Positions 1 to 64,000 of a DNA stretch of 64,000 bases are shown here, one piece after another. Under the pieces are notes generated by a model. It ran no database searches. It worked only from the letters and a program-made list of their open reading frames with translations, and had not been told where the DNA came from. Source of the DNA: Paludibaculum fermentans (GTDB taxonomy: Bacteria > Acidobacteriota > Terriglobia > Bryobacterales > Bryobacteraceae). The position numbers and the translations under genes were made by a program. The stretch lies in NCBI RefSeq assembly GCF_015277775.1, contig NZ_CP063849.1, positions 9,005,501 to 9,069,500 on the forward strand. Direction: 5' to 3'. Positions within the stretch are counted from its first letter, which is position 1, and every line of letters begins with the position of its first letter.

Positions 1-2
1 AT

Positions 3-1082
3 AAGGACAATGGGCCTTACGTTGCCGTCGCGTGGACTAAGCACCCCGAGCTTGTTGACGATCTCGACAGTTATATTTTCCCGATGGCTGACGTTGCGCG
101 TCCGTCAGTCTTCCTTAGGATTGATAAAGAGGAATGCAAGGACATCGGCACGCTCTCCACAAGAATTGACGCTGAACTTCAGAATCGCGGCCCAGTCAGA
201 ATGCTGCAGGTTTGGGAAGAAGCCTCGGTCGCAGCTGGAAGCGAAGTAGTTGGCGAACTCGCGACCATCGCCTCGGGGAATGAGGACGCGCCTGAGAAAT
301 GGCGTGAGGGCTGGAACAACACAATGCTCCGGCTCATGTACGGCTGTGGGAAGGAGTTCGCCGGCGAGTCCGGCATGACGGACGGGCCGACAGCATTCAA
401 AGCGTTCTGTCACTCGCTGATTCCACTCCACGGAGACAAACTGGAAGGCCGCGTAGCGGTTCCGGCCCCGGCTCTTGGAAACATCACGAACGAGATCCTC
501 TCAAACGCCGCGAAAGCAGACTGCGAAACAGAGGCAAAGGCGCGGATCAACTCGATGCTGCACTGCTCGTTCGATGGTTTGGGCATCCCACAATCGGGAG
601 GTGTCTACCTGATGAGTTCCGCTGCCTTGTCCCCGCTGTTTCCCGATATCGCGACGATGATTGCTCCACTGCTCTCCAAGGGTAAAACCAGCGAGGAAGA
701 GTTCAAGAAGCAAGTGGAGTCGGTCGCGGCCGACGTGGTCCCGGTTGCAGTTGAGACAAGCCCCTCATGTGATCACGCACAGGGTAACTTGATCGTCGCT
801 CGGCTCGTTGGCGGTTTCTTGGTGCCCATTGAAACTGTAAAGAAGTTCAAGAGTACACTGCCTCAATCCATTTGGAAGATTGCGCCGTTCTGGATCTCCG
901 TCAATGGCGGCGAGAAGGCAACGTATTCGTTGCTGGTTAACTGTCTCCTTGTCAGCAGTTGTTCCCTTGAGGCGCTCAAGAAAGAGACGGCGATGTTCCG
1001 TATCCGAAGCCAGGCGTTCGCAACCCTGCAGGCCTGTTTTGGCAGTCACGCTTCGCGTCCGGGCATGCTGCTCTTGCGATAG
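3..1082 (+). CDS. Receiver-like domain protein, 5'-truncated by window edge
   Basis: The reading frame is open from the first bases of the window, so the true start lies upstream; 359 residues are visible. The visible N-terminus (PYVAVAWTKHPEL) resembles the late part of a divergent receiver domain in which a 'V.WTKH' strand precedes the last helix. A C-terminal segment contains SPSCDHAQGN, a Cys/His motif I associate, from memory, with the 'response receiver' proteins found beside GHKL ATPases, cytosine methylases and Vsr nucleases in bacterial conflict islands. No transmembrane segment is evident. It ends 19 nt before the Vsr-type gene, so the two are probably co-transcribed. Base composition is lower in GC than the rest of the window, which fits horizontal acquisition. 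The family assignment is tentative; the openness of the frame and the co-orientation with vsr are directly seen. Confidence 0.7.
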   Translation, partial: KDNGPYVAVAWTKHPELVDDLDSYIFPMADVARPSVFLRIDKEECKDIGTLSTRIDAELQNRGPVRMLQVWEEASVAAGSEVVGELATIASGNEDAPEKWREGWNNTMLRLMYGCGKEFAGESGMTDGPTAFKAFCHSLIPLHGDKLEGRVAVPAPALGNITNEILSNAAKADCETEAKARINSMLHCSFDGLGIPQSGGVYLMSSAALSPLFPDIATMIAPLLSKGKTSEEEFKKQVESVAADVVPVAVETSPSCDHAQGNLIVARLVGGFLVPIETVKKFKSTLPQSIWKIAPFWISVNGGEKATYSLLVNCLLVSSCSLEALKKETAMFRIRSQAFATLQACFGSHASRPGMLLLR

Positions 1083-1101
1083 CGGAAGTCTATGGAAGTC
1101 T

Positions 1102-1542
1102 ATGGATGTTTTCTCCAAAGACAAGCGTTCGGAGGTGATGGCAAAGATCCGGGGAAGAGGAAATCGATCAACGGAGCGCCGAATGGCGGCGCTGTTGCGT
1201 GCGAAAAGGATATCCGGCTGGCAAATGCATCGGGAGGATCTCCCTGGCACGCCGGACTTCTACTTTCCTAATCTTCACTTGGCGCTGTTCATCGATGGAT
1301 GCTTCTGGCACCAATGCCCAAGGTGCTCCAAGCTCCCCGCACAAAACGCCGTGTTTTGGGCCGAGAAGCTATCGAAGAACGTCCGACGGGACAGGCGGAC
1401 ACGTCGGGCATTGAACCGCGCCGGGATACGCGTCTGGCGTCTTTGGGAACATGACCTGGAGCGGAATACGCCTCGTTGCGAGACAGTTGTGTCTAGAATC
1501 GCATCGCTCGTTCTGTCGGCCAAACGAAGCCCATGCGGTTGA
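1102..1542 (+). CDS. vsr: Very short patch repair (Vsr-type) endonuclease
   Basis: Vsr enzymes nick DNA 5' of T:G mismatches left by deamination of 5-methylcytosine and usually accompany a Dcm-type cytosine methylase. The 146-residue product matches the family in length and order of motifs: start MDVFSKDKRSEVMAKIRG, then HREDLPGTPDFYF with the metal-binding aspartate at about residue 52, then FIDGCFWHQCP with the Trp69-His70 pair, and the C-terminal RVWRLWEHDLE. ATG 1102 is chosen because MDVFSK is the conserved family N-terminus, although the frame is open upstream. No cytosine methylase is visible inside the window; it would be expected upstream of position 1. It directly follows the receiver-like gene, in the same lower-GC stretch. 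Confidence 0.93.
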   Translation: MDVFSKDKRSEVMAKIRGRGNRSTERRMAALLRAKRISGWQMHREDLPGTPDFYFPNLHLALFIDGCFWHQCPRCSKLPAQNAVFWAEKLSKNVRRDRRTRRALNRAGIRVWRLWEHDLERNTPRCETVVSRIASLVLSAKRSPCG

Positions 1543-1875
1543 AGGTCGGAGCGGGGACATAGATGGGACGCTCCCGTTTCCGGAGCCACTGACGTCGGGA
1601 CGTCCTGGATGTCCCCGGCCGAATGATGGTAGCGTCCGAGGAATCCCCGAGCTAACGACCCACCGCACGAGTCGCATGACGGAAGTAAGGCGAGATTTGC
1701 TCTCTTGTCAATGTGGAGCGGAGAGTCACTTTAGCCTCACCATCAACGCAGTCACCTGGCACTGCGGACTAAGCGGACCGTGCGGCGCGCCGGAAATTAC
1801 GGCGACAGCTGACGTTTAATCCGAGAAAGCATTGCCGTGCCCTACCGCAAGAATCAATTCAGCCGATAGAACCTC
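1543..1875. other. Intergenic region without a supported gene
   Basis: The 333 bases between vsr and the next gene hold no convincing coding sequence; an open frame running through 1451-1819 overlaps vsr, has no recognisable motif and no plausible ribosome site. The stretch contains the REP-like palindrome listed separately at 1553-1616. Confidence 0.6.
1553..1616. repeat. REP-like imperfect palindrome
   Basis: The element starts GGGGACAT and ends ATGTCCCC, exact reverse complements, and the arms continue as an imperfect stem (GGGACG on the left against CGTCC on the right). This architecture resembles the intergenic REP sequences mobilised by Y1-type (RAYT) transposases; I recall similar GGGGACA...TGTCCCC elements in acidobacterial genomes. 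No transposase gene is visible nearby. The inverted repeat is directly seen, the family is inference. Confidence 0.5.
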
Positions 1876-2580
1876 ATGGCCCGCCACCATTCCAATAAAC
1901 TCTCCATTCCACGCGATTTCCCAGATGCATTCTATCGAAGCGTCCATGCAACTGTGACTCCAAAGCTTGGAAATCAGTCGGATCATCAGACCAATTTCCT
2001 AGGTGGGTGGAATGCTCTCCAATACAGGTTCCGCGCTTGCGCCGATTCTGACGCCAGTTTCCGCCGGCTCGTGAACAGGTATGGAGACGCCCCCCCGCAA
2101 CCATACCGCTATCAGCAGGAACGAGATCTGTTTGCTTTCTTCGGAGCTGCCCTCTCAACCATAGAATCCTTCAGCTTCGCGTTGTTCAGCCTGGGGGCCA
2201 AGGTTAACCCGGGCCGCTTTCCGATCTCGACCGCGCAGGATCTAAAGAGGATCTCCCCCGAGAACACGTGCGGCGCCTTTCAGCATGCTTTCCCCCGCAG
2301 TAATTTGACTTTAGGGTTTGCCGCTGCCCTACAAGATGCGCAGTACCTTCAGTTGAAGGAGGTGCGCAACATTCTCATACATCGTTCTGCGCCGGGACGA
2401 ATAATCTATTCCTCCTCCGCCATGGGTGATCGCCTTCCTCTGCCAGCTACATCGGACGCCACTTGGATCAGCGGAATTCCGATCAACGTTGACACCACAG
2501 CTGCTCCGCGTCGTTGGTTGGCGGCCAAGTTGAAGGATCTTCTGCGGGAGACTGCATTTTTCGTCGCCACCCAACTCTAG
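1876..2580 (+). CDS. Hypothetical protein, possible HEPN-type domain
   Basis: A 234-residue soluble protein without signal peptide or membrane segment. It is predicted mainly helical and contains LKEVRNILIHR, giving Arg164-Asn165-x3-His169, the R-x4-6-H signature (often with N after R) of HEPN ribonuclease or nucleotide-binding domains. HEPN proteins are common in toxin-antitoxin and abortive-infection systems, and this gene lies just behind a Vsr gene in the same low-GC segment, which makes a defence role possible. No partner MNT nucleotidyltransferase is seen. The motif is short and can occur by chance, so the domain call is inference; the reading frame itself looks real from its length, composition and start. 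Confidence 0.6.
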   Translation: MARHHSNKLSIPRDFPDAFYRSVHATVTPKLGNQSDHQTNFLGGWNALQYRFRACADSDASFRRLVNRYGDAPPQPYRYQQERDLFAFFGAALSTIESFSFALFSLGAKVNPGRFPISTAQDLKRISPENTCGAFQHAFPRSNLTLGFAAALQDAQYLQLKEVRNILIHRSAPGRIIYSSSAMGDRLPLPATSDATWISGIPINVDTTAAPRRWLAAKLKDLLRETAFFVATQL

Positions 2581-2993
2581 TGGAAGAGGACAGACGCGAG
2601 AAGCGGGACGAAGGGGAGCGCGAGCCGGACAGCCTGAGAGCGTGTCGGAAATAGAATGTGCGCCACCTAGGGGAGGCGGGACAGCCCGGGGAAAGGGGAC
2701 GTCCTTGAGTACCTCATTTTACAAGCCATAGAAAATTAACGGCTTACGGTCGCGACCCCTTGCTGTCTCGCGTTTCACCGCCCGAACCCGCCAAAACGTC
2801 CACGACCCCGCTTCACTCCGCAATCCAGCCGAACCCCAAGACTGCGTTCGCCCCGGTCCACGGGACCGCGACCATGCAGCCGTACCCCATGAGCGCGCAC
2901 CCCTGCTGGATCTCCACGCCGAGCGCCCATTCCTCATGCACACCCCCACGTTCAACCAGCCAAGTTCCCGGCACTCACCCTTCCTCCAAATTG
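2581..2993. other. Intergenic region upstream of blaI
   Basis: About 410 bases with no supported gene. The left third is G-rich and resembles degraded repeat sequence (runs such as GGGACAGCCCGGGG near 2680); the right third is C-rich and leads into the AT-richer operator-promoter region at 2991-3040. Short open frames here have no conserved features and no ribosome sites. Confidence 0.5.
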
Positions 2994-3031
2994 ACGAAAG
3001 TTTTCGTTGACAATGACGAAGCTCTTCGTCA
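2994..3031 (+). promoter_or_regulatory. Twin palindromic operator upstream of blaI
   Basis: Two inverted repeats stand side by side. The first is ACGAAA-GT-TTTCGT (2994-3007); the second is TGACGAAG-CT-CTTCGTCA (3014-3031), a perfect 8-bp arm palindrome. Their centres are 22 bp apart, about two helical turns. They overlap the predicted blaI promoter, which is the expected place for the dimeric BlaI/MecI-family repressor to block transcription of its own operon. The sequence differs from the staphylococcal TACA/TGTA operator, as is usual for distant family members. Confidence 0.65.
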
Positions 3032-3035
3032 TCAT
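3007..3035 (+). promoter_or_regulatory. Probable blaI promoter (-35 TTGACA, -10 CATCAT)
   Basis: A perfect TTGACA at 3007-3012 is followed after 17 bp by CATCAT at 3030-3035 (4 of 6 matches to TATAAT). Transcription would begin around 3041-3043, at the GTG start codon of blaI, implying a leaderless or nearly leaderless mRNA. No Shine-Dalgarno sequence precedes the GTG, which agrees with this. Confidence 0.5.
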
Positions 3036-3040
3036 GAGTT

Positions 3041-3427
3041 GTGAAAAACAGCCTGCCCAATCCGACCTCCGCCGAATTGGAAATCCTCCAGGTCCTCTGG
3101 GACCACGGACCCCACTCCGTCCGCGAGGTTCAGCACCTGCTCAATCGCGTCAAACCCACGGGTTACACCACCGCATTGAAAATGCTGCAAATCATGACCG
3201 GCAAAGGCTTGGTCACTCGCGACGACACGAGCCGCCCGCAGATCTATAGCCCGCGCTACCCACGCGAGCACACCCAGCGGCAATTGCTGCGCGACCTCGC
3301 GGAGCGCGCCTTCGGCGGCTCTGTCAAAGCCTTGGTCCTGCAGGCTGTCGCCGGCCGCAAATCGTCCCGGCGTGAACTGGAGGAGATGGAAAAACTGCTC
3401 GATCGGCTGGAAGGAGAAAACAAATGA
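3041..3427 (+). CDS. blaI: BlaI/MecI/CopY-family winged-helix repressor
   Basis: 128 residues. The N-terminal half is the winged-helix DNA-binding domain (PTSAELEILQVLWDHGPHSVREVQ, then TTALKMLQIMTGKGLV), and the C-terminal helical part is the dimerisation region, usually including the site cleaved on induction. The family represses its own operon and target genes and is inactivated by the cognate BlaR1/MecR1 membrane peptidase encoded immediately downstream. The start is GTG 3041: no in-frame ATG gives the conserved N-terminus, and the promoter sits directly upstream. The stop overlaps the blaR1 start by ATGA (translational coupling). The signal sensed is unknown; no beta-lactamase is adjacent. 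Confidence 0.93.
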   Translation: MKNSLPNPTSAELEILQVLWDHGPHSVREVQHLLNRVKPTGYTTALKMLQIMTGKGLVTRDDTSRPQIYSPRYPREHTQRQLLRDLAERAFGGSVKALVLQAVAGRKSSRRELEEMEKLLDRLEGENK

Positions 3428-4956
3428 CAGAGCTCGCTCACGCAATCAGCATGGCCCTCCTCCACTTCGTATGGCAGGGCGTTGTCGTCGCATTCCTGTT
3501 GTGGGTCGCCCTGGCGATCCTGGGCCCCCGGCCAGTCCGGCTGCGTTACGCACTCAGTTGCGCCGCGATGCTTGCGATGAGCGCCGCCCCGGTTATCACC
3601 GTCTGCCTCCTCTATCGAGCTCCGCGGCCGGCTGCCGTCTACCAGGGGCCCCCAGCCCAAACTGCGGACGCTGCCAGCACGGCCGCCTTGGCCGTCACCG
3701 CGCTCCTGCCTCGCTGGCTCGCCGCCATTGAAGTCTGGACACTGCCCGTCTGGTCGGCGGGTGTTATCATCCTCGCGCTCCGCTTGCTCTGGAGCTCCCG
3801 CCATGTAGCCCGGCTGCGCCGCGAGGGCGAACCGGCCCCGCCCATTCTGTTGCAGACCGTGTCGCGGTTGGCCGCGCGAGTGGGCGTCTCCCGTTCTGTA
3901 CACGTCCTTCTCTCCCGGTTGGCCGACAGTCCCAGTGTCGTCGGCTGGCTTCGGCCCGTAATCCTCATCCCGCCCGCTTCGTTTTTGAACCTCAGCGCCG
4001 CGCAAGTGGAAGCCGTGCTCGTGCACGAGTTGGCGCACATCCGGCGCCACGACTATCTCGTCAACCTGCTTCAGACCGTGGCCGAAACCGTGCTCTTCTA
4101 CCAGCCCGCCGTCTGGTGGGTTTCCTCGCGCATCCGCGCCGAGCGGGAACTCTGCTGCGACGACGTGGCGGTCGAAATCTGCGGCGATTCGATTGGGTAC
4201 GCGCGAGCCCTCACGCTGCTGGAGCGGGCTCGCCTGGCCCTACCCGAATTCGCGCAAAACAGCGCCACCGGGCCCTTGCTGCACCGGGTCCTCCGGCTCA
4301 CCGGTGCCTCCCAGCCCGCTCCTCGTGTGCCGGCCGCCGTGGCCGTGGGTCTCGCCGCCGTTTGCCTCCTCACCACTGTTCGCTGGGCCCAGGCGCAGCC
4401 GCAAATGGCCGGTGAGGCGCGCGTCTCGAAAGAGGCCGTCTGGGTGGATACCGTGAAATTCGGCGAGTTCCCCGTGCTCGTCCGAGCCCTGGGCGCCATC
4501 ACCGGCCCCGATACAGCCGAGCTGCAGGTGCCCTCTCCGGTTGTCAGCGAGGTTCAACTCGGCCAGAGTGCCTCCGTCGAGGTGGGCCGGGGCATCATCG
4601 CCGCGGGCACGGTCACCCGCATCGATTCACCACCCTCGAATGGGACGGTGCGCGTGGTAATTCAGTTCCAGGCCCCGGCAGGACAGCCCGCCGGCCACCC
4701 GGTGGATGGCGCCATTCGGATCAAAGTGCTCACGGACGTGGTCTACGTGGGTCGTCCCGCCGATCAGTCGGGCGGCACGGAAGCTTCGTTGTTCAAGTTC
4801 GAGGCGGACCGCAAGTCCGCAACTCGCGTGAAGGTCCGGTTCGGCGCCGCGTCCATAAATAGCATTCAGGTGCTCGAAGGCCTGCAACCCGGCGATCGCA
4901 TCATCCTCTCCGACACGACGAAATTCAAGGGCTACGACCGCGTTCGCCTCGAATAG
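3424..4956 (+). CDS. blaR1: BlaR1-like M56 membrane metallopeptidase fused to an efflux-adaptor-like C-terminus
   Basis: 510 residues. Membrane segments lie at about 8-30, 38-64, 103-130 and 306-325. The cytoplasmic zinc protease motif is HELAH at 201-205, followed by ERELCCDD from 240, as in MecR1/BlaR1 peptidases that act on the partner repressor. In place of a penicillin-binding sensor domain, the extracytoplasmic part (about 330-510) resembles the beta-barrel and membrane-proximal domains of RND/MacA-type membrane fusion proteins: VSEVQLGQSASVEVGRG, VYVGRPADQS, then VLEGLQPGDRIILSD and a YDRVRLE end. The gene overlaps blaI by 4 nt. The fusion suggests a sensor of envelope or efflux-related signals rather than beta-lactams; that is inference. 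Confidence 0.88.
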   Translation: MTELAHAISMALLHFVWQGVVVAFLLWVALAILGPRPVRLRYALSCAAMLAMSAAPVITVCLLYRAPRPAAVYQGPPAQTADAASTAALAVTALLPRWLAAIEVWTLPVWSAGVIILALRLLWSSRHVARLRREGEPAPPILLQTVSRLAARVGVSRSVHVLLSRLADSPSVVGWLRPVILIPPASFLNLSAAQVEAVLVHELAHIRRHDYLVNLLQTVAETVLFYQPAVWWVSSRIRAERELCCDDVAVEICGDSIGYARALTLLERARLALPEFAQNSATGPLLHRVLRLTGASQPAPRVPAAVAVGLAAVCLLTTVRWAQAQPQMAGEARVSKEAVWVDTVKFGEFPVLVRALGAITGPDTAELQVPSPVVSEVQLGQSASVEVGRGIIAAGTVTRIDSPPSNGTVRVVIQFQAPAGQPAGHPVDGAIRIKVLTDVVYVGRPADQSGGTEASLFKFEADRKSATRVKVRFGAASINSIQVLEGLQPGDRIILSDTTKFKGYDRVRLE

Positions 4957-5377
4957 CTCGGCCGGCAAGGCAGGCGCTGATTCTCTCAACGTCTAGCGGT
5001 CGAAACAGGTCGAGACTGCACCGTACCAGCGGTCACGGCCAACTGGCGAGCGTGCTGTGTGACTACAAAGGGACCGATCCGCGAATCATCGCGGCGGTCC
5101 CTTCACCACTGGCGCTGACGGTGCTCTTCGCGAGTCGGTGCGCCGCGCCGAAAGCGGCGAGCATCTCTTGACGTTCGACTGCCCGGAGTCCTGCCGCCCC
5201 TCACTCTTCGCACCATCCCGCGAACTCCCGGAATGCCATAGCATAGGCACATGAGCTGTCGAGGCTTGCGGCCGCGATGTACTCCAAGGTTAGGACGTCC
5301 TGAAGAATGACCTTGACCTGACCGCCTCCGATTCGTGGCCAAACGGAGAATGCCCAATTTGACACCGGAGAAACTGG
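4957..5377. other. Intergenic region after blaR1
   Basis: About 420 bases without a supported gene. It holds one notable hairpin (5070-5101) listed separately. Composition drifts from high GC near blaR1 to lower GC near the next gene. Confidence 0.5.
5070..5101 (+). terminator. Hairpin downstream of blaR1, weak terminator candidate
   Basis: GGGACCG...CGGTCCC forms the lower stem and CCGCG/CGCGG the upper stem around an AATCAT loop, with a two-to-one base bulge between them. It is preceded by AAA and followed by CTTCACC, so the U-tract expected of an intrinsic terminator is missing. It lies 113 nt after the blaR1 stop. Confidence 0.3.
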
Positions 5378-6019
5378 ATGCGAACGCTGTCTAAGAACAA
5401 GCGAAAAGCGTTGATCGAGTACGAGATCCGGAGGGTCACCCAGATATTTGTGAAGCACATGCACGGCGCTGACAATCTCATTCGGGGTGTATCGGCTATC
5501 GAGGAGCACTGGCGGACCGTTCGGCATAGCCCTGTAGCAAGGTGGATTCGATTTTATGTCGTCGGTTGGAGTGCGCAGCTATTAGCCAGCGCAGGCCGAC
5601 TGGAAGTGGCACTTGCGAAGTGCAATGAGTTGTGGAGCCTTCCAGCAAGCACTAACGCGCGCCTGAATGCTGTATGTACGCAGGCAAGCTTGCTGCGGAG
5701 ACTTGGCCGGTTGTCCGACTCGCTCAAGTGCTGCATATCCGGACTCCGAATATGCAAACGAACAGGGGATTTGAAGGTAGCGTCCAGTCTGCTTGTGGAA
5801 GTGGCTCGGATGAACGATCCAGCCTCCCTTGAGAAGGTGGCATCCGAATTCGGTCCCCTGGTGAAACAGGCGCTGGCCGTTTACGGGACAGCCTCGAACC
5901 TTGACAGTGGAACGCCGCTATCGAGACTGATGTCACTTCAGCAGGCACTCGGTCAGGACGAGTCCACTGCCGAGAGCGCGCCGGACACCGGCACCGTTGG
6001 ATCGATGGTTCTCGGATAG
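5378..6019 (+). CDS. Hypothetical helical (TPR-like) protein
   Basis: 213 residues, no signal peptide or membrane segment. The central part has repeating helical pairs with TPR-like spacing (GWSAQLLASAGRLEVALAKC; CTQASLLRRLGRLSDSLKC), which suggests a small protein-interaction scaffold. Codon usage is less GC-rich than the neighbours, hinting at an accessory gene. It is isolated from blaR1 (421 nt) and from the convergent RCC1 gene (405 nt). No catalytic motif was recognised and the function is unknown. Confidence 0.6.
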   Translation: MRTLSKNKRKALIEYEIRRVTQIFVKHMHGADNLIRGVSAIEEHWRTVRHSPVARWIRFYVVGWSAQLLASAGRLEVALAKCNELWSLPASTNARLNAVCTQASLLRRLGRLSDSLKCCISGLRICKRTGDLKVASSLLVEVARMNDPASLEKVASEFGPLVKQALAVYGTASNLDSGTPLSRLMSLQQALGQDESTAESAPDTGTVGSMVLG

Positions 6020-6424
6020 AGGACTGATAGCCACGGAGGCGGGACCATCGCAATGGCCACTTGGGACGGGTCGCCATCCCCAGGTGAGCAGAGCCCGGAG
6101 ACCGGAAGTCGAAGTCGTTGGCGCTGGAGCTCCAGCTTCCGCTCTGAACCCCCAGCTCACCACTTCGCCCCCTGACACCCCAAACACCTCGAATCCAATC
6201 CAAGGCCCTCTTCCGTGGGGTATGCGTCCACGCACAATTCAGATCACAATCAGGCGGCCGGATGGCAGTCCCGCCTCGATTGTCTGTGTGGTCGTACGCC
6301 CCAGGCCGGTGTGCTCTGGGCGAAGCGACCTTCCGAGCCTCCGGCCAGAGCCCGTCCCCCGTGAGAGCAGCCCCTGCGGCAACCAGCCGCCGCCAATCCT
6401 CCTGGGGCCCCCTGCGAGCGGCCA
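6020..6424. other. Convergent intergenic region
   Basis: About 400 bases between two convergent genes. No gene, no clear terminator hairpin and no repeat was found; open frames here are consistent with high GC alone. Confidence 0.5.
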
Positions 6425-9400
6425 CTAGGGAATCGTCCAGCTACCCGCCGCCACCCAACCTGAGTCCCGCCGAAGCGGATCCTGCATCCGCATATACATT
6501 TGTTTGGCCCCCGACATCGGCGCCTTCAGGTGAACGGGAACGCTGACTCTCACCACCTCCCCTGGGCGCGCAATCGTCGTCAACGCCGGATCCACCGAAC
6601 ATGCACTGCTGTCCAGCGCCGCCGACGCGGCGCCCGGACTCACCGGGCCGAGGAAGAAGCCCACATCACTCGAGTACATCCACAGGCTGTTGCCCGCATG
6701 GTCATAGTGGACGAAACAGAAGGGCTGTCCGCCGCCGTCCGTCGCCGCGGCGATCAGGAACTGCGACCACGCGGCCGGTGCGCCTGCAAACCCGGCCGGA
6801 TCCTGATAGGTCAGCGCGAACGCCTGCTGTGCACCCGACCCGGAGGCCGGCTGAACACCCATGTTGCCGATAGGAGTCGGCGCAGTGGTCCACGTTCCGC
6901 GCTGCACCCAACCCGTATCGATGTCCCCCGTCGTATACGCCCGCAGGTAGATGTTCAGCGTCGCCGCCGTCTTGAAAACCGGGCGGGCATTCAGCGTGAA
7001 AGTGGTGCCGCTGCCGGTCACACTTGAGGTTTGAGTGTTGATCGCGCAGAGTTTGTTCTGAAGCGCCGCACTCGCGGTGCCGGGCTGAACCGGCCCTACG
7101 AAGAACCCACCATCTCCATAGAGCCAGAATCCATCGCCTCGCACATCGTAATGCAGGAAACAATACGGCTGGCCGCCCCCGTCCGCCGCCGCGGCCACTA
7201 GGAATTGAACAAAGAGGAGGTCGGTATGGCCCAGGCCCGCCGAGTAGGTCGCCGTAAACGCGCCCGAAGCGCCTGACCCGCTGGCAGGCGACACACTGAC
7301 CGCGTCAGCCGACGGGGTCGCCGGAACAAAGACGGCGTGGACCGCGCGAGGCGCTGTCATGCTGAGGCTCTGCGACCCGTTGCTGCCGGTAAGGTCGCCA
7401 CTGAAGCCCGCGAATCGGTAACCCCCGTCCGGGGTCGCTGTTATGGAGACCAGGTAATTCGAATCCAGGTAACCTGTGGCGGGCGCGATGGTCCCGCCCG
7501 CGGAAGCCGTGGTGGTGAGCAGATACTGGGTTTTGAAAGTGAGCGAATAGGTGCCGGACTCCCACAAGGTGAAGGACCGCTTCGTGGCAGCCCCACCGTC
7601 GGACCAACCCTGCAGCACATAGCGTGTGCCCGCGGTCGCTCCAGGCTGTATGGGCGCGACTTCCACCGTGTGCGTGCTGCCGGCGCTCCAGTGGAAAGTT
7701 TGCGCCGTGGCATAGGTCACGCCGTCAACCGCATAGGCCTGGCCCGCAGGCTGCGTGGAGAACGATACCGCCGCCTGCGGAGAAACCGCGGTGATGGCCG
7801 CGCTGTGGGCCAGACCCGCCGTGACCGCCGCTACTTGAGTTGCACTGCCGGGCAACGTGGTCTGCCCCTTGTCGTTGGCGCCCCACGCCTGCAGCGTCCC
7901 ATTCCATTGCAGTGCCAGCGCGTGGGCTCCTCCTGCGGCCACTTGGCGCACGTCCTGCAAATTGGCGGGGATTCCCGCTTGGATGCTCGCCGGATTGTTT
8001 CCCCAGGCCGCCACCGTCCCATTCCGGAGTGCCGCCAGGCTGAACTGCGTGCCCGCTGCAACAGATTCCACAGCCGCCAGATTCGCCGGAACCGTGCTCT
8101 CGCCCGCGCCGTTGCTGCCCCAGGCAATCACCGTGCCGTCACCCAGCACCGCCAGCGAATGATCCCCTCCCGCTGCAATGGCAACAGCGTTTTGAACCGA
8201 GGCTGGCACGCTGCTCTGCCCGCTGCCGTTCGCGCCCCAGGCCGCCACACTGCCGCTGCTCGTCAGCGCCAGGCTGTGGTGCGCCCCGGCCGCAATGGCG
8301 AGCACGTTAGTCAGATTGGCCGGGACACTGGACTGGCCGCTGCCGTTGTCCCCCCACGCCGTCACCTGCCCCGCGGAACTCAGCGCCAGCGTGTGGTCCA
8401 GGCCCGCTGCGAGCGCGATCACACTGGTCAAGTTGAACGGCACTTGGGACTGCTGCGTGTCGTTCGCGCCCCACGCTGCCACCGTGCCGTCGCCCCGCAG
8501 GGCCGCCGTGTGCCTGCCTCCGGCGGCCAGGGCCGTCAGATTCGTCAAACCGTTGGGCAGCGAACACTGGCCGGCGGCGTGATCCCCCCAACAGAGCACC
8601 GCATTGCCGGCGCCGGAAACCTCGGTCGGGGCCGTCGCCTCGACTATGCTTGCGTTCGTGGACCTCACCTGCATCACCGGTGCGATGCTGCTGGTGGTAT
8701 TCGCCGGGATCGAGACAACCGCCTGTATCGCCGGAAATGCCTGCCCTGCCGCGAGCGTGTCGGCGCGGCTGCACGTCGAACCGGAACAGCTCCAGCCGGT
8801 GCCCCAGAGGCTCTTGATCGTCACGTTCGTGAATGTCACCGACACCCCGCTCACCGCGGTCGTGCCTTCGTTCAGCACGCGGCCCGCGAAGCTCGCATTC
8901 TGCTGACCCTGGATGAAAGGGCCCGCCCCGCGCAGGGTGGCTCGCAGCGCGGTCCCCGTCTGCGCCACGAAACTCGCGGTGACCTGGTCTGGAGCGTTCA
9001 TCACGGTACGAGCGGGGTTGTTGCCTGTCGTGCCGAGAGAGCCGCCGGTGAACTTGGAGAACACAAAGCCGGGCAATGGCGTTGCCTGGATCAGTACACT
9101 GGACCCGATATCGAAGTACCCGCCGGCCGGGCTGATCGTCCCGCCGGTGCCCGCGCTGGTCGCCAGACGGACCCTCGGCTTGAAGTCCAGGGTGTACGCT
9201 GCGTCAGCGGAGCCGATCGCAATGCTGTGCGTGGCGGCCCCTCCGTCGCTCCAGGACGCAAAATTCCATTCCACCCCGTTGCCCGATGAGAACTGCTTCT
9301 GCCCGGTGGAGATCGTGTGGGTTCCTCCCGGCGCCACTCGCACCGCGTTGTAATAGGTAGCGGGGATGCCGTCTATGGCGAACTTCGGCGAATCAACCGC

Positions 9401-10816
9401 ATAACTCTTCACGTCGAAGTGCTGGGCGGTGACCTGCACGGATAAAATCACTGGCGGTGCGGAAAGGATGACCAGGAAAAAGCTGGGCGTCCCCGCAATG
9501 GCTCTGGCGGAGGCCAGGGAACCCGCTGCCAGCGCGACATTCGGCCACGGAGTGACTTGACTCGTAGACGGGCCCCAGGCCCGGACGATGCCGTCGTCCT
9601 GCAGCGCCATCACATAGCTATCGCCGGCCAGTGCAACCACTCGGTTCAGGCCCGCTGGCGGAGTCAACAGTTCGCTGGTCCTTGCCTTGTCCCACACCAC
9701 CACCGTTCCGTCGGCCCGGATGCCGGCCGCCGTGTCCAGATCCACTCGCTCCACTCGCACAAGTGTTCCCAGGTTGGCCGGAATGGGCGGCACCCGTCCG
9801 CCCCACGAAACCACTTTCCCCTGTGCGGTGAGCACGAAAGCGCCTCCTGTGCCTGCCGAGAGCTGCACGACGTTCGAGAGGGCGGCGGGAATAAAAACCT
9901 CTGCCGGCATTGCCAGGGACACGGCTTGGACCGTCCCCTCCGCGCTCAACGCCAGGGCAAAGTTCGGCCCCGCAACAATCGAGACAATGTTCGACAAGCT
10001 GGATGTGTCCGGTGCCGGATAACTCGTGCTCCAGGCAACAACATGCCCGTCACTCTTCAGGGCGAAGAACGTCGTGTCGCCCGCCGCCACCGCGATCACA
10101 TTCTTCAACCCCGCGGGCAGCGGCCAATTGTTCGAATGGTCGAGGACCCATTGCACGACAGTCCCGTCTTTGCGCAGCGCCAATCCACCCAATCGCGAAC
10201 CGGCAATCGCCACCGCATCCGACAGGGTACGCGGCGCCAGGGACGCAACGGAAGGCAGGGCACCATTCTCCTGGCCATACAGCCATCCCTCCGAGGCAAT
10301 ACTCGTCGCATCGGTGGCTACGTTATCGCTGATGTTCGAATCCCCACCGCCTGACACCGTCACCAGATTGTTGATCGAGCCCGGAGCGTTCGCCCCCACT
10401 GTGGCCAGCACCGTAATGGTGGGTAGCATCTGTCCGGCGGCGAAGCTGTCGGTCCGGCTGCAGGTGCTCGCGGCGCAGGTCCAGCCGGGCCCCGACATCG
10501 AAGCAATGCTGATACCGGACGGCATCGACTCCACCACCGCGATGGTTCCGGAAGTGGCGCCCCCACCCACGTTCGTCACCCGGATCAGATACACGGCATT
10601 GGTCTGTCCCCTCAGGAAACTGCTGGTGTGGGTGACCTGGATATTCAGATCCGGTCCGGCCGCTGCCCCCAAAGGTCGCTGGACCGCGCCCTGCCCGGGA
10701 ATCAGCGAGACCGGCTCCTGCAAGCCACGCTGGACCTGCACCTGGGCGGAACAGGGATGGACGGCCAGAATCAGGCACGAAACCAAAGCAGAAATCGAAG
10801 CGGCAGAATTACGCAA
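6425..10816 (-). CDS. Giant exported RCC1-repeat protein with DUF11-like, InlB-type and duplicated C-terminal domains
   Basis: 1463 residues. A Sec signal peptide (ALVSCLILAVHPCSAQ) is followed by a CARDB/DUF11-like beta-sandwich (about 50-170), a block of degenerate RCC1/BNR-type repeats (about 190-450), a first divergent InlB-like repeat (GGTISPAGGYFDIGSSVLIQ), a second DUF11-like sandwich, and a second, better preserved RCC1 block (about 745-1015) with VAAGxxHxLAL...G.V.AWG.N units. A second InlB-like repeat (GGTIAPATGYLDSNYLVSI) and two copies of a ~120-residue domain (PASGSGA start; FLxAAAxDGGGQPxCFxHYD; GPVxPGxASAAL) end the protein. The whole tandem architecture DUF11-RCC1-InlB appears twice. 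A secreted or surface adhesion/binding role is likely; no enzyme motif is seen. Confidence 0.88.
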   Translation of the reverse strand: MRNSAASISALVSCLILAVHPCSAQVQVQRGLQEPVSLIPGQGAVQRPLGAAAGPDLNIQVTHTSSFLRGQTNAVYLIRVTNVGGGATSGTIAVVESMPSGISIASMSGPGWTCAASTCSRTDSFAAGQMLPTITVLATVGANAPGSINNLVTVSGGGDSNISDNVATDATSIASEGWLYGQENGALPSVASLAPRTLSDAVAIAGSRLGGLALRKDGTVVQWVLDHSNNWPLPAGLKNVIAVAAGDTTFFALKSDGHVVAWSTSYPAPDTSSLSNIVSIVAGPNFALALSAEGTVQAVSLAMPAEVFIPAALSNVVQLSAGTGGAFVLTAQGKVVSWGGRVPPIPANLGTLVRVERVDLDTAAGIRADGTVVVWDKARTSELLTPPAGLNRVVALAGDSYVMALQDDGIVRAWGPSTSQVTPWPNVALAAGSLASARAIAGTPSFFLVILSAPPVILSVQVTAQHFDVKSYAVDSPKFAIDGIPATYYNAVRVAPGGTHTISTGQKQFSSGNGVEWNFASWSDGGAATHSIAIGSADAAYTLDFKPRVRLATSAGTGGTISPAGGYFDIGSSVLIQATPLPGFVFSKFTGGSLGTTGNNPARTVMNAPDQVTASFVAQTGTALRATLRGAGPFIQGQQNASFAGRVLNEGTTAVSGVSVTFTNVTIKSLWGTGWSCSGSTCSRADTLAAGQAFPAIQAVVSIPANTTSSIAPVMQVRSTNASIVEATAPTEVSGAGNAVLCWGDHAAGQCSLPNGLTNLTALAAGGRHTAALRGDGTVAAWGANDTQQSQVPFNLTSVIALAAGLDHTLALSSAGQVTAWGDNGSGQSSVPANLTNVLAIAAGAHHSLALTSSGSVAAWGANGSGQSSVPASVQNAVAIAAGGDHSLAVLGDGTVIAWGSNGAGESTVPANLAAVESVAAGTQFSLAALRNGTVAAWGNNPASIQAGIPANLQDVRQVAAGGAHALALQWNGTLQAWGANDKGQTTLPGSATQVAAVTAGLAHSAAITAVSPQAAVSFSTQPAGQAYAVDGVTYATAQTFHWSAGSTHTVEVAPIQPGATAGTRYVLQGWSDGGAATKRSFTLWESGTYSLTFKTQYLLTTTASAGGTIAPATGYLDSNYLVSITATPDGGYRFAGFSGDLTGSNGSQSLSMTAPRAVHAVFVPATPSADAVSVSPASGSGASGAFTATYSAGLGHTDLLFVQFLVAAAADGGGQPYCFLHYDVRGDGFWLYGDGGFFVGPVQPGTASAALQNKLCAINTQTSSVTGSGTTFTLNARPVFKTAATLNIYLRAYTTGDIDTGWVQRGTWTTAPTPIGNMGVQPASGSGAQQAFALTYQDPAGFAGAPAAWSQFLIAAATDGGGQPFCFVHYDHAGNSLWMYSSDVGFFLGPVSPGAASAALDSSACSVDPALTTIARPGEVVRVSVPVHLKAPMSGAKQMYMRMQDPLRRDSGWVAAGSWTIP

Positions 10817-11555
10817 GACAACCTCAGATTTAGAATGTCACACCGTATTGCGGAAACTAAAGTGGGAATGCAATGAGCCGGAATTATTCAATCAGAGGAC
10901 ATCCGGGACGCGCATAGTCTGGGTGATCCGTTTCGTAAGCAGCCCGTAAAGAAGGACTTGCCGCCGGAATCTCCTGGCCTGTTGACGTTTGGCCGCCCGG
11001 GCTCCACTCGCCCGCCACCTTTCTCAACCTCCTGCAACTTCCTGGAATGCACGACAATGCAGCGCCTAAAGCGTCCCGTTTTCCGCTCAACGTGCACTCC
11101 GGAGTACGTGTTCAATCAATCGAAATGGCCATTCGGATCGGCCGGCGTCCGGCAAGGAGTCTCCGTCTGGCCCTGCGGGCCGCCAAAACGGAGGAAGACG
11201 CCCCCCACATCCCCAGTCCCCGAGCGCAGCGACGGGCTACGCGGACGTCTTCAATGGAGTCAGGGGTGCAGGCAGTGAGCCACATCGTCCCTCAACAGCC
11301 GCCGCCATCCACCGTGCTTACCTGGAAACCACCCCCAGGCATCACGCGCCTCACCCCGCAGCCCGCCCGATCCCCACCACCCCCTTCGCCCGAGACCGCA
11401 CTTTCCCCGCGGTATCCCCCTGTTTTCCACGTTAAGCGTCGTTCATCACGCAACAATCAGAAATTTCTTCTCGCCTAGAATCAACACATTGCGGACATTC
11501 GTCTCCTAAATCTTTGGTCCACCACTCCTAAGAATGGGTATAGAGGACATTTTCC
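10817..11555. other. Long divergent intergenic region
   Basis: About 740 bases between the divergent RCC1 gene and the 11556 gene. Both ends are AT-richer and probably contain the promoters: TAGAAT at 11475-11480 is a possible -10 for the rightward gene. The middle is GC-rich; an open frame through 11047-11478 is rich in Pro/Arg/Ser, lacks a ribosome site and shows no motif, so it is not called. Confidence 0.45.
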
Positions 11556-12047
11556 ATGTACACCATCGAACCGACCGATTGCGCCTTCCCCGACATCGAC
11601 CTGCTCACCCGTCACACCGCCGTCGAAGAAGACGGTATCCTCACCGGCCCCAACGCCACCGGAGCCATCACCTTCTGCGAACGCAAGGGCTTCTACAAAA
11701 AAGTACGTGCCGCCGTCCACGAACAGTACAAACCCGCCAACGTCTACCAGCACATCCTCGCCGACCGCATGGCCGACTGCATCTGGCGCGCCGAACGCTA
11801 CGCCTCCTTCGAAACCACTGCCCTAAACTTCCAGATCCAGCGCCAATGGGACCACACCAATGAGCTCGTCCCCAAAGCCAGCGTCGGCGTCCACGCCTAC
11901 CAGGCCTTCCAGACCATGGACCCCGCTCAGCGCAAATCCCTCATGGAAGCCCTCAAACTCGAGGAGCGCTACTGGCGCCGCCACCGCACCCTCGCCGCCG
12001 AGCTCCGCCTCATCCAACGCACCTGCCCCATTCAACAGGTGCAGTGA
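11556..12047 (+). CDS. Hypothetical protein
   Basis: 163 residues, soluble, rich in aromatic and charged residues (FCERKGFYKKVRAAV, LADRMADCIWRAERYASFE, LEERYWRRHRTLAAEL). An AGAGGAC ribosome-binding site lies 7-13 nt upstream of the ATG. The C-terminus is strongly helical and basic. It is followed by the 385-residue ANRANA protein after a 13-bp tandem repeat, and I have the impression, from memory, that such gene pairs recur in acidobacterial and planctomycete genomes. No function can be given. Confidence 0.65.
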   Translation: MYTIEPTDCAFPDIDLLTRHTAVEEDGILTGPNATGAITFCERKGFYKKVRAAVHEQYKPANVYQHILADRMADCIWRAERYASFETTALNFQIQRQWDHTNELVPKASVGVHAYQAFQTMDPAQRKSLMEALKLEERYWRRHRTLAAELRLIQRTCPIQQVQ

Positions 12048-12083
12048 AGAGCAGGGAACACATTCACGAGAACCTGGACCGAG

Positions 12084-12130
12084 GATCCAGACCAACGATC
12101 CAGACCAACGATCCAGACCAACGATCCAGA
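12084..12130. repeat. 13-bp tandem repeat (GATCCAGACCAAC), 3.6 copies
   Basis: Three exact 13-bp units at 12084-12096, 12097-12109 and 12110-12122 are followed by a partial unit GATCCAGA at 12123-12130. The array ends one base before the ATG of the next gene and replaces its expected ribosome-binding site. Confidence 0.9.
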
Positions 12131-12131
12131 A

Positions 12132-13289
12132 ATGACCCCCTCCATGCCCCTCGCCCAAATCTCCGAGAAGCGCCTCGCTGCCAACCGAGCCAACGCTCGC
12201 AAGTCCACCGGCCCACGCACCGCAAAGGGCAAAGCCAAGGTGTCCGCCAACGCCCGCCGCACCGGAAGCTACAGCGAGGACCACCGCATGCCGCCCCGCC
12301 TCGAAGCCCACTTCCGAGCCCTCGCCGAGGCCCGCACGCAAATCCTGGCCGATCCAACGCTGCGCGCCCTCACCTTCGAATGGCACATGCTCCAGGGCCA
12401 CCTCGTCGTCCACGAGAGCCGCGAACGAGCCCTCTTCAACGCCGGTCTCGAATACGGCTGCGGCAACGAGGAAATCGCCCGCGACTGGGTCCTCCGCCAG
12501 CACGGTTACATCCAGGCCCTCAATCGCTACGCCGGTTGGATCCAAATGGGCCTCGGTCGCGTCGAAAGCGCCATCCTCGCCACCCCAATCGGCCCGGACC
12601 ACCTCGCCCAGTTCCTACGGCCGGAGCCAGAACAACCGCCCAGCCCAGCCCATGTGGGGCCGCATTTATGCTGCGCGGGGCTTGAGCCCCGCCGCGTAGG
12701 AACTCCGGAAACTGCGGCGCTATTGTCGAGCAAGCCCTTGGCCGCCGAAGACCAACCCGGCCCCGCCAAGCCCGCAACCACCGAACCCACCGCGATTTTT
12801 GAGCGAACAAACCCACCTGTGCCCGAACCGCCGCCCGCCCAGCGCGTCACCCTGGAACCCAACCCGAAACTCGAACCGAAGCCGGAATTTGAGGGAACAA
12901 ACCCACCTGTGTCCGAACCGCCACCCACCCAGCGCGTCACCCTGGAACCCAACCCGAAACTCGAACCCAAGCCGGAATTTGAGGGAACAGACCCACCTGT
13001 GTCCGAACCGCCACCCACCCAGCCCGTCACCCTGGAACCCAATCCCAAGCTGGAATCCAAACCGGAATTTGAAGGAACAAACCCATCTGCGGTGCAACGG
13101 CCGGCCATCCCGCCCGCCACCCTGGAACCCACCATGGAATTGGAGGGAACAAACCCACTTTCTCGAAACCGGCCCGCACCCCCGATGGCCAGCCCGGCGA
13201 CCAAGCCGTCATCCATCCCCCACGAACCGCGAAACAGCCGGAAGCCGCCAACCCAACCGCGCTCCGAGCCGCAGACACCGCCGCATTGA
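12132..13289 (+). CDS. 'ANRANARKSTGPRT' family protein with repetitive proline-rich C-terminus
   Basis: 385 residues. Residues about 13-47 carry the motif KRLAANRANARKSTGPRT followed by GKAKVSANARRTG, a basic segment common in hypothetical proteins of Acidobacteria and Planctomycetes and perhaps related to small NUMOD-like DNA-binding modules. Residues about 55-160 are helical. From about 165 the protein passes through an in-frame palindromic insert and then 30-residue repeats (EGTNPPVSEPPPTQRVTLEP...) encoded by a 90-bp tandem array, which is probably disordered. No Shine-Dalgarno site is present because the 13-bp tandem repeat abuts the ATG. The stop overlaps the first of three dispersed repeats. 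The function is unknown. Confidence 0.65.
   Translation: MTPSMPLAQISEKRLAANRANARKSTGPRTAKGKAKVSANARRTGSYSEDHRMPPRLEAHFRALAEARTQILADPTLRALTFEWHMLQGHLVVHESRERALFNAGLEYGCGNEEIARDWVLRQHGYIQALNRYAGWIQMGLGRVESAILATPIGPDHLAQFLRPEPEQPPSPAHVGPHLCCAGLEPRRVGTPETAALLSSKPLAAEDQPGPAKPATTEPTAIFERTNPPVPEPPPAQRVTLEPNPKLEPKPEFEGTNPPVSEPPPTQRVTLEPNPKLEPKPEFEGTDPPVSEPPPTQPVTLEPNPKLESKPEFEGTNPSAVQRPAIPPATLEPTMELEGTNPLSRNRPAPPMASPATKPSSIPHEPRNSRKPPTQPRSEPQTPPH
12675..12692. repeat. In-frame palindrome GCGGGGCT-TG-AGCCCCGC
   Basis: A perfect 8-bp inverted repeat with a 2-nt loop sits inside the 12132 gene, between its conserved domain and its repeats. The surrounding segment (about 12655-12715) is read as protein without breaking the frame. 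Palindromes of the GGGGCT-AGCCCC type recall mobile palindromic elements. Palindrome seen; mobility inferred. Confidence 0.6.
12801..13142 (+). repeat. 90-bp tandem repeat array within CDS
   Basis: Units begin at 12801, 12891 and 12981 (each 90 bp, GAGGGAACAAACCC-type start), followed by a shortened 72-bp unit from 13071 and a further unit start at 13143. Each full unit encodes 30 residues with 'E(G/R)T(N/D)PPV.EPPP.Q.VTLEPNPKLE.KPEF'. High identity of the first three units indicates recent expansion; copy number could vary between strains. Confidence 0.9.
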
Positions 13290-13526
13290 GCCGCGACCGT
13301 AAGGGAGCGGAGGAGTCACCGAGAGCCCCCACCAACCCAACCGCGCCGCAAGACCCGACCGTCCACCGAGGCGCCCCCTGGCCACCCCAGCGACCACACC
13401 CGCGTGCAGAGCCGCGACTAGAAGGAGCGGGGGAGCAACGGCAAGTCTCCAACCAACCAGCGAAGCCGCCGCGTCCCGACCGTCCCGCCTGTCACCACAC
13501 TGCGAACCGCGACTGGCAAGAAGCGG
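13288..13526. repeat. Three diverged copies of a GAGCCGCGAC...GGAGCGG repeat
   Basis: Copies lie at 13288-13310, 13409-13430 and 13504-13526, all in the same orientation and each followed by purine-rich sequence. I recall GAGCCGCGACCGT..GGGAGCGG-like units as frequent intergenic repeats in Solibacter-type genomes. The first copy overlaps the stop codon of the 12132 gene. Confidence 0.6.
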
Positions 13527-13759
13527 ACCATGGACTCACCTTCACTGCCGCGACCCCGCCTCACACACCACCGTACGGCGGTCCACCGGCTCCCGGCGCA
13601 GCCTTCGAGCATCCTGTCCGACGCGCATTCAACGACTCCCACCCGGCACGGGACGCGACCCTCACGAGAAGCGCGTCCCTCACCGGCCGGCACGCCCCAC
13701 GCGGCACACCCCCGCACGAGCCCGTACCCACCCGGCAGCCCCGGCCCACCATCCATCAC
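13290..13759. other. Intergenic repeat-bearing region, no supported gene
   Basis: About 470 very C-rich bases between the 12132 gene and the convergent peptidase. Open frames exist on both strands but look like unselected high-GC sequence (Pro/Arg/His rich). Three diverged copies of a ~23-bp repeat run from the left boundary to 13526. Confidence 0.5.
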
Positions 13760-15967
13760 CTACTGACCAAGCAGCTTGGTGGCCCGGTCCAGCTCAGCCG
13801 CGAACGCCTCGATCGACGCGGAAGTCTTGACGATCTGCTCGTCGGCCTCTTGCCAATACCGCTCCTCAATCGCCTCCCGGATGCCCGGCAGCGTCTTCAC
13901 CCCGTAGCCTGTGTAGAAGCCCGGCGCGTAGATCTGGTGCTGGAACCACGGCCGCCGCGGCAGTCCCTCCGGCCGCGTCAGCTTGCGTTCGATCTGAAGC
14001 AGGATCGCGTCCAGCGCCTTGGCCTTGGGCTCCGGCAGCGCCTTCAGGTCGATCTTCGTGAACGCCTCGGTACTCAACTTGAGCTTGCTCACCGCGTTGT
14101 CCAGCGGAGCGAAGTTCAGGAACGGCACGGCGGACTTAGGCTCCGGCACGATGTATGTCTTGCGCGGATCGGCTGTGAGCTTCAACGAGCCGTTGCGGAT
14201 CAGCTCATTCTGCTTGTCCGTCTCGGCGCGCATATCGTCGGCCAGCTTCTTCACCTCGCCGGCATAGCGCGTGACGATCTTCGAGAAGTTGTCGAAGCGC
14301 AGCGGCAGGACGTCGGCATTCGCCAGGCGCAGGACAAAGCGCCCCCCAAGCTGGGCGGAGGCGAAGATGTACTGGAAGTCGGGGTCTTCGAACTTCACCA
14401 CGTGATCGTAGGTGTCGTAGTTGGAGTGGTAGCTGCCGGCGCCATTGCCCTCTCCGCCGAAGCCGATGTTCAGGCTGGCAATGCCGAGGTGGTCCACGAA
14501 GACGGTGTAGTCGGAGCCGGAGCCGAGGGCGCTGATGGGCAGGTCCCCGGGCGTCGGGTTGCCGGCAACGGCGCGCTGGGCCTTGGCGCGCTCCAGCGTG
14601 GAGACCTTGGTTTCGGGATCGGTAATGTCGCGGGCCGCCTGGGACGCGAGGGTCTCCAAGGTATGCGAACCGCCCACATGGACGAAGCCGCGCGAGGTGC
14701 CGTCCGAGTTCACATAGACGGCGGCGTGCTTCTTGAGTTCGTCGGCGTGGAACTCGGCCCATTCGGTGGAGCCGAGCAGGGCGGGCTCCTCACCATCCCA
14801 GGCGCAGAAGATGATCGTGCGCTTCGGCTTCCATCCGGTCTTGGCGAGTTCCGAGAGGGCGCGGGCCTCTTCCATGACGGTGACCATGCCGGTGAGGGGA
14901 TCGGAAGCTCCGAAGACCCAGCCGTCGTGGTGGTTGCCGCGGAGGATCCATTCGTCGGGCCGTTCGGCTCCGGTCATGCGGGCGATGACGTTGTGCGTGG
15001 GGGCGAGGTCCCAGTTGAATTCGAGCTTGAGGTGGACCTTGGTGGCTCCGGGCCCGATGTGATAGGTGAAGGGCAGCGCGCCGCGCCAGTCGGGCGGGGC
15101 GACGGGCCCGCCGAGCGCGCGCAGCAGCGGCTCCGCATCACCGTAGGAGATGGGCAGTACGGGGATCTTGGTGAGCGTGGCAGCCTGCTTGTAGGGGCCG
15201 CGCTTCAGGTCCTTGGTGGCGCCGACGCCGGGCGAAAGAGGGTCGCCGGGGTAAGTGGGCATGTCCATGACGCTGCCGCGCTGGGCGCTGTCCTTGGGCC
15301 GGAAGCCGCCCTTGGGATAGACGTCGCCGGCATAGTAGCCGTCGTCCCGTGGGTCCGAATAGATAATGCAGCCGATGGCGCCATGCTCGGCCGCGACCTT
15401 GGGCTTGATGCCGCGCCACGAAGCGCCGTAGCGGGCCAGGACGATCTTGCCCTTTACGTCGATCCCCATCTCGGCGAGCTTGTCGTAGTCGCCGGGCAGG
15501 CCATAGTTCACATAGACCAGGTCGCCGGTGACGTCGCCGTCGATCGAATAGGCGTGATAGGTGGGCAGGCCGCCGGCGGTGTTGGCCGTGCTCTCGTCGC
15601 CTTCGATGGGCGGCTCGCTGAGCTTGGCGGTGAACTTCTCGGGGGCGATCATCTCCAGGACGCGCGTCTTGGGGGTAGGGAAGAGCGGGTAGAACGTCTC
15701 GATCTGCGTGTCGTAGCCCCAGCTCTTGAATTGGGCGGCGATGAACTCGGCCACCTCGCGGCTGCCGGGCGAGCCGACATGGTGCGGCTTAGCGGACATG
15801 CGCTTGAGCCACTGCTGCAGGTTGGCGCGGCTCAGGTGGGAGTCGAACTGCTTTTCGAGCTCGAATTCGCGGCGCGCGTTCTCGGGTTGGAAGCCTGCCA
15901 ATGGTTTCTCCGGCGACTGCGCGGAGACCATGAGTGTAGACACAAAAAGGGCCAGTGCTCGTTTCAT
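13760..15967 (-). CDS. Exported M28 metallopeptidase, glutamate carboxypeptidase II-like
   Basis: 735 residues with a signal peptide (MKRALALFVSTLMVSAQ). Domain order follows GCPII/transferrin-receptor-like proteins: N-terminal segment, PA insert (about 125-300), di-zinc M28 catalytic domain and C-terminal helical dimerisation domain. Zinc-site residues are recognisable: His and Asp in NHHDGWVFGASDPLTG (near 345), the catalytic Glu pair in WDGEEPALLGS, Asp in VNSDGTSRG and His in SYHSNYDTYDH. It should remove C-terminal residues from peptides in the periplasm or outside the cell. Its leftward neighbour across the repeat region is convergent; the small secreted gene upstream is 97 nt away on the same strand. 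Confidence 0.93.
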   Translation of the reverse strand: MKRALALFVSTLMVSAQSPEKPLAGFQPENARREFELEKQFDSHLSRANLQQWLKRMSAKPHHVGSPGSREVAEFIAAQFKSWGYDTQIETFYPLFPTPKTRVLEMIAPEKFTAKLSEPPIEGDESTANTAGGLPTYHAYSIDGDVTGDLVYVNYGLPGDYDKLAEMGIDVKGKIVLARYGASWRGIKPKVAAEHGAIGCIIYSDPRDDGYYAGDVYPKGGFRPKDSAQRGSVMDMPTYPGDPLSPGVGATKDLKRGPYKQAATLTKIPVLPISYGDAEPLLRALGGPVAPPDWRGALPFTYHIGPGATKVHLKLEFNWDLAPTHNVIARMTGAERPDEWILRGNHHDGWVFGASDPLTGMVTVMEEARALSELAKTGWKPKRTIIFCAWDGEEPALLGSTEWAEFHADELKKHAAVYVNSDGTSRGFVHVGGSHTLETLASQAARDITDPETKVSTLERAKAQRAVAGNPTPGDLPISALGSGSDYTVFVDHLGIASLNIGFGGEGNGAGSYHSNYDTYDHVVKFEDPDFQYIFASAQLGGRFVLRLANADVLPLRFDNFSKIVTRYAGEVKKLADDMRAETDKQNELIRNGSLKLTADPRKTYIVPEPKSAVPFLNFAPLDNAVSKLKLSTEAFTKIDLKALPEPKAKALDAILLQIERKLTRPEGLPRRPWFQHQIYAPGFYTGYGVKTLPGIREAIEERYWQEADEQIVKTSASIEAFAAELDRATKLLGQ

Positions 15968-16064
15968 GGAGGTAATGGCTTAGATTATCGCTCCTTCGGG
16001 ACGCGCGTGTGCGGGCGAGGCTCTGGCTTCTCGCCCAGGTTCGGCCAACTCCACGCGGTGCACT

Positions 16065-16436
16065 CTATTTCTGGCGTTTGACGGAGAGCTTGGCGGTCTG
16101 GTGTTCGCCGTCGCGGTCGCGTTGGATCTCGCCGTTGAGCTCATCGCCGTTGAGGACGAGGGCGAACTTCATGATGCTCTCGCCGGCCGCCACTTCGAAG
16201 GTGAGCTTGCCGTCCTCCACCTTGCCCTTCTCGATGGGCATCTGCTGGCTGGCGTCGGGACCGGCCGTGCCGGTGAGCTTGTCTCCGTCCTGTTTGAGAA
16301 CGAGTAGGGCGGGGCGGGGTTCAGGCGAGTCGCCATTGACGGTGAAGGTTCCGGTCCAGGTGCCGGTGGCGTCGGCTGCCAGCAGGATGGCCGAGGCAGC
16401 AAAGAGGGCGAAGGTCAGGCTCAGGATTCGCTTCAT
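16065..16436 (-). CDS. Small secreted beta-rich protein
   Basis: 123 residues with a clear signal peptide (LSLTFALFAASAILLAADA). The mature part (GTWTGTFTVNGDS..., LVLKQDGDKLTGTAG) is a small antiparallel beta fold and resembles the product encoded at 57654-58007 (TGHWKAEVQIAG, FQQDGSKLTGTYTG), so the window has two paralogs. The 'DG.KLTGT' motif is widespread in acidobacterial secreted hypotheticals. The function is unknown; a lipocalin-like binding role is conceivable but not shown. Confidence 0.8.
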   Translation of the reverse strand: MKRILSLTFALFAASAILLAADATGTWTGTFTVNGDSPEPRPALLVLKQDGDKLTGTAGPDASQQMPIEKGKVEDGKLTFEVAAGESIMKFALVLNGDELNGEIQRDRDGEHQTAKLSVKRQK

Positions 16437-16677
16437 GGGAGCTCCTTAGCCACACAGTACGAGGCGGAACCGGCAATTGTTCGGCAGAACGTGAAAAGTT
16501 ACCCGTGCCGTATTGATTTCACAGCCAGCTTGGGCTTAGGTTGGAGACGAGCGCGAAGGGCGCCACCAGTCCGCGGGAAGGGCCGTGCCCACCTTCAGCA
16601 GGTTCCGTGTCGACTACGAACCTTCTTTCAGCCTGATTCGGGCGGACTCCAGGCACGACTTGAAAGGGAGTTCGTCC

Positions 16678-17895
16678 ATGAACACTACTGACCTGATGCC
16701 GCTGCCGGCTCGTCCGAGCCTGGCGCAATACCGGAAACAAGCCAAGGAGCTGCTCAAGAGCTACAAGGCTGGAGAGAGTGCCGCCGTAGAACGGGTCAAG
16801 CAGTTCCACCCGCGAGCCAAGGAGCTTAGCAGCGAAGAGTTTGTGCTGGCCGACGCGCAGTGGGCGCTGGCACGGCAGCACGGGTTTGAGAGCTGGCCGA
16901 AGTTCGTGAAGTGTGTGGAGGCGCTGCTCAAGGCGAGCTCGCCCGCCTCGCGCTTTGAGCAGGCCGTGGAGGCTGTGGTTGGAGGAGATCTCGGTGCCCT
17001 GCGGCGGCTGCTGGGCGAGGATCCGTCGCTGGTGAATGCTCGCTCGCCGCGCGTGCACGGGGCGATGCTGCTGCACTATGTGGGCGCCAACGGGGTGGAG
17101 AACTACCGGCAGAAGACTCCGCGCAATGCCGTGGAGATCGCCCGCGCGCTGCTGGATGCCGGGGCCGAGGTGGATGCCGAGTGCGGAGCGTATGGGAAGG
17201 ACACCGCTCTTGGCCTGGTCGCCACCAGCATCCATCCGCTGGCTGCGGGCGTGCAGCTCCCGTTGATGGAACTGCTGATTGAGCGGGGGGCCTCGCTGGA
17301 GGGCGCTCCGGGCGGGTGGACGATTGTCCCGGCTGCTCTGGCCAACGGGCGCAAGGCCGCGGCGGTCTATCTGGCGGAGCGGGGCGCCAGCCTGGACCTG
17401 GAAGGCGCCGCGGGTGTGGGCCGGCTGGATGTGGTGAGCGGATGCTTCGATGCGGAAGGCCGGCTCAAGCCAGGCGTGCCGGAGTCGAAGCTGCTGCGAG
17501 GGTTTCACTGGGCCTGCGAGTATGGCCGCGGGCGCGTGATCGAGTTTCTGCTGGACCGGCGGCCGGAGTTGGTGCGGGATGCCAGTACGGGGATGACGGG
17601 CCTGCACTGGGCGATTGTCGGCGGCGAATTGGAGGCGATGAAGACGTTGATCGCCCGGGGCGCTCCGCTGGAGGTGGAGAACCAGTATGGGGGCACCGCG
17701 CTGGGCCAGGCGCTTTGGTTCGCGATGACGGCAACGAACGGCATCGATTATCCAGCCACGGTTGAGGTGCTGCTGGCGGCGGGGTCGGAAATTGAGCAGG
17801 GCTCGCTGGGCTGGGTGACGCGCCAGGCGAGCGCCTCCCTGGCCACGCGGGAGCGCGTATCGGCCGCGCTCCGTCAATATGGGGCCGAGTCGTAA
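16678..17895 (+). CDS. Ankyrin-repeat protein
   Basis: 405 residues from ATG 16678, chosen because AAAGGGAG precedes it by about 7 nt; the frame remains open upstream to 16585. No signal peptide. Residues 10-80 form a helical N-terminal region (SLAQYRKQAKELLKSYKAGE) typical of a group of bacterial ankyrin proteins. Then ankyrin units follow, e.g. ALLDAGAEVDAECGAYGKDTAL, LLIERGASLEGAPGG, YLAERGASLDLEGAAGVG, TGLHWAIVGGELEAMKTLI and GAPLEVENQYGGTAL. It probably acts in protein-protein contacts in the cytoplasm. It ends 6 nt from the convergent amidase gene. Confidence 0.9.
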   Translation: MNTTDLMPLPARPSLAQYRKQAKELLKSYKAGESAAVERVKQFHPRAKELSSEEFVLADAQWALARQHGFESWPKFVKCVEALLKASSPASRFEQAVEAVVGGDLGALRRLLGEDPSLVNARSPRVHGAMLLHYVGANGVENYRQKTPRNAVEIARALLDAGAEVDAECGAYGKDTALGLVATSIHPLAAGVQLPLMELLIERGASLEGAPGGWTIVPAALANGRKAAAVYLAERGASLDLEGAAGVGRLDVVSGCFDAEGRLKPGVPESKLLRGFHWACEYGRGRVIEFLLDRRPELVRDASTGMTGLHWAIVGGELEAMKTLIARGAPLEVENQYGGTALGQALWFAMTATNGIDYPATVEVLLAAGSEIEQGSLGWVTRQASASLATRERVSAALRQYGAES

Positions 17896-17901
17896 TCCCG
17901 G

Positions 17902-19440
17902 CTAGTCGAAGATTCGGAACTGCGGCTGGGTCCGCGCTTTGGTCTCCTGCTCGAAGGCATAGGCCAGATTGATGAGCTGTTGATCGCGCCAGGCGGTGGA
18001 GAAGAACGACAGGCCCACGGGCAGTTCGTCGACCAGTCCCGCCGGGACGGTAACGTGTGGGTAGCCGGCTACAGCGGGCGGAGTGGAGCAGCCGCCCGTG
18101 TCGTAGTCGCCGTTCACCCAGTCGATGCACCAGGCGGGACCGTTGGTGAGCGTGACGATGGCGTCGAGCTTGAATTTGGCCAGCGCGGCGTCGATGCCTT
18201 CGTCGCGGCTCAGGCGCAGGCAGATGGCGCGGGCGTCAAGGTACTTCTTCTCGGTCAGCGGGCCCTTCTCCACGGACTGGAGCAGGATCTCCTGGCCGAA
18301 GTACGGCATCTCGCGGATGCGGTTCTTCTCGTTGAAGTCAATGAGGTCGCGCATCGAGCGCACGGGCCGCCCCTGGGGCTGGCGCGCGAGATAGGCATTG
18401 AGGTCCGTCTTGTACTCGTAGAGCAAGACCTCGAACTCCTCCGTGCCGGACTTGCCATGGGACGGCAGATCGGCCGGGTCGACGATTACGGCTCCGCAGC
18501 GTTTGAGGACCTCGATTTGCTTGTTGAGGAAGCTGTCCATCTTCTGGGTGCGCTCGAAGAACTTCCGGGCGATGCCGATGCGGGCTCCGTTGAGGGCTTC
18601 GGGCTGCAGGTCTTTGGCGAACTCCTTGCCGGCCATGATGCCCAGCAGAATCGCGGCGTCGCGCACGCTGCGGGCCATCGGGCCGGCGGTGTCCTGGCTG
18701 TGGGCAATGGGAATGATGCCGCTGCCGGGCAGCAGTCCGAGAGTGGGTTTGATGCCGACCAGGCCGTTGACGGAGGCGGGGCTGACGACGGAGCCATCGG
18801 TCTCGCTGCCGATGCCGGCGGCGCAGAGGTTGGCCGCGACCGCCGTTCCGGTGCCGCTACTGGAGCCCGAAGGAGTCCGGTTCAAGGCATAGGGATTGCG
18901 GGTCTGGCCGCCTCGTCCGCTCCAGCCGCTGCTGGAGTGGGTGGAGCGGAAGTTGGCCCATTCGCTGAGATTCGTCTTGCCCAGGATGAGGGCGCCGGCG
19001 GCCCGCAGGCGGGCGGCGATGGGTGCGTCCACGGGCGCATGCCAGCCATCGAGGGCGAGCGAGCCGGCGGTCGTCATCATGCGGTCGCCGGTGTCGATGT
19101 TGTCCTTGAGCACGATGGGCACCCCGTGCAGGACACTGCGCGGGCCGCGCTGGCGCCGTTCGTTGTCCAACTCGTCCGCCAGCTTAACCGCGTCCGGATT
19201 GTGCTCGATGATGGCGTTGAGTTTCCACTCCCCGCCGTCGAGGTCCTGGATGCGGTTGACGTACAGCTCCAACAACTGCCGGGAGGTCCAGCGTCTGGAG
19301 CGGAGACCGACCGCGAGCCCTTCGAAGCTGAGCTCCTCCAGTTCGAACGCGGTACGGCGGTAAGGAACGCGCGCACAGGATGCCAGGCCGAGGGCGGCGG
19401 CCGTGGCTCCGAGAAACTTCCTGCGATTCATGTGCGCCAT
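17902..19440 (-). CDS. Amidase-signature hydrolase with Tat-type signal
   Basis: 512 residues (an alternative start is the second Met, at 19431). The N-terminus NRRKFLGATAAALGLASCA combines a twin-arginine motif with a lipobox-like cysteine. The amidase signature is intact: catalytic Lys in VLKDNIDTGD, the cis-Ser region GSSSGTGTAVAANLCAAGIG and the nucleophile context GSETDGSVVSPAS. The family hydrolyses amides; the substrate is not predictable and it is not obviously GatA because no gatB/gatC is adjacent and it is exported. It is divergent from the aldo/keto reductase gene over a 41-bp intergenic space, so the two may share regulation. Confidence 0.92.
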   Translation of the reverse strand: MAHMNRRKFLGATAAALGLASCARVPYRRTAFELEELSFEGLAVGLRSRRWTSRQLLELYVNRIQDLDGGEWKLNAIIEHNPDAVKLADELDNERRQRGPRSVLHGVPIVLKDNIDTGDRMMTTAGSLALDGWHAPVDAPIAARLRAAGALILGKTNLSEWANFRSTHSSSGWSGRGGQTRNPYALNRTPSGSSSGTGTAVAANLCAAGIGSETDGSVVSPASVNGLVGIKPTLGLLPGSGIIPIAHSQDTAGPMARSVRDAAILLGIMAGKEFAKDLQPEALNGARIGIARKFFERTQKMDSFLNKQIEVLKRCGAVIVDPADLPSHGKSGTEEFEVLLYEYKTDLNAYLARQPQGRPVRSMRDLIDFNEKNRIREMPYFGQEILLQSVEKGPLTEKKYLDARAICLRLSRDEGIDAALAKFKLDAIVTLTNGPAWCIDWVNGDYDTGGCSTPPAVAGYPHVTVPAGLVDELPVGLSFFSTAWRDQQLINLAYAFEQETKARTQPQFRIFD

Positions 19441-19452
19441 TGTCCCATGACA

Positions 19453-19458
19453 TACAAT
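19453..19458 (+). promoter_or_regulatory. Possible -10 element (TACAAT) for the reductase gene
   Basis: TACAAT lies 23 bp before the reductase ATG, in the only non-coding space between the divergent genes. No good -35 is found 17 bp upstream, where the amidase start codon lies. Confidence 0.3.
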
Positions 19459-19481
19459 TCATTGGACGGAAGGAGGCTCAC

Positions 19482-20486
19482 ATGGCAGATAACACCCGGC
19501 GGCAGTTCTTTCAGGGCATGGCGGCCACGGCTGTCCTGGCTGAGGAAGTCCTGGCGCAAACCAGCAGCGCATCGGAGACCGGCGTGCCTACGCGGTTGTT
19601 GGGCAGGACGGGCGAACGCGTATCGATGCTCGGAGTGGGCGGCGCACACACGGGCCGCGACCGGGACGACAACGCCTGTGTGCGGCTGATCCAGACGGCA
19701 ATCGATGAAGGGATGACCTTCCTCGACAACGCCTGGGAGTACAACGGCGGGCGCAGCGAAGTGGTGATGGGCAAGGCGCTGGGCATGGACGGGTATCGCA
19801 AAAAGGCGTTCCTGATGACGAAGGTCTGCAGCCGCGAGTATGAGGGCGCGATGCAGCAGTTGGAAGAGAGCCTGAAGCGCCTGCAGACGGATCATATCGA
19901 CCTGTGGCAGTTCCACGAATGCAACTACCACAACGATCCGGACTGGGTGTTTGAGAAGGGCGGCATCCGCGCGGCGCTGGAAGCGAAGAAGCAGGGCAAG
20001 ATCCGGTTCATTGGCTTCACGGGTCATAAGGCGCCGGCGATTCACCGCAGGATGCTGTCGAAGGAGTTCGCCTGGGATACGGCGCAGATGCCGAACAACG
20101 TGCTGGACTCGCAGTTCCTCAGCTTTCGGGAGGAGGTGATGCCCATCTGCCTGCAGAAGAAGATGGGCATAGTCGGCATGAAGGGCTGCTGCGGAGATGG
20201 CCGGCCGATCAAGGCCGGGTTATTGACGGTGGAAGAGTGCTACCGCTATTGCCTGTCGCAGCCGGTCAGCGTGCAGGTGGTGGGGCTGTCGAATCTCGAA
20301 GAGTTGCAGACCGCGCTGAAGATCGCGCGGTCGTTCAAGCCGCTGACCGCGGCGGAGAAGGCCACGCTCTTAAGCAAGGTGAAGGACGTGCAGTTCGACG
20401 GACGGTATGAGCTGTTCAAAACGAGCAAGCGCTATGACAGCGCGTACCACCGCACGCAGCACGGCTTCGCGACGGAAGGCGTCTAA
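19482..20486 (+). CDS. Aldo/keto reductase with twin-arginine-type leader
   Basis: 334 residues from ATG 19482, selected because a perfect AAGGAGG (19470-19476) stands 5 nt upstream and the leader TRRQFFQGMAATAVLAEEVLA begins there. The AKR barrel shows the catalytic Asp and Tyr in FLDNAWEYNGG, Lys in FLMTKV and His in QFHE. It should reduce carbonyls with NAD(P)H; export by Tat would fit folding with cofactor in the cytoplasm, though the leader's hydrophobic core is short and export is uncertain. It converges on the thiamine-diphosphate enzyme gene with 8 nt between stops. Confidence 0.92.
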   Translation: MADNTRRQFFQGMAATAVLAEEVLAQTSSASETGVPTRLLGRTGERVSMLGVGGAHTGRDRDDNACVRLIQTAIDEGMTFLDNAWEYNGGRSEVVMGKALGMDGYRKKAFLMTKVCSREYEGAMQQLEESLKRLQTDHIDLWQFHECNYHNDPDWVFEKGGIRAALEAKKQGKIRFIGFTGHKAPAIHRRMLSKEFAWDTAQMPNNVLDSQFLSFREEVMPICLQKKMGIVGMKGCCGDGRPIKAGLLTVEECYRYCLSQPVSVQVVGLSNLEELQTALKIARSFKPLTAAEKATLLSKVKDVQFDGRYELFKTSKRYDSAYHRTQHGFATEGV

Positions 20487-20494
20487 GACCGCGT

Positions 20495-22039
20495 TTACTC
20501 CGGCGCCAGGACCGCTTCGATCAGGAACGGGCCGGGGCGCGACATCGCCGTACGGAAGTGCTGGATGAACTCGGGCGTCGAGGTGGCTCTTACGGACTCG
20601 ACGCCCATGGATTCTCCCAGCTTCCGCCAGTCGATGTCGGGCCGCGTCAGGTCCACGAGTTCGTCGGCACGCGGGCCGATGACCGTTGTGCCGGTGCGCT
20701 TCATCTCCACATCCAGGATGCGGTAGCGGCGATTCACGAAGATCACCGCGGTGACGTCGAGGCGCTCTCGGGCCATGGTCCAGAGGGCCTGCGGCGTGTA
20801 GAGGCCGCTGCCGTCCGCTTCCAGGGCGATGACCTTTCTGTCCGGGCACGCCAGGGCGGCGCCCGTGGCAACCGGCAGGCCCTGTCCGATGGAGCCTCCG
20901 GTGACGGGCAGTACGTCGTGGGCGGGCGCGTGGTTCAGGTGAAGCTGGACGGGTTCGCTGCTGGAGACCATCTCGTCGCAGAGGATGGCGTTGGCGGGCA
21001 GCAGGGCGGCGATGGCGGCTCCGATGGTGTCGGGTGTCAACGCTTCCGCGGTGGGCAGGTCCAATGCGGCAGCCCGCGGGAGTTCCACGCTCGGGCAGCC
21101 CGCGGCGAGAGCCTCCAGTGCCGCGGGACCGTCTTCGTTCTGCGCGGCCAGCGTGTGGAACTCGCAATCCTCCGGGGCCATGGTGCTGCGGCGGTTGGGG
21201 TAGCCGAAGAAGGACACGGGTGCTTCGGCTTCGACGAGGATGATCTGCTGGATGCCGCTGAGAAGCTCTTCGGCCGGTTCCGGGAAATACGGGATCCGAT
21301 GGGCGAAAGACCACGGTGCGCCGCGGGGGATGCGCCCGCAGTTGCGGTTTAGGAAGACGGGGACGCCGAGCCGGGCGGCAGCGGTGAGGCCGCGTTCCGA
21401 CAGGGCTGTGCCGCTGAGCAGCAGGGCCGCGCCGGGGGTCCTCAGTCGTGCGGCGATGGCCTGGATGTGGGCGGCGGGCGGAATGGGCCGGGCCGATGGT
21501 TGCACGACGGGGCCGGGTTCACCGGCGGGACTCCAGGAGTGATCCGCCGGGATGATGAAGCTGGCGACCTGGCCGGGCGGTCCGTAGCAGGCGAGGACAG
21601 CTTCGGAGGCAGTAAAGCCCATGTTTTCGGCGGAGTCGAGCGTCCGGACCCAACCGGAGACGGGACGGGCGAAGGCTTCGACGTCGGCGGTGAGGGGGGC
21701 GTCGTAGCGGAGGTGCTGGGTGGAGTGTTCGCCGACGATGTTGACGATGGGTGAGCGGGCCTTGCGGGCGTTGTGGAAGTTGGAGAGGCCGTTGGCGAGT
21801 CCTGGTCCGAGATGGAGCAGGGTGGCGGCGGGGCGGCCGGTCATGCGGGCGTAGCCGTCCGCCGCGCCGGAGCACACACCCTCCTGCAGGCAGAGGACGC
21901 CGCGCATGCCGGGGACCCGGTCGAGCGCGGCGACAAACTGCATTTCCGAGGTGCCTGGATTCATCAGGCAGAGGTCGATGCCGTTGGCTAGGAGGGTACG
22001 GAGAAGACTTTCAGCGCCGTTCATGGGGAGAATTCCCAT
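20495..22039 (-). CDS. Acetolactate synthase-like thiamine-diphosphate enzyme
   Basis: 514 residues with the three-domain arrangement of the family. The catalytic glutamate sits in CLQEGVCSGAADGYARMTGRPA near residue 53; the ThDP/Mg site is ALEADGSGLYTPQALWTMARE followed by VIFVNRRYRILDVE. It belongs to the 'acetolactate synthase large subunit-like' / benzoylformate decarboxylase-type group rather than being clearly IlvB, and there is no small subunit gene or isoleucine-valine operon nearby, so the substrate is open. An alternative start is the internal Met of MNGAESLL. A strong hairpin lies upstream at 22091-22123. Confidence 0.88.
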   Translation of the reverse strand: MGILPMNGAESLLRTLLANGIDLCLMNPGTSEMQFVAALDRVPGMRGVLCLQEGVCSGAADGYARMTGRPAATLLHLGPGLANGLSNFHNARKARSPIVNIVGEHSTQHLRYDAPLTADVEAFARPVSGWVRTLDSAENMGFTASEAVLACYGPPGQVASFIIPADHSWSPAGEPGPVVQPSARPIPPAAHIQAIAARLRTPGAALLLSGTALSERGLTAAARLGVPVFLNRNCGRIPRGAPWSFAHRIPYFPEPAEELLSGIQQIILVEAEAPVSFFGYPNRRSTMAPEDCEFHTLAAQNEDGPAALEALAAGCPSVELPRAAALDLPTAEALTPDTIGAAIAALLPANAILCDEMVSSSEPVQLHLNHAPAHDVLPVTGGSIGQGLPVATGAALACPDRKVIALEADGSGLYTPQALWTMARERLDVTAVIFVNRRYRILDVEMKRTGTTVIGPRADELVDLTRPDIDWRKLGESMGVESVRATSTPEFIQHFRTAMSRPGPFLIEAVLAPE

Positions 22040-22090
22040 GAAAGCACATCGAGGCTGATGGGGTGGTGAATGAGACGATCCAGAATGAGT

Positions 22091-22123
22091 ACGGCGCGCA
22101 CCCCGAGTGGGGCAGCGCGCCGT
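22091..22123 (-). terminator. Strong GC-rich hairpin, factor-independent terminator candidate
   Basis: ACGGCGCGC (22091-22099) pairs perfectly with GCGCGCCGT (22115-22123), and CCCC/GGGG extend the inner stem around GAGT. It lies 28 nt beyond the stop of the minus-strand 22151 gene and before the next minus-strand gene. A U-tract is missing on the minus strand, so efficiency is uncertain. Confidence 0.5.
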
Positions 22124-22150
22124 GTTAGGCCAAGGTTTGGGCCGAAGCTG

Positions 22151-22363
22151 TTAGGCTTTGCCGCCCTCAGTATCTGAATCGCTGTCGTCGAAATCCGAAA
22201 CGAGAACTGGTCCGTGCAGGAGAGGGATCTCCTCTTCCAACGGGCTCGGCTTGTCAGTGTCCTCCTTGCGTTGGAGGCGCTTGGCCGCCTTGTCGCGCTG
22301 CTTTTCAGCGCGGGCTTGTTCTTTTTGCCGTTTCGTAAATGTCGTTCGCGATCTTTGAGCCAA
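22151..22363 (-). CDS. Small charged hypothetical protein
   Basis: 70 residues with a strongly basic N-terminal half (RTTFTKRQKEQARAEKQRDK) and an acidic C-terminus (SDFDDSDSDTEGG). The opening is that of a short nucleic-acid- or ribosome-associated protein. It follows the RRM gene by 30 nt on the same strand and the two probably form an operon; I believe this pairing recurs in acidobacteria. The function is unknown. Confidence 0.75.
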   Translation of the reverse strand: MAQRSRTTFTKRQKEQARAEKQRDKAAKRLQRKEDTDKPSPLEEEIPLLHGPVLVSDFDDSDSDTEGGKA

Positions 22364-22393
22364 AGGGGACTCCCTTTCTAATTAGATTGAGAA

Positions 22394-22699
22394 CTACCAG
22401 CGGGGTTCGCGACGCTGACGGTAGCCGCCGCCGCCACCACCGCCGCCGCTGTTGGTCTTCGGACGGGCTTCATTGACGTTCAGGGCGCGACCGCCCATGT
22501 TGTAACCGTTCAAGGCGTCGATGGCGCGATCGGCTTCACCCGAATCGCTCATTTCCACAAAGGCGAAGCCGCGGGAGCGGCCAGTCTCACGATCGGTGAC
22601 GATGCTGACGCGGTCGACGTTGCCGTACGACGAAAACAGGGTGCGAATGGACTCTTCGGAAGCGCCGAAATCCAGGTTACCGACGAAAATATTCTTCAA
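22394..22699 (-). CDS. RRM-type RNA-binding protein (glycine-rich tail)
   Basis: 101 residues from a TTG start at 22699. The start is set by AAGGAG (minus strand, 22710-22705) exactly 5 nt upstream and by the RNP2 motif IFVGNL immediately after it; an upstream extension of the frame has no such support. RNP1 is RGFAFVEM. The tail is a glycine run followed by RQRREPRW, as in cyanobacterial and acidobacterial cold-inducible RNA-binding proteins. It is expected to bind single-stranded RNA and influence mRNA folding or stability. Confidence 0.93.
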   Translation of the reverse strand: MKNIFVGNLDFGASEESIRTLFSSYGNVDRVSIVTDRETGRSRGFAFVEMSDSGEADRAIDALNGYNMGGRALNVNEARPKTNSGGGGGGGGYRQRREPRW

Positions 22700-22878
22700 G
22701 TTAACTCCTTGCAGTCGACTAGTTGAAGGCGGGCTCGACGGGGCGGGACGGATCTCGGCCGGTTCTGCGGCACAATCAAGTAGCAATCTCAGTATAACAG
22801 GTTCCTCTCCGCTGACCTTTTGGGGTGCACCGTGCCGGAGCACTCAATTTGCCCTCTCCGGGGGGCGAAGATCGGCAC

Positions 22879-22909
22879 AAAAAACGCCGGCCCCACGAGG
22901 AGGCCGGCG
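22879..22909 (-). terminator. Intrinsic terminator of the htrA-type gene
   Basis: On the minus strand CGCCGGCC pairs with GGCCGGCG (22909-22902 with 22892-22885) around a 9-nt loop, followed by a run of six U (22884-22879). It starts 24 nt after the protease stop codon. Confidence 0.85.
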
Positions 22910-22932
22910 GGAGGAGATTCACGAGTCTTCGG

Positions 22933-24399
<1,467 letters not shown>

Positions 24400-24513
24400 G
24401 TGTCGGATTTTCCTTCCTGCTCATGAGACGCGGCCGCCGCGCGGATGGGGTCTCCCGGAGACTGGGTATTTCCGTCACCGACGTTCAGGGATGGGGCGTA
24501 AGCGAAAGAAAAA

Positions 24514-25164
24514 TCAGGAAATGACGCCCTTGCGGACGGCGTACAGGATGAGTTCGGGCATGCTCTTGAGGTTGAGCTTCTTCATCAGGTTGGCGCGGTG
24601 GGTCTCGACGGTGTAGACGCTGAGATTCAACAGGTTGGCGACGTCCTTGCTCGACTTGCCTTCGGCGACCAACTGGAGGATCTCGCGTTCGCGGGGGGAG
24701 AGAAGTTCGTAGGAGTCCTCGGCGCCGGTTTTGCGAAGTTTGCGGAGGTAGTCCTCCAGCAGAACCTGGCTGACGGCGGGACTGAAGAACGATTTGCCCT
24801 CGCGGACGGCTACGATGGCCTGGACGAGGTCCGCTTCGGCGGAGTCCTTGAGCAGGTAGCCGCGGGCGCCGGCCTTGAGAGCCCGGAGGACGTACGACTC
24901 GTCGGAGTGCATGCTGAGCATGACTACCGCCGTCTCCGGTAGCTGCTCAGTGATCTGGCGGGCGGCCTCGATGCCATTGAGTTCCGGCATGCCGATGTCC
25001 AGGACGGCCACGTCCGGCTTGAGTTCCGTGGCCAGCGCCACGGCCTGGCGGCCATCGCCGGCTTCGCCCACGACCCGGAACTCCGGCTGCTGCTCGACGA
25101 GCAGGCGCAGCCCGGACCGCATGAGTTTGTGATCGTCGGCGAGGAGGACACGGATGCTAGGCAT
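24514..25164 (-). CDS. NarL/FixJ-family response regulator
   Basis: 216 residues. The receiver domain has the acidic pocket (LLADDHK) and the phosphoacceptor Asp in VAVLDIGMPELNG near residue 56, with the conserved Lys in YLLKDSAEAD. The C-terminal LuxR-type helix-turn-helix is SPREREILQLVAEGKSSKDV followed by NLSVYTVETHRANLMKKL. It lies 5 nt after the histidine kinase and forms with it a two-component system. The targets are unknown; the HtrA protease gene next downstream is a plausible candidate only by proximity. Confidence 0.95.
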   Translation of the reverse strand: MPSIRVLLADDHKLMRSGLRLLVEQQPEFRVVGEAGDGRQAVALATELKPDVAVLDIGMPELNGIEAARQITEQLPETAVVMLSMHSDESYVLRALKAGARGYLLKDSAEADLVQAIVAVREGKSFFSPAVSQVLLEDYLRKLRKTGAEDSYELLSPREREILQLVAEGKSSKDVANLLNLSVYTVETHRANLMKKLNLKSMPELILYAVRKGVIS

Positions 25165-25169
25165 CGCCG

Positions 25170-26504
25170 TTAGTTTACCGGGTTCGCGCCGGCGGCAGGC
25201 TGGGTCCAGGGCAGTTCCGCACGCAGGGTGGTGGCCCCGCCGGGCGCCGACTGGATGGAGAGCGAGCCGCCGAGCCGCTTGACGCGCTCGTCCATGCCGA
25301 GAATGCCCATGCCGCGCGTGGTTTTGGGGTCGAAGCCGCGGCCGTCGTCCGTGACCGTCAGCTCGAATTTGTTGTCACGGTAGTGCAGGGTGACGGTGGC
25401 CTGGCGTGCCGAAGCGTGGCGGGCGGCATTGTTCAAGGCCTCCTGGACGACGCGGTAGATGCAGGTCTTCTGGTCGTCGGGGATGTCCTCCGGGATGTCG
25501 TCGGCGTGGACCTCCACCTCCATCTCGCCGTGGCGCGAGACCTCGCGGGCCTGCCATTCCAGGGCCGGAACGAGGCCGAGGTCGTCGAGCATGGAGGGGC
25601 GCAGCAGCAGGGCGATATTGCGGACGGACTGGAGCGTGCGTTCGGCCACCGACTTGATGTGGGCGACGTAGCCGCGCGCCTGTTCGTCTTCCTGGGGCAC
25701 GAGCGACGCAAGGCGTCCGGCATCGACCAGCAGGGCTCCCAGGGACTGGCCGACTTCATCGTGCAGTTCGCGCGAAATGGAGCGGCGCTCCTCCTCGTGG
25801 GCCTGAACCAGGCGGGAGGAGAGCTGGCCGAGTTCGAACGACCGTTCGTCCACCTCGCGCTCGAGGCGCACGATGTAGAGGAAGCTGCCGGCGGCGAGCA
25901 GGAGGCCCGAGAGCAGGGTGATGAGCAGCAGCAGGCGCAGGCGGCCCTGCAGGGTGTCGAAGCGGGCCAGGAGGCGGTAGCCCGACTCCTCCAGCATGCG
26001 GCGGTTGACGCGGCTGATCTCCTCGGAGATCTCGAGAATCTGAACCTTGCCGGCCATGATCATGCTGCCGGTGGCGAGCGGCGGCAGGTCGCTGCGTCCG
26101 ATGAAACTGCGGGCCATGGCCTGGTGCTGGAGCAGGGTGGTATGGAGGAGCTCAATCAGATTCTGCTCTTCGACCGGGCCGTCGTTCGGATAGTGGCTGA
26201 GCGCGCCTTCGACGGCTGCGAAGAGGCGGACGAACTCCCGCTCCCTGCGCGGATCGTCCCAGCCATTCTCGGCAATGCAGCGATCGAGGCCCTGCCAGTA
26301 TTCCAGGAGGCTGCCGCGGAGTTGGGTGAGCGTGGCGTTGCGGATCAGAAATGCCCGGCGCGCCTGCTGCTCCTCGTCGTGCAGGCGGCTGAGGACGCCC
26401 AAGCCGTCGAGGCCGGAGAAGAGCAGCAGTCCCAGCAGGCCGCTGAAGCTGACCAGGAGAATTGCCCGCAGTTTCTGGACGGAGGACGATCTGGCGCTAT
26501 CCAT
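25170..26504 (-). CDS. NarX-type sensor histidine kinase
   Basis: 444 residues. Two membrane segments (about 12-32 and 190-213) bracket an extracytoplasmic helical sensor of ~155 residues. The HisKA_3 dimerisation helix contains the phosphorylated His in ISRELHDEVGQSLGALL (about 248), and the HATPase domain has the N-box VVQEALNNAARHA, G1 TDDGRGFDP and G2 GMGILGMDERV. It phosphorylates the adjacent response regulator. The signal is unknown; the sensor resembles chemoreceptor-like four-helix bundles. It is first in its operon, 87 nt after the carbonic anhydrase gene. Confidence 0.94.
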   Translation of the reverse strand: MDSARSSSVQKLRAILLVSFSGLLGLLLFSGLDGLGVLSRLHDEEQQARRAFLIRNATLTQLRGSLLEYWQGLDRCIAENGWDDPRREREFVRLFAAVEGALSHYPNDGPVEEQNLIELLHTTLLQHQAMARSFIGRSDLPPLATGSMIMAGKVQILEISEEISRVNRRMLEESGYRLLARFDTLQGRLRLLLLITLLSGLLLAAGSFLYIVRLEREVDERSFELGQLSSRLVQAHEEERRSISRELHDEVGQSLGALLVDAGRLASLVPQEDEQARGYVAHIKSVAERTLQSVRNIALLLRPSMLDDLGLVPALEWQAREVSRHGEMEVEVHADDIPEDIPDDQKTCIYRVVQEALNNAARHASARQATVTLHYRDNKFELTVTDDGRGFDPKTTRGMGILGMDERVKRLGGSLSIQSAPGGATTLRAELPWTQPAAGANPVN

Positions 26505-26591
26505 TTGGGCTCAAGCAAGGGCGGTACAAATACAACCGGCCCTGCGATCGATTATCTCGCAGGGCCGGTGAGGGGATGGGATTGGCGCGGG

Positions 26592-27248
26592 TTAGTGATC
26601 GTCGCCCTGAGGGGCGTCGCCGTAGTCGTACTCGTAGACCCCCTCCATCGGCGAACCGGGCTCCATCTGGGCGATGGCCTTGAGGTAGCCGGTGCGGACG
26701 TCATAGACCCAGCCATGGATGACGGGCCGGTGCTCCGCTTTCCAGGCGCGCTGCACGATGGACGTCTCCGCGACGTGCAGGACCTGCTCGGCGACGTTCA
26801 GCTCCACCATGCGGTCGTAGCGCTGCTGGAAGTCGCCGATGGTGTCGAGCTCGCGTTTGTTGATGCGGTAAACGTCCTTGATGTGACGCAGCCATTTGTT
26901 GATGAGGCCGAGATCCTGCCGCGTCATGGCGTTCTTGACGCCGCCGCAGTTGTAGTGGCCGCACACGATGATGTGGCGGATCTTCAGATACTCTACGGCA
27001 TACTGCAGGACGCTCAGCACGTTCAGGTCAGTGTGAATGACCATGTTGGCGATGTTGCGGTGGACGAAGAGCTCGCCCGGCGCCGAACCGGTGATGTCCT
27101 CGGCGGGCACGCGCGAGTCAGAGCAGCCAATCCAGAGGAATTCCGGTGTTTGTACGGTAGCCGTGGCGTCGAAGTAGTCAGGCCGGATGTTCAGCTTGTC
27201 TTCGACCCATGCCTTGTTGGCGAGCAGCAGTTTCTTGTAAGACTCCAT
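26592..27248 (-). CDS. Beta-class carbonic anhydrase
   Basis: 218 residues, the usual length of bacterial beta-CAs. Zinc ligands and the active-site Asp-Arg pair are in [14 protein letters not shown], and the second ligand pair in [12 protein letters not shown]. It interconverts CO2 and bicarbonate in the cytoplasm. It lies 46 nt downstream of the SulP gene on the same strand, so transporter and enzyme appear to form a bicarbonate acquisition or exchange unit. Confidence 0.95.
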
Positions 27249-27294
27249 CGTTGGTAGTTCCTTTTCGGGCTTTCCAATTCTTTCGGGGGTTTCC

Positions 27295-28851
27295 CTAGCG
27301 GGCAGAGGCGAAATTGCGGTACTCGATGTCGATGTTCTTGAAGGACGCCGACTTCTGGAAATCGGAGACTACTTCGAAGATGTCACGATCGATATAGATG
27401 GCGCGAGTGGCATCGATCTGGAGGGTGGCGCCGTCCGGGATGGAACGCAGCAGGTTCTTCAGTTCCGCCTTGTTCACGAAGGTGGTGTCCTTGGTGAAGC
27501 GGATGAGATACCAGTTGTCCTGCTTCACCAGCACGAACGCCTTGTGGTGGTTGGAGTGAATGACGAAGAACAGCCCAAAGGCCATGCCGATGAGGACGCC
27601 CTTCAGCAGGTCTGTGAAGACGATCGCCATTACGGTGACGATGAACGGGATGAACTGGGCGTAGCCAGCGGCGAACTGAGCTTTGTAGAGGTCGATCTTG
27701 GTGAGTTTGTAGCCGACGGCGAGAAGGATGGCGGCCAGGGCGCAGAGTGGGGTGAGGTTCAGCAGGGCGGGGATGAACATCGCGGAGACGAGCAGCAGGA
27801 TGCCGTGCGTAAAGGACGAGATCCAGGTGCGGGCTCCGGAGTAGACGTTGGCGGAGGTGCGGACTACCACGGAGGTAACCGGCAGCCCGCCGATCAGGCC
27901 TGAGACGATGTTCCCCGCGCCTTGAGCGAAAAGCTCCCGATTGGGGGGAGAGATTCGCTTGTATGGGTCCAGTTTGTCGCCAGCCTCGAGGGAGAGGAGC
28001 GATTCGAGGGAGCCGACCACGGCGAGCGTGGCGGCCGTCATGATGGCCTGTGGATTCGCCAGGATCGCGAAGTTGGGGAACGTGAACTGTTGGGCGAACT
28101 CGGTGATGGAGGCGGAGACCGGAAGCGATACGAGATGCGCTTTGTCGGTGAGTTCCAGGAACGGGAAGAACGCGTGAAACAGTTGGTTCATGCCGATGCC
28201 AGTGGCGACCACGAGCAGCGGCGCGGGAATGAACGCCAGGAACTTCGGCCCGCTGGCGGCCACCTGATCCCAAAAGAGGAGGATGAGCAGGCAGAGGCCT
28301 GTGATCAGCAACGCGCCGGGCGAGCACGACAGCACGGCTTCGAGAATGTCGGTGAGCGTGTTGGACGTGCCTTTCTCGAGAAACGAGAAGCTGCCTTCGT
28401 AGTCGGCGTCACGGCCGAGGGCGTGCGGGATCTGCTTGAGGATGATCACCAGGCCGATGGCGGCCAGCATGCCCTTGATGACCGAGAGGGGCACATAATC
28501 GCCGAACGAGCCTGCCCGCAGCAGGGAGAAGATGATCTGAAAGCCGCCGGCCAGAACGACGGTGGCCAGGAAGTTCTGAAAGCTGCCCAGAGCGGTAATC
28601 GCCGTGGCCACGATGACGGTCAATCCGGCTGCAGGGCCGGAGACGCTCACCTGTGAGCCGGAGGCGACGGATACGACGATTCCGCCGACGATTCCGGCGA
28701 TGATGCCGGAGAACAGCGGAGCGCCGGAGGCAAGGGCGATGCCCAGGCAAAGTGGTAAGGCAACCAGAAAGACGACCGTCCCCGCGGGGCCGTCGAATCG
28801 AAACAAGTTGCCTGAAGTCGGTTGGAGTGTGATTCCTGTGTTTGCTTTCAT
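27295..28851 (-). CDS. SulP-family anion (probably bicarbonate) transporter
   Basis: 518 residues with about 12 membrane segments. The SulP signature region is near the N-terminus ([26 protein letters not shown]), and a C-terminal STAS-like domain is visible from about 425 ([35 protein letters not shown]). SulP proteins carry sulfate, bicarbonate or dicarboxylates; co-orientation and close spacing with carbonic anhydrase favour bicarbonate. No sulfate assimilation gene is adjacent. A divergent AT-rich promoter region separates it from the RNase III-like gene. Confidence 0.93.
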
Positions 28852-28949
28852 CGGGCCAAATTGTATCGAAGGATAGGATCGTTGGATCCCAGGTGTGGAT
28901 AGCCGAAGTATAGCCGATCCTGCGGATTTCTGTATAGTTAATAAATTTT

Positions 28950-28955
28950 TAGAAT
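28950..28955 (+). promoter_or_regulatory. Possible -10 (TAGAAT) of the RNase III-like gene
   Basis: TAGAAT follows a markedly AT-rich stretch (28931-28950) in the divergent SulP/RNase III-like spacer and lies 20 bp before the chosen ATG. A convincing -35 is lacking. Confidence 0.3.
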
Positions 28956-28975
28956 CAACTTCCTGTCGGCCGGGT

Positions 28976-29338
28976 ATGGCAAGATCAGGATTCGTGCCCA
29001 GAGACGATAAACGCAGACATGTACTTAGAGATGCGTGGGTAGGCGATGCGGTTCTATGCCTTTACGCACGGGAGCTGATTTTACGTGAGGGCGGCGAGGT
29101 AGACGGCGCCTGGTACACCCGGATGACCTCCAACCAGTTCCTGGGGCAGTTGGGCGAGCCCAGCGAGGTGGAGGCGCGCATCGGCCGGGCTTACCAGGGC
29201 GGCGGATTGGCGGGCGCCTTTGCCTGGATGGACGAGAACCTGTTGCCGCTCTACCGGCGGCAGGAGGCGAAGCGCATGAAGGCGAGCGGTCTGCTGCCGC
29301 GCAACCCTCCGGTTAAGAATGGTTTGCCGTCAAAATGA
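28976..29338 (+). CDS. RNase III-domain protein resembling Mini-III (MrnC)
   Basis: 120 residues from ATG 28976; an upstream ATG at 28895 would add 27 residues without conserved features. The motif DAWVGDAVLCLYARELI (from residue 19) parallels the 'AYLGDAVYELYVR' signature of Mini-ribonuclease III, with the metal-binding Asp24; VEARIGRAYQGGG contains the second acidic residue, Glu66. As in Mini-III, a stand-alone RNase III domain is present with no dsRNA-binding domain. Mini-III trims 23S rRNA ends in Firmicutes; here an rRNA-processing role is inference. The protein is more diverged than typical MrnC and no cysS linkage of the Bacillus type is present. Confidence 0.65.
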   Translation: MARSGFVPRDDKRRHVLRDAWVGDAVLCLYARELILREGGEVDGAWYTRMTSNQFLGQLGEPSEVEARIGRAYQGGGLAGAFAWMDENLLPLYRRQEAKRMKASGLLPRNPPVKNGLPSK

Positions 29339-29512
29339 GGCGGTGGGCGCCAGCAGGAAGCTGCAGACCAGGAAGAAGGTGGCGGTCACGACGGCAAGAA
29401 CCGCCAGTTGGGTGTTCCTGGACGCATCGGGGCGCCGGACGCTGAATCCCAAATAGGCCGCGAAAACGGCCACCAGCACCAGGCACAAGAGAGAATCGCC
29501 GGGGATCTTCAT
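29330..29512 (-). CDS. Small two-helix membrane protein
   Basis: 60 residues with two predicted membrane segments (LLCLVLVAVFAAYLGFSV and LAVLAVVTATFFLVCSFLL) joined by a short basic loop. Its end overlaps the convergent RNase III-like gene by 9 nt. No family was recognised. The clear hydrophobic pattern supports coding; expression is unproven. Confidence 0.5.
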   Translation of the reverse strand: MKIPGDSLLCLVLVAVFAAYLGFSVRRPDASRNTQLAVLAVVTATFFLVCSFLLAPTASF

Positions 29513-29660
29513 ACAGCCTGATTCTGCTCCGAAGCGCCTGAAGAGGTCCTAAGGAAGAGATCAGAAATTCGTAAAGCCCGGCGATGGGGCACGAATTCCC
29601 GAGACAATCGACGCCCACCTGCCGGATAATCGAAAAGGAAGCAGCCGCTTCCGGGTTGCC

Positions 29661-30044
29661 GTGAAGAAACGCGACACAGCTATGGTGGTGAGATTCGTCC
29701 AGGCGGCGTTGTTTGCCGCGTTCCTGGGCGGAGCGAGCTTGAGCGTCGCGCCGGCGTTCGCTCCGGAAGGACTGCAGGACAGCCTGCTGGCCGCGATCCG
29801 GGGCAGTTGCCGGCCCGCCGAAGGTTCATCTTCCTTCCACAACCCGCAGCGGCAGGAACTCAGGCTGGAGCGGTCACGCTCGACCGCGGCACAGCCGTTT
29901 GCGGCGGGCCTGCCGACCCGGCGAGCGGATCACACTCCACTGCCGGAGAATGCCGGCGCCTGCGGCCACTTCCAGTCCAATCGCCTGCTGGGCGGCCTGT
30001 TCACGACGCGCCCGGCGCGTGCGCCCCCCTCCTTCCTCTCCTAG
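29661..30044 (+). CDS. Hypothetical small secreted or anchored protein
   Basis: 127 residues from GTG 29661 (alternative ATG 29682). An N-terminal hydrophobic segment (FVQAALFAAFLGGASLSVAPAFA) resembles a signal peptide; the rest is Arg/Pro/Ser-rich and low in predicted structure. It lies 106 nt before secDF. The coding status is uncertain because composition outside the leader is close to what random high-GC sequence gives. Confidence 0.4.
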   Translation: MKKRDTAMVVRFVQAALFAAFLGGASLSVAPAFAPEGLQDSLLAAIRGSCRPAEGSSSFHNPQRQELRLERSRSTAAQPFAAGLPTRRADHTPLPENAGACGHFQSNRLLGGLFTTRPARAPPSFLS

Positions 30045-30150
30045 CCATTTGCGGAGTGCGCGCTGACCACCCGAGGTGGGCCAGTGCCGAGACCGCTTGT
30101 TTTCCGATCCAGTTTCGAAACAGGGGAGCTGTGTCTCCCAAGGAGAGAGT

Positions 30151-32964
30151 ATGCCCAGTCGATTGCGCTGGAAATGGATTGTGATTTTTGCCGTGGTACT
30201 GGCCTGCCTGACGGGTGTCGCCGGCCTGCCCACGTCGATGGAGCAGTTGACCGCCAACTGGCACAAGAGTATGCGTTTGGGGCTCGACCTGAAGGGCGGC
30301 AGCCACATTGTTCTCCAGATTCAGGTGCAGGACGCCTTCAAAGCGGAGGCCGATCTACTCATTGAGCGGCTGAACGAACGGCTGCAGAAAGAACAACTGC
30401 CGTACGGTTCGATTGAACGGAACGAGCCGGGTTCGATTGAGACGGCGGAGAGCATTCAGGTGGATGTCCGTGGCGTGCCGTCCGAGCGCTCCAGCGATTT
30501 CCGCCGGGTAGCGGCCGACGTCCTCGGATCCGAGTGGGTCCTGACGCCGGTGAACTCCGATACGTACCGCGTGAACATCCGCAAGGAAGCGGCGATTCAA
30601 CTGCGGCAGGACACGCTGGCCCGCAGCATCAACACGATTGAGAAGAAGATCAACGGGTTGGGTGTGGCGGAATCGAGCGTCCAGCAGAGGGGCGGCAGCG
30701 GCGGAGAGACGGAGATCCTGGTGCAGTTGCCGGGTGTCGACGATCCGGCGCGTGTGAAGGGGATTCTGCAGACTTCGGCGCTGCTGGAACTGTGCGAAGT
30801 GAAGGGCGGACCGTTCGCTTCGCGGGAGGCGGCCATCAGCCAGCATGGCGGGGTGATGCCGCTGAATTCCAAGCTGGTTCGCAGCACGACGCGAGCCGGG
30901 GTGGGCAACGAGCCCGCCTGGTATCTGCTTTCGCGGTCGCCTGTGATCACGGGACGGGACCTGCGGGACGCCAAGCCCATGCCGGGTGAGAATCCGGGGC
31001 AATGGGACACAAGCTTTGTCCTGACGCAGGACGCCGCACAGCGATTCCATCGCTTCACCAGCGCGAACATCGGGAAGAATTTGGCGATTGTGCTGGACAA
31101 CTCGGTGATCAGCGCTCCGCGGATCGATTCCGCCATTTCGGACCAGGGCCGCATCATGGGCGCGGCGGATCAGCAGACGGCGTCGGACCTCGCGTTGAAT
31201 CTGCGGTCGGGCTCACTGCCCGCGGGCGCGAAGGTGATTGAAGAGCGGACGGTTGGACCATCGCTGGGCGCGGATTCGATCCGGCGCGGCATCCTGGCGG
31301 GGCTTGTCGGCCTGGCGCTGGTGGTGGCGTCGATGGTGGCGTACTACCGCGGCGCCGGAGTGAACTCAGTGATCGCGCTGATGCTGAACACGCTGATGAC
31401 CGTGGCCGCGCTCAGCTACATCGACGCGACCTGGACCTTGCCGGGCATCGCCGGACTTGTGCTTTCGATCGGCATGGCGGTGGATTCCAATGTGTTGATC
31501 TTCGAACGCATCAAGGAGGAGATGCGGGGCGGCAAGATCGTCCCGGCGGCCATTGCAGCCGGGTTTGACCGGGCCCTGACGATCATCATCGACACGCACG
31601 TGACGACGGTGGTGGCCAGCGCGTTCCTGTTCCTCTTCGGGACCGGGCCGGTGCGCGGCTTCGCCGTCACCCTGGTGATTGGCCTGATCGCGAATCTGTT
31701 CACCGCGGTGTTTGTCTCCCGCGCCATCTTCGACCTGAAGGTGTGGCGCAACCCGCGGCTGAGCAGCCTGAGCATCGGCAAGGAGATGTTCGAGCAGCCG
31801 AAGATTGATTTCCTGTCCAAGCGGGCGCTGACGCTGGGGCTCTCGGTGCTGGCGATTGTGATCAGCATTGGCAGCCTGGTGATCAAGGGCGGACCGAACT
31901 ATGGACTGGATTTCCGCGGCGGGTCGCTCATCAGTGTGAAGTTTGATGGAAAGCCCTCGCTGGACCAACTGCGGGGCTACCTCACGGCCCGTTTGCCGGG
32001 CGCGGTGAGCCTGCAGGAATCGCAGGGGACCAGCGAAGTCCTCATCGGGACCGAACTGGCCGATGAATCGCAGTTGGAGAAGACGCGGCTGATCGTCGAG
32101 CAGACCCTGCGTGAGAAGTACGGCCTGGCGAACGGCAAGTTGGATCTGAACACGGCCAACGTTGGCGCGCTGGACGAGACACTGTCGAAGGCGCTGCCGG
32201 AAGCGGGGGTGGGCCTCAACGACCAGGAGCGGCACGACCTGGCGAAGCGGATCACCGACTTCCGCGACAAGGTGCACAGCGGCCTGATCGGCAACATGGA
32301 CGAACTGTCGAAGGTGGCGGGCGTCGATGGAAAGGTGCTGACTGCCCTGAAACAGGAGACCGGCCTGGGCCACTTCAACATCCGCTCGGCGGAGATAGTG
32401 GGTCCGAAGGCGGGGGCGCACCTGCGGCAGCAGGCGTTGATGGCGACACTTTGTGCTTTGGGCGGGATGCTGATCTACGTGGCATTCCGCTTTGAGTGGA
32501 TCTCCGGCGCGGCGGCGGTGATCGCGACGATCCATGACATTGTCATCACGCTGGGTCTGTTCTCGCTCACCAACCGCGAGATCGACCTGAACATCATTGC
32601 CGCGCTGCTGACGTTGATCGGCTATTCGATGAACGACAAGATTGTCGTCTTCGACCGGGTACGCGAGAACATGCAGCACGGGGTGCGGGGGCGTTCGTTC
32701 CTCGCGCTGGTGAACGAGTCGATCAACCAGACGTTGAGCCGTACCCTGTTGACGGCGGGCCCGACGCTGCTGGCGTGTCTCTCGTTGTATTTCCTAGGCG
32801 GCGAGGTGCTGAACGGCATCGCGTTTGCCTTGTTCGCGGGCGTGGTTGTGGGCACGTACTCGTCGATCTTCGTGGCGAGTGCGCTGCTGGTGATGTGGCA
32901 CTCACGGAAGAATGCCTCGGCGCCGCCGGCCGTGCGCACTGGTGAGGTGCTGGCCGCCAAGTAG
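30151..32964 (+). CDS. secDF: Fused protein-export membrane protein SecDF (second copy)
   Basis: 937 residues from ATG 30151, which has AGGAGA 6-10 nt upstream; the frame is open further upstream but without a ribosome site. The SecD half carries LGLDLKGGSHIVLQI, the P1 domain, and IAGLVLSIGMAVDSNVLIFE in TM4; the SecF half carries YGLDFRGGSLISVKF and LIGYSMNDKIVVFDRVRE. With about 12 membrane helices it uses the proton gradient to pull exported proteins from SecYEG. A helix-hairpin-helix-like insert sits at about 666-737 of the SecF half. The split secD-secF pair at 48374-51238 is a paralog; this copy is not linked to yajC. Confidence 0.95.
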   Translation: MPSRLRWKWIVIFAVVLACLTGVAGLPTSMEQLTANWHKSMRLGLDLKGGSHIVLQIQVQDAFKAEADLLIERLNERLQKEQLPYGSIERNEPGSIETAESIQVDVRGVPSERSSDFRRVAADVLGSEWVLTPVNSDTYRVNIRKEAAIQLRQDTLARSINTIEKKINGLGVAESSVQQRGGSGGETEILVQLPGVDDPARVKGILQTSALLELCEVKGGPFASREAAISQHGGVMPLNSKLVRSTTRAGVGNEPAWYLLSRSPVITGRDLRDAKPMPGENPGQWDTSFVLTQDAAQRFHRFTSANIGKNLAIVLDNSVISAPRIDSAISDQGRIMGAADQQTASDLALNLRSGSLPAGAKVIEERTVGPSLGADSIRRGILAGLVGLALVVASMVAYYRGAGVNSVIALMLNTLMTVAALSYIDATWTLPGIAGLVLSIGMAVDSNVLIFERIKEEMRGGKIVPAAIAAGFDRALTIIIDTHVTTVVASAFLFLFGTGPVRGFAVTLVIGLIANLFTAVFVSRAIFDLKVWRNPRLSSLSIGKEMFEQPKIDFLSKRALTLGLSVLAIVISIGSLVIKGGPNYGLDFRGGSLISVKFDGKPSLDQLRGYLTARLPGAVSLQESQGTSEVLIGTELADESQLEKTRLIVEQTLREKYGLANGKLDLNTANVGALDETLSKALPEAGVGLNDQERHDLAKRITDFRDKVHSGLIGNMDELSKVAGVDGKVLTALKQETGLGHFNIRSAEIVGPKAGAHLRQQALMATLCALGGMLIYVAFRFEWISGAAAVIATIHDIVITLGLFSLTNREIDLNIIAALLTLIGYSMNDKIVVFDRVRENMQHGVRGRSFLALVNESINQTLSRTLLTAGPTLLACLSLYFLGGEVLNGIAFALFAGVVVGTYSSIFVASALLVMWHSRKNASAPPAVRTGEVLAAK

Positions 32965-32993
32965 TCTGGGCGGCTATTCGGATCCGGGCAGTC

Positions 32994-35201
32994 TTAGCCA
33001 GGCTGCCCGGAAGCTTCCACGTGGACCACGACGTTCTTGAACGACGGGGTACCGCTTTTGCCGTCGACCGCCCTCTCCACCAGCACGTTGGCTTCGGGGT
33101 AGTACATGGCGGCGCAGCCTTTTGCGATGGGGTAGGCGGTGGCGCGGATCCCTGTCATTGAGCCGGCCTTTGATTGCACGCTGACGCGGGTGCCTTCCGC
33201 CAGCCCTCGATCGCGCATGTCTGCTTCATTCATCAGGATCACGTCACGGGCAGCCTGGCCGCGGTAGCGATCCTCCTCCTCGTACACCACTGTGTTGAAC
33301 TGGCCCTCGGAGCGGATGGTCATCAGCCGGAGCGCTCCGTCCACCAGCCGGTTTGGCGGTGTCTCCACGAGGAGGAAGCGAGCTTTGCCGTCGCTGGTGG
33401 GGAAGACCGGGGTATGGCGGACGCGGCCCTCGACGTGGAACTCCTGTTTGCTCTCGCCGATGCCGGCGACAGGTTTGTAGCCAGGGACGACGTCGGCCAT
33501 GACCTGGCGGATGGCGTTGTGGTCGCGCATGCGGTGGAAATCGATGGGGCCGCCTTCGGGCAGGAGGCGGGCCCCGAGGCTGGTGATGATTTCGACTTCG
33601 GATTTAAGTTCCGAGGCGGGCGGGCGGCTCATGCCGCCTTCGGACAGCCGGACAAAGCTGAAGCCGCTCTCCTGTGTGGTGGACTGCGTCTCTTCGTCGC
33701 GGGCGCAGGTGGGGAGGATGAGGGTGCAGCCGCCCTCGCGTTCCGGCGGAACGCAGACATGGGACTGGTTGAGCTTGGTGTTGATGTGGACCGTGGTCTT
33801 CACGCGGCTGAGGGCGGCTCGCGAGAAGCCGGTGTCGGGATTGGCTGCGAAGAAGTTGCCGCCCAGGAAGAGGGCGAAGTCCATCTGGTCCTGCTCCGCC
33901 GCCAGGAGGGAGCCCATGGAGTCGAGGCCCTTGCCTGCAGGGGGCTGGAGCCCATAGAGCTCCTCCATCGTCTTCAGGAACCCGGCGCGAAGGTTCGGAG
34001 CGAAACCGACCGAGCCGACGCCCTGGATGTTCGAGTGGCCGCGGATCGGCATCAGTCCGGCGTGCGGGCGGCCCACCATGCCGCGCGCGAGGGCCAGGTT
34101 GGCGATGGCCGTCACGTTGTCGACGCCATGCTCGTGATGGGTGATGCCCATGGCCCAGAGGAAGACGGCGTTCCTGGCGCGGGCGTAGCGTTTGCCGACC
34201 TCGATGATGGCCTGGGCCGGCAGGCCGGCGCCGGCGGCCAGTTCGTCGACGGACTCGCTTGCCAGCGAGGCCTTCAGCGCGTCGAAGCCGACGGTGTAGC
34301 CGCGGATGAACTCGTCGTCGCAAGCTCCTTCGCCGATGACCACCTTCAGAAGAGCCTTCAACAGGGCGATGTCTCCGCCGATGCGCGGCTGCAGGTAGAG
34401 GTCGTGTACTTTCGATCCGAAGACGAGGGACATCGGCTTCGATGGGATGTAGAACCGGTCGAGACCGGGCTCCCAGAGAGGATTGACGACAATCACCTGG
34501 CCGCCGCGTGCGCGCATTTCCACGAGTTGGGAGATGAGGCGCGGATGGTTGCTGGCGGGATTGGCTCCGGTTAGCAGGGCGAAGTCGCAGTGGGCGAGGT
34601 CGTCCAGCGTGACGGTGGCTACGCCGGAGCCGATGCTTTGGCTGAGGCCGACTCCGCTGGCCTGGTGGCAGTAATAGGAGCAGTTGTTGACGTTGTTGGT
34701 GCCGTAGACGCGCGCCAGCCACTGGAGCAGGAAGGCGGCCTCGTTGCTGCTGCGGCCCGAGGAGTAGAAGAAGCTGCGGTCCGGGCTGGTGGCGCGCATC
34801 GCTTCGGCGGCGCGGTCGAACGCTTCGTCCCAGGAGATGCGCTGGTAGCGGGCCGAACCGGAGGTGCGCAGCAGCGGGTAGGCGAGGCGGCCCAGATTCT
34901 CGAGCTGCCTGGGCGTGTAGCGGGCGAGGTCATCGACGGTGCGCGAGAGGAACAGCATGGGGTCGATGGGCGGCTGGAGATCGGCTGCCATGGCCTGTAC
35001 GGATTTCTTGCAGAACTCGGGGAAGTGGCCGGCTTCGTTGTGCATGCCGCCGGCCTGGCCGCCCATGCCGAGGGCGCAGGTCTTGCAGGCATTCTTCGAC
35101 GACATGCGCCGCCAGAAGTCGACGGGGCCGGTCGCCGCCTCGAAAGTCTTGCCCAGTGTGTAGCGGATCGCGGACCAGCCGCCCCCAGAGTGTCTCCGCA
35201 T
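32994..35201 (-). CDS. Molybdopterin oxidoreductase, FdhF/YdeP-like
   Basis: 735 residues, cytoplasmic-type with no signal. The N-terminal KNACKTCALGMGGQAGGM segment and the later SSGRSSNEAAFLLQ, GANPASNHPRL and MGITHHEHGVDNV motifs match the YdeP-type 'Fdh-alpha-like' group of molybdopterin enzymes; the C-terminal MopB-binding domain is recognisable (RSEGQFNTVVYEEEDRYRG). In this group the four-cysteine FeS motif of true formate dehydrogenases is reduced. The substrate is unknown (formate dehydrogenase-like activity and acid-stress roles are suggested for relatives). Neither an fdhD sulfurtransferase nor electron-transfer subunits are adjacent, so a stand-alone enzyme is likely. Confidence 0.9.
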   Translation of the reverse strand: MRRHSGGGWSAIRYTLGKTFEAATGPVDFWRRMSSKNACKTCALGMGGQAGGMHNEAGHFPEFCKKSVQAMAADLQPPIDPMLFLSRTVDDLARYTPRQLENLGRLAYPLLRTSGSARYQRISWDEAFDRAAEAMRATSPDRSFFYSSGRSSNEAAFLLQWLARVYGTNNVNNCSYYCHQASGVGLSQSIGSGVATVTLDDLAHCDFALLTGANPASNHPRLISQLVEMRARGGQVIVVNPLWEPGLDRFYIPSKPMSLVFGSKVHDLYLQPRIGGDIALLKALLKVVIGEGACDDEFIRGYTVGFDALKASLASESVDELAAGAGLPAQAIIEVGKRYARARNAVFLWAMGITHHEHGVDNVTAIANLALARGMVGRPHAGLMPIRGHSNIQGVGSVGFAPNLRAGFLKTMEELYGLQPPAGKGLDSMGSLLAAEQDQMDFALFLGGNFFAANPDTGFSRAALSRVKTTVHINTKLNQSHVCVPPEREGGCTLILPTCARDEETQSTTQESGFSFVRLSEGGMSRPPASELKSEVEIITSLGARLLPEGGPIDFHRMRDHNAIRQVMADVVPGYKPVAGIGESKQEFHVEGRVRHTPVFPTSDGKARFLLVETPPNRLVDGALRLMTIRSEGQFNTVVYEEEDRYRGQAARDVILMNEADMRDRGLAEGTRVSVQSKAGSMTGIRATAYPIAKGCAAMYYPEANVLVERAVDGKSGTPSFKNVVVHVEASGQPG

Positions 35202-35240
35202 GCTGGCGTTATTGTACCCGCCGGATGAGGCGGAGCGCCG

Positions 35241-37775
35241 CTATCGATCGTCGTCGTCGATGTCGACGGAGTACGGGGCGAACAGGGAGATCTTCACGCC
35301 CGGAAAAGGTGTGTTCCAGCCGCGTGTGGAGTGCCACAGGATCTGGTTCAGCTTGCCGCTGGGTACGGCGTCGGGGACATCCCAGCGCATCCTGGCGGAA
35401 GCGATGGCGGCCGATTTTGGCTGGCCGCGCAGGGCTTTCAGCGGTGGATTCATCTCGAAGAGATCCTGCCTGGGCTGGACGTGCGTGTACGGGGTGAGGT
35501 CCGCCTGGTTGGTGAAGCTGGGGCGCATCTCGTTGGCGATCATGTCGAACAGGGACAGGGCAGGGAGGCCGAGCATCAACTCCATCGTCTTGAGCATGCT
35601 CTGGTGCGAGTAGAAAGTGGAGTCGACGTGACCGCGGCGGGTATAGGGGCTCACTGCGAGGGCGACGGTGCGATGACCGTCGACGTGATCCACGCCGTTC
35701 TGGGCGTCGTCTTCGACGATGAGGATCGCCATTTTCGGCCAGAACTTCGACTTCGTGAGGGCTTCGACAATCTTGCCCAGGGCGAGGTCGTTATCGGCGA
35801 CCATGGCTTTCGGGGTGGAGGTTTCGGGCGTGGTGCCGAACGTGTGGTCGCAGTTGATGAGCATGACGGTCATGTTCGGCATCCTGCCGTCCTGCTCCCA
35901 CTGCTTCAGGTCCTTGAGGAAGATCTGCGCGCGAATCTGATCCGGGATGGAGTTCGTATACGGCGGATAGTTGGCCGCGAAGAACGGGGTGAGATGGGCG
36001 CTGGGCGGCTTGATGTTGAAAGCCGCCGTGAAGTCTTCGCCGGCCTTCCAACGGTTCAGGTATTCGATGCGGCGTTTGGGCGGCTCCGGCAGCGTGCCGC
36101 CGTATTCGCCGTAGAGCCGGACCGTCTTTCCCAGCTTGCGGGCCATGTCCCAGATGGTGCCGCCGCGCCCGATGGCGAGCGGGTCGGTGCCGTCAAAGGG
36201 ATAGCTGCGGCCTTCGTAACCGGGCCAGAGCGCGTAGGAAACTTCGTTGGCCTGGGCCAGCCACTGGTGGCCGTCCGCGCTGTTGCCGCCCGAGGCGTAG
36301 AAGTTGTCGAGCAGTACGAACTGATCGGCCAGGCGGTGTGTGTTGGGGGTGACGTCCTCACCGAACATGACGAGGGACGGCTCGCCGTTGCCCTTGGGCA
36401 TGTCGCCGAGGACCTGGTCGTAGGTGCGGTTTTCCTTGATGATGTAGACGATGTGCTCGATCAGGGAGGCGTCGCCGGCGCGCTCGGGTACGGCTTTCGG
36501 CGTGCGGTTGGGCGTGGTGGCGGCCGCTGCGACGCTGGTGAGCGGCAGGTGATTGTTGTCGGCGACGGCGCGGGTGTAGCTGGCGAGTTGAGGCGCGTCG
36601 GGCAGGTCGATGACGTGCACCGTGCCTCGGTAGCTGTGGACGAAGCGGCGTTCGGGTTTCTCGGCGAAGCCGGAACCGACACCGAGCATGGAGGTCACGG
36701 CGAGGCGTTTGCCGTCGGAGGAGAGCGTGAGGCCGCTGGGATACCAGCCCGTCGGAATGAGTCCCTCGACCCGCCCGCTGGCTGTGTCGATGACGGCGAT
36801 GGCGTTGATGCCGCCGCATGCGACGAAGAGGCGTTTCCCGTCGGCCGAGACGGCGGTGGCCGTGGGCGCGAGACCTGAGGGGACTCCGGCAAAGGGCTGG
36901 ATCTTCAGCTGCCGAATGGCCCGTTTTGCGGCGGTGTCGATCACGGTTACGGAATCGTCGTTGTTATTGGCGATGTACAGGCGCGCGTGCGGCTCGTCCC
37001 AAGCCATGCCGTTGGGATGCAGTCCGGTGGGAATCGAATCGGTTGTTTTGAAAGTGGCGAGGTCGAGGCGGGATACGGTGCCGGAAGCCGACACGCCGCG
37101 ATCGTCCACCAGGACCTGATCCGCATTGGCGCCCGGACCCGCGGGTGATGTCCGTTCGCCGGGTTTGGCGGTGCGGCCGCCCCAGTTGGAGACGTAGGCT
37201 GTTTTGCCGTCCGTGCTCACTACGGCGGCGAAGGGCGCGATGCCGGTCGCGGCTTCGCCGAGGGTCTTGCCTGAAGCAAGTTCCACAACGACCGCCCTGT
37301 TCTGCGCCGTGATGGGCAGGATGATGCGCCCGCCGCCCAGCCCCAGGCCGCCCGCGTTGTGCTTGCCGAGATTCGCGGCCAGCGGTTGGAGCTGGGTCCC
37401 GTTGACGACGAATAGTCCAGGATTGCCGCGACGCACCGTGGCCGCAACGTACGGTATGCCCTGGTGGGTGACCAAGCCCTGATAAGCGGGTGTCGAGTTG
37501 TGGGTGATGTTCGACAGGATCCGGCCGCTGCGCCAGTCCACCTGGTAGAGCTGGGTCTGGTTGAGGACCCAGATTTCGGTATCGTCTTTGCCGAAGCCGA
37601 CGCCGTACACCTTGCCCTGGAATACCAGGGGAATGCCGGCCGGAGTGATGCTCTGCCGCGTGGTGATGACACCCGGATCGGTGACGGCTCGAACCGGGCG
37701 TTCCTTCGTTTGCGGGAAGGCTGCCGTGCAGAAAAGAGCCGCGAAAAGAACGACCGGGCGGAGCAGGTTGGGCAT
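35241..37775 (-). CDS. Exported beta-propeller / phosphoesterase fusion
   Basis: 844 residues with a signal peptide (LLRPVVLFAALFCTAAFPQ). Residues about 40-420 form a YVTN/YncE-like seven-bladed propeller (VFVACGGINAIAVIDTASG, YIANNNDDSVTVIDTAAKR). Residues about 445-810 are an AcpA/phospholipase C-like phosphoesterase: IEHIVYIIKENRTYDQVLGD, FYASGGNSADGHQWL, MTVMLINCDHTFG and AILIVEDDAQNGVDHVDGHR. The enzyme probably hydrolyses phosphoesters in the periplasm or outside the cell, with the propeller as binding module. This fusion is common in Acidobacteria and Planctomycetes. Confidence 0.92.
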   Translation of the reverse strand: MPNLLRPVVLFAALFCTAAFPQTKERPVRAVTDPGVITTRQSITPAGIPLVFQGKVYGVGFGKDDTEIWVLNQTQLYQVDWRSGRILSNITHNSTPAYQGLVTHQGIPYVAATVRRGNPGLFVVNGTQLQPLAANLGKHNAGGLGLGGGRIILPITAQNRAVVVELASGKTLGEAATGIAPFAAVVSTDGKTAYVSNWGGRTAKPGERTSPAGPGANADQVLVDDRGVSASGTVSRLDLATFKTTDSIPTGLHPNGMAWDEPHARLYIANNNDDSVTVIDTAAKRAIRQLKIQPFAGVPSGLAPTATAVSADGKRLFVACGGINAIAVIDTASGRVEGLIPTGWYPSGLTLSSDGKRLAVTSMLGVGSGFAEKPERRFVHSYRGTVHVIDLPDAPQLASYTRAVADNNHLPLTSVAAAATTPNRTPKAVPERAGDASLIEHIVYIIKENRTYDQVLGDMPKGNGEPSLVMFGEDVTPNTHRLADQFVLLDNFYASGGNSADGHQWLAQANEVSYALWPGYEGRSYPFDGTDPLAIGRGGTIWDMARKLGKTVRLYGEYGGTLPEPPKRRIEYLNRWKAGEDFTAAFNIKPPSAHLTPFFAANYPPYTNSIPDQIRAQIFLKDLKQWEQDGRMPNMTVMLINCDHTFGTTPETSTPKAMVADNDLALGKIVEALTKSKFWPKMAILIVEDDAQNGVDHVDGHRTVALAVSPYTRRGHVDSTFYSHQSMLKTMELMLGLPALSLFDMIANEMRPSFTNQADLTPYTHVQPRQDLFEMNPPLKALRGQPKSAAIASARMRWDVPDAVPSGKLNQILWHSTRGWNTPFPGVKISLFAPYSVDIDDDDR

Positions 37776-37854
37776 AGAGTTCCAGGGTGACTCTACAGTC
37801 TAGCGAAGGCCGGGACAGGATTGGCCCTATACTACGGAGACTGGTTTCCGTTCT

Positions 37855-38214
37855 ATGATTCTGTTCCTGCGCTGGGTAGTGGGATTGGCAAGCGCCATAG
37901 CCCTGGTTGGCTTTGCATTGGTGCTGACGGTGGGCAAGGGTTTGGAACTCACCTACCGGAGCGGGGCCGGGGCGGCGAGCCTGGTGCGCGATCTGATGAC
38001 GGCCGGGGTGCCCGTGCTGCTGCTGGCGATGCTGGTCTCGGTGTTTCTGCCGCAGGAGCGCACGTTTCTGTGTGTGGTGGCCGTGCTGGTCGCGGCTGCG
38101 ATGGCGGGTTGCCTGACGATCCTGGCGACGAATCCTGGAGAGGGTTCGCTGTACCTGGGATTCTTCGGGCTCTGGGCTCTTTATTTTGGAATGACGATTT
38201 GGGGGAGAGGGTAA
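37855..38214 (+). CDS. Small integral membrane protein
   Basis: 119 residues with four predicted membrane segments (FLRWVVGLASAIALVGFALV, GVPVLLLAMLVSVFL, FLCVVAVLVAAAMAGCLTIL, GFFGLWALYFGMTIWG). No known domain recognised. It is the first of three overlapping plus-strand genes (TAATG overlap with the next), so the products likely act together in the envelope. Confidence 0.7.
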   Translation: MILFLRWVVGLASAIALVGFALVLTVGKGLELTYRSGAGAASLVRDLMTAGVPVLLLAMLVSVFLPQERTFLCVVAVLVAAAMAGCLTILATNPGEGSLYLGFFGLWALYFGMTIWGRG

Positions 38215-38708
38215 TGATTTCGCAAGAGGCCCAGATGTTGGCCAAGGGGTTCCTGATCTTTGCTGCAATTGTGGGCGTGCCGGCTGCCATCGGCAGTTGC
38301 TACTTCGGCTTCACGACCTACAGGATGGCGCACGCCGGCCCCAAGCCGCCCCCCACTCCGCCCAGCGGAAAAGGAGGGCCGATTATCACTGGCCTGGAGA
38401 TGATGGACTACGCGGCAGGAAAAGCCGGCCGTGTCTTCGACGCCGCTGCCTTTGGAATCAGCAAGGGACTGCTCGTTGGCTCGGTCTGCGGCCTGCTATT
38501 CGCGGCGGGCCTCTACTTCACGAGCCAAGGGCTGTATGCGGGCCAGATGTGGTCGAGGATCGCCGGCGGCGGGCTGCTCGCGATCGTGTTCCTGTTTTCG
38601 CTGCTGGTGGTGCTGAGCCGGGTGGGTGGACTCATTTCGATCCTCGCATTGGGCACAATGGGGTTGGGTGGGTATGGACTATGGGTCGTCACGCGCCGGT
38701 TTGCCTGA
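38214..38708 (+). CDS. Membrane protein of unknown function
   Basis: 164 residues; ATG 38214 overlaps the previous stop (TAATG). An N-terminal membrane segment (GFLIFAAIVGVPAAIGSCYFG) is followed by a Pro/Gly loop and three further helices (LLVGSVCGLLFAAGLYF, LLAIVFLFSLLVVL, GLISILALGTMGLGGYGLW). No family was recognised. Its 3' end overlaps the lipoprotein gene by 28 nt, indicating translational coupling. Confidence 0.7.
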   Translation: MISQEAQMLAKGFLIFAAIVGVPAAIGSCYFGFTTYRMAHAGPKPPPTPPSGKGGPIITGLEMMDYAAGKAGRVFDAAAFGISKGLLVGSVCGLLFAAGLYFTSQGLYAGQMWSRIAGGGLLAIVFLFSLLVVLSRVGGLISILALGTMGLGGYGLWVVTRRFA

Positions 38709-39124
38709 GTTTCCTGATCGCAGCCGGAATGATGAGCGGTTGCTCGAGCAGTAAAATCCCCGAGTTCAAAGGGACGGTGGGGCAGTTGGACCTCGACGGC
38801 GGATTCTCGGACTTCCTGGAGCATCATCAGGAAGCGGTGGTCCGGCTGGATGTGGTCATCCCGAGGTCAGAATTCCAGGGCGGCAGCGAGAAGGAGTTCG
38901 ACTTCATCGATGTTTTCGATACCTGTGATGAAGTCCTGAAGGAGGGCGAAACTCCTTCGGCGCCCCGCTGCCAGGGAACGGAATACAATCTGCCGAAGGT
39001 CCAGGGCCGCAGCGTGCTGGTGCTGGATGGCGGATCCTATCACCTGCGCGGCCGGTTCCGGGTGACGAAACGGACCGGGCCGCTACAGGGTATGTTTTCC
39101 GTCCAGTTGCAGCCCGCGGATTGA
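38681..39124 (+). CDS. Putative lipoprotein
   Basis: 147 residues; the leader LSFLIAAGMMSGC ends in a lipobox with Cys21, so the mature protein should be lipid-anchored. The remainder is a soluble beta-rich domain (GTVGQLDLDGGFSDFLEHHQ, then VVIPRSEFQGGSEKEFDFID, SYHLRGRFRVTKRTGPLQG). It is the last of a three-gene overlapping set with two membrane proteins, which suggests a small envelope complex. The function is unknown. Confidence 0.75.
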   Translation: MGRHAPVCLSFLIAAGMMSGCSSSKIPEFKGTVGQLDLDGGFSDFLEHHQEAVVRLDVVIPRSEFQGGSEKEFDFIDVFDTCDEVLKEGETPSAPRCQGTEYNLPKVQGRSVLVLDGGSYHLRGRFRVTKRTGPLQGMFSVQLQPAD

Positions 39125-39130
39125 CCTGCT

Positions 39131-39916
39131 TCAGTTGGCCAGCGGCCGCATGGCGGCGGCGGCGACCGGACCGGCTCCGGACGGCTGCAGGAAGACAACC
39201 GCTCGTATGCCTTTCAGCTTGGGGTCGAGCGGGACGCGTACGGTCTTGTGGAAGCTGCCGCCATGCTTCACGCTGCCGCCGTTGACAAGGGTGCGGACCA
39301 CGGCCACGTGCGTGAGCTCCCGGCCGGAATTCTCGCCGCGCCTGACGGCCACTGACTCCCTGTCGCTGGCCAAAGCGACCCACACGTTCCAATCCTCCTT
39401 CGGGTTGGACGTGCCACGTCCGGCCTCTATTTCAATGGCCGCCTCCGTACCATTGCGGACGGCCGCCAGGATCCGCAGCTCTGCTTTACCCAGACGGGCC
39501 GCTTTAGCTACCGCACTTTGGAGCGCGGCTATGTCGCTGCCGACAAACTGCGCGCGGCCGTCCACCACCATCTGCGGGGTGTAGGCGGATTCCAGCCGGA
39601 ACGCCTGGCTATAGGCCTGCTGCCGCGCACTGAACTGTGGGGAGGAGAAGGGATCCTTCCAGCCGATGCTGTTCCAGTAGTCGACATGTTCGCTGAGGAC
39701 GATCACGGGCACACCCGAAACGGTCTGCTCCTGGTCGAGGCGGGCCAGCACCGCATCAGCGTGTGGGCAACTGGAGCAGCCCTCCGACGTAAAGAGCTCC
39801 ACCAGAACCGGGGCCGCGGGTCCGGCATCGCCCAATGCGGCCGCCACGAGTGCGGCAGTTAGGGCGATCAGCGCGGCGGCTGCGCAAGGATAGACAACGA
39901 TGTTTCCCAGTTTCAT
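39131..39916 (-). CDS. DUF1223 thioredoxin-like secreted protein
   Basis: 261 residues from ATG 39916, preferred because MKLGNIVVYPCAAAALIALT gives a proper signal peptide; the frame continues upstream to 40018. The domain begins with VLVELFTSEGCSSCPHADAV, a CxxC motif in a thioredoxin-like fold, followed by VIVLSEHVDYWNSIGWKDPFS and YTPQMVVDGRAQFVGS, all typical of DUF1223. Members are periplasmic and suspected of redox activity. It converges on the lipoprotein gene with only 6 nt between them. Confidence 0.9.
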   Translation of the reverse strand: MKLGNIVVYPCAAAALIALTAALVAAALGDAGPAAPVLVELFTSEGCSSCPHADAVLARLDQEQTVSGVPVIVLSEHVDYWNSIGWKDPFSSPQFSARQQAYSQAFRLESAYTPQMVVDGRAQFVGSDIAALQSAVAKAARLGKAELRILAAVRNGTEAAIEIEAGRGTSNPKEDWNVWVALASDRESVAVRRGENSGRELTHVAVVRTLVNGGSVKHGGSFHKTVRVPLDPKLKGIRAVVFLQPSGAGPVAAAAMRPLAN

Positions 39917-40078
39917 GAGGCTTCCAGTGATGAGTATGCGCCCATAGATCCCAGCTTTCCGTCCGTTTATTCCCGCCCGGTTGTCTCGGCAGGAGCCGGG
40001 TGGGAGAATGGCTGTCACGAAGCGGGTTTGGGGCTAGGCGCGCCGGGGAGCGCCCAAATAAAGAGGAGCTTTCTTGCG

Positions 40079-41062
40079 ATGCGTAAAACCTGGATCCTGC
40101 TGTTACCACTGTGCGTGAACATGGCCTTGGGGCAAGGCGGCCTGCTGCTGGTGGCGAATAAAGGCGATCAGGCCGTGGCGATCATCGATCCCAAAACCGG
40201 CAAGTCGATTGCCGCAGTGCCCGAAGGCGGTGAGACGGCGCATGAACTGGTGGCCTCGCCCGATGGGCGTGTGGCCTACGCGCCCATTTATGGCAACTCC
40301 GGGGTCGGCAAGCCGGGCACGGATGGACGCAACATGGTGGTGGTCGACCTGAAGACCCACAAAGTCACCGGCAATGTCGATTTCGGCAAGGGTATCCGGC
40401 CCCATTGCCCGGTGATCGGGCCGAAGAATGGCCTGCTGTACGTGACCACGGAACTCGACAACACCATCACCGTGATCGACCCCAAATCTCTGAAGATTGT
40501 CGGCACCGTCCCTACCGGACAGGCTGAATCGCACATGCTGGCAATCAGCCGTGACGGTAAGCGCGGCTACACCGCGAATGTCGGTCCAGGGACGGTCTCC
40601 GTGCTCGACCTGGATGCGAAGAAGACGGTGAAGATCATCCCGATCTCCAGGAATACGCAGCGTATTGCGCTTTCCGTGGACGACAAGCTCGTTTTCACCT
40701 CAGACCAGACCGCGCCGAGGCTGGCGGTCATCGACGCCGCGACGAACACTATTAAGTCCTGGGTGGACTTGCCGGCTCCGGGCTATGGGACCGCACCGAC
40801 TCCGGATGGGAAGTACCTGGTAGTGGCGGTTTCCAAGGCGAACAAAGTGGCGGTGGTCGACCTCGGCACCATGAAGGTGACGAAGACGATCGATGTGCCG
40901 GCTGCTCCGCAGGAAGTGCTGGTGCGTCCGGATGGCAAGGTGGCCTATGTCTCCTGCGACTCCAGCAAGAAGGTGGCGGCGATCCGAACCTCCGACTGGT
41001 CTGTCGAACAGATGATCGAGGCGGGCAAAGGCGCTGACGGTTTAGCCTGGGCCGGCCGGTAG
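40079..41062 (+). CDS. YncE-like beta-propeller protein, secreted
   Basis: 327 residues from ATG 40079 with an AGAGGAG site upstream and a signal peptide (KTWILLLPLCVNMALGQG). The rest is a YVTN-type propeller made of about seven blades (LLLVANKGDQAVAIIDPKTG, LLYVTTELDNTITVIDPKSL, GYTANVGPGTVSVLDLDAKK, YLVVAVSKANKVAVVDLGTM). Such propellers bind proteins, DNA or small ligands; no enzyme site is visible. It resembles the propeller half of the 35241 fusion protein. Confidence 0.9.
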   Translation: MRKTWILLLPLCVNMALGQGGLLLVANKGDQAVAIIDPKTGKSIAAVPEGGETAHELVASPDGRVAYAPIYGNSGVGKPGTDGRNMVVVDLKTHKVTGNVDFGKGIRPHCPVIGPKNGLLYVTTELDNTITVIDPKSLKIVGTVPTGQAESHMLAISRDGKRGYTANVGPGTVSVLDLDAKKTVKIIPISRNTQRIALSVDDKLVFTSDQTAPRLAVIDAATNTIKSWVDLPAPGYGTAPTPDGKYLVVAVSKANKVAVVDLGTMKVTKTIDVPAAPQEVLVRPDGKVAYVSCDSSKKVAAIRTSDWSVEQMIEAGKGADGLAWAGR

Positions 41063-41133
41063 TTTCCCCTTGGGCGCGGCTGGAACCCGTCCGGCCGCGC
41101 GACGAATCCGCGGCGAAATGAAATAATGGCGTC

Positions 41134-41778
41134 ATGCGTTATCTGCTTTGTCTCGCCGCCACGCTCCTGCTCGTCTCCTGCGGCGAGAAACCCGCCCCGC
41201 CCCCTAAGAAGGTAGCCGCCGGCAAGTCACTGAAAGACCAGCCGATGCCCGATGTGTACAAGGTGCTCTTCGACACCTCCAAGGGTTCGTTTGTCGTGGA
41301 AGTGCACAAGGATTGGGCGCCGAAGGGAGCGGAGCAGTTCTGGATGCTGGTGAACACGGGCTTCTTCAACGACACGCGGTTCTTCCGCGTCAGGCCCGAA
41401 TTCATCGTCCAGTTCGGGTTGTCCGGCGACCCGAACACGAACGCGATGCTCAACGCCAAGCCCATCGAAGACGACGCCGTGAAGCAGAAGAACGTCAAGG
41501 GGACCATCTCGTTCGCGCAAAGCGGCAAGAGCTCGCGCCGCACCCAGGTCTTTGTGAACCTGAAGGACAATTCGGATCTGGACAAGGACGGCTTCGCTCC
41601 GTTCGGCAAAGTCACCCTGGGTTTGGACGTCTTCGAGAAGCTCTACGTAGGGTATGGCGAATGGGATCCGCCCGGGCGCGGGCCGAACGCCTCGCGCATT
41701 GCCACCGAAGGGAACAAGTATCTGGATGCGCGCTTCCCGCGGCTCGACAAGATCCTGCGCGCGAAGGTCGTGCGTTAG
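41134..41778 (+). CDS. Cyclophilin-type peptidyl-prolyl isomerase lipoprotein
   Basis: 214 residues. A lipoprotein signal (YLLCLAATLLLVSC, Cys16) precedes a proline-rich linker and the cyclophilin domain: FDTSKGSFVVEVHKDWAPKG, FNDTRFFRVRPEFIVQFGLSG, KGTISFAQSGKSSRRTQVFV and GFAPFGKVTLGLDVFEKLY. The catalytic Arg is in FFRV and the Gln in IVQFG. The protein should accelerate proline isomerisation in envelope proteins at the membrane surface. Confidence 0.94.
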   Translation: MRYLLCLAATLLLVSCGEKPAPPPKKVAAGKSLKDQPMPDVYKVLFDTSKGSFVVEVHKDWAPKGAEQFWMLVNTGFFNDTRFFRVRPEFIVQFGLSGDPNTNAMLNAKPIEDDAVKQKNVKGTISFAQSGKSSRRTQVFVNLKDNSDLDKDGFAPFGKVTLGLDVFEKLYVGYGEWDPPGRGPNASRIATEGNKYLDARFPRLDKILRAKVVR

Positions 41779-41793
41779 CCCAGCCAACGCAAT

Positions 41794-42930
41794 ATGATGG
41801 GCGCCATGAGCGTGAATCGGCGTTCGTTTCTCCGGCAGAGCCTCGTGGCCGCCGCTGTATTGGAATCACTCGAGGCTAAGCCGCGCGCGGCGGGTGTCAA
41901 GAACTGGGCTTGGATTCCCACGAATACCCGTCCGACCGCAGACGAGTGGAAGCTCCGCTTCGAGAAACTGCGCGCAGCGGGCATCCAGGCGATTCTGCCC
42001 GAAGTCTATGCCGGCCGGGAGGCGTTCTTCGCCAGCACCCGGCTGCCGGTGAAGCAGGATTGGCTCGGCCTGATCCTGCCGCTTGCCAAGGCCGCGGGGC
42101 TCGAAGTGCATGCCTGGATGTGGTGCATGCCCTGCATGAATCCGGAGGTCATCAAAGCGCACCCCGACTGGTACAACGTGAATGCCAAAGGCGAGTCCGC
42201 GTCAGACAAGCCGGCTTACGTGCAGTACTACAAGTTCCTGGATCCGGGCCGGCCTGAAGTGCGCGAGTGGGTGCTGGGCACGGTGAAGGAGATCGCCTCC
42301 ATTCCTGAACTCACCGGAGTCCATCTCGATTACATTCGCCATCCCGATGCGATTCTGCCCAGCGGCTTGTGGAAGAAGTACAACATCGTTCAGGACCACG
42401 TCTTTCCCGAATACGACTACGGCTACACCGAGTACGAGCGGGCCGAGTTCAAGAAGAAGTATGGCTCCGATCCGATGCAGAAGATGGACGCGAAGCTGGA
42501 TGAGAAGTGGTTCCAGTTCCGGCTTGATATGGTAACCGGCCTGGTGAATGGGTACCTTGTACCGGCCGCCCATGCGGCGAAGAAGCAGATCACCGCGGCC
42601 GTCTTTCCCGGTCCGAGCCTCGCCCGCATCAATGTCCGGCAGGACTGGGGCCGCTGGAAGCTCGACGCCTTCCTGCCGATGATCTACCACTCGTTCTACC
42701 AGGAGACCCCGGCCTGGGTCGGCAAAATGACCAGGGAAGGCGTGGGCGCCGTCAAAGCGCCGCTCTACAGCGGTCTGTTCCTGGGCGGCATGAAAGAGGC
42801 CGAGTTCGCTGACGCGGTGCGCGAGTCCCTGCAGGCAGGCGCGGCCGGCGTCTCAATCTTTGCTGAGAACGGCCTGAATGACGCCCGGCTGCAGGTCTTG
42901 AAGTCCGTCTCGGAGAAGGCCCGCTCCTAG
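41794..42930 (+). CDS. Glycoside hydrolase-like protein (GHL10-type) with Tat leader
   Basis: 378 residues; ATG 41794 is used, with 41797 and 41806 as alternatives (the last gives MSVNRRSFLRQ, a textbook twin-arginine start). The barrel domain has VKNWAWIPTNTR, LRAAGIQAILPEVYAG, GLEVHAWMWCMPC, LDPGRPEVREWVL, TGVHLDYIRHPD and LDAFLPMIYHSFY, typical of the 'glycosyl hydrolase-like 10' family. The Asp of HLDYIRHPD is a plausible catalytic residue. The polysaccharide substrate is unknown. It follows the cyclophilin gene by 15 nt. Confidence 0.85.
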   Translation: MMGAMSVNRRSFLRQSLVAAAVLESLEAKPRAAGVKNWAWIPTNTRPTADEWKLRFEKLRAAGIQAILPEVYAGREAFFASTRLPVKQDWLGLILPLAKAAGLEVHAWMWCMPCMNPEVIKAHPDWYNVNAKGESASDKPAYVQYYKFLDPGRPEVREWVLGTVKEIASIPELTGVHLDYIRHPDAILPSGLWKKYNIVQDHVFPEYDYGYTEYERAEFKKKYGSDPMQKMDAKLDEKWFQFRLDMVTGLVNGYLVPAAHAAKKQITAAVFPGPSLARINVRQDWGRWKLDAFLPMIYHSFYQETPAWVGKMTREGVGAVKAPLYSGLFLGGMKEAEFADAVRESLQAGAAGVSIFAENGLNDARLQVLKSVSEKARS

Positions 42931-43343
42931 CGGTTGGCGCGGAGCATCCTGACAAAGTCATTGGCCAGCTTCGGCTCGATGTGGCCGCCGATTGAATTCG
43001 AGCGGTCGCTGCCGAGGAGCAACTGGCGGCGCCGGTCGATCACGGAAATCGTGAACTGCGAGGTGAACGGCTTGCGGCGCACCTCCAGCACGAGGTCGGC
43101 GTCTTTCTGGGTGCGCGTAATGACCAGACCGGTTTTGGCGAACTCCGGTTTCTGAATAATGGCCCGTTCGAGTTCAGCTTCCCGCATGAAGCCGGAGCGG
43201 GCACAAATGAAGATCGTCTTCGCCTGGCACCAGGCGGTTTCGGGATTACTGTCGCAGTGGCCGGCGGGCTTGGCGGGAAGCGCGGCCAGCAGCAGCAGGG
43301 CAGGGCAGAGCATTGCCCGTTGGGCATTCTTGAATTCCCTCAT
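42927..43343 (-). CDS. Hypothetical secreted protein
   Basis: 138 residues; a second Met (43313) would give a tighter signal peptide (LCPALLLLAALPAKPAG). The mature part has KTIFICARSGFMREAELERA, GLVITRTQKDADLVLEVRRK and FTISVIDRRRQLLLGSDRSN, a pattern of an alpha/beta secreted protein recurring in acidobacteria. It overlaps the convergent glycoside-hydrolase-like gene by 4 nt. The function is unknown. Confidence 0.7.
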   Translation of the reverse strand: MREFKNAQRAMLCPALLLLAALPAKPAGHCDSNPETAWCQAKTIFICARSGFMREAELERAIIQKPEFAKTGLVITRTQKDADLVLEVRRKPFTSQFTISVIDRRRQLLLGSDRSNSIGGHIEPKLANDFVRMLRANR

Positions 43344-43462
43344 GTAGGCAATGTAGAGGCGGACCTCCGTCGTGGCCAGCAGGTTCGGTTGGACGGCGCG
43401 GAGCCGTGAATGGGCGGCGCAAAGCGAGCAACAGAAGGCGGTCCCGGTGCTAGGCTACTGAG

Positions 43463-44116
43463 ATGGTATTTGGGGCGATTCTGGCGGGCTTGGTCCTGGG
43501 GGTGTTGACTGGGGTGGGCATGGGGTACGGCGCGGCTGCGTGGTTCACGTCCGTGGCCGGGCCGCGCGAGGGCGCCGCGGCGATGTACGGGTTCTTTATC
43601 TTTGGACCCATCGGCGGAGTGGCGGGGCTACTGCTGGGCAGCGGAGCCGTCTTGCGGTTTTACGGCCACTCGCAGACGTGGGGTAACTGGCTGCTCGGTT
43701 CGGGCAGCGTCCTTCTCGTGCTGGGGCTGATGCTGATGGTTTACAGCGCGAATCCGCGCCAGCAGCCGATCTTCTCGAAAGTGCCGATCGTCGAGTTTGA
43801 GTTGGACTACCCGGCGGCGGCGCTGGGCGAGGGCCCCATTCAGAACGTCTACTGGACCAACTCGAAGGCACAGAAGAAGGAGGAGGTCAGCTCGCAGTTC
43901 TGGGACAAGAAATGCGCGGAGGGCCGCTGCGTGGTGGCGGGCAGTTCCTATGTGATCTCGACGGAACAGGCCAGCACCGTCACGGTGTCGCTGCAGGGGC
44001 GGCTGCTCTACTACCACCTCAACCTGCCGAAACGCCTGGAAGGGCCGCTGCCGTGGTCGGAATGGGATGAGCAGGATGGCGTCCGGGTCCGCTGGCGCGT
44101 GGTGAAGAAGGACTGA
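43463..44116 (+). CDS. Membrane protein of unknown function
   Basis: 217 residues. Three membrane segments occupy about 3-28, 38-62 and 75-97 (ILAGLVLGVLTGVGMGYGAA; FFIFGPIGGVAGLLLGSG; LLGSGSVLLVLGLMLMVYSA), followed by an extracytoplasmic beta-rich domain (VPIVEFELDYPAAALGEGP, YYHLNLPKRLEGPLPWSEWD). No family recognised. It stands alone between minus-strand genes. Confidence 0.7.
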   Translation: MVFGAILAGLVLGVLTGVGMGYGAAAWFTSVAGPREGAAAMYGFFIFGPIGGVAGLLLGSGAVLRFYGHSQTWGNWLLGSGSVLLVLGLMLMVYSANPRQQPIFSKVPIVEFELDYPAAALGEGPIQNVYWTNSKAQKKEEVSSQFWDKKCAEGRCVVAGSSYVISTEQASTVTVSLQGRLLYYHLNLPKRLEGPLPWSEWDEQDGVRVRWRVVKKD

Positions 44117-44180
44117 CGGCGGATTGAGGAGAAGAGGTCGGCGCAAGCCCCACCTCCTCTCCCGTTGAATGTGATCTGGC

Positions 44181-45362
44181 TTACGCCAACGCCTGGGCCA
44201 CGTCGGCGACGAGGTCGTCCAGGGCTTCAATCCCGACCGAGAGCCGGATCAGGTTCTCACGAATCCCCATCCGCTGCTTCTGCTTCGGCGACACATCACG
44301 ATGCGAGGAGATCCACGGGTAGAGCACCATCGTGTGAACGTCGCCCAGCGAGGTGGCCTTGACGATCAGCTTCAGGCGGTCGAGAAACTCGAAGGCGCCT
44401 TCCTTCGACTGCGCATTCTTCAGTTCAAAGCTCACCATGCCGCCGAACAAGCCGTCCGGCAGGAGCCGCGAGACGACCTCGGCATCGGGGTGTTGCGGAT
44501 CGTCCGGGTAGTAGACGCGCTCCACGCCGGGTTGCTGGCGCAGCCAGGCGGCCAGTCCCTGGGCGTTGCGGCACTGCCGTTCTACACGGAGAGGGAAGGT
44601 CTTGATGCCGCGCATAGTCAGGAAGCACTCCATCGGACCCATGACCGGTCCCACGATGCGCGACAAACGCCGCACAGCCTCCAGGTGCTCCTCGTCGCTC
44701 ACGATCAGACCGCCGAGCGTGTCACCATGGCCGCCCAGATACTTCGTCGAGCTGTGGACGACGATGTGCGCGCCCATCTCCAGCGGACGGACCAGCAGCG
44801 GCGAGGCAAACGTGTTGTCGACCACCAGCGCCGTGCCTTGCTTGCGGCAGAGGGCCGCCAGCGCCGGCAGATCACTGACTCGCAGAAGCGGGTTGGAGAT
44901 CGTCTCCAGCAGCAGGACGCCGGGTTTCTCCTCCTCCATCGCGCGTTCCACAGCCGCCAGGTCTCCGGTATCGACGAAGGTGGTCTCGACCCCGAACGGA
45001 CCCAGGACATCCATCAGCAGCTTGATGGTGGCGCCGTAGACGTCGCGCGCGCACAGCACTTTGCGGCGGCGGTCCAGCAGGGCAGCCATCAACGAGTGCT
45101 GCAGAGCGGCCATGCCCGACGCGCAGGCCAGCGCACCCGCTCCGTTTTCCAGCGAGGTGATCAGCTCTTCCAGTGCCTCATTCGTCGGATTGTGGTAGCG
45201 CGAGTAAGCGAAACCCTTCTCCTCGGCGGCGAAGATACGGTCCTGCTCAGCCTGGTCGGAACAAACCCAACTGGCGGCGAAATGCACGGGCGTCGCCACC
45301 GGAATCTGCTTCTGAGGCTGCTTCCGGTCTCCGGAGTGAACGGCTTTGGTTTGGATGTTCAT
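44181..45362 (-). CDS. PLP-dependent trans-sulfuration enzyme (cystathionine gamma-synthase-like)
   Basis: 393 residues of the Cys/Met-metabolism PLP family. Family signatures: GFAYSRYHNPTNEALEELI, ACASGMAALQHSL, and the PLP-lysine region VHSSTKYLGGHGDTLGG. Members include cystathionine gamma-synthase, beta/gamma-lyases and O-acetylhomoserine sulfhydrylases; residues visible here do not separate these activities with certainty. It is 28 nt downstream of cysS on the same strand, which suggests a cysteine/methionine metabolic link. Confidence 0.92.
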   Translation of the reverse strand: MNIQTKAVHSGDRKQPQKQIPVATPVHFAASWVCSDQAEQDRIFAAEEKGFAYSRYHNPTNEALEELITSLENGAGALACASGMAALQHSLMAALLDRRRKVLCARDVYGATIKLLMDVLGPFGVETTFVDTGDLAAVERAMEEEKPGVLLLETISNPLLRVSDLPALAALCRKQGTALVVDNTFASPLLVRPLEMGAHIVVHSSTKYLGGHGDTLGGLIVSDEEHLEAVRRLSRIVGPVMGPMECFLTMRGIKTFPLRVERQCRNAQGLAAWLRQQPGVERVYYPDDPQHPDAEVVSRLLPDGLFGGMVSFELKNAQSKEGAFEFLDRLKLIVKATSLGDVHTMVLYPWISSHRDVSPKQKQRMGIRENLIRLSVGIEALDDLVADVAQALA

Positions 45363-45390
45363 TTCGTGTTGAGTATCTGGCCCTGGGCGC

Positions 45391-46791
45391 TTACTTCCGC
45401 TTCCAGCGGACTCCGTCTTTCGTGTCTTCCAGGACGACTCCCTGCTCCAGTAATTCGTTGCGCAAGGCGTCGGCCCGCTTGAAGTCCTTGGCCTTCTTGG
45501 CTTTGTTGCGCTCGGCCACCTTCTCGTCGATCTCCGCGTCCGTGAGCGCTCCGCTCTGGAGCGTCGGCTTCAGCACGTCAAAGACGGCATCGAACTCGGC
45601 CAGCAGGGCGTGGGCGCCGGGCGCATTTCCCGCCTGGAACTGCCCGGCATCCATCGCCGTATTGGCGTCGCGGACATATTCATAAATGGCGGCCAACGCG
45701 TCCGACGTGTTCAAGTCGTCATCCAGGCCCTTGTTGAATGCTGAGCTGGCTGCTGCCGTCCGTTCCTCCACCTGGGGATTGATACCCTCCGGCAGGCGGT
45801 CGTTCTTCAGCCGCAGTTCGAAGTTGCGCAGGCGCTCCAGGGAGGCCGCCGCGCCCTTCAGCCCGTCAAACGTGAAGTTGAGCTGCTTGCGGTAGTGGGC
45901 CGAAACCAGCAGGTAGCGAATCGACTCCGGCGAGTAGCCTTTCTCGATGATGTCGCGCAGGGTGTAGAAATTGCCCAGCGACTTCGACATTTTCTGCCCT
46001 TCCACCATTAGGTGTTCGGCGTGCAGCCAGTAGCGGACAAAACGCTTGCCGGTGATCGCTTCCGACTGGGCGATTTCGTTCTCGTGATGCGGGAAGACCA
46101 GGTCCACTCCGCCCGTGTGGATATCGATGGTTTCGCCGAGATACTTCATCGCCATCACCGAGCATTCGATGTGCCAGCCCGGCCGGCCTTCGCCCAAAGG
46201 AGTCTCCCACGCCGGCTCGCCCGGTTTCTGCGCCTTCCACAGGACGAAGTCGCGCGCATCGGCCTTGTCGTACTCGTCTACTTCTACCCGCGCTCCGGCG
46301 ATGTTGCCGCTGAAGTTCGTATGCGACAACTTGCCGTACTCCGGGAACGTCGAAATACGGAAGTAAGTCGAGCCCTCGTTCGCATAGGTGTGGTTGCCGG
46401 CCGCCAGCCGCTCGATGGCGTTCACCATCTCAGGGATGTGTTCCGTGGCAAAGGCGAGCCGCTCAGGCGCTTCCAGCCGCAGCGTGGCCGAATCGTCCTT
46501 AAAAGCTTGCGTGTACTGCGCCGTATACTCCTGGATCGTCTGGCCCGCCGCCATTGCATTGCGGATGATTTTGTCCTCGACGTCCGTGATGTTCATGACG
46601 TGGTCCAGCGTGAAGCCGCGAGCTTTCAGGGTCCGCCGCAGGATGTCCTGGAATGAGAACGTACGGAAGTTCCCAATGTGTACGAACGAGTAGACGGTCG
46701 GGCCGCAGGTGTACATGCGGACCGTCTTGCCATCCTGTGGCTGAAACTCTTCGAGTTCCTGGGTGAGAGTGTTGTAGAACCGCAGTGCCAT
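45391..46791 (-). CDS. cysS: Cysteinyl-tRNA synthetase
   Basis: 466 residues, the usual length for bacterial CysRS. Class I signatures: Cys29 zinc ligand and the HIGH-like HIGN at 38-41 in TCGPTVYSFVHIGN, zinc ligands in WHIECSVMAMKYLG and FPHHENEIAQSEA, and KMSKSLGNF. It charges tRNA-Cys in the cytoplasm. It is divergent from tgt over 28 bp, so the two promoters must overlap, and is followed by the trans-sulfuration gene. Confidence 0.97.
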   Translation of the reverse strand: MALRFYNTLTQELEEFQPQDGKTVRMYTCGPTVYSFVHIGNFRTFSFQDILRRTLKARGFTLDHVMNITDVEDKIIRNAMAAGQTIQEYTAQYTQAFKDDSATLRLEAPERLAFATEHIPEMVNAIERLAAGNHTYANEGSTYFRISTFPEYGKLSHTNFSGNIAGARVEVDEYDKADARDFVLWKAQKPGEPAWETPLGEGRPGWHIECSVMAMKYLGETIDIHTGGVDLVFPHHENEIAQSEAITGKRFVRYWLHAEHLMVEGQKMSKSLGNFYTLRDIIEKGYSPESIRYLLVSAHYRKQLNFTFDGLKGAAASLERLRNFELRLKNDRLPEGINPQVEERTAAASSAFNKGLDDDLNTSDALAAIYEYVRDANTAMDAGQFQAGNAPGAHALLAEFDAVFDVLKPTLQSGALTDAEIDEKVAERNKAKKAKDFKRADALRNELLEQGVVLEDTKDGVRWKRK

Positions 46792-46799
46792 GGGGGAGT

Positions 46800-46805
46800 T
46801 AGAAT
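46800..46805 (+). promoter_or_regulatory. Probable -10 (TAGAAT) of the tgt-sec operon
   Basis: TAGAAT lies in the 28-bp space between divergent cysS and tgt. Transcription would begin near 46812, about 8 nt before the TTG start codon. An in-frame stop at 46805-46807 excludes longer starts. No good -35 is seen at standard spacing. Confidence 0.4.
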
Positions 46806-46819
46806 AACTAGTTTACCCC

Positions 46820-47974
46820 TTGAAGACGCTTCACTTTGAAAAACAGGCCGTCTGCCCCGAAACAGGCGCCCGCGCCGGCCTGCTCCATACCGCCCACGGA
46901 ACCATCGAAACCCCTGTCTTCATGCCGGTCGGCACGCAGGGGACGGTGAAAGGGCTCACGCGCAAACACCTGCTGGAGGAACTGGACGCCAAGATCATCC
47001 TCGGCAATACCTACCATCTCTATCTGCGTCCGGGCCATAAGCTGATTGAGGGCTTCGGCGGGCTGCACGGCTTCATGCAATGGCCGCGTGCAATCCTTAC
47101 CGACTCGGGCGGTTTTCAGGTCTGGTCGCTGAGTCAATTAAGAAAGCTCAAGGAAGAAGGTGTGCTGTTTCGCTCGCACCTGAACGGCGATCAGCACATG
47201 TTCACGCCGGAGTCGACGGTGGACGTCCAGCTCTCGCTGGGCAGCGACATCATGATGATGCTGGACGAGTGCACGGACTATCCTTCGTCGCATGCCGAAG
47301 CCCGCAAGTCGATGGAAATGACGGTCCGCTGGGCCCGCCGGGGTATGCGCCACTACCGGGAGCGGATGGAGTCCCGCGAGCCGCGCAACGCCCTCTTTCC
47401 CATCGTGCAAGGGTCGATGTACGCCGACCTGCGCCGCGAATGCGTCGCCCAACTGGGCGAACTGGACGCCGAAGGCTATGCCGTGGGGGGCTTGAGTGTT
47501 GGGGAACCGCGCGAACTGAGCATGGAGATGACGGAGGTTACCGTTCCGCTGTTACCAGCGGACAAACCCCGCTACGTGATGGGCGTAGGGGCTCCGGAGG
47601 AGTTGCCGGAGTATGTGGCCCGAGGCGTCGACATGATGGACTGTGTGATGCCGACCCGCAACGCCCGCAACGGTTACCTGTTCACCTCGGAGGGCAAGGT
47701 TGTCATCAAACAGGCACAGTATCGTGAAGATTCGAGGCCGCTTGACGAGAATTGCCGGTGCCACACCTGCACTACGTACTCGAGGGCCTATCTGAGGCAC
47801 CTGTTTCAGGCCGGAGAGATCCTCTTCAGCACCCTGGCCACGCTGCACAACCTGACGCATTACCTTGACATCATGCGCCGGATGCGAGAGGCTATTTTGC
47901 TTGGGACATTCCCCGAGTTCTTGAAGACTGCGCGCAGGCTCGCCTCAAGTCCAAACTCAGCCCACACCTCATAG
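46820..47974 (+). CDS. tgt: tRNA-guanine transglycosylase
   Basis: 384 residues. The enzyme exchanges G34 for preQ1 in tRNAs with GUN anticodons. Family motifs: TPVFMPVGTQGTVKG, ILTDSGGFQVWSL with an active-site Asp, MPTRNARNGYLFT following the nucleophile Asp of MMDCV, and the zinc site CRCHTCTTYSRAYLRHLF. The start is TTG 46820, forced by an in-frame stop 15 nt upstream; no Shine-Dalgarno site is present. It heads the cluster tgt-yajC-secD-secF, an arrangement conserved in many bacteria. Confidence 0.96.
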   Translation: MKTLHFEKQAVCPETGARAGLLHTAHGTIETPVFMPVGTQGTVKGLTRKHLLEELDAKIILGNTYHLYLRPGHKLIEGFGGLHGFMQWPRAILTDSGGFQVWSLSQLRKLKEEGVLFRSHLNGDQHMFTPESTVDVQLSLGSDIMMMLDECTDYPSSHAEARKSMEMTVRWARRGMRHYRERMESREPRNALFPIVQGSMYADLRRECVAQLGELDAEGYAVGGLSVGEPRELSMEMTEVTVPLLPADKPRYVMGVGAPEELPEYVARGVDMMDCVMPTRNARNGYLFTSEGKVVIKQAQYREDSRPLDENCRCHTCTTYSRAYLRHLFQAGEILFSTLATLHNLTHYLDIMRRMREAILLGTFPEFLKTARRLASSPNSAHTS

Positions 47975-48039
47975 ATGCAGGGCGGGTTCCGCGCGTCGCA
48001 GACATCGAGTCCAAACTTTTGGGTGACACCGGAACGGAA

Positions 48040-48351
48040 ATGAATTTCCTCCTTCTCCAGACGCCCGCAGCGGCTAGCTCGCTGCTGCAATTCGTCCCTA
48101 TACTCCTGATTTTCGGGATCTTCTACTTCCTACTCTTCATGCCCATGCAGCGGCAGAAGAAGCAGCAACAAAAGATGTTGTCCGAGCTCAAAGCCGGTGA
48201 CCAGGTGGTCACCAACGGCGGCGTGGTCGGCACCATCGTCGGCATCAACGAAGACGACACCCTGGTGTTGCGCGTGAAGCCGGATAACGTGAAACTGCAA
48301 TTCGCCAGGGGTTCGGTAGCGAGCCTGGCGAACCAGGAGAAGAAGTCTTAA
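48040..48351 (+). CDS. yajC: Preprotein translocase subunit YajC
   Basis: 103 residues from ATG 48040 (the frame is open to 48019). One membrane helix (LLQFVPILLIFGIFYFLLFM) is followed by QRQKKQQQKMLSELKAGDQV and VTNGGVVGTIVGINEDDTLVL, diagnostic for YajC. It forms a membrane complex with SecD and SecF encoded directly downstream. Confidence 0.96.
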   Translation: MNFLLLQTPAAASSLLQFVPILLIFGIFYFLLFMPMQRQKKQQQKMLSELKAGDQVVTNGGVVGTIVGINEDDTLVLRVKPDNVKLQFARGSVASLANQEKKS

Positions 48352-48373
48352 TCACAGCGGAAAGTTAGAACAC

Positions 48374-49999
48374 ATGCAGAATCTCAAGTGGAAAGCCGTC
48401 CTGATCGTCGCCGTCGTGCTCATCTGTGTTTACGGCATGATCGGAATCCCCAAGTCGAAGGATGAGCTCATCGCGAATTGGCACAATAACATCCGCCTCG
48501 GCCTGGACCTGAAAGGCGGCACGCTCCTGGTGCTGCAGGTGCAGGTGCAGGATGCCTTCAAGGCCGAGGCTATTCAGCAGATTGAACGGCTGAAGGAAGA
48601 GCTTGGCAAGCAGAGCATCAACTACGGTTCCATGGATCACAGCGAACCGAAGACGATTGCCGAAGCCGACAAGATCCAGATTGATATCAAGGGCATTCCG
48701 TCCGACAAGACGGCCGCCTTCCGCACCCTCATTTCCGAGTCGATGCCCAGTTGGGTGCTGACTCCGGTCAACTCCACGGACTATCGGGTGAACATGAAGC
48801 CGACCGAGGCGTTGGCGCTGACGAAGGACACCCTGGCCCGGTCCCGGACCACCATCGAGAGTCGCATCAACGGCCTCGGGTTGGCGGAGAGCAGCGTGCA
48901 GGAGCGCGGCGGCGCGAATGCCGACGGCGAAATCCTGGTGTCGCTGCCCGGTCTTGACGATCCGGCCCGCGTGAAGGCAATTCTCCAGACAGCGGCCATG
49001 CTCGAGCTTTACGAAGTGAAGGATGGTCCGTTCCCCCGCCAGCAGGATGCGCTCGCCAAGACCGGCGGCGTGCTGCCGTTGAACACGAAGCTGCTGCGCT
49101 CGCAGCCGCGGGCTGGCGATCAGAACAACGAAGGCTGGTACATCGTAACCCGCACTCCCGTGATCACGGGCCGCGACCTGCGCGATGCCAAGCCCGCCCA
49201 GGATGAGTTCGGCAAGTGGGAGACGTCATTTGTCCTCGCCCAGGATGCCAAGGGCCGTTTCGGCAAGTTCACTGAGTCGAACGTCGGGCAGCGCCTCGCC
49301 ATTGTGCTCGACAGCCAGATCCGCAGCGCTCCGGTGATCCAGAGCCGCATCGAGGATTCGGGCCGCATCACCGGCGCAGGTTCGCAGCAGGATGCCAGCG
49401 ATTTGGCCCTCGTGCTGCGTGCCGGTTCGCTGCCGGCTGGTGTCATCTACCTGCAGGAGCAGACGGTCGGACCTTCGCTCGGCGCCGACTCAATCCAGCA
49501 GGGCCTGATTTCGGGTCTCGTCGGCCTTATTGCGGTGATCGTCATCATGCTGATCTATTACCACATGAGCGGCGTGAACGCGACGATCGCGCTGATTCTG
49601 AATGCGATCATTCTGATCGGCGCCTTGGCCTATCTCAAGGCGGTTCTCACACTGCCCGGCATCGCGGGCGTGATTCTCCTGATCGGCATGGCGGTTGATT
49701 CCAACGTGCTGATCTTCGAGCGTATCCGGGAAGAGATGCGCACCGGCAAAGCGGTGCTCGCGGCAATTGATACGGGTTTCAGCAAGGCCTTCCTCACCAT
49801 CATCGACACGCACGTGGCGACCGTCGTCAGTTGCGCGTTCCTCTTTATGTTCGGTACGCCAGCCGTGCGCGGCTTTGCCGTCACGCTGGTCATTGGTCTT
49901 CTGGCCAACGTGTTTACTTCCGTGTTTGTGTCCCGCGCCCTGTTCCAGATGGAGATGGCTGGCAAGGGGCCGAATGCCACGTTGAGCATCGGCGTATAA
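48374..49999 (+). CDS. secD: Protein-export membrane protein SecD
   Basis: 541 residues. TM1 (AVLIVAVVLICVYGMIGI) is followed by RLGLDLKGGTLLVLQVQVQD, the periplasmic P1 domain, then TVGPSLGADSIQQGLISGLV and five membrane helices with the SecD motif GVILLIGMAVDSNVLIFERI. It couples the proton gradient to late steps of protein export. It lies 22 nt after yajC and 66 nt before secF. It is a clear paralog of the SecD half of the fused gene at 30151. Confidence 0.96.
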   Translation: MQNLKWKAVLIVAVVLICVYGMIGIPKSKDELIANWHNNIRLGLDLKGGTLLVLQVQVQDAFKAEAIQQIERLKEELGKQSINYGSMDHSEPKTIAEADKIQIDIKGIPSDKTAAFRTLISESMPSWVLTPVNSTDYRVNMKPTEALALTKDTLARSRTTIESRINGLGLAESSVQERGGANADGEILVSLPGLDDPARVKAILQTAAMLELYEVKDGPFPRQQDALAKTGGVLPLNTKLLRSQPRAGDQNNEGWYIVTRTPVITGRDLRDAKPAQDEFGKWETSFVLAQDAKGRFGKFTESNVGQRLAIVLDSQIRSAPVIQSRIEDSGRITGAGSQQDASDLALVLRAGSLPAGVIYLQEQTVGPSLGADSIQQGLISGLVGLIAVIVIMLIYYHMSGVNATIALILNAIILIGALAYLKAVLTLPGIAGVILLIGMAVDSNVLIFERIREEMRTGKAVLAAIDTGFSKAFLTIIDTHVATVVSCAFLFMFGTPAVRGFAVTLVIGLLANVFTSVFVSRALFQMEMAGKGPNATLSIGV

Positions 50000-50065
50000 C
50001 TGTGATAAGAAATGGGGAGCTCAACCTAGGCTGCTGCTCCCCGGAGTCCGGGTTCGGTACGGTAC

Positions 50066-51238
50066 ATGGAGCTATTTAAGAACACAAACATCGATTTCCT
50101 TGGAAAAAAGGGAATCTTCATCGGGGCCTCGCTGGTCCTGACTGTCGTGGGCCTGGCCAGTTGGATTGGCAAAGGTGGGCTCAAGTACGGCATCGACTTC
50201 ACCGGTGGCGCCAACATCACCGTCAAGTTCGCTTCAACACCCCCTGTCGATAAGCTCCGTTCGGAAATCTCCTCCAAGATCCCGGGCGAAATCTCCGTAC
50301 AGGAGATTCCTGGGCAGAACTCCGTCATCATCGGGACGCCCCTGAAGGACGAGATTCAACTCAACTCGGAGCGGAGCGCCATCACCGAAACGCTGGAAGC
50401 CAGCTTCGGTAAGTCCGGCGGCAAATTCGACTTCAACAACGCCAGCGCGCAATCGCTGGCCGATCGTTTGCGCGACCCCATGCAGAGAGCGGGCGTGGCT
50501 CTCAACGAAGAACAGCTGCAGTCCGTTGCGAAGAATGTTCTGGAGTTCAAGAACACTCCGCCCCGTTCAGGAATCGTGACCAATCTCGATCAGCTGAACG
50601 GTGTAAGCGGCGTGACACCGCAGATCCTGGGTGTCATCAAGCAGGAGTGCTTCCTCTCCCCCTTCTCCATCATTGGTGCGGAAGTGGTGGGGCCGAAGAT
50701 CGGTGCGGAACTGCGGAGCAAGGCTGTGCTCGCTACCCTCTACGCACTGGGCGGCATGCTGGTATACTTGGCCTTCCGTTTCGAGTTCATCTACGGTTTG
50801 GCGGCCGTGATTGCGGTCTTCCACGACGTGATCATCACGCTGGGCCTGTTCTCGCTCTTTAACAAAGAGATTTCGTTGAACGTTGTCGCCGCCCTCCTTA
50901 CCCTGGTCGGCTACTCCATGAACGATACGATCGTCGTGTTCGATCGCATCCGCGAGACCTTGAAGCTCTCCCGGAAGGAACTGGGTGAAGAGATCGTGAA
51001 CCTGAGCATCAACCAGACGCTCAGCCGAACGATCCTGACCTCGGGCCTAACCTTCATATCGGCTATTGCGCTGCTGTTGTTCGGCGGCCCGGTACTGAAT
51101 GGCTTTGCGTTCGCCCTGGTTGCGGGTATTATCGTTGGTACCTATTCGTCGATCTTCATCGCGAGCCCCATCCTCGTCTTCTGGCACAACTATCTCCAGA
51201 AGCGGAAGAAGGCTCCAGTGGCTGCCCAGGCCAAGTAG
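50066..51238 (+). CDS. secF: Protein-export membrane protein SecF
   Basis: 390 residues, longer than the ~310-320 of many SecF proteins because of an insert at about 120-197. Family motifs: KYGIDFTGGANITVKF, GAEVVGPKIGAELRSKAVLA and TLVGYSMNDTIVVFDRIRET; six membrane helices. The insert (FDFNNASAQSLADRL through GVTPQILGVIKQE) resembles the helix-hairpin-helix-like insert of the fused paralog. It works with SecD in export. Confidence 0.95.
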   Translation: MELFKNTNIDFLGKKGIFIGASLVLTVVGLASWIGKGGLKYGIDFTGGANITVKFASTPPVDKLRSEISSKIPGEISVQEIPGQNSVIIGTPLKDEIQLNSERSAITETLEASFGKSGGKFDFNNASAQSLADRLRDPMQRAGVALNEEQLQSVAKNVLEFKNTPPRSGIVTNLDQLNGVSGVTPQILGVIKQECFLSPFSIIGAEVVGPKIGAELRSKAVLATLYALGGMLVYLAFRFEFIYGLAAVIAVFHDVIITLGLFSLFNKEISLNVVAALLTLVGYSMNDTIVVFDRIRETLKLSRKELGEEIVNLSINQTLSRTILTSGLTFISAIALLLFGGPVLNGFAFALVAGIIVGTYSSIFIASPILVFWHNYLQKRKKAPVAAQAK

Positions 51239-51280
51239 GCCGTGCCATGTCGCGGGGCGAATAGAAAGTTGAGCTAAAAA

Positions 51281-51328
51281 GACACCGGGGACCGGAATTC
51301 CCGGGAACCGGTAGCAAACTTCGGTGTC
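51281..51328 (+). promoter_or_regulatory. Structured leader upstream of tonB-like gene
   Basis: GACACCG (51281-51287) pairs exactly with CGGTGTC (51322-51328), enclosing ACCGG/CCGGT and other short pairings, about 60 nt before the next start codon. It could be a post-transcriptional element or part of an attenuator in the secF-tonB spacer (51239-51387). No known riboswitch consensus was recognised. Confidence 0.3.
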
Positions 51329-51387
51329 CAAATAGGTGAGAACGGTCTCTGAGGTCTCGGGGGCCGGACGCAAGGAGAAACAGCCCA

Positions 51388-52143
51388 ATGTTCGAACAGA
51401 CCTTCGTGGATGGAACGGCTAAAACCAACAAAGGTTGGACGGTCATCGTATCCACAACGTTGCAGATCGCATTGATCGGGGGAGGAGTCATCCTGCCGCT
51501 GCTCAATCCGGAAATTCTCCCCAAGACCGCTTTGAGTTCCATGCTGGTGGCGCCGCCTCCTCCGCCTCCTCCTCCTCCCCCTCCTCCTCCCCAGGCAGCT
51601 GTGGTGAAGGTTGTGAAGGTGGTTCCGAAGCAGTTCGACGGTTCCCGCCTGATGGCTCCAAAGCAGGTACCTAAGGAAATCGCCATGATCAAGGAAGACG
51701 AAATTCCTGCCAGCACCTCCGGTGGCGTGGTGGGTGGTGTTCCTGGTGGCGTCCCGGGCGGAGCCCCGGGTGGTGTAATTGGCGGCATTATCAGCAGCGC
51801 CGCTCCTCCTCCTCCTCCTCCAGTCAAGGAGGCTCCCAAGCCCGTTACCCCCAAGCGCATTTCGGTGGGCGGCAACGTGCAACAGGCCATGCTCGTCAGC
51901 CAGCCTCGGCCCACTTATCCTCCCTTGGCCAAGCAGGCGCGCATCTCCGGAACAGTCCGCTTCACCGCTGTCATCGGCCGCGACGGTACGATCCAGAACC
52001 TAACCCTGGTATCAGGCCATCCGCTGTTGGTGCAGTCGGCGACCGAAGCCGTGAAGCAGTGGCGCTACAAGCCCACGCTGCTGAACGGCGAACCGGTGGA
52101 AGTTGTGACTCAGATTGACGTCAACTTCACGTTGAACCAGTAG
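51388..52143 (+). CDS. TonB-family energy transducer
   Basis: 251 residues. The cytoplasmic N-terminus is short, followed by one membrane anchor (TVIVSTTLQIALIGGGVILPLL), a run of 13 consecutive prolines, a Gly/Pro/Val periplasmic linker (GGVVGGVPGGVPGGAPGG) and a C-terminal TonB domain (PRPTYPPLAKQARISGTVRF, TLVSGHPLLVQSATEAVKQW, VTQIDVNF). It should transmit the force of the adjacent ExbB/ExbD motor to outer-membrane transporters. Confidence 0.94.
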   Translation: MFEQTFVDGTAKTNKGWTVIVSTTLQIALIGGGVILPLLNPEILPKTALSSMLVAPPPPPPPPPPPPPQAAVVKVVKVVPKQFDGSRLMAPKQVPKEIAMIKEDEIPASTSGGVVGGVPGGVPGGAPGGVIGGIISSAAPPPPPPVKEAPKPVTPKRISVGGNVQQAMLVSQPRPTYPPLAKQARISGTVRFTAVIGRDGTIQNLTLVSGHPLLVQSATEAVKQWRYKPTLLNGEPVEVVTQIDVNFTLNQ

Positions 52144-52191
52144 TAGTCCGCATTCGTTCAAGACAAATCAACTCGCAGGAGATTTAAGAAG

Positions 52192-52923
52192 ATGATTCTT
52201 CAGTTCCAAGTATGGTCGTTCCTGTTGCTCCAGGAGGCGGCCGTCAATTTTGACCTCCGGTCGATGTGGTCTCAGATGGGATGGCTGGCCAAAGTCGTCG
52301 TCATCGTTCTGTTCATCATGTCCGCCTGGTCAATCGGCGTGATGATCGATCGCCTGATCGTTTTTAATGCCGCTCGCAAGCAGAGCCGTCTGTTTGCCCC
52401 GGCCGTTGCTGGCGCCCTCCGCGAAGGCAAGCTCGATGAAGCCATCAAGATTGCTGATCGCTACAAGAAGTCGCACCTCGCCAAGGTCGTCGTGGCTGGT
52501 CTTCAGGAATTTCGCGCTCACCAGATGAGCACCGAAATCCCCGGCGAAGAGATGGAAGCCTCCAAGCGCGCCCTCGAGCGTGCCGAAGCGATCGTGCACT
52601 CCGAGATGGAGCGCGGCATCAGCGGTCTGGCCACCATCGGTTCCACCGGCCCCTTCGTGGGTCTGTTCGGCACGGTCGTCGGTATCATCAACGCGTTCAA
52701 GGGCATTTCGTCTGAAAAGTCCACCGGTCTCGGCGCTGTGGCCGGCGGTATTTCGGAAGCCCTGGTCACCACCGCTATCGGTCTCTTCGTGGCTATCCCC
52801 GCGGTGTGGATGTTCAACTACTTCAACAACCGCGTGAAGGCGTTCGACGTGGAGATGGGCAACTCCAGCTCCGAACTGATCGACTACTTCCTGAAGAAGT
52901 CGCAGAAGGCTGCGACCAAGTAA
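52192..52923 (+). CDS. exbB: MotA/TolQ/ExbB proton channel protein
   Basis: 243 residues with three membrane segments: VVVIVLFIMSAWSIGVMIDR near residue 37, and two around 145-215 containing GISGLATIGSTGPFVGLFGT and SEALVTTAIGLFVAIPAVWM, the ExbB/TolQ signature. It forms the pentameric stator of the Ton/Tol motor with the ExbD proteins encoded next. A TolQ assignment cannot be excluded. Confidence 0.95.
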   Translation: MILQFQVWSFLLLQEAAVNFDLRSMWSQMGWLAKVVVIVLFIMSAWSIGVMIDRLIVFNAARKQSRLFAPAVAGALREGKLDEAIKIADRYKKSHLAKVVVAGLQEFRAHQMSTEIPGEEMEASKRALERAEAIVHSEMERGISGLATIGSTGPFVGLFGTVVGIINAFKGISSEKSTGLGAVAGGISEALVTTAIGLFVAIPAVWMFNYFNNRVKAFDVEMGNSSSELIDYFLKKSQKAATK

Positions 52924-53043
52924 GTTTGTCAGGTCAGGCACTGTAAGCGAGTCCGGCGAGTTGATTTCGCCGTTGCCGGGGGCTCCGGGTCTGGAGCCCC
53001 CGGGCAGCGCGGAGTTACTTCTGCCGGGATAAGGAGAACCCGA

Positions 53044-53514
53044 ATGTCAGACAAGAAGAAGAAACAGGCGGCGGGCGCTACCATCGCAGACATCAACGTC
53101 ACCCCGATGGTCGACGTGATGCTCGTGCTGCTCATCATCTTCATGGTCATCACGCCGATGCTCTCCAAGGGCGTCAGCGTGGACCTTGCCAAGACGATGA
53201 ACCCGATTGCGATGCAGAACGCCGATAAGGAAGACGCTGTCTTGGTGGCCGTGACTCGCGATGGCCGGGCTTGGCTCGGATCCAGCCAAGTCAATCCGGC
53301 CGACCTTCCTGGAAAAGTGAAAGACCTCCTCTCCACCCGCCTCGATAAGACCTGCTACGTGAAAGCCGATTCACGTGCTCGCTACGAGAAGGTTGTGGAT
53401 GTCGTCGATAACCTGCGCGCGGCAGGCGTCGACAACATCGGTCTGCTCACCGACCTGGATGCCAAGGCCAGGAAAGCTGGCGCTGGCGAGCCGGCTGCCG
53501 CTGAAGCAAAGTAA
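53044..53514 (+). CDS. exbD: ExbD/TolR biopolymer transport protein (first copy)
   Basis: 156 residues. After a Lys-rich cytoplasmic N-terminus comes IADINVTPMVDVMLVLLIIFMVITPML, broken here as the ExbD motif with the functional Asp in MVDVMLVLLIIFMV. The periplasmic domain has DGRAWLGSSQVNPADLPGK and VKADSRARYEKVVDVVDNLR. It partners the ExbB stator. Confidence 0.94.
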   Translation: MSDKKKKQAAGATIADINVTPMVDVMLVLLIIFMVITPMLSKGVSVDLAKTMNPIAMQNADKEDAVLVAVTRDGRAWLGSSQVNPADLPGKVKDLLSTRLDKTCYVKADSRARYEKVVDVVDNLRAAGVDNIGLLTDLDAKARKAGAGEPAAAEAK

Positions 53515-53605
53515 TTTAGTCGGGCCGCCCTCAGGGCCGGCCCAGGCGCTACCTGACTGAGAAGTTTGGCGGCGCGGACTTGAACAGTTTTAAAGGAGAT
53601 TTCCT

Positions 53606-54031
53606 ATGGGCATGGCAGTTGGCGGAGACGGCGGCGGACCGAAGTCAGAAATCAACATGACTCCGCTGATCGACGTTCTCCTCGTTCTTCTCATTATTTT
53701 CATGGTCATCACGCCTCTTACCCCCAAAGGTCTCGAGGCCACGATCCCGCAGCCGCCGCCGCCGAACTCACCTCCTCCTCCGGTGGATCGTACCGTGGTC
53801 ATCATCATCAACAAAGATCGCTCGATGATGCTGAATACGGAGCCGATCTCCGAAGAACGACTGGCGGAACGTCTGCTTGACGTATTCAAAACGCGCGCTG
53901 AACGCATCTGCTTCGTCAAGGCGGACCCCGATCTTGAGTTCCAGTACGTTGCCAAGGCGATTGATATCGCCAAGGGCGCGCAAATGGACAAGGTCGGCCT
54001 AATGACCGCCAAGATGGAGGCCGGCGAATAG
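53606..54031 (+). CDS. exbD: ExbD/TolR biopolymer transport protein (second copy)
   Basis: 141 residues with AAGGAG upstream. The membrane anchor holds the Asp motif in MTPLIDVLLVLLIIFMVIT; the periplasmic part contains a proline-rich stretch (QPPPPNSPPPPVDRTVV) and FVKADPDLEFQYVAKAIDIA. Two different ExbD proteins next to one ExbB suggest a heteromeric ExbD pair, as seen in several Gram-negative phyla. Confidence 0.94.
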   Translation: MGMAVGGDGGGPKSEINMTPLIDVLLVLLIIFMVITPLTPKGLEATIPQPPPPNSPPPPVDRTVVIIINKDRSMMLNTEPISEERLAERLLDVFKTRAERICFVKADPDLEFQYVAKAIDIAKGAQMDKVGLMTAKMEAGE

Positions 54032-54048
54032 CCTGAGGTGGTACGCTG

Positions 54049-54903
54049 ATGAATCGCAAAGCGCTCGTAATTCTCACCGCGGCGACACTATTACTCGCCG
54101 GCATGTCCTCTGGCTGCAAAAAGCTGCAGGCTCGCGACAATCTGAATAAAGGTGTTCAGGCCTTCAAGAACGCCAAGTACGCTGATTCCGTCGAGTTCTT
54201 CAAGCAGGCCATTGAACTCGACCCTACTTACCCCACCGCTCGCCTGTACCTGGCCACCGCTTACATGAGCCAGTACATCCCCGGTGCTGAGTCCCCCGAA
54301 AACGTAGCGTTCGCCAAGAACGCCAACGACAACTTCCTTGAGGTTCTGCGCGCCAACCCCGGCGACACCACCGCTTTGAAGTCGCTGGCCTCCCTGGCTT
54401 ACCAACAGGTCACAGGCGCTCCTACGCCCGAAGAGAAACTGGCTCGTCTCGACAAAGCCGCTGAATGGTACAAGAAGCTCGCTTCAGTCGACCCCAACGA
54501 GAAGGAAGCTTTCTACTCTCTCGGCGTCATTGCCTGGGCCAAGTTCTACCCGGCCTGGATGAGCGCACGCAATAAGCTGGGCATGAAGCCGGAAGCTCCT
54601 GGTCCCATCAAGGACAAGAAGGTGAAGGCTGAACTCGCCGAGAAGTACACCGCTGTCGTTGCCGAAGGCATCCAGAATCTGGAGAAAGCCCTCAGCATCG
54701 ACAAGGAGTACGACGACGCGATGGCTTACCTCAATCTGCTGCACCGCGAACGGGCCGATATCGCCGACTCCGACGCGGATTACAAAGCAGAAACCGAAAT
54801 GGCCGACAAGTTCATGGCTCAGGCTCTCGAAACGCGCAAGATCAAGGCCGAACGCGCTCCGAAGACCCAGGGCATCACCACGGAAGAAGCGCCCGCTAAG
54901 TAA
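54049..54903 (+). CDS. TPR-repeat lipoprotein
   Basis: 284 residues. The leader ILTAATLLLAGMSSGC ends with the lipidated Cys23. TPR units follow: LNKGVQAFKNAKYADSVEFF, QAIELDPTYPTARLYLATAY, DKAAEWYKKLASVDPNEKEA and NLEKALSIDKEYDDAMAYLN. It lies 17 nt after exbD and ends the operon before the terminator at 54941. It probably serves as a scaffold for the motor or for outer-membrane assembly. Confidence 0.9.
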   Translation: MNRKALVILTAATLLLAGMSSGCKKLQARDNLNKGVQAFKNAKYADSVEFFKQAIELDPTYPTARLYLATAYMSQYIPGAESPENVAFAKNANDNFLEVLRANPGDTTALKSLASLAYQQVTGAPTPEEKLARLDKAAEWYKKLASVDPNEKEAFYSLGVIAWAKFYPAWMSARNKLGMKPEAPGPIKDKKVKAELAEKYTAVVAEGIQNLEKALSIDKEYDDAMAYLNLLHRERADIADSDADYKAETEMADKFMAQALETRKIKAERAPKTQGITTEEAPAK

Positions 54904-54940
54904 GCGCTTTGTACCGCAGGCCGTCAGATTCGTTAGAATA

Positions 54941-54977
54941 AGAGCGAGGGCATCTCATTCAGGGATGCCCTCGCTCT
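54941..54977 (+). terminator. Intrinsic terminator closing the tgt-sec-ton cluster
   Basis: A perfect 14-bp stem (AGAGCGAGGGCATC with GATGCCCTCGCTCT) with a 9-nt loop is followed by TTCTG, extending the stem's final T into a short U-tract. It lies 38 nt after the TPR lipoprotein stop and before the rsh gene. Confidence 0.85.
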
Positions 54978-55029
54978 TTCTGTATCAGTTGGCGCAGCGG
55001 CCACGACGCCGGCGCATTTGGCCGTGAAG

Positions 55030-57276
55030 ATGGATTCTTCCCCGACTCGCCTCGAACCCGCGGCACCTGTCTCACCGGAAACCCCTACCTTGCCTGGAGT
55101 TACGCCGGCCCTCGAGGCCGCTTACAACAACGTCGAGGCGACCGTTCGCGCCCGCCGCCCCAACGACGACCTCGGTCCGCTGCGCCGTGCCTTCGAGTTC
55201 GCATGCGAGAAGCATGCCCCTCAGAAGCGCGACTCCGGTGAGCCGTACATGTTCCACCCTGTCGCCGTCGCCCAGATCCTCGCAGACATGCAGATGGATC
55301 TCGTGTGCCTCGAAACAGGGCTCCTGCACGACACGCTGGAAGATACGCAGACCACCTCCGAGGAAATCCGCAAAGCCTTTGGCGAGGACGTCGCCCGCTG
55401 CGTCAACGGCGTCACGAAGCTCAGCAAGATCAACCTTCACAATCGCGAAGTCCGCCAGGCCGAGAGCGTCCGCAAGATGCTGCTCGCCATGGTGGAGGAC
55501 ATCCGCGTCATCATTGTGAAGCTGGCTGACCGCATGCACAACCTGCGCACGCTGGACTCCATCTCCCGCGACCGCCAGGAACGCATCGCCGCTGAAACGA
55601 TCGAACTCTACGCCCCCATCGCCCACCGCCTGGGCATGGGCAAACTGCGCGCCGAGCTCGAGGATCTCGGTTTCCGCTATCTGGACCCGGAAGCCTACCG
55701 GGAAGTTCGCGAAGCCATTGAAACTCGCCGCCTAGCCAACGAGGAAGTCCTCGACGAGATCCGCACCACCATTCAGAACAAGCTCGGCGAAGAGGCGATC
55801 CCCGTCCGCGTCCAGGGGCGTGTGAAACGGCCCTGGTCGGTCTACCAGAAGCTCCGCAAGCAGCGCATTCCCATCGACCAGGTGTACGACCTCCTTGGTA
55901 TCCGCATCATCACGGACTCCGTGAAGAACTGCTATGCCGCCCTCGGTGTCATCCACAACGAGTGGCATCCCATCCCCGGCCGCATCAAAGACTTCATCGC
56001 GATTCCCCGTCCGAACCTCTACCAATCCCTTCACACGTCGGTCATGGGCCCCAACGGTGTCGTTTTTGAGGTCCAGATCCGCACGGAGGAGATGCACCGT
56101 CTCGCCGAAGAGGGCATCGCCGCGCACTGGAAGTACAAGGAAGGCAAGAAAGGCCCGGGCGACGACGATCAACGCATCGCCTGGCTGCGCCAACTTGTCG
56201 AGTGGCAGCGCGAAATGGGCGACCCTTCCGATTTCATGTCCAACCTCAAGGTGGACTTATATCCGGAAGAGGTCTACTGCTTCACCCCCAAGGGCCGTGT
56301 CGTTGTCCTGCCGCGTGACGCCACATCCGTCGACTTCGCCTACGCCATTCACACCGATGTCGGCCACACCTGCATCGGCGCCAAGGTGAACGGCCGCATG
56401 GTGCCCCTCAAGCACTCCCTGCGCAACGGTGACGTCGTCGAAGTCCTCACCCAGAACGGCGGCCAGCCCAGCCGCGACTGGCTCACCTTCGTCAAGACAG
56501 CCCGCGCCCGCAACAAGATCCGTCATGTCATCAATGCGACGGAACGCGAAAAGGCCGTCGAACTCGGCCAGAAGCTGCTGGAACGCGAGGCCCGCCGCCT
56601 CGGTGTGGCCATGAGCCGCATCACCCGGGCGCAGATGGAATCCGTCGCCGGCGACTACGGCTACAGCAAGATCGAGGATCTTCAGGCCGCCCTCGGCTGG
56701 GGCAAGTTCTCCGCACGCCAGGTGCTGGCCAAACTCGCGCCGGATGTGGTGGAGCCGGAAACACCCGTCTCGCCCTCACCGCTGCCCACCCCTTCACAGG
56801 ACAAGGATAAGTCCGGCGCGGCCAAGGACTACGTCATCCAGGTGAAGGGCATCGACGACCTGCTCACCTATCGCGCCAAGTGCTGCAACCCCATTCGAGG
56901 CGAACCCATCGTCGGCTACATCACCCGCGGCAAAGGCGTCGCCGTCCACTCCAAGAACTGCCCGAACGTCCAGAACCTGATGTATGAGGCCGAGCGCCGC
57001 ATCGAGGTCGAATGGGCGCGCGGCGCGGGCGAGTCGTTCCATGTCCGCCTGGTGGTCCATACAGACGATCGCGCCGGCATGCTCAACCAACTCACCCAGA
57101 TCCTGTTCGACGAGGATGTGAACATCCGCAGCGTCGAAGCACACGCCGACGAGAAGCAGTTCGATTCGGCCATCGTCGAGATGACGGTGGAAGTGCGCGA
57201 CAAGAAACAACTGGAGCGCATCGTGTCCGCCATGCGCCGTGTCTCCGGCGTCCGCGATATCGAACGCGTTCATTAG
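55030..57276 (+). CDS. rsh: Bifunctional (p)ppGpp synthetase/hydrolase, RelA/SpoT family
   Basis: 748 residues from ATG 55030; TTG 55018 and GTG 55024 are alternatives with no better ribosome site. Domains in order: HD hydrolase (GLLHDTLEDT, His about 100; the motif is intact), synthetase (VYDLLGIRIITDSVKNCYA; PNLYQSLHTSVMGPNG; FEVQIRTEEMH), TGS (YCFTPKGRVVVLPRDATSVD), helical and zinc-finger region (AKCCNPIRGEPIVGYITRGK) and C-terminal ACT. It sets the stringent-response alarmone level. The intact HD motif argues for a bifunctional enzyme. It is followed by DUF971 at 9 nt. Confidence 0.96.
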   Translation: MDSSPTRLEPAAPVSPETPTLPGVTPALEAAYNNVEATVRARRPNDDLGPLRRAFEFACEKHAPQKRDSGEPYMFHPVAVAQILADMQMDLVCLETGLLHDTLEDTQTTSEEIRKAFGEDVARCVNGVTKLSKINLHNREVRQAESVRKMLLAMVEDIRVIIVKLADRMHNLRTLDSISRDRQERIAAETIELYAPIAHRLGMGKLRAELEDLGFRYLDPEAYREVREAIETRRLANEEVLDEIRTTIQNKLGEEAIPVRVQGRVKRPWSVYQKLRKQRIPIDQVYDLLGIRIITDSVKNCYAALGVIHNEWHPIPGRIKDFIAIPRPNLYQSLHTSVMGPNGVVFEVQIRTEEMHRLAEEGIAAHWKYKEGKKGPGDDDQRIAWLRQLVEWQREMGDPSDFMSNLKVDLYPEEVYCFTPKGRVVVLPRDATSVDFAYAIHTDVGHTCIGAKVNGRMVPLKHSLRNGDVVEVLTQNGGQPSRDWLTFVKTARARNKIRHVINATEREKAVELGQKLLEREARRLGVAMSRITRAQMESVAGDYGYSKIEDLQAALGWGKFSARQVLAKLAPDVVEPETPVSPSPLPTPSQDKDKSGAAKDYVIQVKGIDDLLTYRAKCCNPIRGEPIVGYITRGKGVAVHSKNCPNVQNLMYEAERRIEVEWARGAGESFHVRLVVHTDDRAGMLNQLTQILFDEDVNIRSVEAHADEKQFDSAIVEMTVEVRDKKQLERIVSAMRRVSGVRDIERVH

Positions 57277-57285
57277 GAATCTCCC

Positions 57286-57657
57286 ATGACCATTTCCACG
57301 GATCCGCTGCACCTCGCCGTCTCTAAATCCAAAGGCATCAAGATCGACTGGTCCGACGGCCACAAGAGCGATTTCTCCTGCGAACTCCTGCGTGACGAAT
57401 GCCCCTGCGCCACCTGCACCGGAGCCCATGGCACCGAGCCGCAGCGCACCGATTACTCCAAGCCCGCCCCCGCCGCCAACCCCTTCCAGATGTACAAGCC
57501 GAAGATCCGCATGAACAACATCGAAGAGGTCGGCACCTACGCCGTGAGAATTGACTGGAACGATGGACACAACGCCGGGATATACTCCTACGAGCACCTG
57601 CGCCGCATCTGTCCATGCGCCGAGTGCATGAAGTTACGACAGGAAGGCCGACTATGA
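57286..57657 (+). CDS. DUF971 (GBBH-like N-terminal) protein
   Basis: 123 residues. KIDWSDGHKSDFSCELLRDE, CPCATCTGAHG and IDWNDGHNAGIYSYEHLRRI with CPCAEC are the two halves of the DUF971 domain, shared with the N-terminus of gamma-butyrobetaine hydroxylases; the cysteine pairs may bind metal. DUF971 is often linked to iron-sulfur or Mrp/ApbC-type proteins in other genomes, but none is next to it here. The stop overlaps the next start (ATGA). Confidence 0.93.
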   Translation: MTISTDPLHLAVSKSKGIKIDWSDGHKSDFSCELLRDECPCATCTGAHGTEPQRTDYSKPAPAANPFQMYKPKIRMNNIEEVGTYAVRIDWNDGHNAGIYSYEHLRRICPCAECMKLRQEGRL

Positions 57658-58007
57658 AGCTGCTGTTCGCATTGATAGTCCTCCTGGCCCTGCCACTGGC
57701 GGCGGCCGATCTCACGGGACATTGGAAAGCGGAAGTCCAGATCGCCGGCAATACCGGCAACCCCTCGTTCACCTTTCAGCAGGATGGGTCCAAGCTCACC
57801 GGAACCTACACCGGCATGCTGGGTGAATACAAACTCAACGGCACCGTCGATGGCAATAAGGTTCGTTTTGAGTTCAAGGCCAACTACGAAGGCAACGCCC
57901 TGAACGTCGTCTACACGGGCACCATCGAGTCGCCCACCAGCATGAAGGGCACCATCGATTTTGGCGGCGCGGCCGACGGATCCTTCACCGCACAAAAGGA
58001 TAAGTAA
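57654..58007 (+). CDS. Small secreted beta-rich protein (paralog of the 16065 gene)
   Basis: 117 residues from ATG 57654, coupled to the DUF971 stop by ATGA and preceded by AGGAAGG. A signal peptide (LLFALIVLLALPLAAA) is followed by DLTGHWKAEVQIAG, FTFQQDGSKLTGTYTG, and IESPTSMKGTIDFGGAADGS. The 'DGSKLTGT' strand matches the secreted protein encoded at 16065-16436. The function is unknown. Confidence 0.85.
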   Translation: MKLLFALIVLLALPLAAADLTGHWKAEVQIAGNTGNPSFTFQQDGSKLTGTYTGMLGEYKLNGTVDGNKVRFEFKANYEGNALNVVYTGTIESPTSMKGTIDFGGAADGSFTAQKDK

Positions 58008-58047
58008 CTCCGAATTGTAGCCCTGCCTGTGGCGATATACTCGATGC

Positions 58048-60378
58048 ATGTTGCGCAGAGAGTTCCTGTTGCAGGCCGGCGCCACCGGTCTGCTCGCCGC
58101 CGCTGACGTCGATGTCGCCACCAGTGCCTGGAAGGCCCGTTGGGTCTTCCCCGCCGGTGCGTCGCCCAATGCGTACGGCGTCTACCACTTCCGCCGTAGC
58201 TTCTCGCTCGACCGCAAGCCGGCCGCACTCAAGCTTCATGTCAGCGGCGACAGCCGCTATGAGCTGTTCCTGAACGGAGTCCGCATATCCCGGGGTCCCG
58301 CTCGCGGCGACCTCAACCACTGGCGCTATGAAACCGTCGACGCCGCTGTCCACGCAGTCCAGGGAAAGAATGTCCTTGCCGCCGTCGTCTGGAACGAGAC
58401 GCCCTACTCCGCAGTCTGCCAGTGGTCCAATCGAACCGCCTTCCTGCTCCAGGCCGGCGACACTGATTTTGAAACCGTGAACACCGGCAAAGGCTGGGTC
58501 TGCGCCGCCAATCCGGCCTACGCGCCCATCCCGCTGCCCGGCAACCAACGCGGGGATATCGCTCCCGGCTACTACGCCATCGGCCCGATGGAGCGTTTCG
58601 ACGCCGGCAAACACCTTTGGGGCTGGGAACGGCCCGAGTTCGACGATTCCGCCTGGCAGCCCGCCGAAGTCGGTCCCAATGCATCACCTCGCGACCAGAC
58701 CGACGCGCCCAGCCGTTGGATGCTCGTCGCCCGCAACATCCCGCCGATGGAAGACACGCCTGCCCGCCTGGCGCGCGTCCGCAAGGCCGACGGCATCCAG
58801 CCGCCGCCCGCCTTCCCGGCGCAGAAAGCGGCCTTCACGATCCCCGCCAATACCAAGGCGACCCTGCTCATCGACCAGGACCACCTCACCACCGCCTTCC
58901 TCGAACTCGAAGTGAACGGCGGCCGCGGAGCCCAGATCCAGGTCCGCTATGCCGAGGCGCTCTTCCAGCAGCTGCGCCCGCGCGCCGTCAAAGGCAACCG
59001 TGACGAAGTGGACGGCAAGGAGTTCCGCGGCTACGGCGACATCTACACCGCCGACGGCCAGCACCGCGTCTACCGCCCCCTCTACTGGCGCACCTGGCGC
59101 TACATCCAGCTCACCGTCGAAACCAAGTCCGAGCCCCTCGTCATCGAGGACCTGCGCGGCGTCTTCACCAGCTACCCCTTCACCGTCAAAGCCAAGCTCG
59201 ATACCGGCGTCCCCTTCCACCAGAAGATGCTCGACATCGGCTGGCGCACCGCCCGCCTGTGCGCCCATGAGACCTATATGGACTGCCCCTACTACGAGCA
59301 GCTGCAGTACGTCGGCGACACCCGCATCCAGGCCATGGTGACGCTCTACATGACCGGCGATCCGCGCCTCGTCCGCAACGCCATCGAACTCATCGACAGC
59401 TCGCGCACCGCGGAAGGCGCCACGCTCTCCCGTGCCCCCAGCGTCCTCCAGCAGTACATCCCGCCTTTCTCACTGTGGTGGGTCGGCATGGTGCACGACT
59501 ACTGGTGGTACGTCGACGATCCGGCCTTCGCCCGCCGCATGTTGAACGGCGTCCGTGCCGTGCTCGGCTGGTACACCAGCTTCCTGCGCAGCGACGGCCT
59601 GCTAGGGGCCATGCCCTGGTGGAACTACGTCGACTGGGTCGCCACTTGGCGCGGCGGCCGCCCGCCGTCCGAGCCCGACGTCATGCCGGCCACCATCCAA
59701 CTGCAGCTCCTGCTCGCCCTGCGCTGGGCCGAGGAACTGGAAGCCGCCCTCGGCAGCCGCGCTCTCGCCGGCCAGTACAAGGAAACCGCCGGCCGCCTCC
59801 ACGCCGCCATCCAGGCCAAGTTTCACGACGCCCAGCGCGGCCTTTACAGCGAGGATCTGGCTCACAAGCTCTTCTCCCAGCACGCCAACGTGCTCGCCGT
59901 CCTGGCCGACCTGCCGGCCACGCCAGCCGCCGCCCGCGAGCTCATGCTTAAGGTGGAGCCCGATCAGTCCCTCTCCAAGTGTTCTGTCTACTTCCGCTAT
60001 TACCTCGACCGCGCCATGGTCAAGGCCGGCCTCGGCGACCGCTACCTCGACCGCCTCGGCACCTGGGAGTTCATGGTCAAGGAAGGGCTCACCACCTGGG
60101 CCGAAACCGACTCCGGCGCCACCCGCTCCGACTGCCATGCCTGGGGCTCCAGCCCGAACATCGAGTTCTTCCGCACCGTGCTCGGTGTCGACTCCGCCGC
60201 CCCTGGCTTCAGCAAGGTCCGCCTGGCGCCCAACCTCGGCAAGCTCACCAAGGCCAGCGGCGTCGTGCCGCACCCCAAGGGCCTGATCGAAGTCACCGTC
60301 GAACGGGCCGGCTCCGGCTACCGCTGGACCGCCAAGGCCCCCGCCGGAGTTCAGGTCATCGGTCCGCCGCAGGCCTGA
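58048..60378 (+). CDS. Alpha-L-rhamnosidase-like GH78 hydrolase
   Basis: 776 residues with a twin-arginine-type start ([18 protein letters not shown]). The N-terminal sandwich domains (about 28-370) include [20 protein letters not shown] and TRGD-like substrate-binding strands; the (alpha/alpha)6 barrel has [18 protein letters not shown], the family's 'DCP...GD' signature, with WWNYVDWV and [14 protein letters not shown] near its C-terminal side. It should release terminal rhamnose from plant or bacterial polysaccharides, fitting a soil saprotroph. It lies 40 nt after the small secreted gene. Confidence 0.92.
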
Positions 60379-60490
60379 TCCGCTCCGGCTTACCGCTACA
60401 ATCGAAAGACGGCGCCCGGGCCTCATCCGCCCGCCGCGCCGTCTCGGCCCGCTCGACGTCCGCCGACCACTGGAGAATTCGGATCCGCCC

Positions 60491-61786
60491 ATGTCCGCGA
60501 AATCCTGGTACAAATCGCTCTACCTGCAAGTGCTGGTCGCCATCGCGGCTGGAGCCCTCCTCGGCTACCTCTCTCCAGCCACTGGCACCGCCATGAAGCC
60601 CTTCGGCGACGGCTTCATCAAGCTCATCAAGATGCTGATCGCACCCATCATCTTCTGCACGGTGGTAGTGGGCATCGCGGGTACCGAGGATGTGAAGAAG
60701 GTCGGCAAAACCGGAGCCCTGGCGCTGCTCTACTTTGAAGTGGTCAGTACGCTCTCCCTGGTCATCGGCCTGATCATCGTCAATCTCGTGCAGCCCGGCG
60801 CGGGCATGAATGTCGATGTCAAGACCCTCGACGCCGGCTCCGTCGCGGACTACGCCACACCCCACAAGCTCGGCACCACCAAGGACTTCCTGCTCCACGT
60901 CATCCCCGACACCCTGGTCGACGCCTTCGCCAAAGGTGAGATCCTCCAGGTGCTGTTCATCGCCGTCCTGGTCGGCGTCGCTCTCCAACGCCTGAACTCG
61001 CGCGAAAATCTGGTCTTCCAGGTCATCGAAAAGTCTTCGCATGTCCTGTTCGCCATCGTGGGTTACGTCATGAAGCTCGCCCCCATTGGGGCGTTCGGAG
61101 CCATGGCTTTCACCGTCGGCTCCTACGGACTGGCCAGCCTGGTATCCCTGGCGCGGCTGATGGGGACCTTCTACGCCACCTGCCTGATCTTCGTCTTTGC
61201 CGTTCTCGGCTCAATCGCACACCTGCACGGCTTCAGCATCTGGCGTTACCTGCGCTACATTCGCGAGGAGTTGCTGATTGTCCTCGGGACATCATCTTCG
61301 GAAGCCGCACTCCCCCGCATGCTGGCGAAAATGGAATCCCTCGGTGCCAGCCGCTCCACCGTGGGTCTGGTCATTCCAACCGGCTACTCGTTCAATCTCG
61401 ATGGGACCTCGATCTACCTGACCATGGCGGCCATCTTCATCGCCCAGGCGACAAACACCCCGATGACGCTCTTCCAGCAGATCACGCTCCTGGCGGTCCT
61501 GCTCCTGACCTCCAAGGGCGCGGCTGGAGTCACCGGCAGCGGGTTCATCGTCCTGGCGGCAACGCTTTCAGCCGTAGGACACGTCCCTGTCGCCGGCCTG
61601 GCGCTGATCCTGGGCATCGACCGCTTCATGTCGGAAGCCCGGGCCATCACGAACGTCATCGGCAACGGCGTGGCGACGCTGGTGGTAGCGCGATGGACCG
61701 GTGAGCTCGACATTCCCACCATGGAAGCTCGCCTCGAATCCGGCCCGCCCGATCGCACCCCCGCCGAAGAACCAATTCTCAACTAG
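60491..61786 (+). CDS. Dicarboxylate:cation symporter (DAACS family)
   Basis: 431 residues with about eight membrane segments and two hairpin loops. Family motifs are clear: [14 protein letters not shown] (the serine-rich hairpin), [19 protein letters not shown] and [20 protein letters not shown], then [20 protein letters not shown]. It imports C4-dicarboxylates or acidic amino acids with H+ or Na+. DctA-type by length and motifs, but the substrate is not fixed by sequence. It precedes a strong bidirectional terminator. Confidence 0.93.
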
Positions 61787-61941
61787 CACTCCACCCCAGT
61801 CTCGCCAGTTCACCAAGCTCTCCCCCCAGCATTCCCTCCGGCATTGCCGGAGCCCCGCCGCAACCCACACAACTCCGAGGGACTCCAGCACCGTCGCAAC
61901 CAACCGGGAGAGTCCGCAGCCAACCAACCTCACCAACACGC

Positions 61942-61975
61942 AAAAAGGGCTGCCCCCGAAGGAGCAGCCCTTTTT
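61942..61975. terminator. Bidirectional intrinsic terminator
   Basis: AAAAAGGGCTGC (61942-61953) pairs with GCAGCCCTTTTT (61964-61975) around a 10-nt loop. A-run and T-run give a U-tract on each strand, serving both the plus-strand symporter gene and the minus-strand TonB-like gene that ends at 61995. Confidence 0.93.
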
Positions 61976-61994
61976 CAATCCACCTGGCTTTCGT

Positions 61995-63326
61995 TTACAG
62001 CAGCCGGAAGTTCACTTCCACATTGGCCTGTACCGGAACGGGCTTCCCGTCTTTATACCCTGGCCGGAACTTCCACTTCATCACCGCTTCGATGGCCTTC
62101 TCATCCAGCCCCATGCCAAGCGGCCGGACCACGCGTACATTGGTAGTCTTGCCGGTTTCGTCGACGACAATCGCCAGCATCACGGTGCCCTGGAACTTAG
62201 CCTTGCGAGCCTCTTCCGAATACTCAGGTTCCACGCGGAACACCGGCACCGGAGCGCTCACGCCACCGCCAATGCGGTACGCGCCGCCGCCAAAGCCGCC
62301 GCCTTCACCAGGACCCACGCCGCCGCCTCGGCCCGAGCCGACGCCGCCGCCACTACCGGAACCAATACCGCCACCGGAACCAGGGCCGTTCGAGGGAATG
62401 CCCGCCTTGGCGAACGGATCGCCGTAGTTCGGCATATTCACATTCGGCAGGGGCGTATCCGGAGGAGCGATAATCGTGGGCTCCATCACCAGCCGCGGAT
62501 TCGGATTGTTGATTACAGCTACCGGGGGCGTAAACTGCTTCAGATCCGCGCGGGGCAGCTTGCCCTTGCTGGCCGGCAGGGGCGAACGATCACCGCCACC
62601 ACCGCCGCCGCCCATGGCCTGCTTCTTGACCGCCATCTTCGGCATGTACGGGTCAATATCCGGCTGGACGAGCGTGATCGAATTCTTCACCGCAGTCTGG
62701 ATCGTCTTGTTGGTCCCCAGGAAGAAGGCCAACGCCACAAGCCCGACGTGGACGAACACCGACATGATCTGCGACTTGCCGCGATACTCGTCGCGGGCGA
62801 ACATCTCTTTGACTTGTACCGGCTGGGACGTCACCTGCAGCGGTGGTAGCTGCGGCGGGAAGAACAGATCCTTCGCGTTGGCGAAAATCGTCCGGTACCA
62901 GGGCAGGGAAGTCTTGGCCAGCTCACCCATGCCCGACAGCCCGACCTCTTCTTCCGTCAGGGGACGGGAAGTGATCTGCAGCGGCGGGGGAGCGGGACTG
63001 AAGAGATCGGCGATGTTTTCCCGCAGCGTACGGAAAAACGGCTTCTTCTGCTGGATCTCCGCCAGTTGGCGCAGGGAAGAGTCGGTGCCGTGCAGCAACT
63101 CATCTTCGCTCAACGGCTTGAAGGTGACCTGCAGCGGTGGCAGCTTTTTATACGCAGCCAGTTCTCTCAGGTTTTCAATCAGCGAAAGGAACCACGGCTT
63201 CGAGCCGTCCTGCAGTTCCAGCGCCCGGTCCAGCGGACTGGACATAGGGATCTGCGAGGGGTTCCCCGGCTGCACTCGGTTCGCCTGGTTAGGCTCGTTG
63301 AATTGGTTGGGATTGCTCGCCGACAT
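61995..63326 (-). CDS. TonB-like energy transducer with three N-terminal repeats
   Basis: 443 residues. The cytoplasmic N-terminus contains three copies of a ~45-residue unit (PWFLSLIENLRELAAYKKLP, PFFRTLRENIADLFSPAPPP, PWYRTIFANAKDLFFPPQLP), each followed by PLQ(V/I)T(F/S). One membrane helix follows at about 185-205 (MSVFVHVGLVALAFFLG), then a Gly-rich linker (GGGIGSGSGGGVGSGRGGG) and a C-terminal TonB domain (PVFRVEPEYSEEARKAKFQG to VKWKF-like end). It has no exbB/exbD beside it, so it may borrow the motor encoded at 52192-54031. Confidence 0.9.
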   Translation of the reverse strand: MSASNPNQFNEPNQANRVQPGNPSQIPMSSPLDRALELQDGSKPWFLSLIENLRELAAYKKLPPLQVTFKPLSEDELLHGTDSSLRQLAEIQQKKPFFRTLRENIADLFSPAPPPLQITSRPLTEEEVGLSGMGELAKTSLPWYRTIFANAKDLFFPPQLPPLQVTSQPVQVKEMFARDEYRGKSQIMSVFVHVGLVALAFFLGTNKTIQTAVKNSITLVQPDIDPYMPKMAVKKQAMGGGGGGGDRSPLPASKGKLPRADLKQFTPPVAVINNPNPRLVMEPTIIAPPDTPLPNVNMPNYGDPFAKAGIPSNGPGSGGGIGSGSGGGVGSGRGGGVGPGEGGGFGGGAYRIGGGVSAPVPVFRVEPEYSEEARKAKFQGTVMLAIVVDETGKTTNVRVVRPLGMGLDEKAIEAVMKWKFRPGYKDGKPVPVQANVEVNFRLL

Positions 63327-63472
63327 ACCTCTCGACTCTCACATTCCAAACGTCAGCCTTGTGGCCGTTCGAATCTCTTGCTTCTGTTCCTTAGACGCGC
63401 CATGTATCTCAAGGTTGCAGGAAACGCGTCTGAAACTCATCCCAGCTCTTCAAAAAATTGTATCACGCAGAG

Positions 63473-64000
63473 TCAGCGGATGTTAGCCCTTCCATTTTTC
63501 GTAAGTGATTGAAAATTCAACACTGTCTCAAAGGTATAGGACTCTTCCACCGCTTCCGCCTGCTTGTCCAGTCTGCAAACCATTCGTTCCAGACGATTTG
63601 TCGCGGCCAGTGGTCCATCCAGGGCCAACTCCTGCCGCCCGCCGGCCGCCACCGTCCCACCCGCTCGCCGCCAATCCGCCTCCGGCCCATTCGCCAGGCG
63701 GCAGGCTACACTCACATTGACCGTGTTATCCAGAGTGTTCTCAACCATCGCCAGCGGCCGGCCGGAACCCGGCTCTGCACGCAAAGACGACAGAAAAACC
63801 TTCGGTGTAACAAGCAGGGCCACAGGTAAACAACCTGCCGGCAGCGATATTTCGTTTGGACCGCGGCTCGAAAGATAGGGCGTCAATGCGGGCAGCCCCT
63901 CTTCCCGTAGAACTTCCGTACCATTCACTGTCAACCCGGCGTTGCAGGCTGTCTCCAGCCGCACGTGCTTGCCGCTCAACCCTGCCGGTGCCGGAAACCG
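63473..64000 (-). CDS. Hypothetical protein, 5'-truncated by window edge
   Basis: The minus-strand frame is open to the last base of the window, so the start lies outside; 175 residues are visible. It is a beta-rich sequence (RLETACNAGLTVNGTEVL, PVALLVTPKVFLSSL, NVSVACRLANGPEADWRRAG). No family was recognised. It precedes the TonB-like gene by 146 nt on the same strand. Confidence 0.65.
   Translation of the reverse strand, partial: RFPAPAGLSGKHVRLETACNAGLTVNGTEVLREEGLPALTPYLSSRGPNEISLPAGCLPVALLVTPKVFLSSLRAEPGSGRPLAMVENTLDNTVNVSVACRLANGPEADWRRAGGTVAAGGRQELALDGPLAATNRLERMVCRLDKQAEAVEESYTFETVLNFQSLTKNGRANIR

Follow-up and report, generated by a model that had tools for sequence, protein, structure and literature searches.

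A BlaI-paired M56 protease of Paludibaculum fermentans carries a shortened MacA-type adaptor in place of the BlaR1 sensor domain

Beta-lactams are the known signal of the receptor BlaR1, and the gene described here raises the question of what such a receptor would respond to once its outer domain has been exchanged. The gene lies in a 64,000-nucleotide stretch of the Paludibaculum fermentans genome (hereafter the window; Table 1). A sequence-only reading had proposed that it encodes a BlaR1-type M56 peptidase fused to an adaptor-like C-terminus, the beta-lactam sensor being replaced by an adaptor barrel and membrane-proximal domain. Both proposals held, the first on sequence, recurrence in four genera and predicted structure, and the second on sequence profiles, structural alignment and the lack of a penicillin-binding match. 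The further suggestion of that reading, a signalling protease that would sense the state of an efflux complex or of the envelope, is a reasonable hypothesis. The M56 domain carries the HEXXH motif and the downstream Glu and aligns with that of Staphylococcus aureus BlaR1 (PDB 8exs) in a profile comparison (E 3.4e-8), with which structural alignment agrees; the generic BlaR1 model of NCBIfam gave 73.9 bits on the fusion against a cut-off of 400. Hydrophobic stretches were located near residues 15-33, 44-62, 99-122 and 301-319. In a Pfam search at E<=1 the fusion matched only the M56 and M48 families, and no penicillin-binding sensor domain. The RND_mfp model of NCBIfam matched residues 365-502 (E 9.8e-9) with 34.6 bits, which is under its curated cut-off of 94.9. 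When the predicted structure was compared with adaptors, its C-terminus aligned with their domains, as the earlier reading would have it, and no long helix that could form an alpha-hairpin was seen past residue 324. The alignment given to AlphaFold contained 38 adaptor and headless pieces (i.e., pieces without lipoyl and hairpin parts), and the predicted model therefore draws in part on the homology it is taken to support.

Table 1. Coordinates of the features discussed. Plain positions refer to the window; G and L designations are our handles for genomes and loci.
Feature	Position	Strand	Remarks
M56 protease / headless-adaptor fusion gene	3424..4956	+	510 aa, frame open throughout
M56 peptidase domain, residues 88-264	3685..4215	+	Peptidase_M56 (Pfam) E 4e-28; HELAH 201-205, ERELCCDD from 240
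Last transmembrane helix, residues 303-324, entering the putative periplasmic domain	4330..4395	+	hydropathy maximum 301-319; helix 303-324 in predicted model
Headless MacA-type adaptor domain, residues 333-510	4420..4953	+	sequence profiles and predicted structure
Point (residues ~359-365) where full adaptors hold ~195 extra residues (lipoyl and hairpin)	4498..4518	+	profile matching, alignment
Barrel part, residues ~366-434, diverged from adaptors	4519..4725	+	boundary inferred; four boundary choices tried
Membrane-proximal domain, C-terminal element, residues ~435-510	4726..4953	+	motif RP...F...A...V..G..S...G..GD...SD kept
BlaI/MecI-type repressor gene, 128 aa, GTG start	3041..3427	+	PF03965 E 1.7e-23; NCBIfam BlaI E 4.5e-13, below cut-off
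Operator of two ACGA-N6-TCGT dyads in tandem, spaced by 22 nt	2992..3031	+	dyads 2994-3007 and 3016-3029
TTGACA (-35-like) between the two dyads	3007-3012	+	sequence
Fusion in G053	L048:9097-10665		full-length profile match
Fusion in G177	L115:7114-8667		full-length profile match
Fusion in G227	L116:963-2549	minus	full-length profile match
Related full adaptor, own genome	L049:7743-9035		MacA-type, ABC operon
RND adaptor, AcrA/MexA kind, 12.7 kb left of fusion gene	L050:898-2232	minus	TIGR01730 255.8 bits, cut-off 94.9
AcrB-type pump-like and outer-membrane-channel-like frames beside RND adaptor	L228:8327-13271	minus	by eye

To determine which adaptor parts are absent, a profile built from the C-termini of four such fusions was matched against 39 full adaptors. 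All 39 matched in two pieces, about 195 residues apart. The first was weak (8-28 bits) and stopped at profile position 27-35 (68 in one adaptor); the second was strong and started at position 33-35 (23 in one). A single-piece match was given by the four fusions, by the free headless proteins L118, L119 and L120, and by the contig-edge fragment L125. Since full adaptors match in two pieces and fusions in one, the fusion keeps the N-terminal strand, the barrel and the membrane-proximal domain; the lipoyl and hairpin parts are missing in all four. Residues 35-87 and 284-429 of the full adaptor from the ABC operon of the same genome align with directly consecutive stretches of the fusion, and four full adaptors are 37-45% identical to the window's adaptor domain over aligned columns. 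According to PMC8277102, lipoyl domains, unlike barrels, appear to make no contact with the transporters studied there, membrane-proximal domains are essential for ATPase activation in the MacB class, and the N-terminal strand of the membrane-proximal domain connects to the inner membrane in membrane-anchored adaptors. Following this description, the fusion retains the transporter side of an adaptor and loses the side towards the outer membrane. The last helix of the protease would appear to replace the adaptor's own membrane anchor.

The retained parts have not diverged evenly. Among 29 full adaptors (the 39 thinned to <90% identity), likeness was higher in the barrel (0.71) than in the membrane-proximal part (0.61), an order reversed in none of the 29. 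In contrast, the barrel fell below the membrane-proximal part in the four fusions (0.38 versus 0.51) and in four other headless sequences, one of them the contig-edge fragment (0.38 versus 0.50), with the membrane-proximal part kept over the barrel in each of the eight. Three alternative boundaries reversed the order in 1, 0 and 0 of the 29 full adaptors, as opposed to 8/8 headless sequences. Barrel positions 386, 387 and 389, conserved in adaptors, differ in all four fusions, as do more than half of the cells at the likewise conserved positions 371-376; R444, P445, F457, A466, V471, G474, S477, G486, G490, D491, S496 and D497 are kept in all eight headless sequences. We read this selective keeping as an indication of a function for the membrane-proximal part, most likely one that involves a partner. 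The same domains could instead sense directly, the barrel and membrane-proximal domain binding a periplasmic compound or an envelope lipid with no transporter involved. BlaR1 itself binds its ligand directly, the fusion at the window's locus has no adjoining transporter gene, and PMC8277102 ties membrane-proximal domains to substrate binding, describes ligand binding by the beta-barrel of ZneB and links MacAB to the binding of core lipopolysaccharide. However, the barrel, a reported ligand site, is the most diverged part of the fusion while the membrane-proximal part is kept, and we consider direct ligand sensing somewhat unlikely.

A survey of M56 proteins for the same fusion, a check named in the sequence-only reading, turned up four. 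A profile made from two complete fusion sequences was run against 237 genomes of the family, with the best six candidates per genome scored, and yielded full-length fusions in four genera (the window genome, G053, G177 and G227), the other three being 42-44% identical to the window's. As only 4 of 237 genomes were found with it, most relatives in the family do without the fusion. A headless-domain profile over the same genomes (best 14 candidates per genome scored) ranked exactly these four on top; at E<=1e-36 it matched in 184 of the 237, with a single match in 172 of these, and by these matches the MacA-type adaptor of the family looks widespread and mostly single-copy. Each fusion genome retains a full adaptor elsewhere. 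Across the 118 M56 frames fetched, which include one shortened copy of the window's frame, the adaptor profile matched the four fusions and, only at E 0.96, one other frame. No further fusion was seen in 396 genomes of the phylum (best three candidates per genome, cut-off E 1e-95) or in 319 of the class (headless profile, best ten per genome, cut-off E 1e-60), samples in which fusions may have been missed because three and ten candidates per genome were scored; three other matches of the class survey stand outside that count (frames 256, 470 and 445 residues long, which match from profile position 15-27 onward). In the open-access papers searched, listings and beginnings of abstracts revealed no paper on an M56/adaptor fusion. 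The rarity of the fusion in the family would suit an artefact or decayed gene, a chance fusion produced by mis-assembly or frameshift. The frames are nevertheless complete and free of stops in four genera, with the junction alike, the zinc-motif residues are intact in all four and the membrane-proximal residues are kept, which makes an artefact hardly credible.

Several other candidates were set aside. Two phylum matches reached model positions 432 and 424, and their tails gave no match to the adaptor profile and looked TonB-like by eye. Five short adaptor frames (in G040, G122, G169, G187 and G156) were rejected as headless fusions: four are cut by a contig end, and the fifth is a disrupted adaptor frame. 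A short adaptor frame in G174 lay outside the five fetched. Free-standing headless adaptors, consisting of barrel and membrane-proximal domain only, were observed at L118:8568-9347 (G237), L119:8662-9306 (G267) and L120:7376-8032 (G408), with starts that are signal-peptide or lipoprotein-like by eye; the first is flanked by ADOP permeases on both sides. The headless piece L125, cut by a contig end, comes from another family (G423). The free-standing adaptors suggest that the shortened adaptor exists as an independent protein or module.

The fusion recurs on two chassis. Among 60 M56 domains placed in one tree, the window's protein falls in a group of 12 (support 100) and the other three fusions in a separate group of 21 (support 96). 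One clade of the four was rejected for the M56 half (AU p 2.6e-54, quick tree) and a single origin for BlaI (p 7.9e-4), the BlaI tree of 95 rows being split as the M56 tree is, with 100/99 for each group; a single origin of the whole fusion gene is rejected on these two trees. The adaptor halves cluster weakly (75/48, long branches). From this weak grouping and the M56/BlaI split it follows that the sensor either passed from chassis to chassis or arose twice by independent truncation. Of the companions in these groups, 2 of 11 were examined in the window's group, both with TonB_C tails, and 4 of 18 in the other, all with DUF3738 (one in part). The tails of ten family M56 proteins examined hold varied C-terminal domains (TonB_C, DUF3738, GWxTD and others), indicating that the protease tolerates different tails. 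In the window genome, the tail of one M56 protein (L003; relatives L033 and L037 in the same genus) shows repeated 'IHGV'-like stretches by eye and matched no Pfam family at E<=0.001. Such variety would fit a structural spacer: the adaptor remnant would do no more than dimerise or stabilise the protease, and the signal would be perceived elsewhere, by the loop that connects helices 2 and 3 or within the membrane. BlaR1 is described as a domain-swapped dimer in PMC9834060. A spacer has no need, however, of a membrane-proximal motif kept in eight of eight sequences, nor of the same shortened domain on two chassis, and we regard this explanation as unlikely.

As in M56/BlaI systems generally, a membrane protease and a BlaI-type repressor share one operon: blaI lies directly upstream of the fusion gene and overlaps it by 4 nt, an arrangement alike at all four fusion loci. 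Tandem dyads around TTGACA precede blaI at all four (by eye), spaced by 22 bases at the window and by 20 at the other three. The 36-base, 22-spaced pattern, allowing <=1 mismatch, was found in 39 of the 237 family genomes at no fewer than 40 sites, and its reversed control gave none among the matches listed. A BlaI frame accompanies 29 of the 30 sites fetched, and at 25 an M56 frame is seen as well in the short flanking stretch examined; the window's 36 bases are identical to a site in G049, whose M56 protein belongs to the window's M56 group. The operator is autoregulatory-looking, common to many BlaI-M56 pairs of the family and not specific to the fusion. The sole fetched site without a BlaI frame (G067, L180:1491-1526) stands before a gene whose start resembles, by eye, that of a PepSY-type membrane protein, and which is a possible regulon member. 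In the window genome the exact dyad occurs once, at this locus, and the dyad search therefore identified no BlaI target outside the operon; sites with two mismatches numbered 23, one being the second dyad of the locus, versus 16 in the control. Control might then run in reverse, with a membrane-tethered adaptor fragment modulating a transporter while protease and BlaI set only its own amount. An autoregulatory operator without a second exact site in the genome would fit this, as would the free headless adaptors found elsewhere and the activation of the MacB ATPase by membrane-proximal domains outlined in PMC8277102. The intact zinc motif and the pairing with BlaI in all four fusions speak against it, and we judge it decidedly unlikely.

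Which class of transporter might be the partner was approached through the related full adaptors. After the adaptor at L049 come an ABC ATPase, an ADOP permease (856.6 bits with TIGR03434, cut-off 622.3), another ATPase, a regulator of the sigma-54 type and a histidine kinase. In the stretches examined around 13 related full adaptors, an ABC ATPase was present at 13/13 and an ADOP-like permease at 11/13 (two on the opposite strand), for which reason we think a partner is likely to be found among MacB/ADOP-type transporters. No relatives of the ATPases or permease of the own-genome operon were found in the 64 kb window or in 15 kb to its left. An ADOP permease lies within ~3 kb at two of the four fusion loci (L048 and L115); such nearness is expected and is not evidence, because the four fusion genomes have at least 56, 56, 58 and 56 scored ADOP matches among 144, 172, 214 and 203 first-look candidates.

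The sequence-only reading had likened the C-terminus to RND/MacA adaptors, and of the two the ABC (MacA/MacB) side fits better, with E 2.3e-28 to the own-genome ABC-operon adaptor, the nearby RND adaptor giving no match at E<=1e-5. The latter is an RND adaptor by profile (E 1.8e-120 with the AcrA model, 9.9e-123 with that of MexA). With the pump-like and channel-like frames beside it, it forms the efflux operon closest to the fusion gene and offers a candidate RND pump on which the adaptor remnant could dock. Its failure to match the fusion makes an RND partner less likely than an ABC one, regulator, glycosidase and DNA-modification genes intervene, and we rate docking on this pump very unlikely. 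A sigma-54 activator and a TetR-type regulator lie beside the RND operon. The DNA-modification genes include a cytosine methylase (DrmMII model, E 5.7e-101; L050:8117-12583 stretch, left of the window start), behind which lies a Vsr-type nicking endonuclease (window 1084-1542, E 1.9e-20), together with one protein with a weak restriction-enzyme match and one frame without a match; by these matches a restriction-modification-like island adjoins the blaI operon. At window positions 6425-10816, on the minus strand, a 1463-residue frame shows many RCC1-type beta-propeller-like repeats by eye.

Based on these observations, we tentatively favour, at somewhat under an even chance, a single-protein receptor of the BlaR1 kind whose sensor has been exchanged and which docks on a MacB/ADOP-type transporter and signals through BlaI cleavage. 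The M56 protease would be an inner-membrane protein whose zinc site faces the cytoplasm, and its last helix, at the place of a MacA-type anchor, would run into the membrane-proximal domain and barrel. The membrane-proximal domain may dock on the periplasmic face of the transporter or substitute for its adaptor subunit, and a switch of the transporter to a substrate-bound, stalled or adaptor-less state would be relayed via the last helix to the protease. Cleavage of the co-encoded BlaI would free the tandem operator and switch on the own operon and possibly other genes. PMC9834060 describes S. aureus BlaR1 as cleaving BlaI directly after a signal from its outer domain has crossed the membrane, and it is by analogy with BlaR1 that the fusion is proposed to pass a membrane-proximal change to the protease and on to BlaI. 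It is tempting to speculate, although we hold this to be doubtful, that the receptor reads the working state or adaptor occupancy of MacB/ADOP-type transporters and answers by destroying a repressor, the same sensor having been fitted to two BlaI-M56 chassis. If so, it would be a proteolytic counterpart of the Bce flux sensors and a possible route by which a two-membrane cell senses an export pump through proteolysis. Its recognisable tail hints at a partner, a MacB-class transporter, and makes the fusion a testable case of M56 receptors changing their input by an outer-domain swap.

Like BlaR1/MecR1, the fusion has an M56 zinc protease with the HEXXH motif, four hydrophobic helices and a C-terminal domain beyond the last of them, and it is encoded together with a BlaI-type repressor and dyad operators; it differs in having an adaptor remnant instead of the penicillin-binding sensor domain. 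With MacA-type adaptors (PDB 5nik and 3fpp, and the L049 adaptor) it shares the barrel, the membrane-proximal domain and the N-terminal strand VW-DTVK-G----VR-LG. Unlike them, it has neither lipoyl domain nor hairpin, is anchored by the protease's helix and lies outside any transporter operon. A lipoyl part, absent from the fusion, is kept by BesA of Borrelia burgdorferi. BesA (PDB 4kks) is a pump adaptor without a hairpin, whereas the fusion's piece is joined to a protease. The permease BceB resembles MacB-class permeases. In Bce modules (BceAB with the kinase BceS), an ABC transporter is complexed with a signalling partner under mutual control, as summarised in PMC10314905. The tie between an ABC transporter and a signalling partner proposed here would be a functional likeness only, as the Bce partner is a histidine kinase, whereas here it would be a protease/repressor pair with an adaptor-derived domain.
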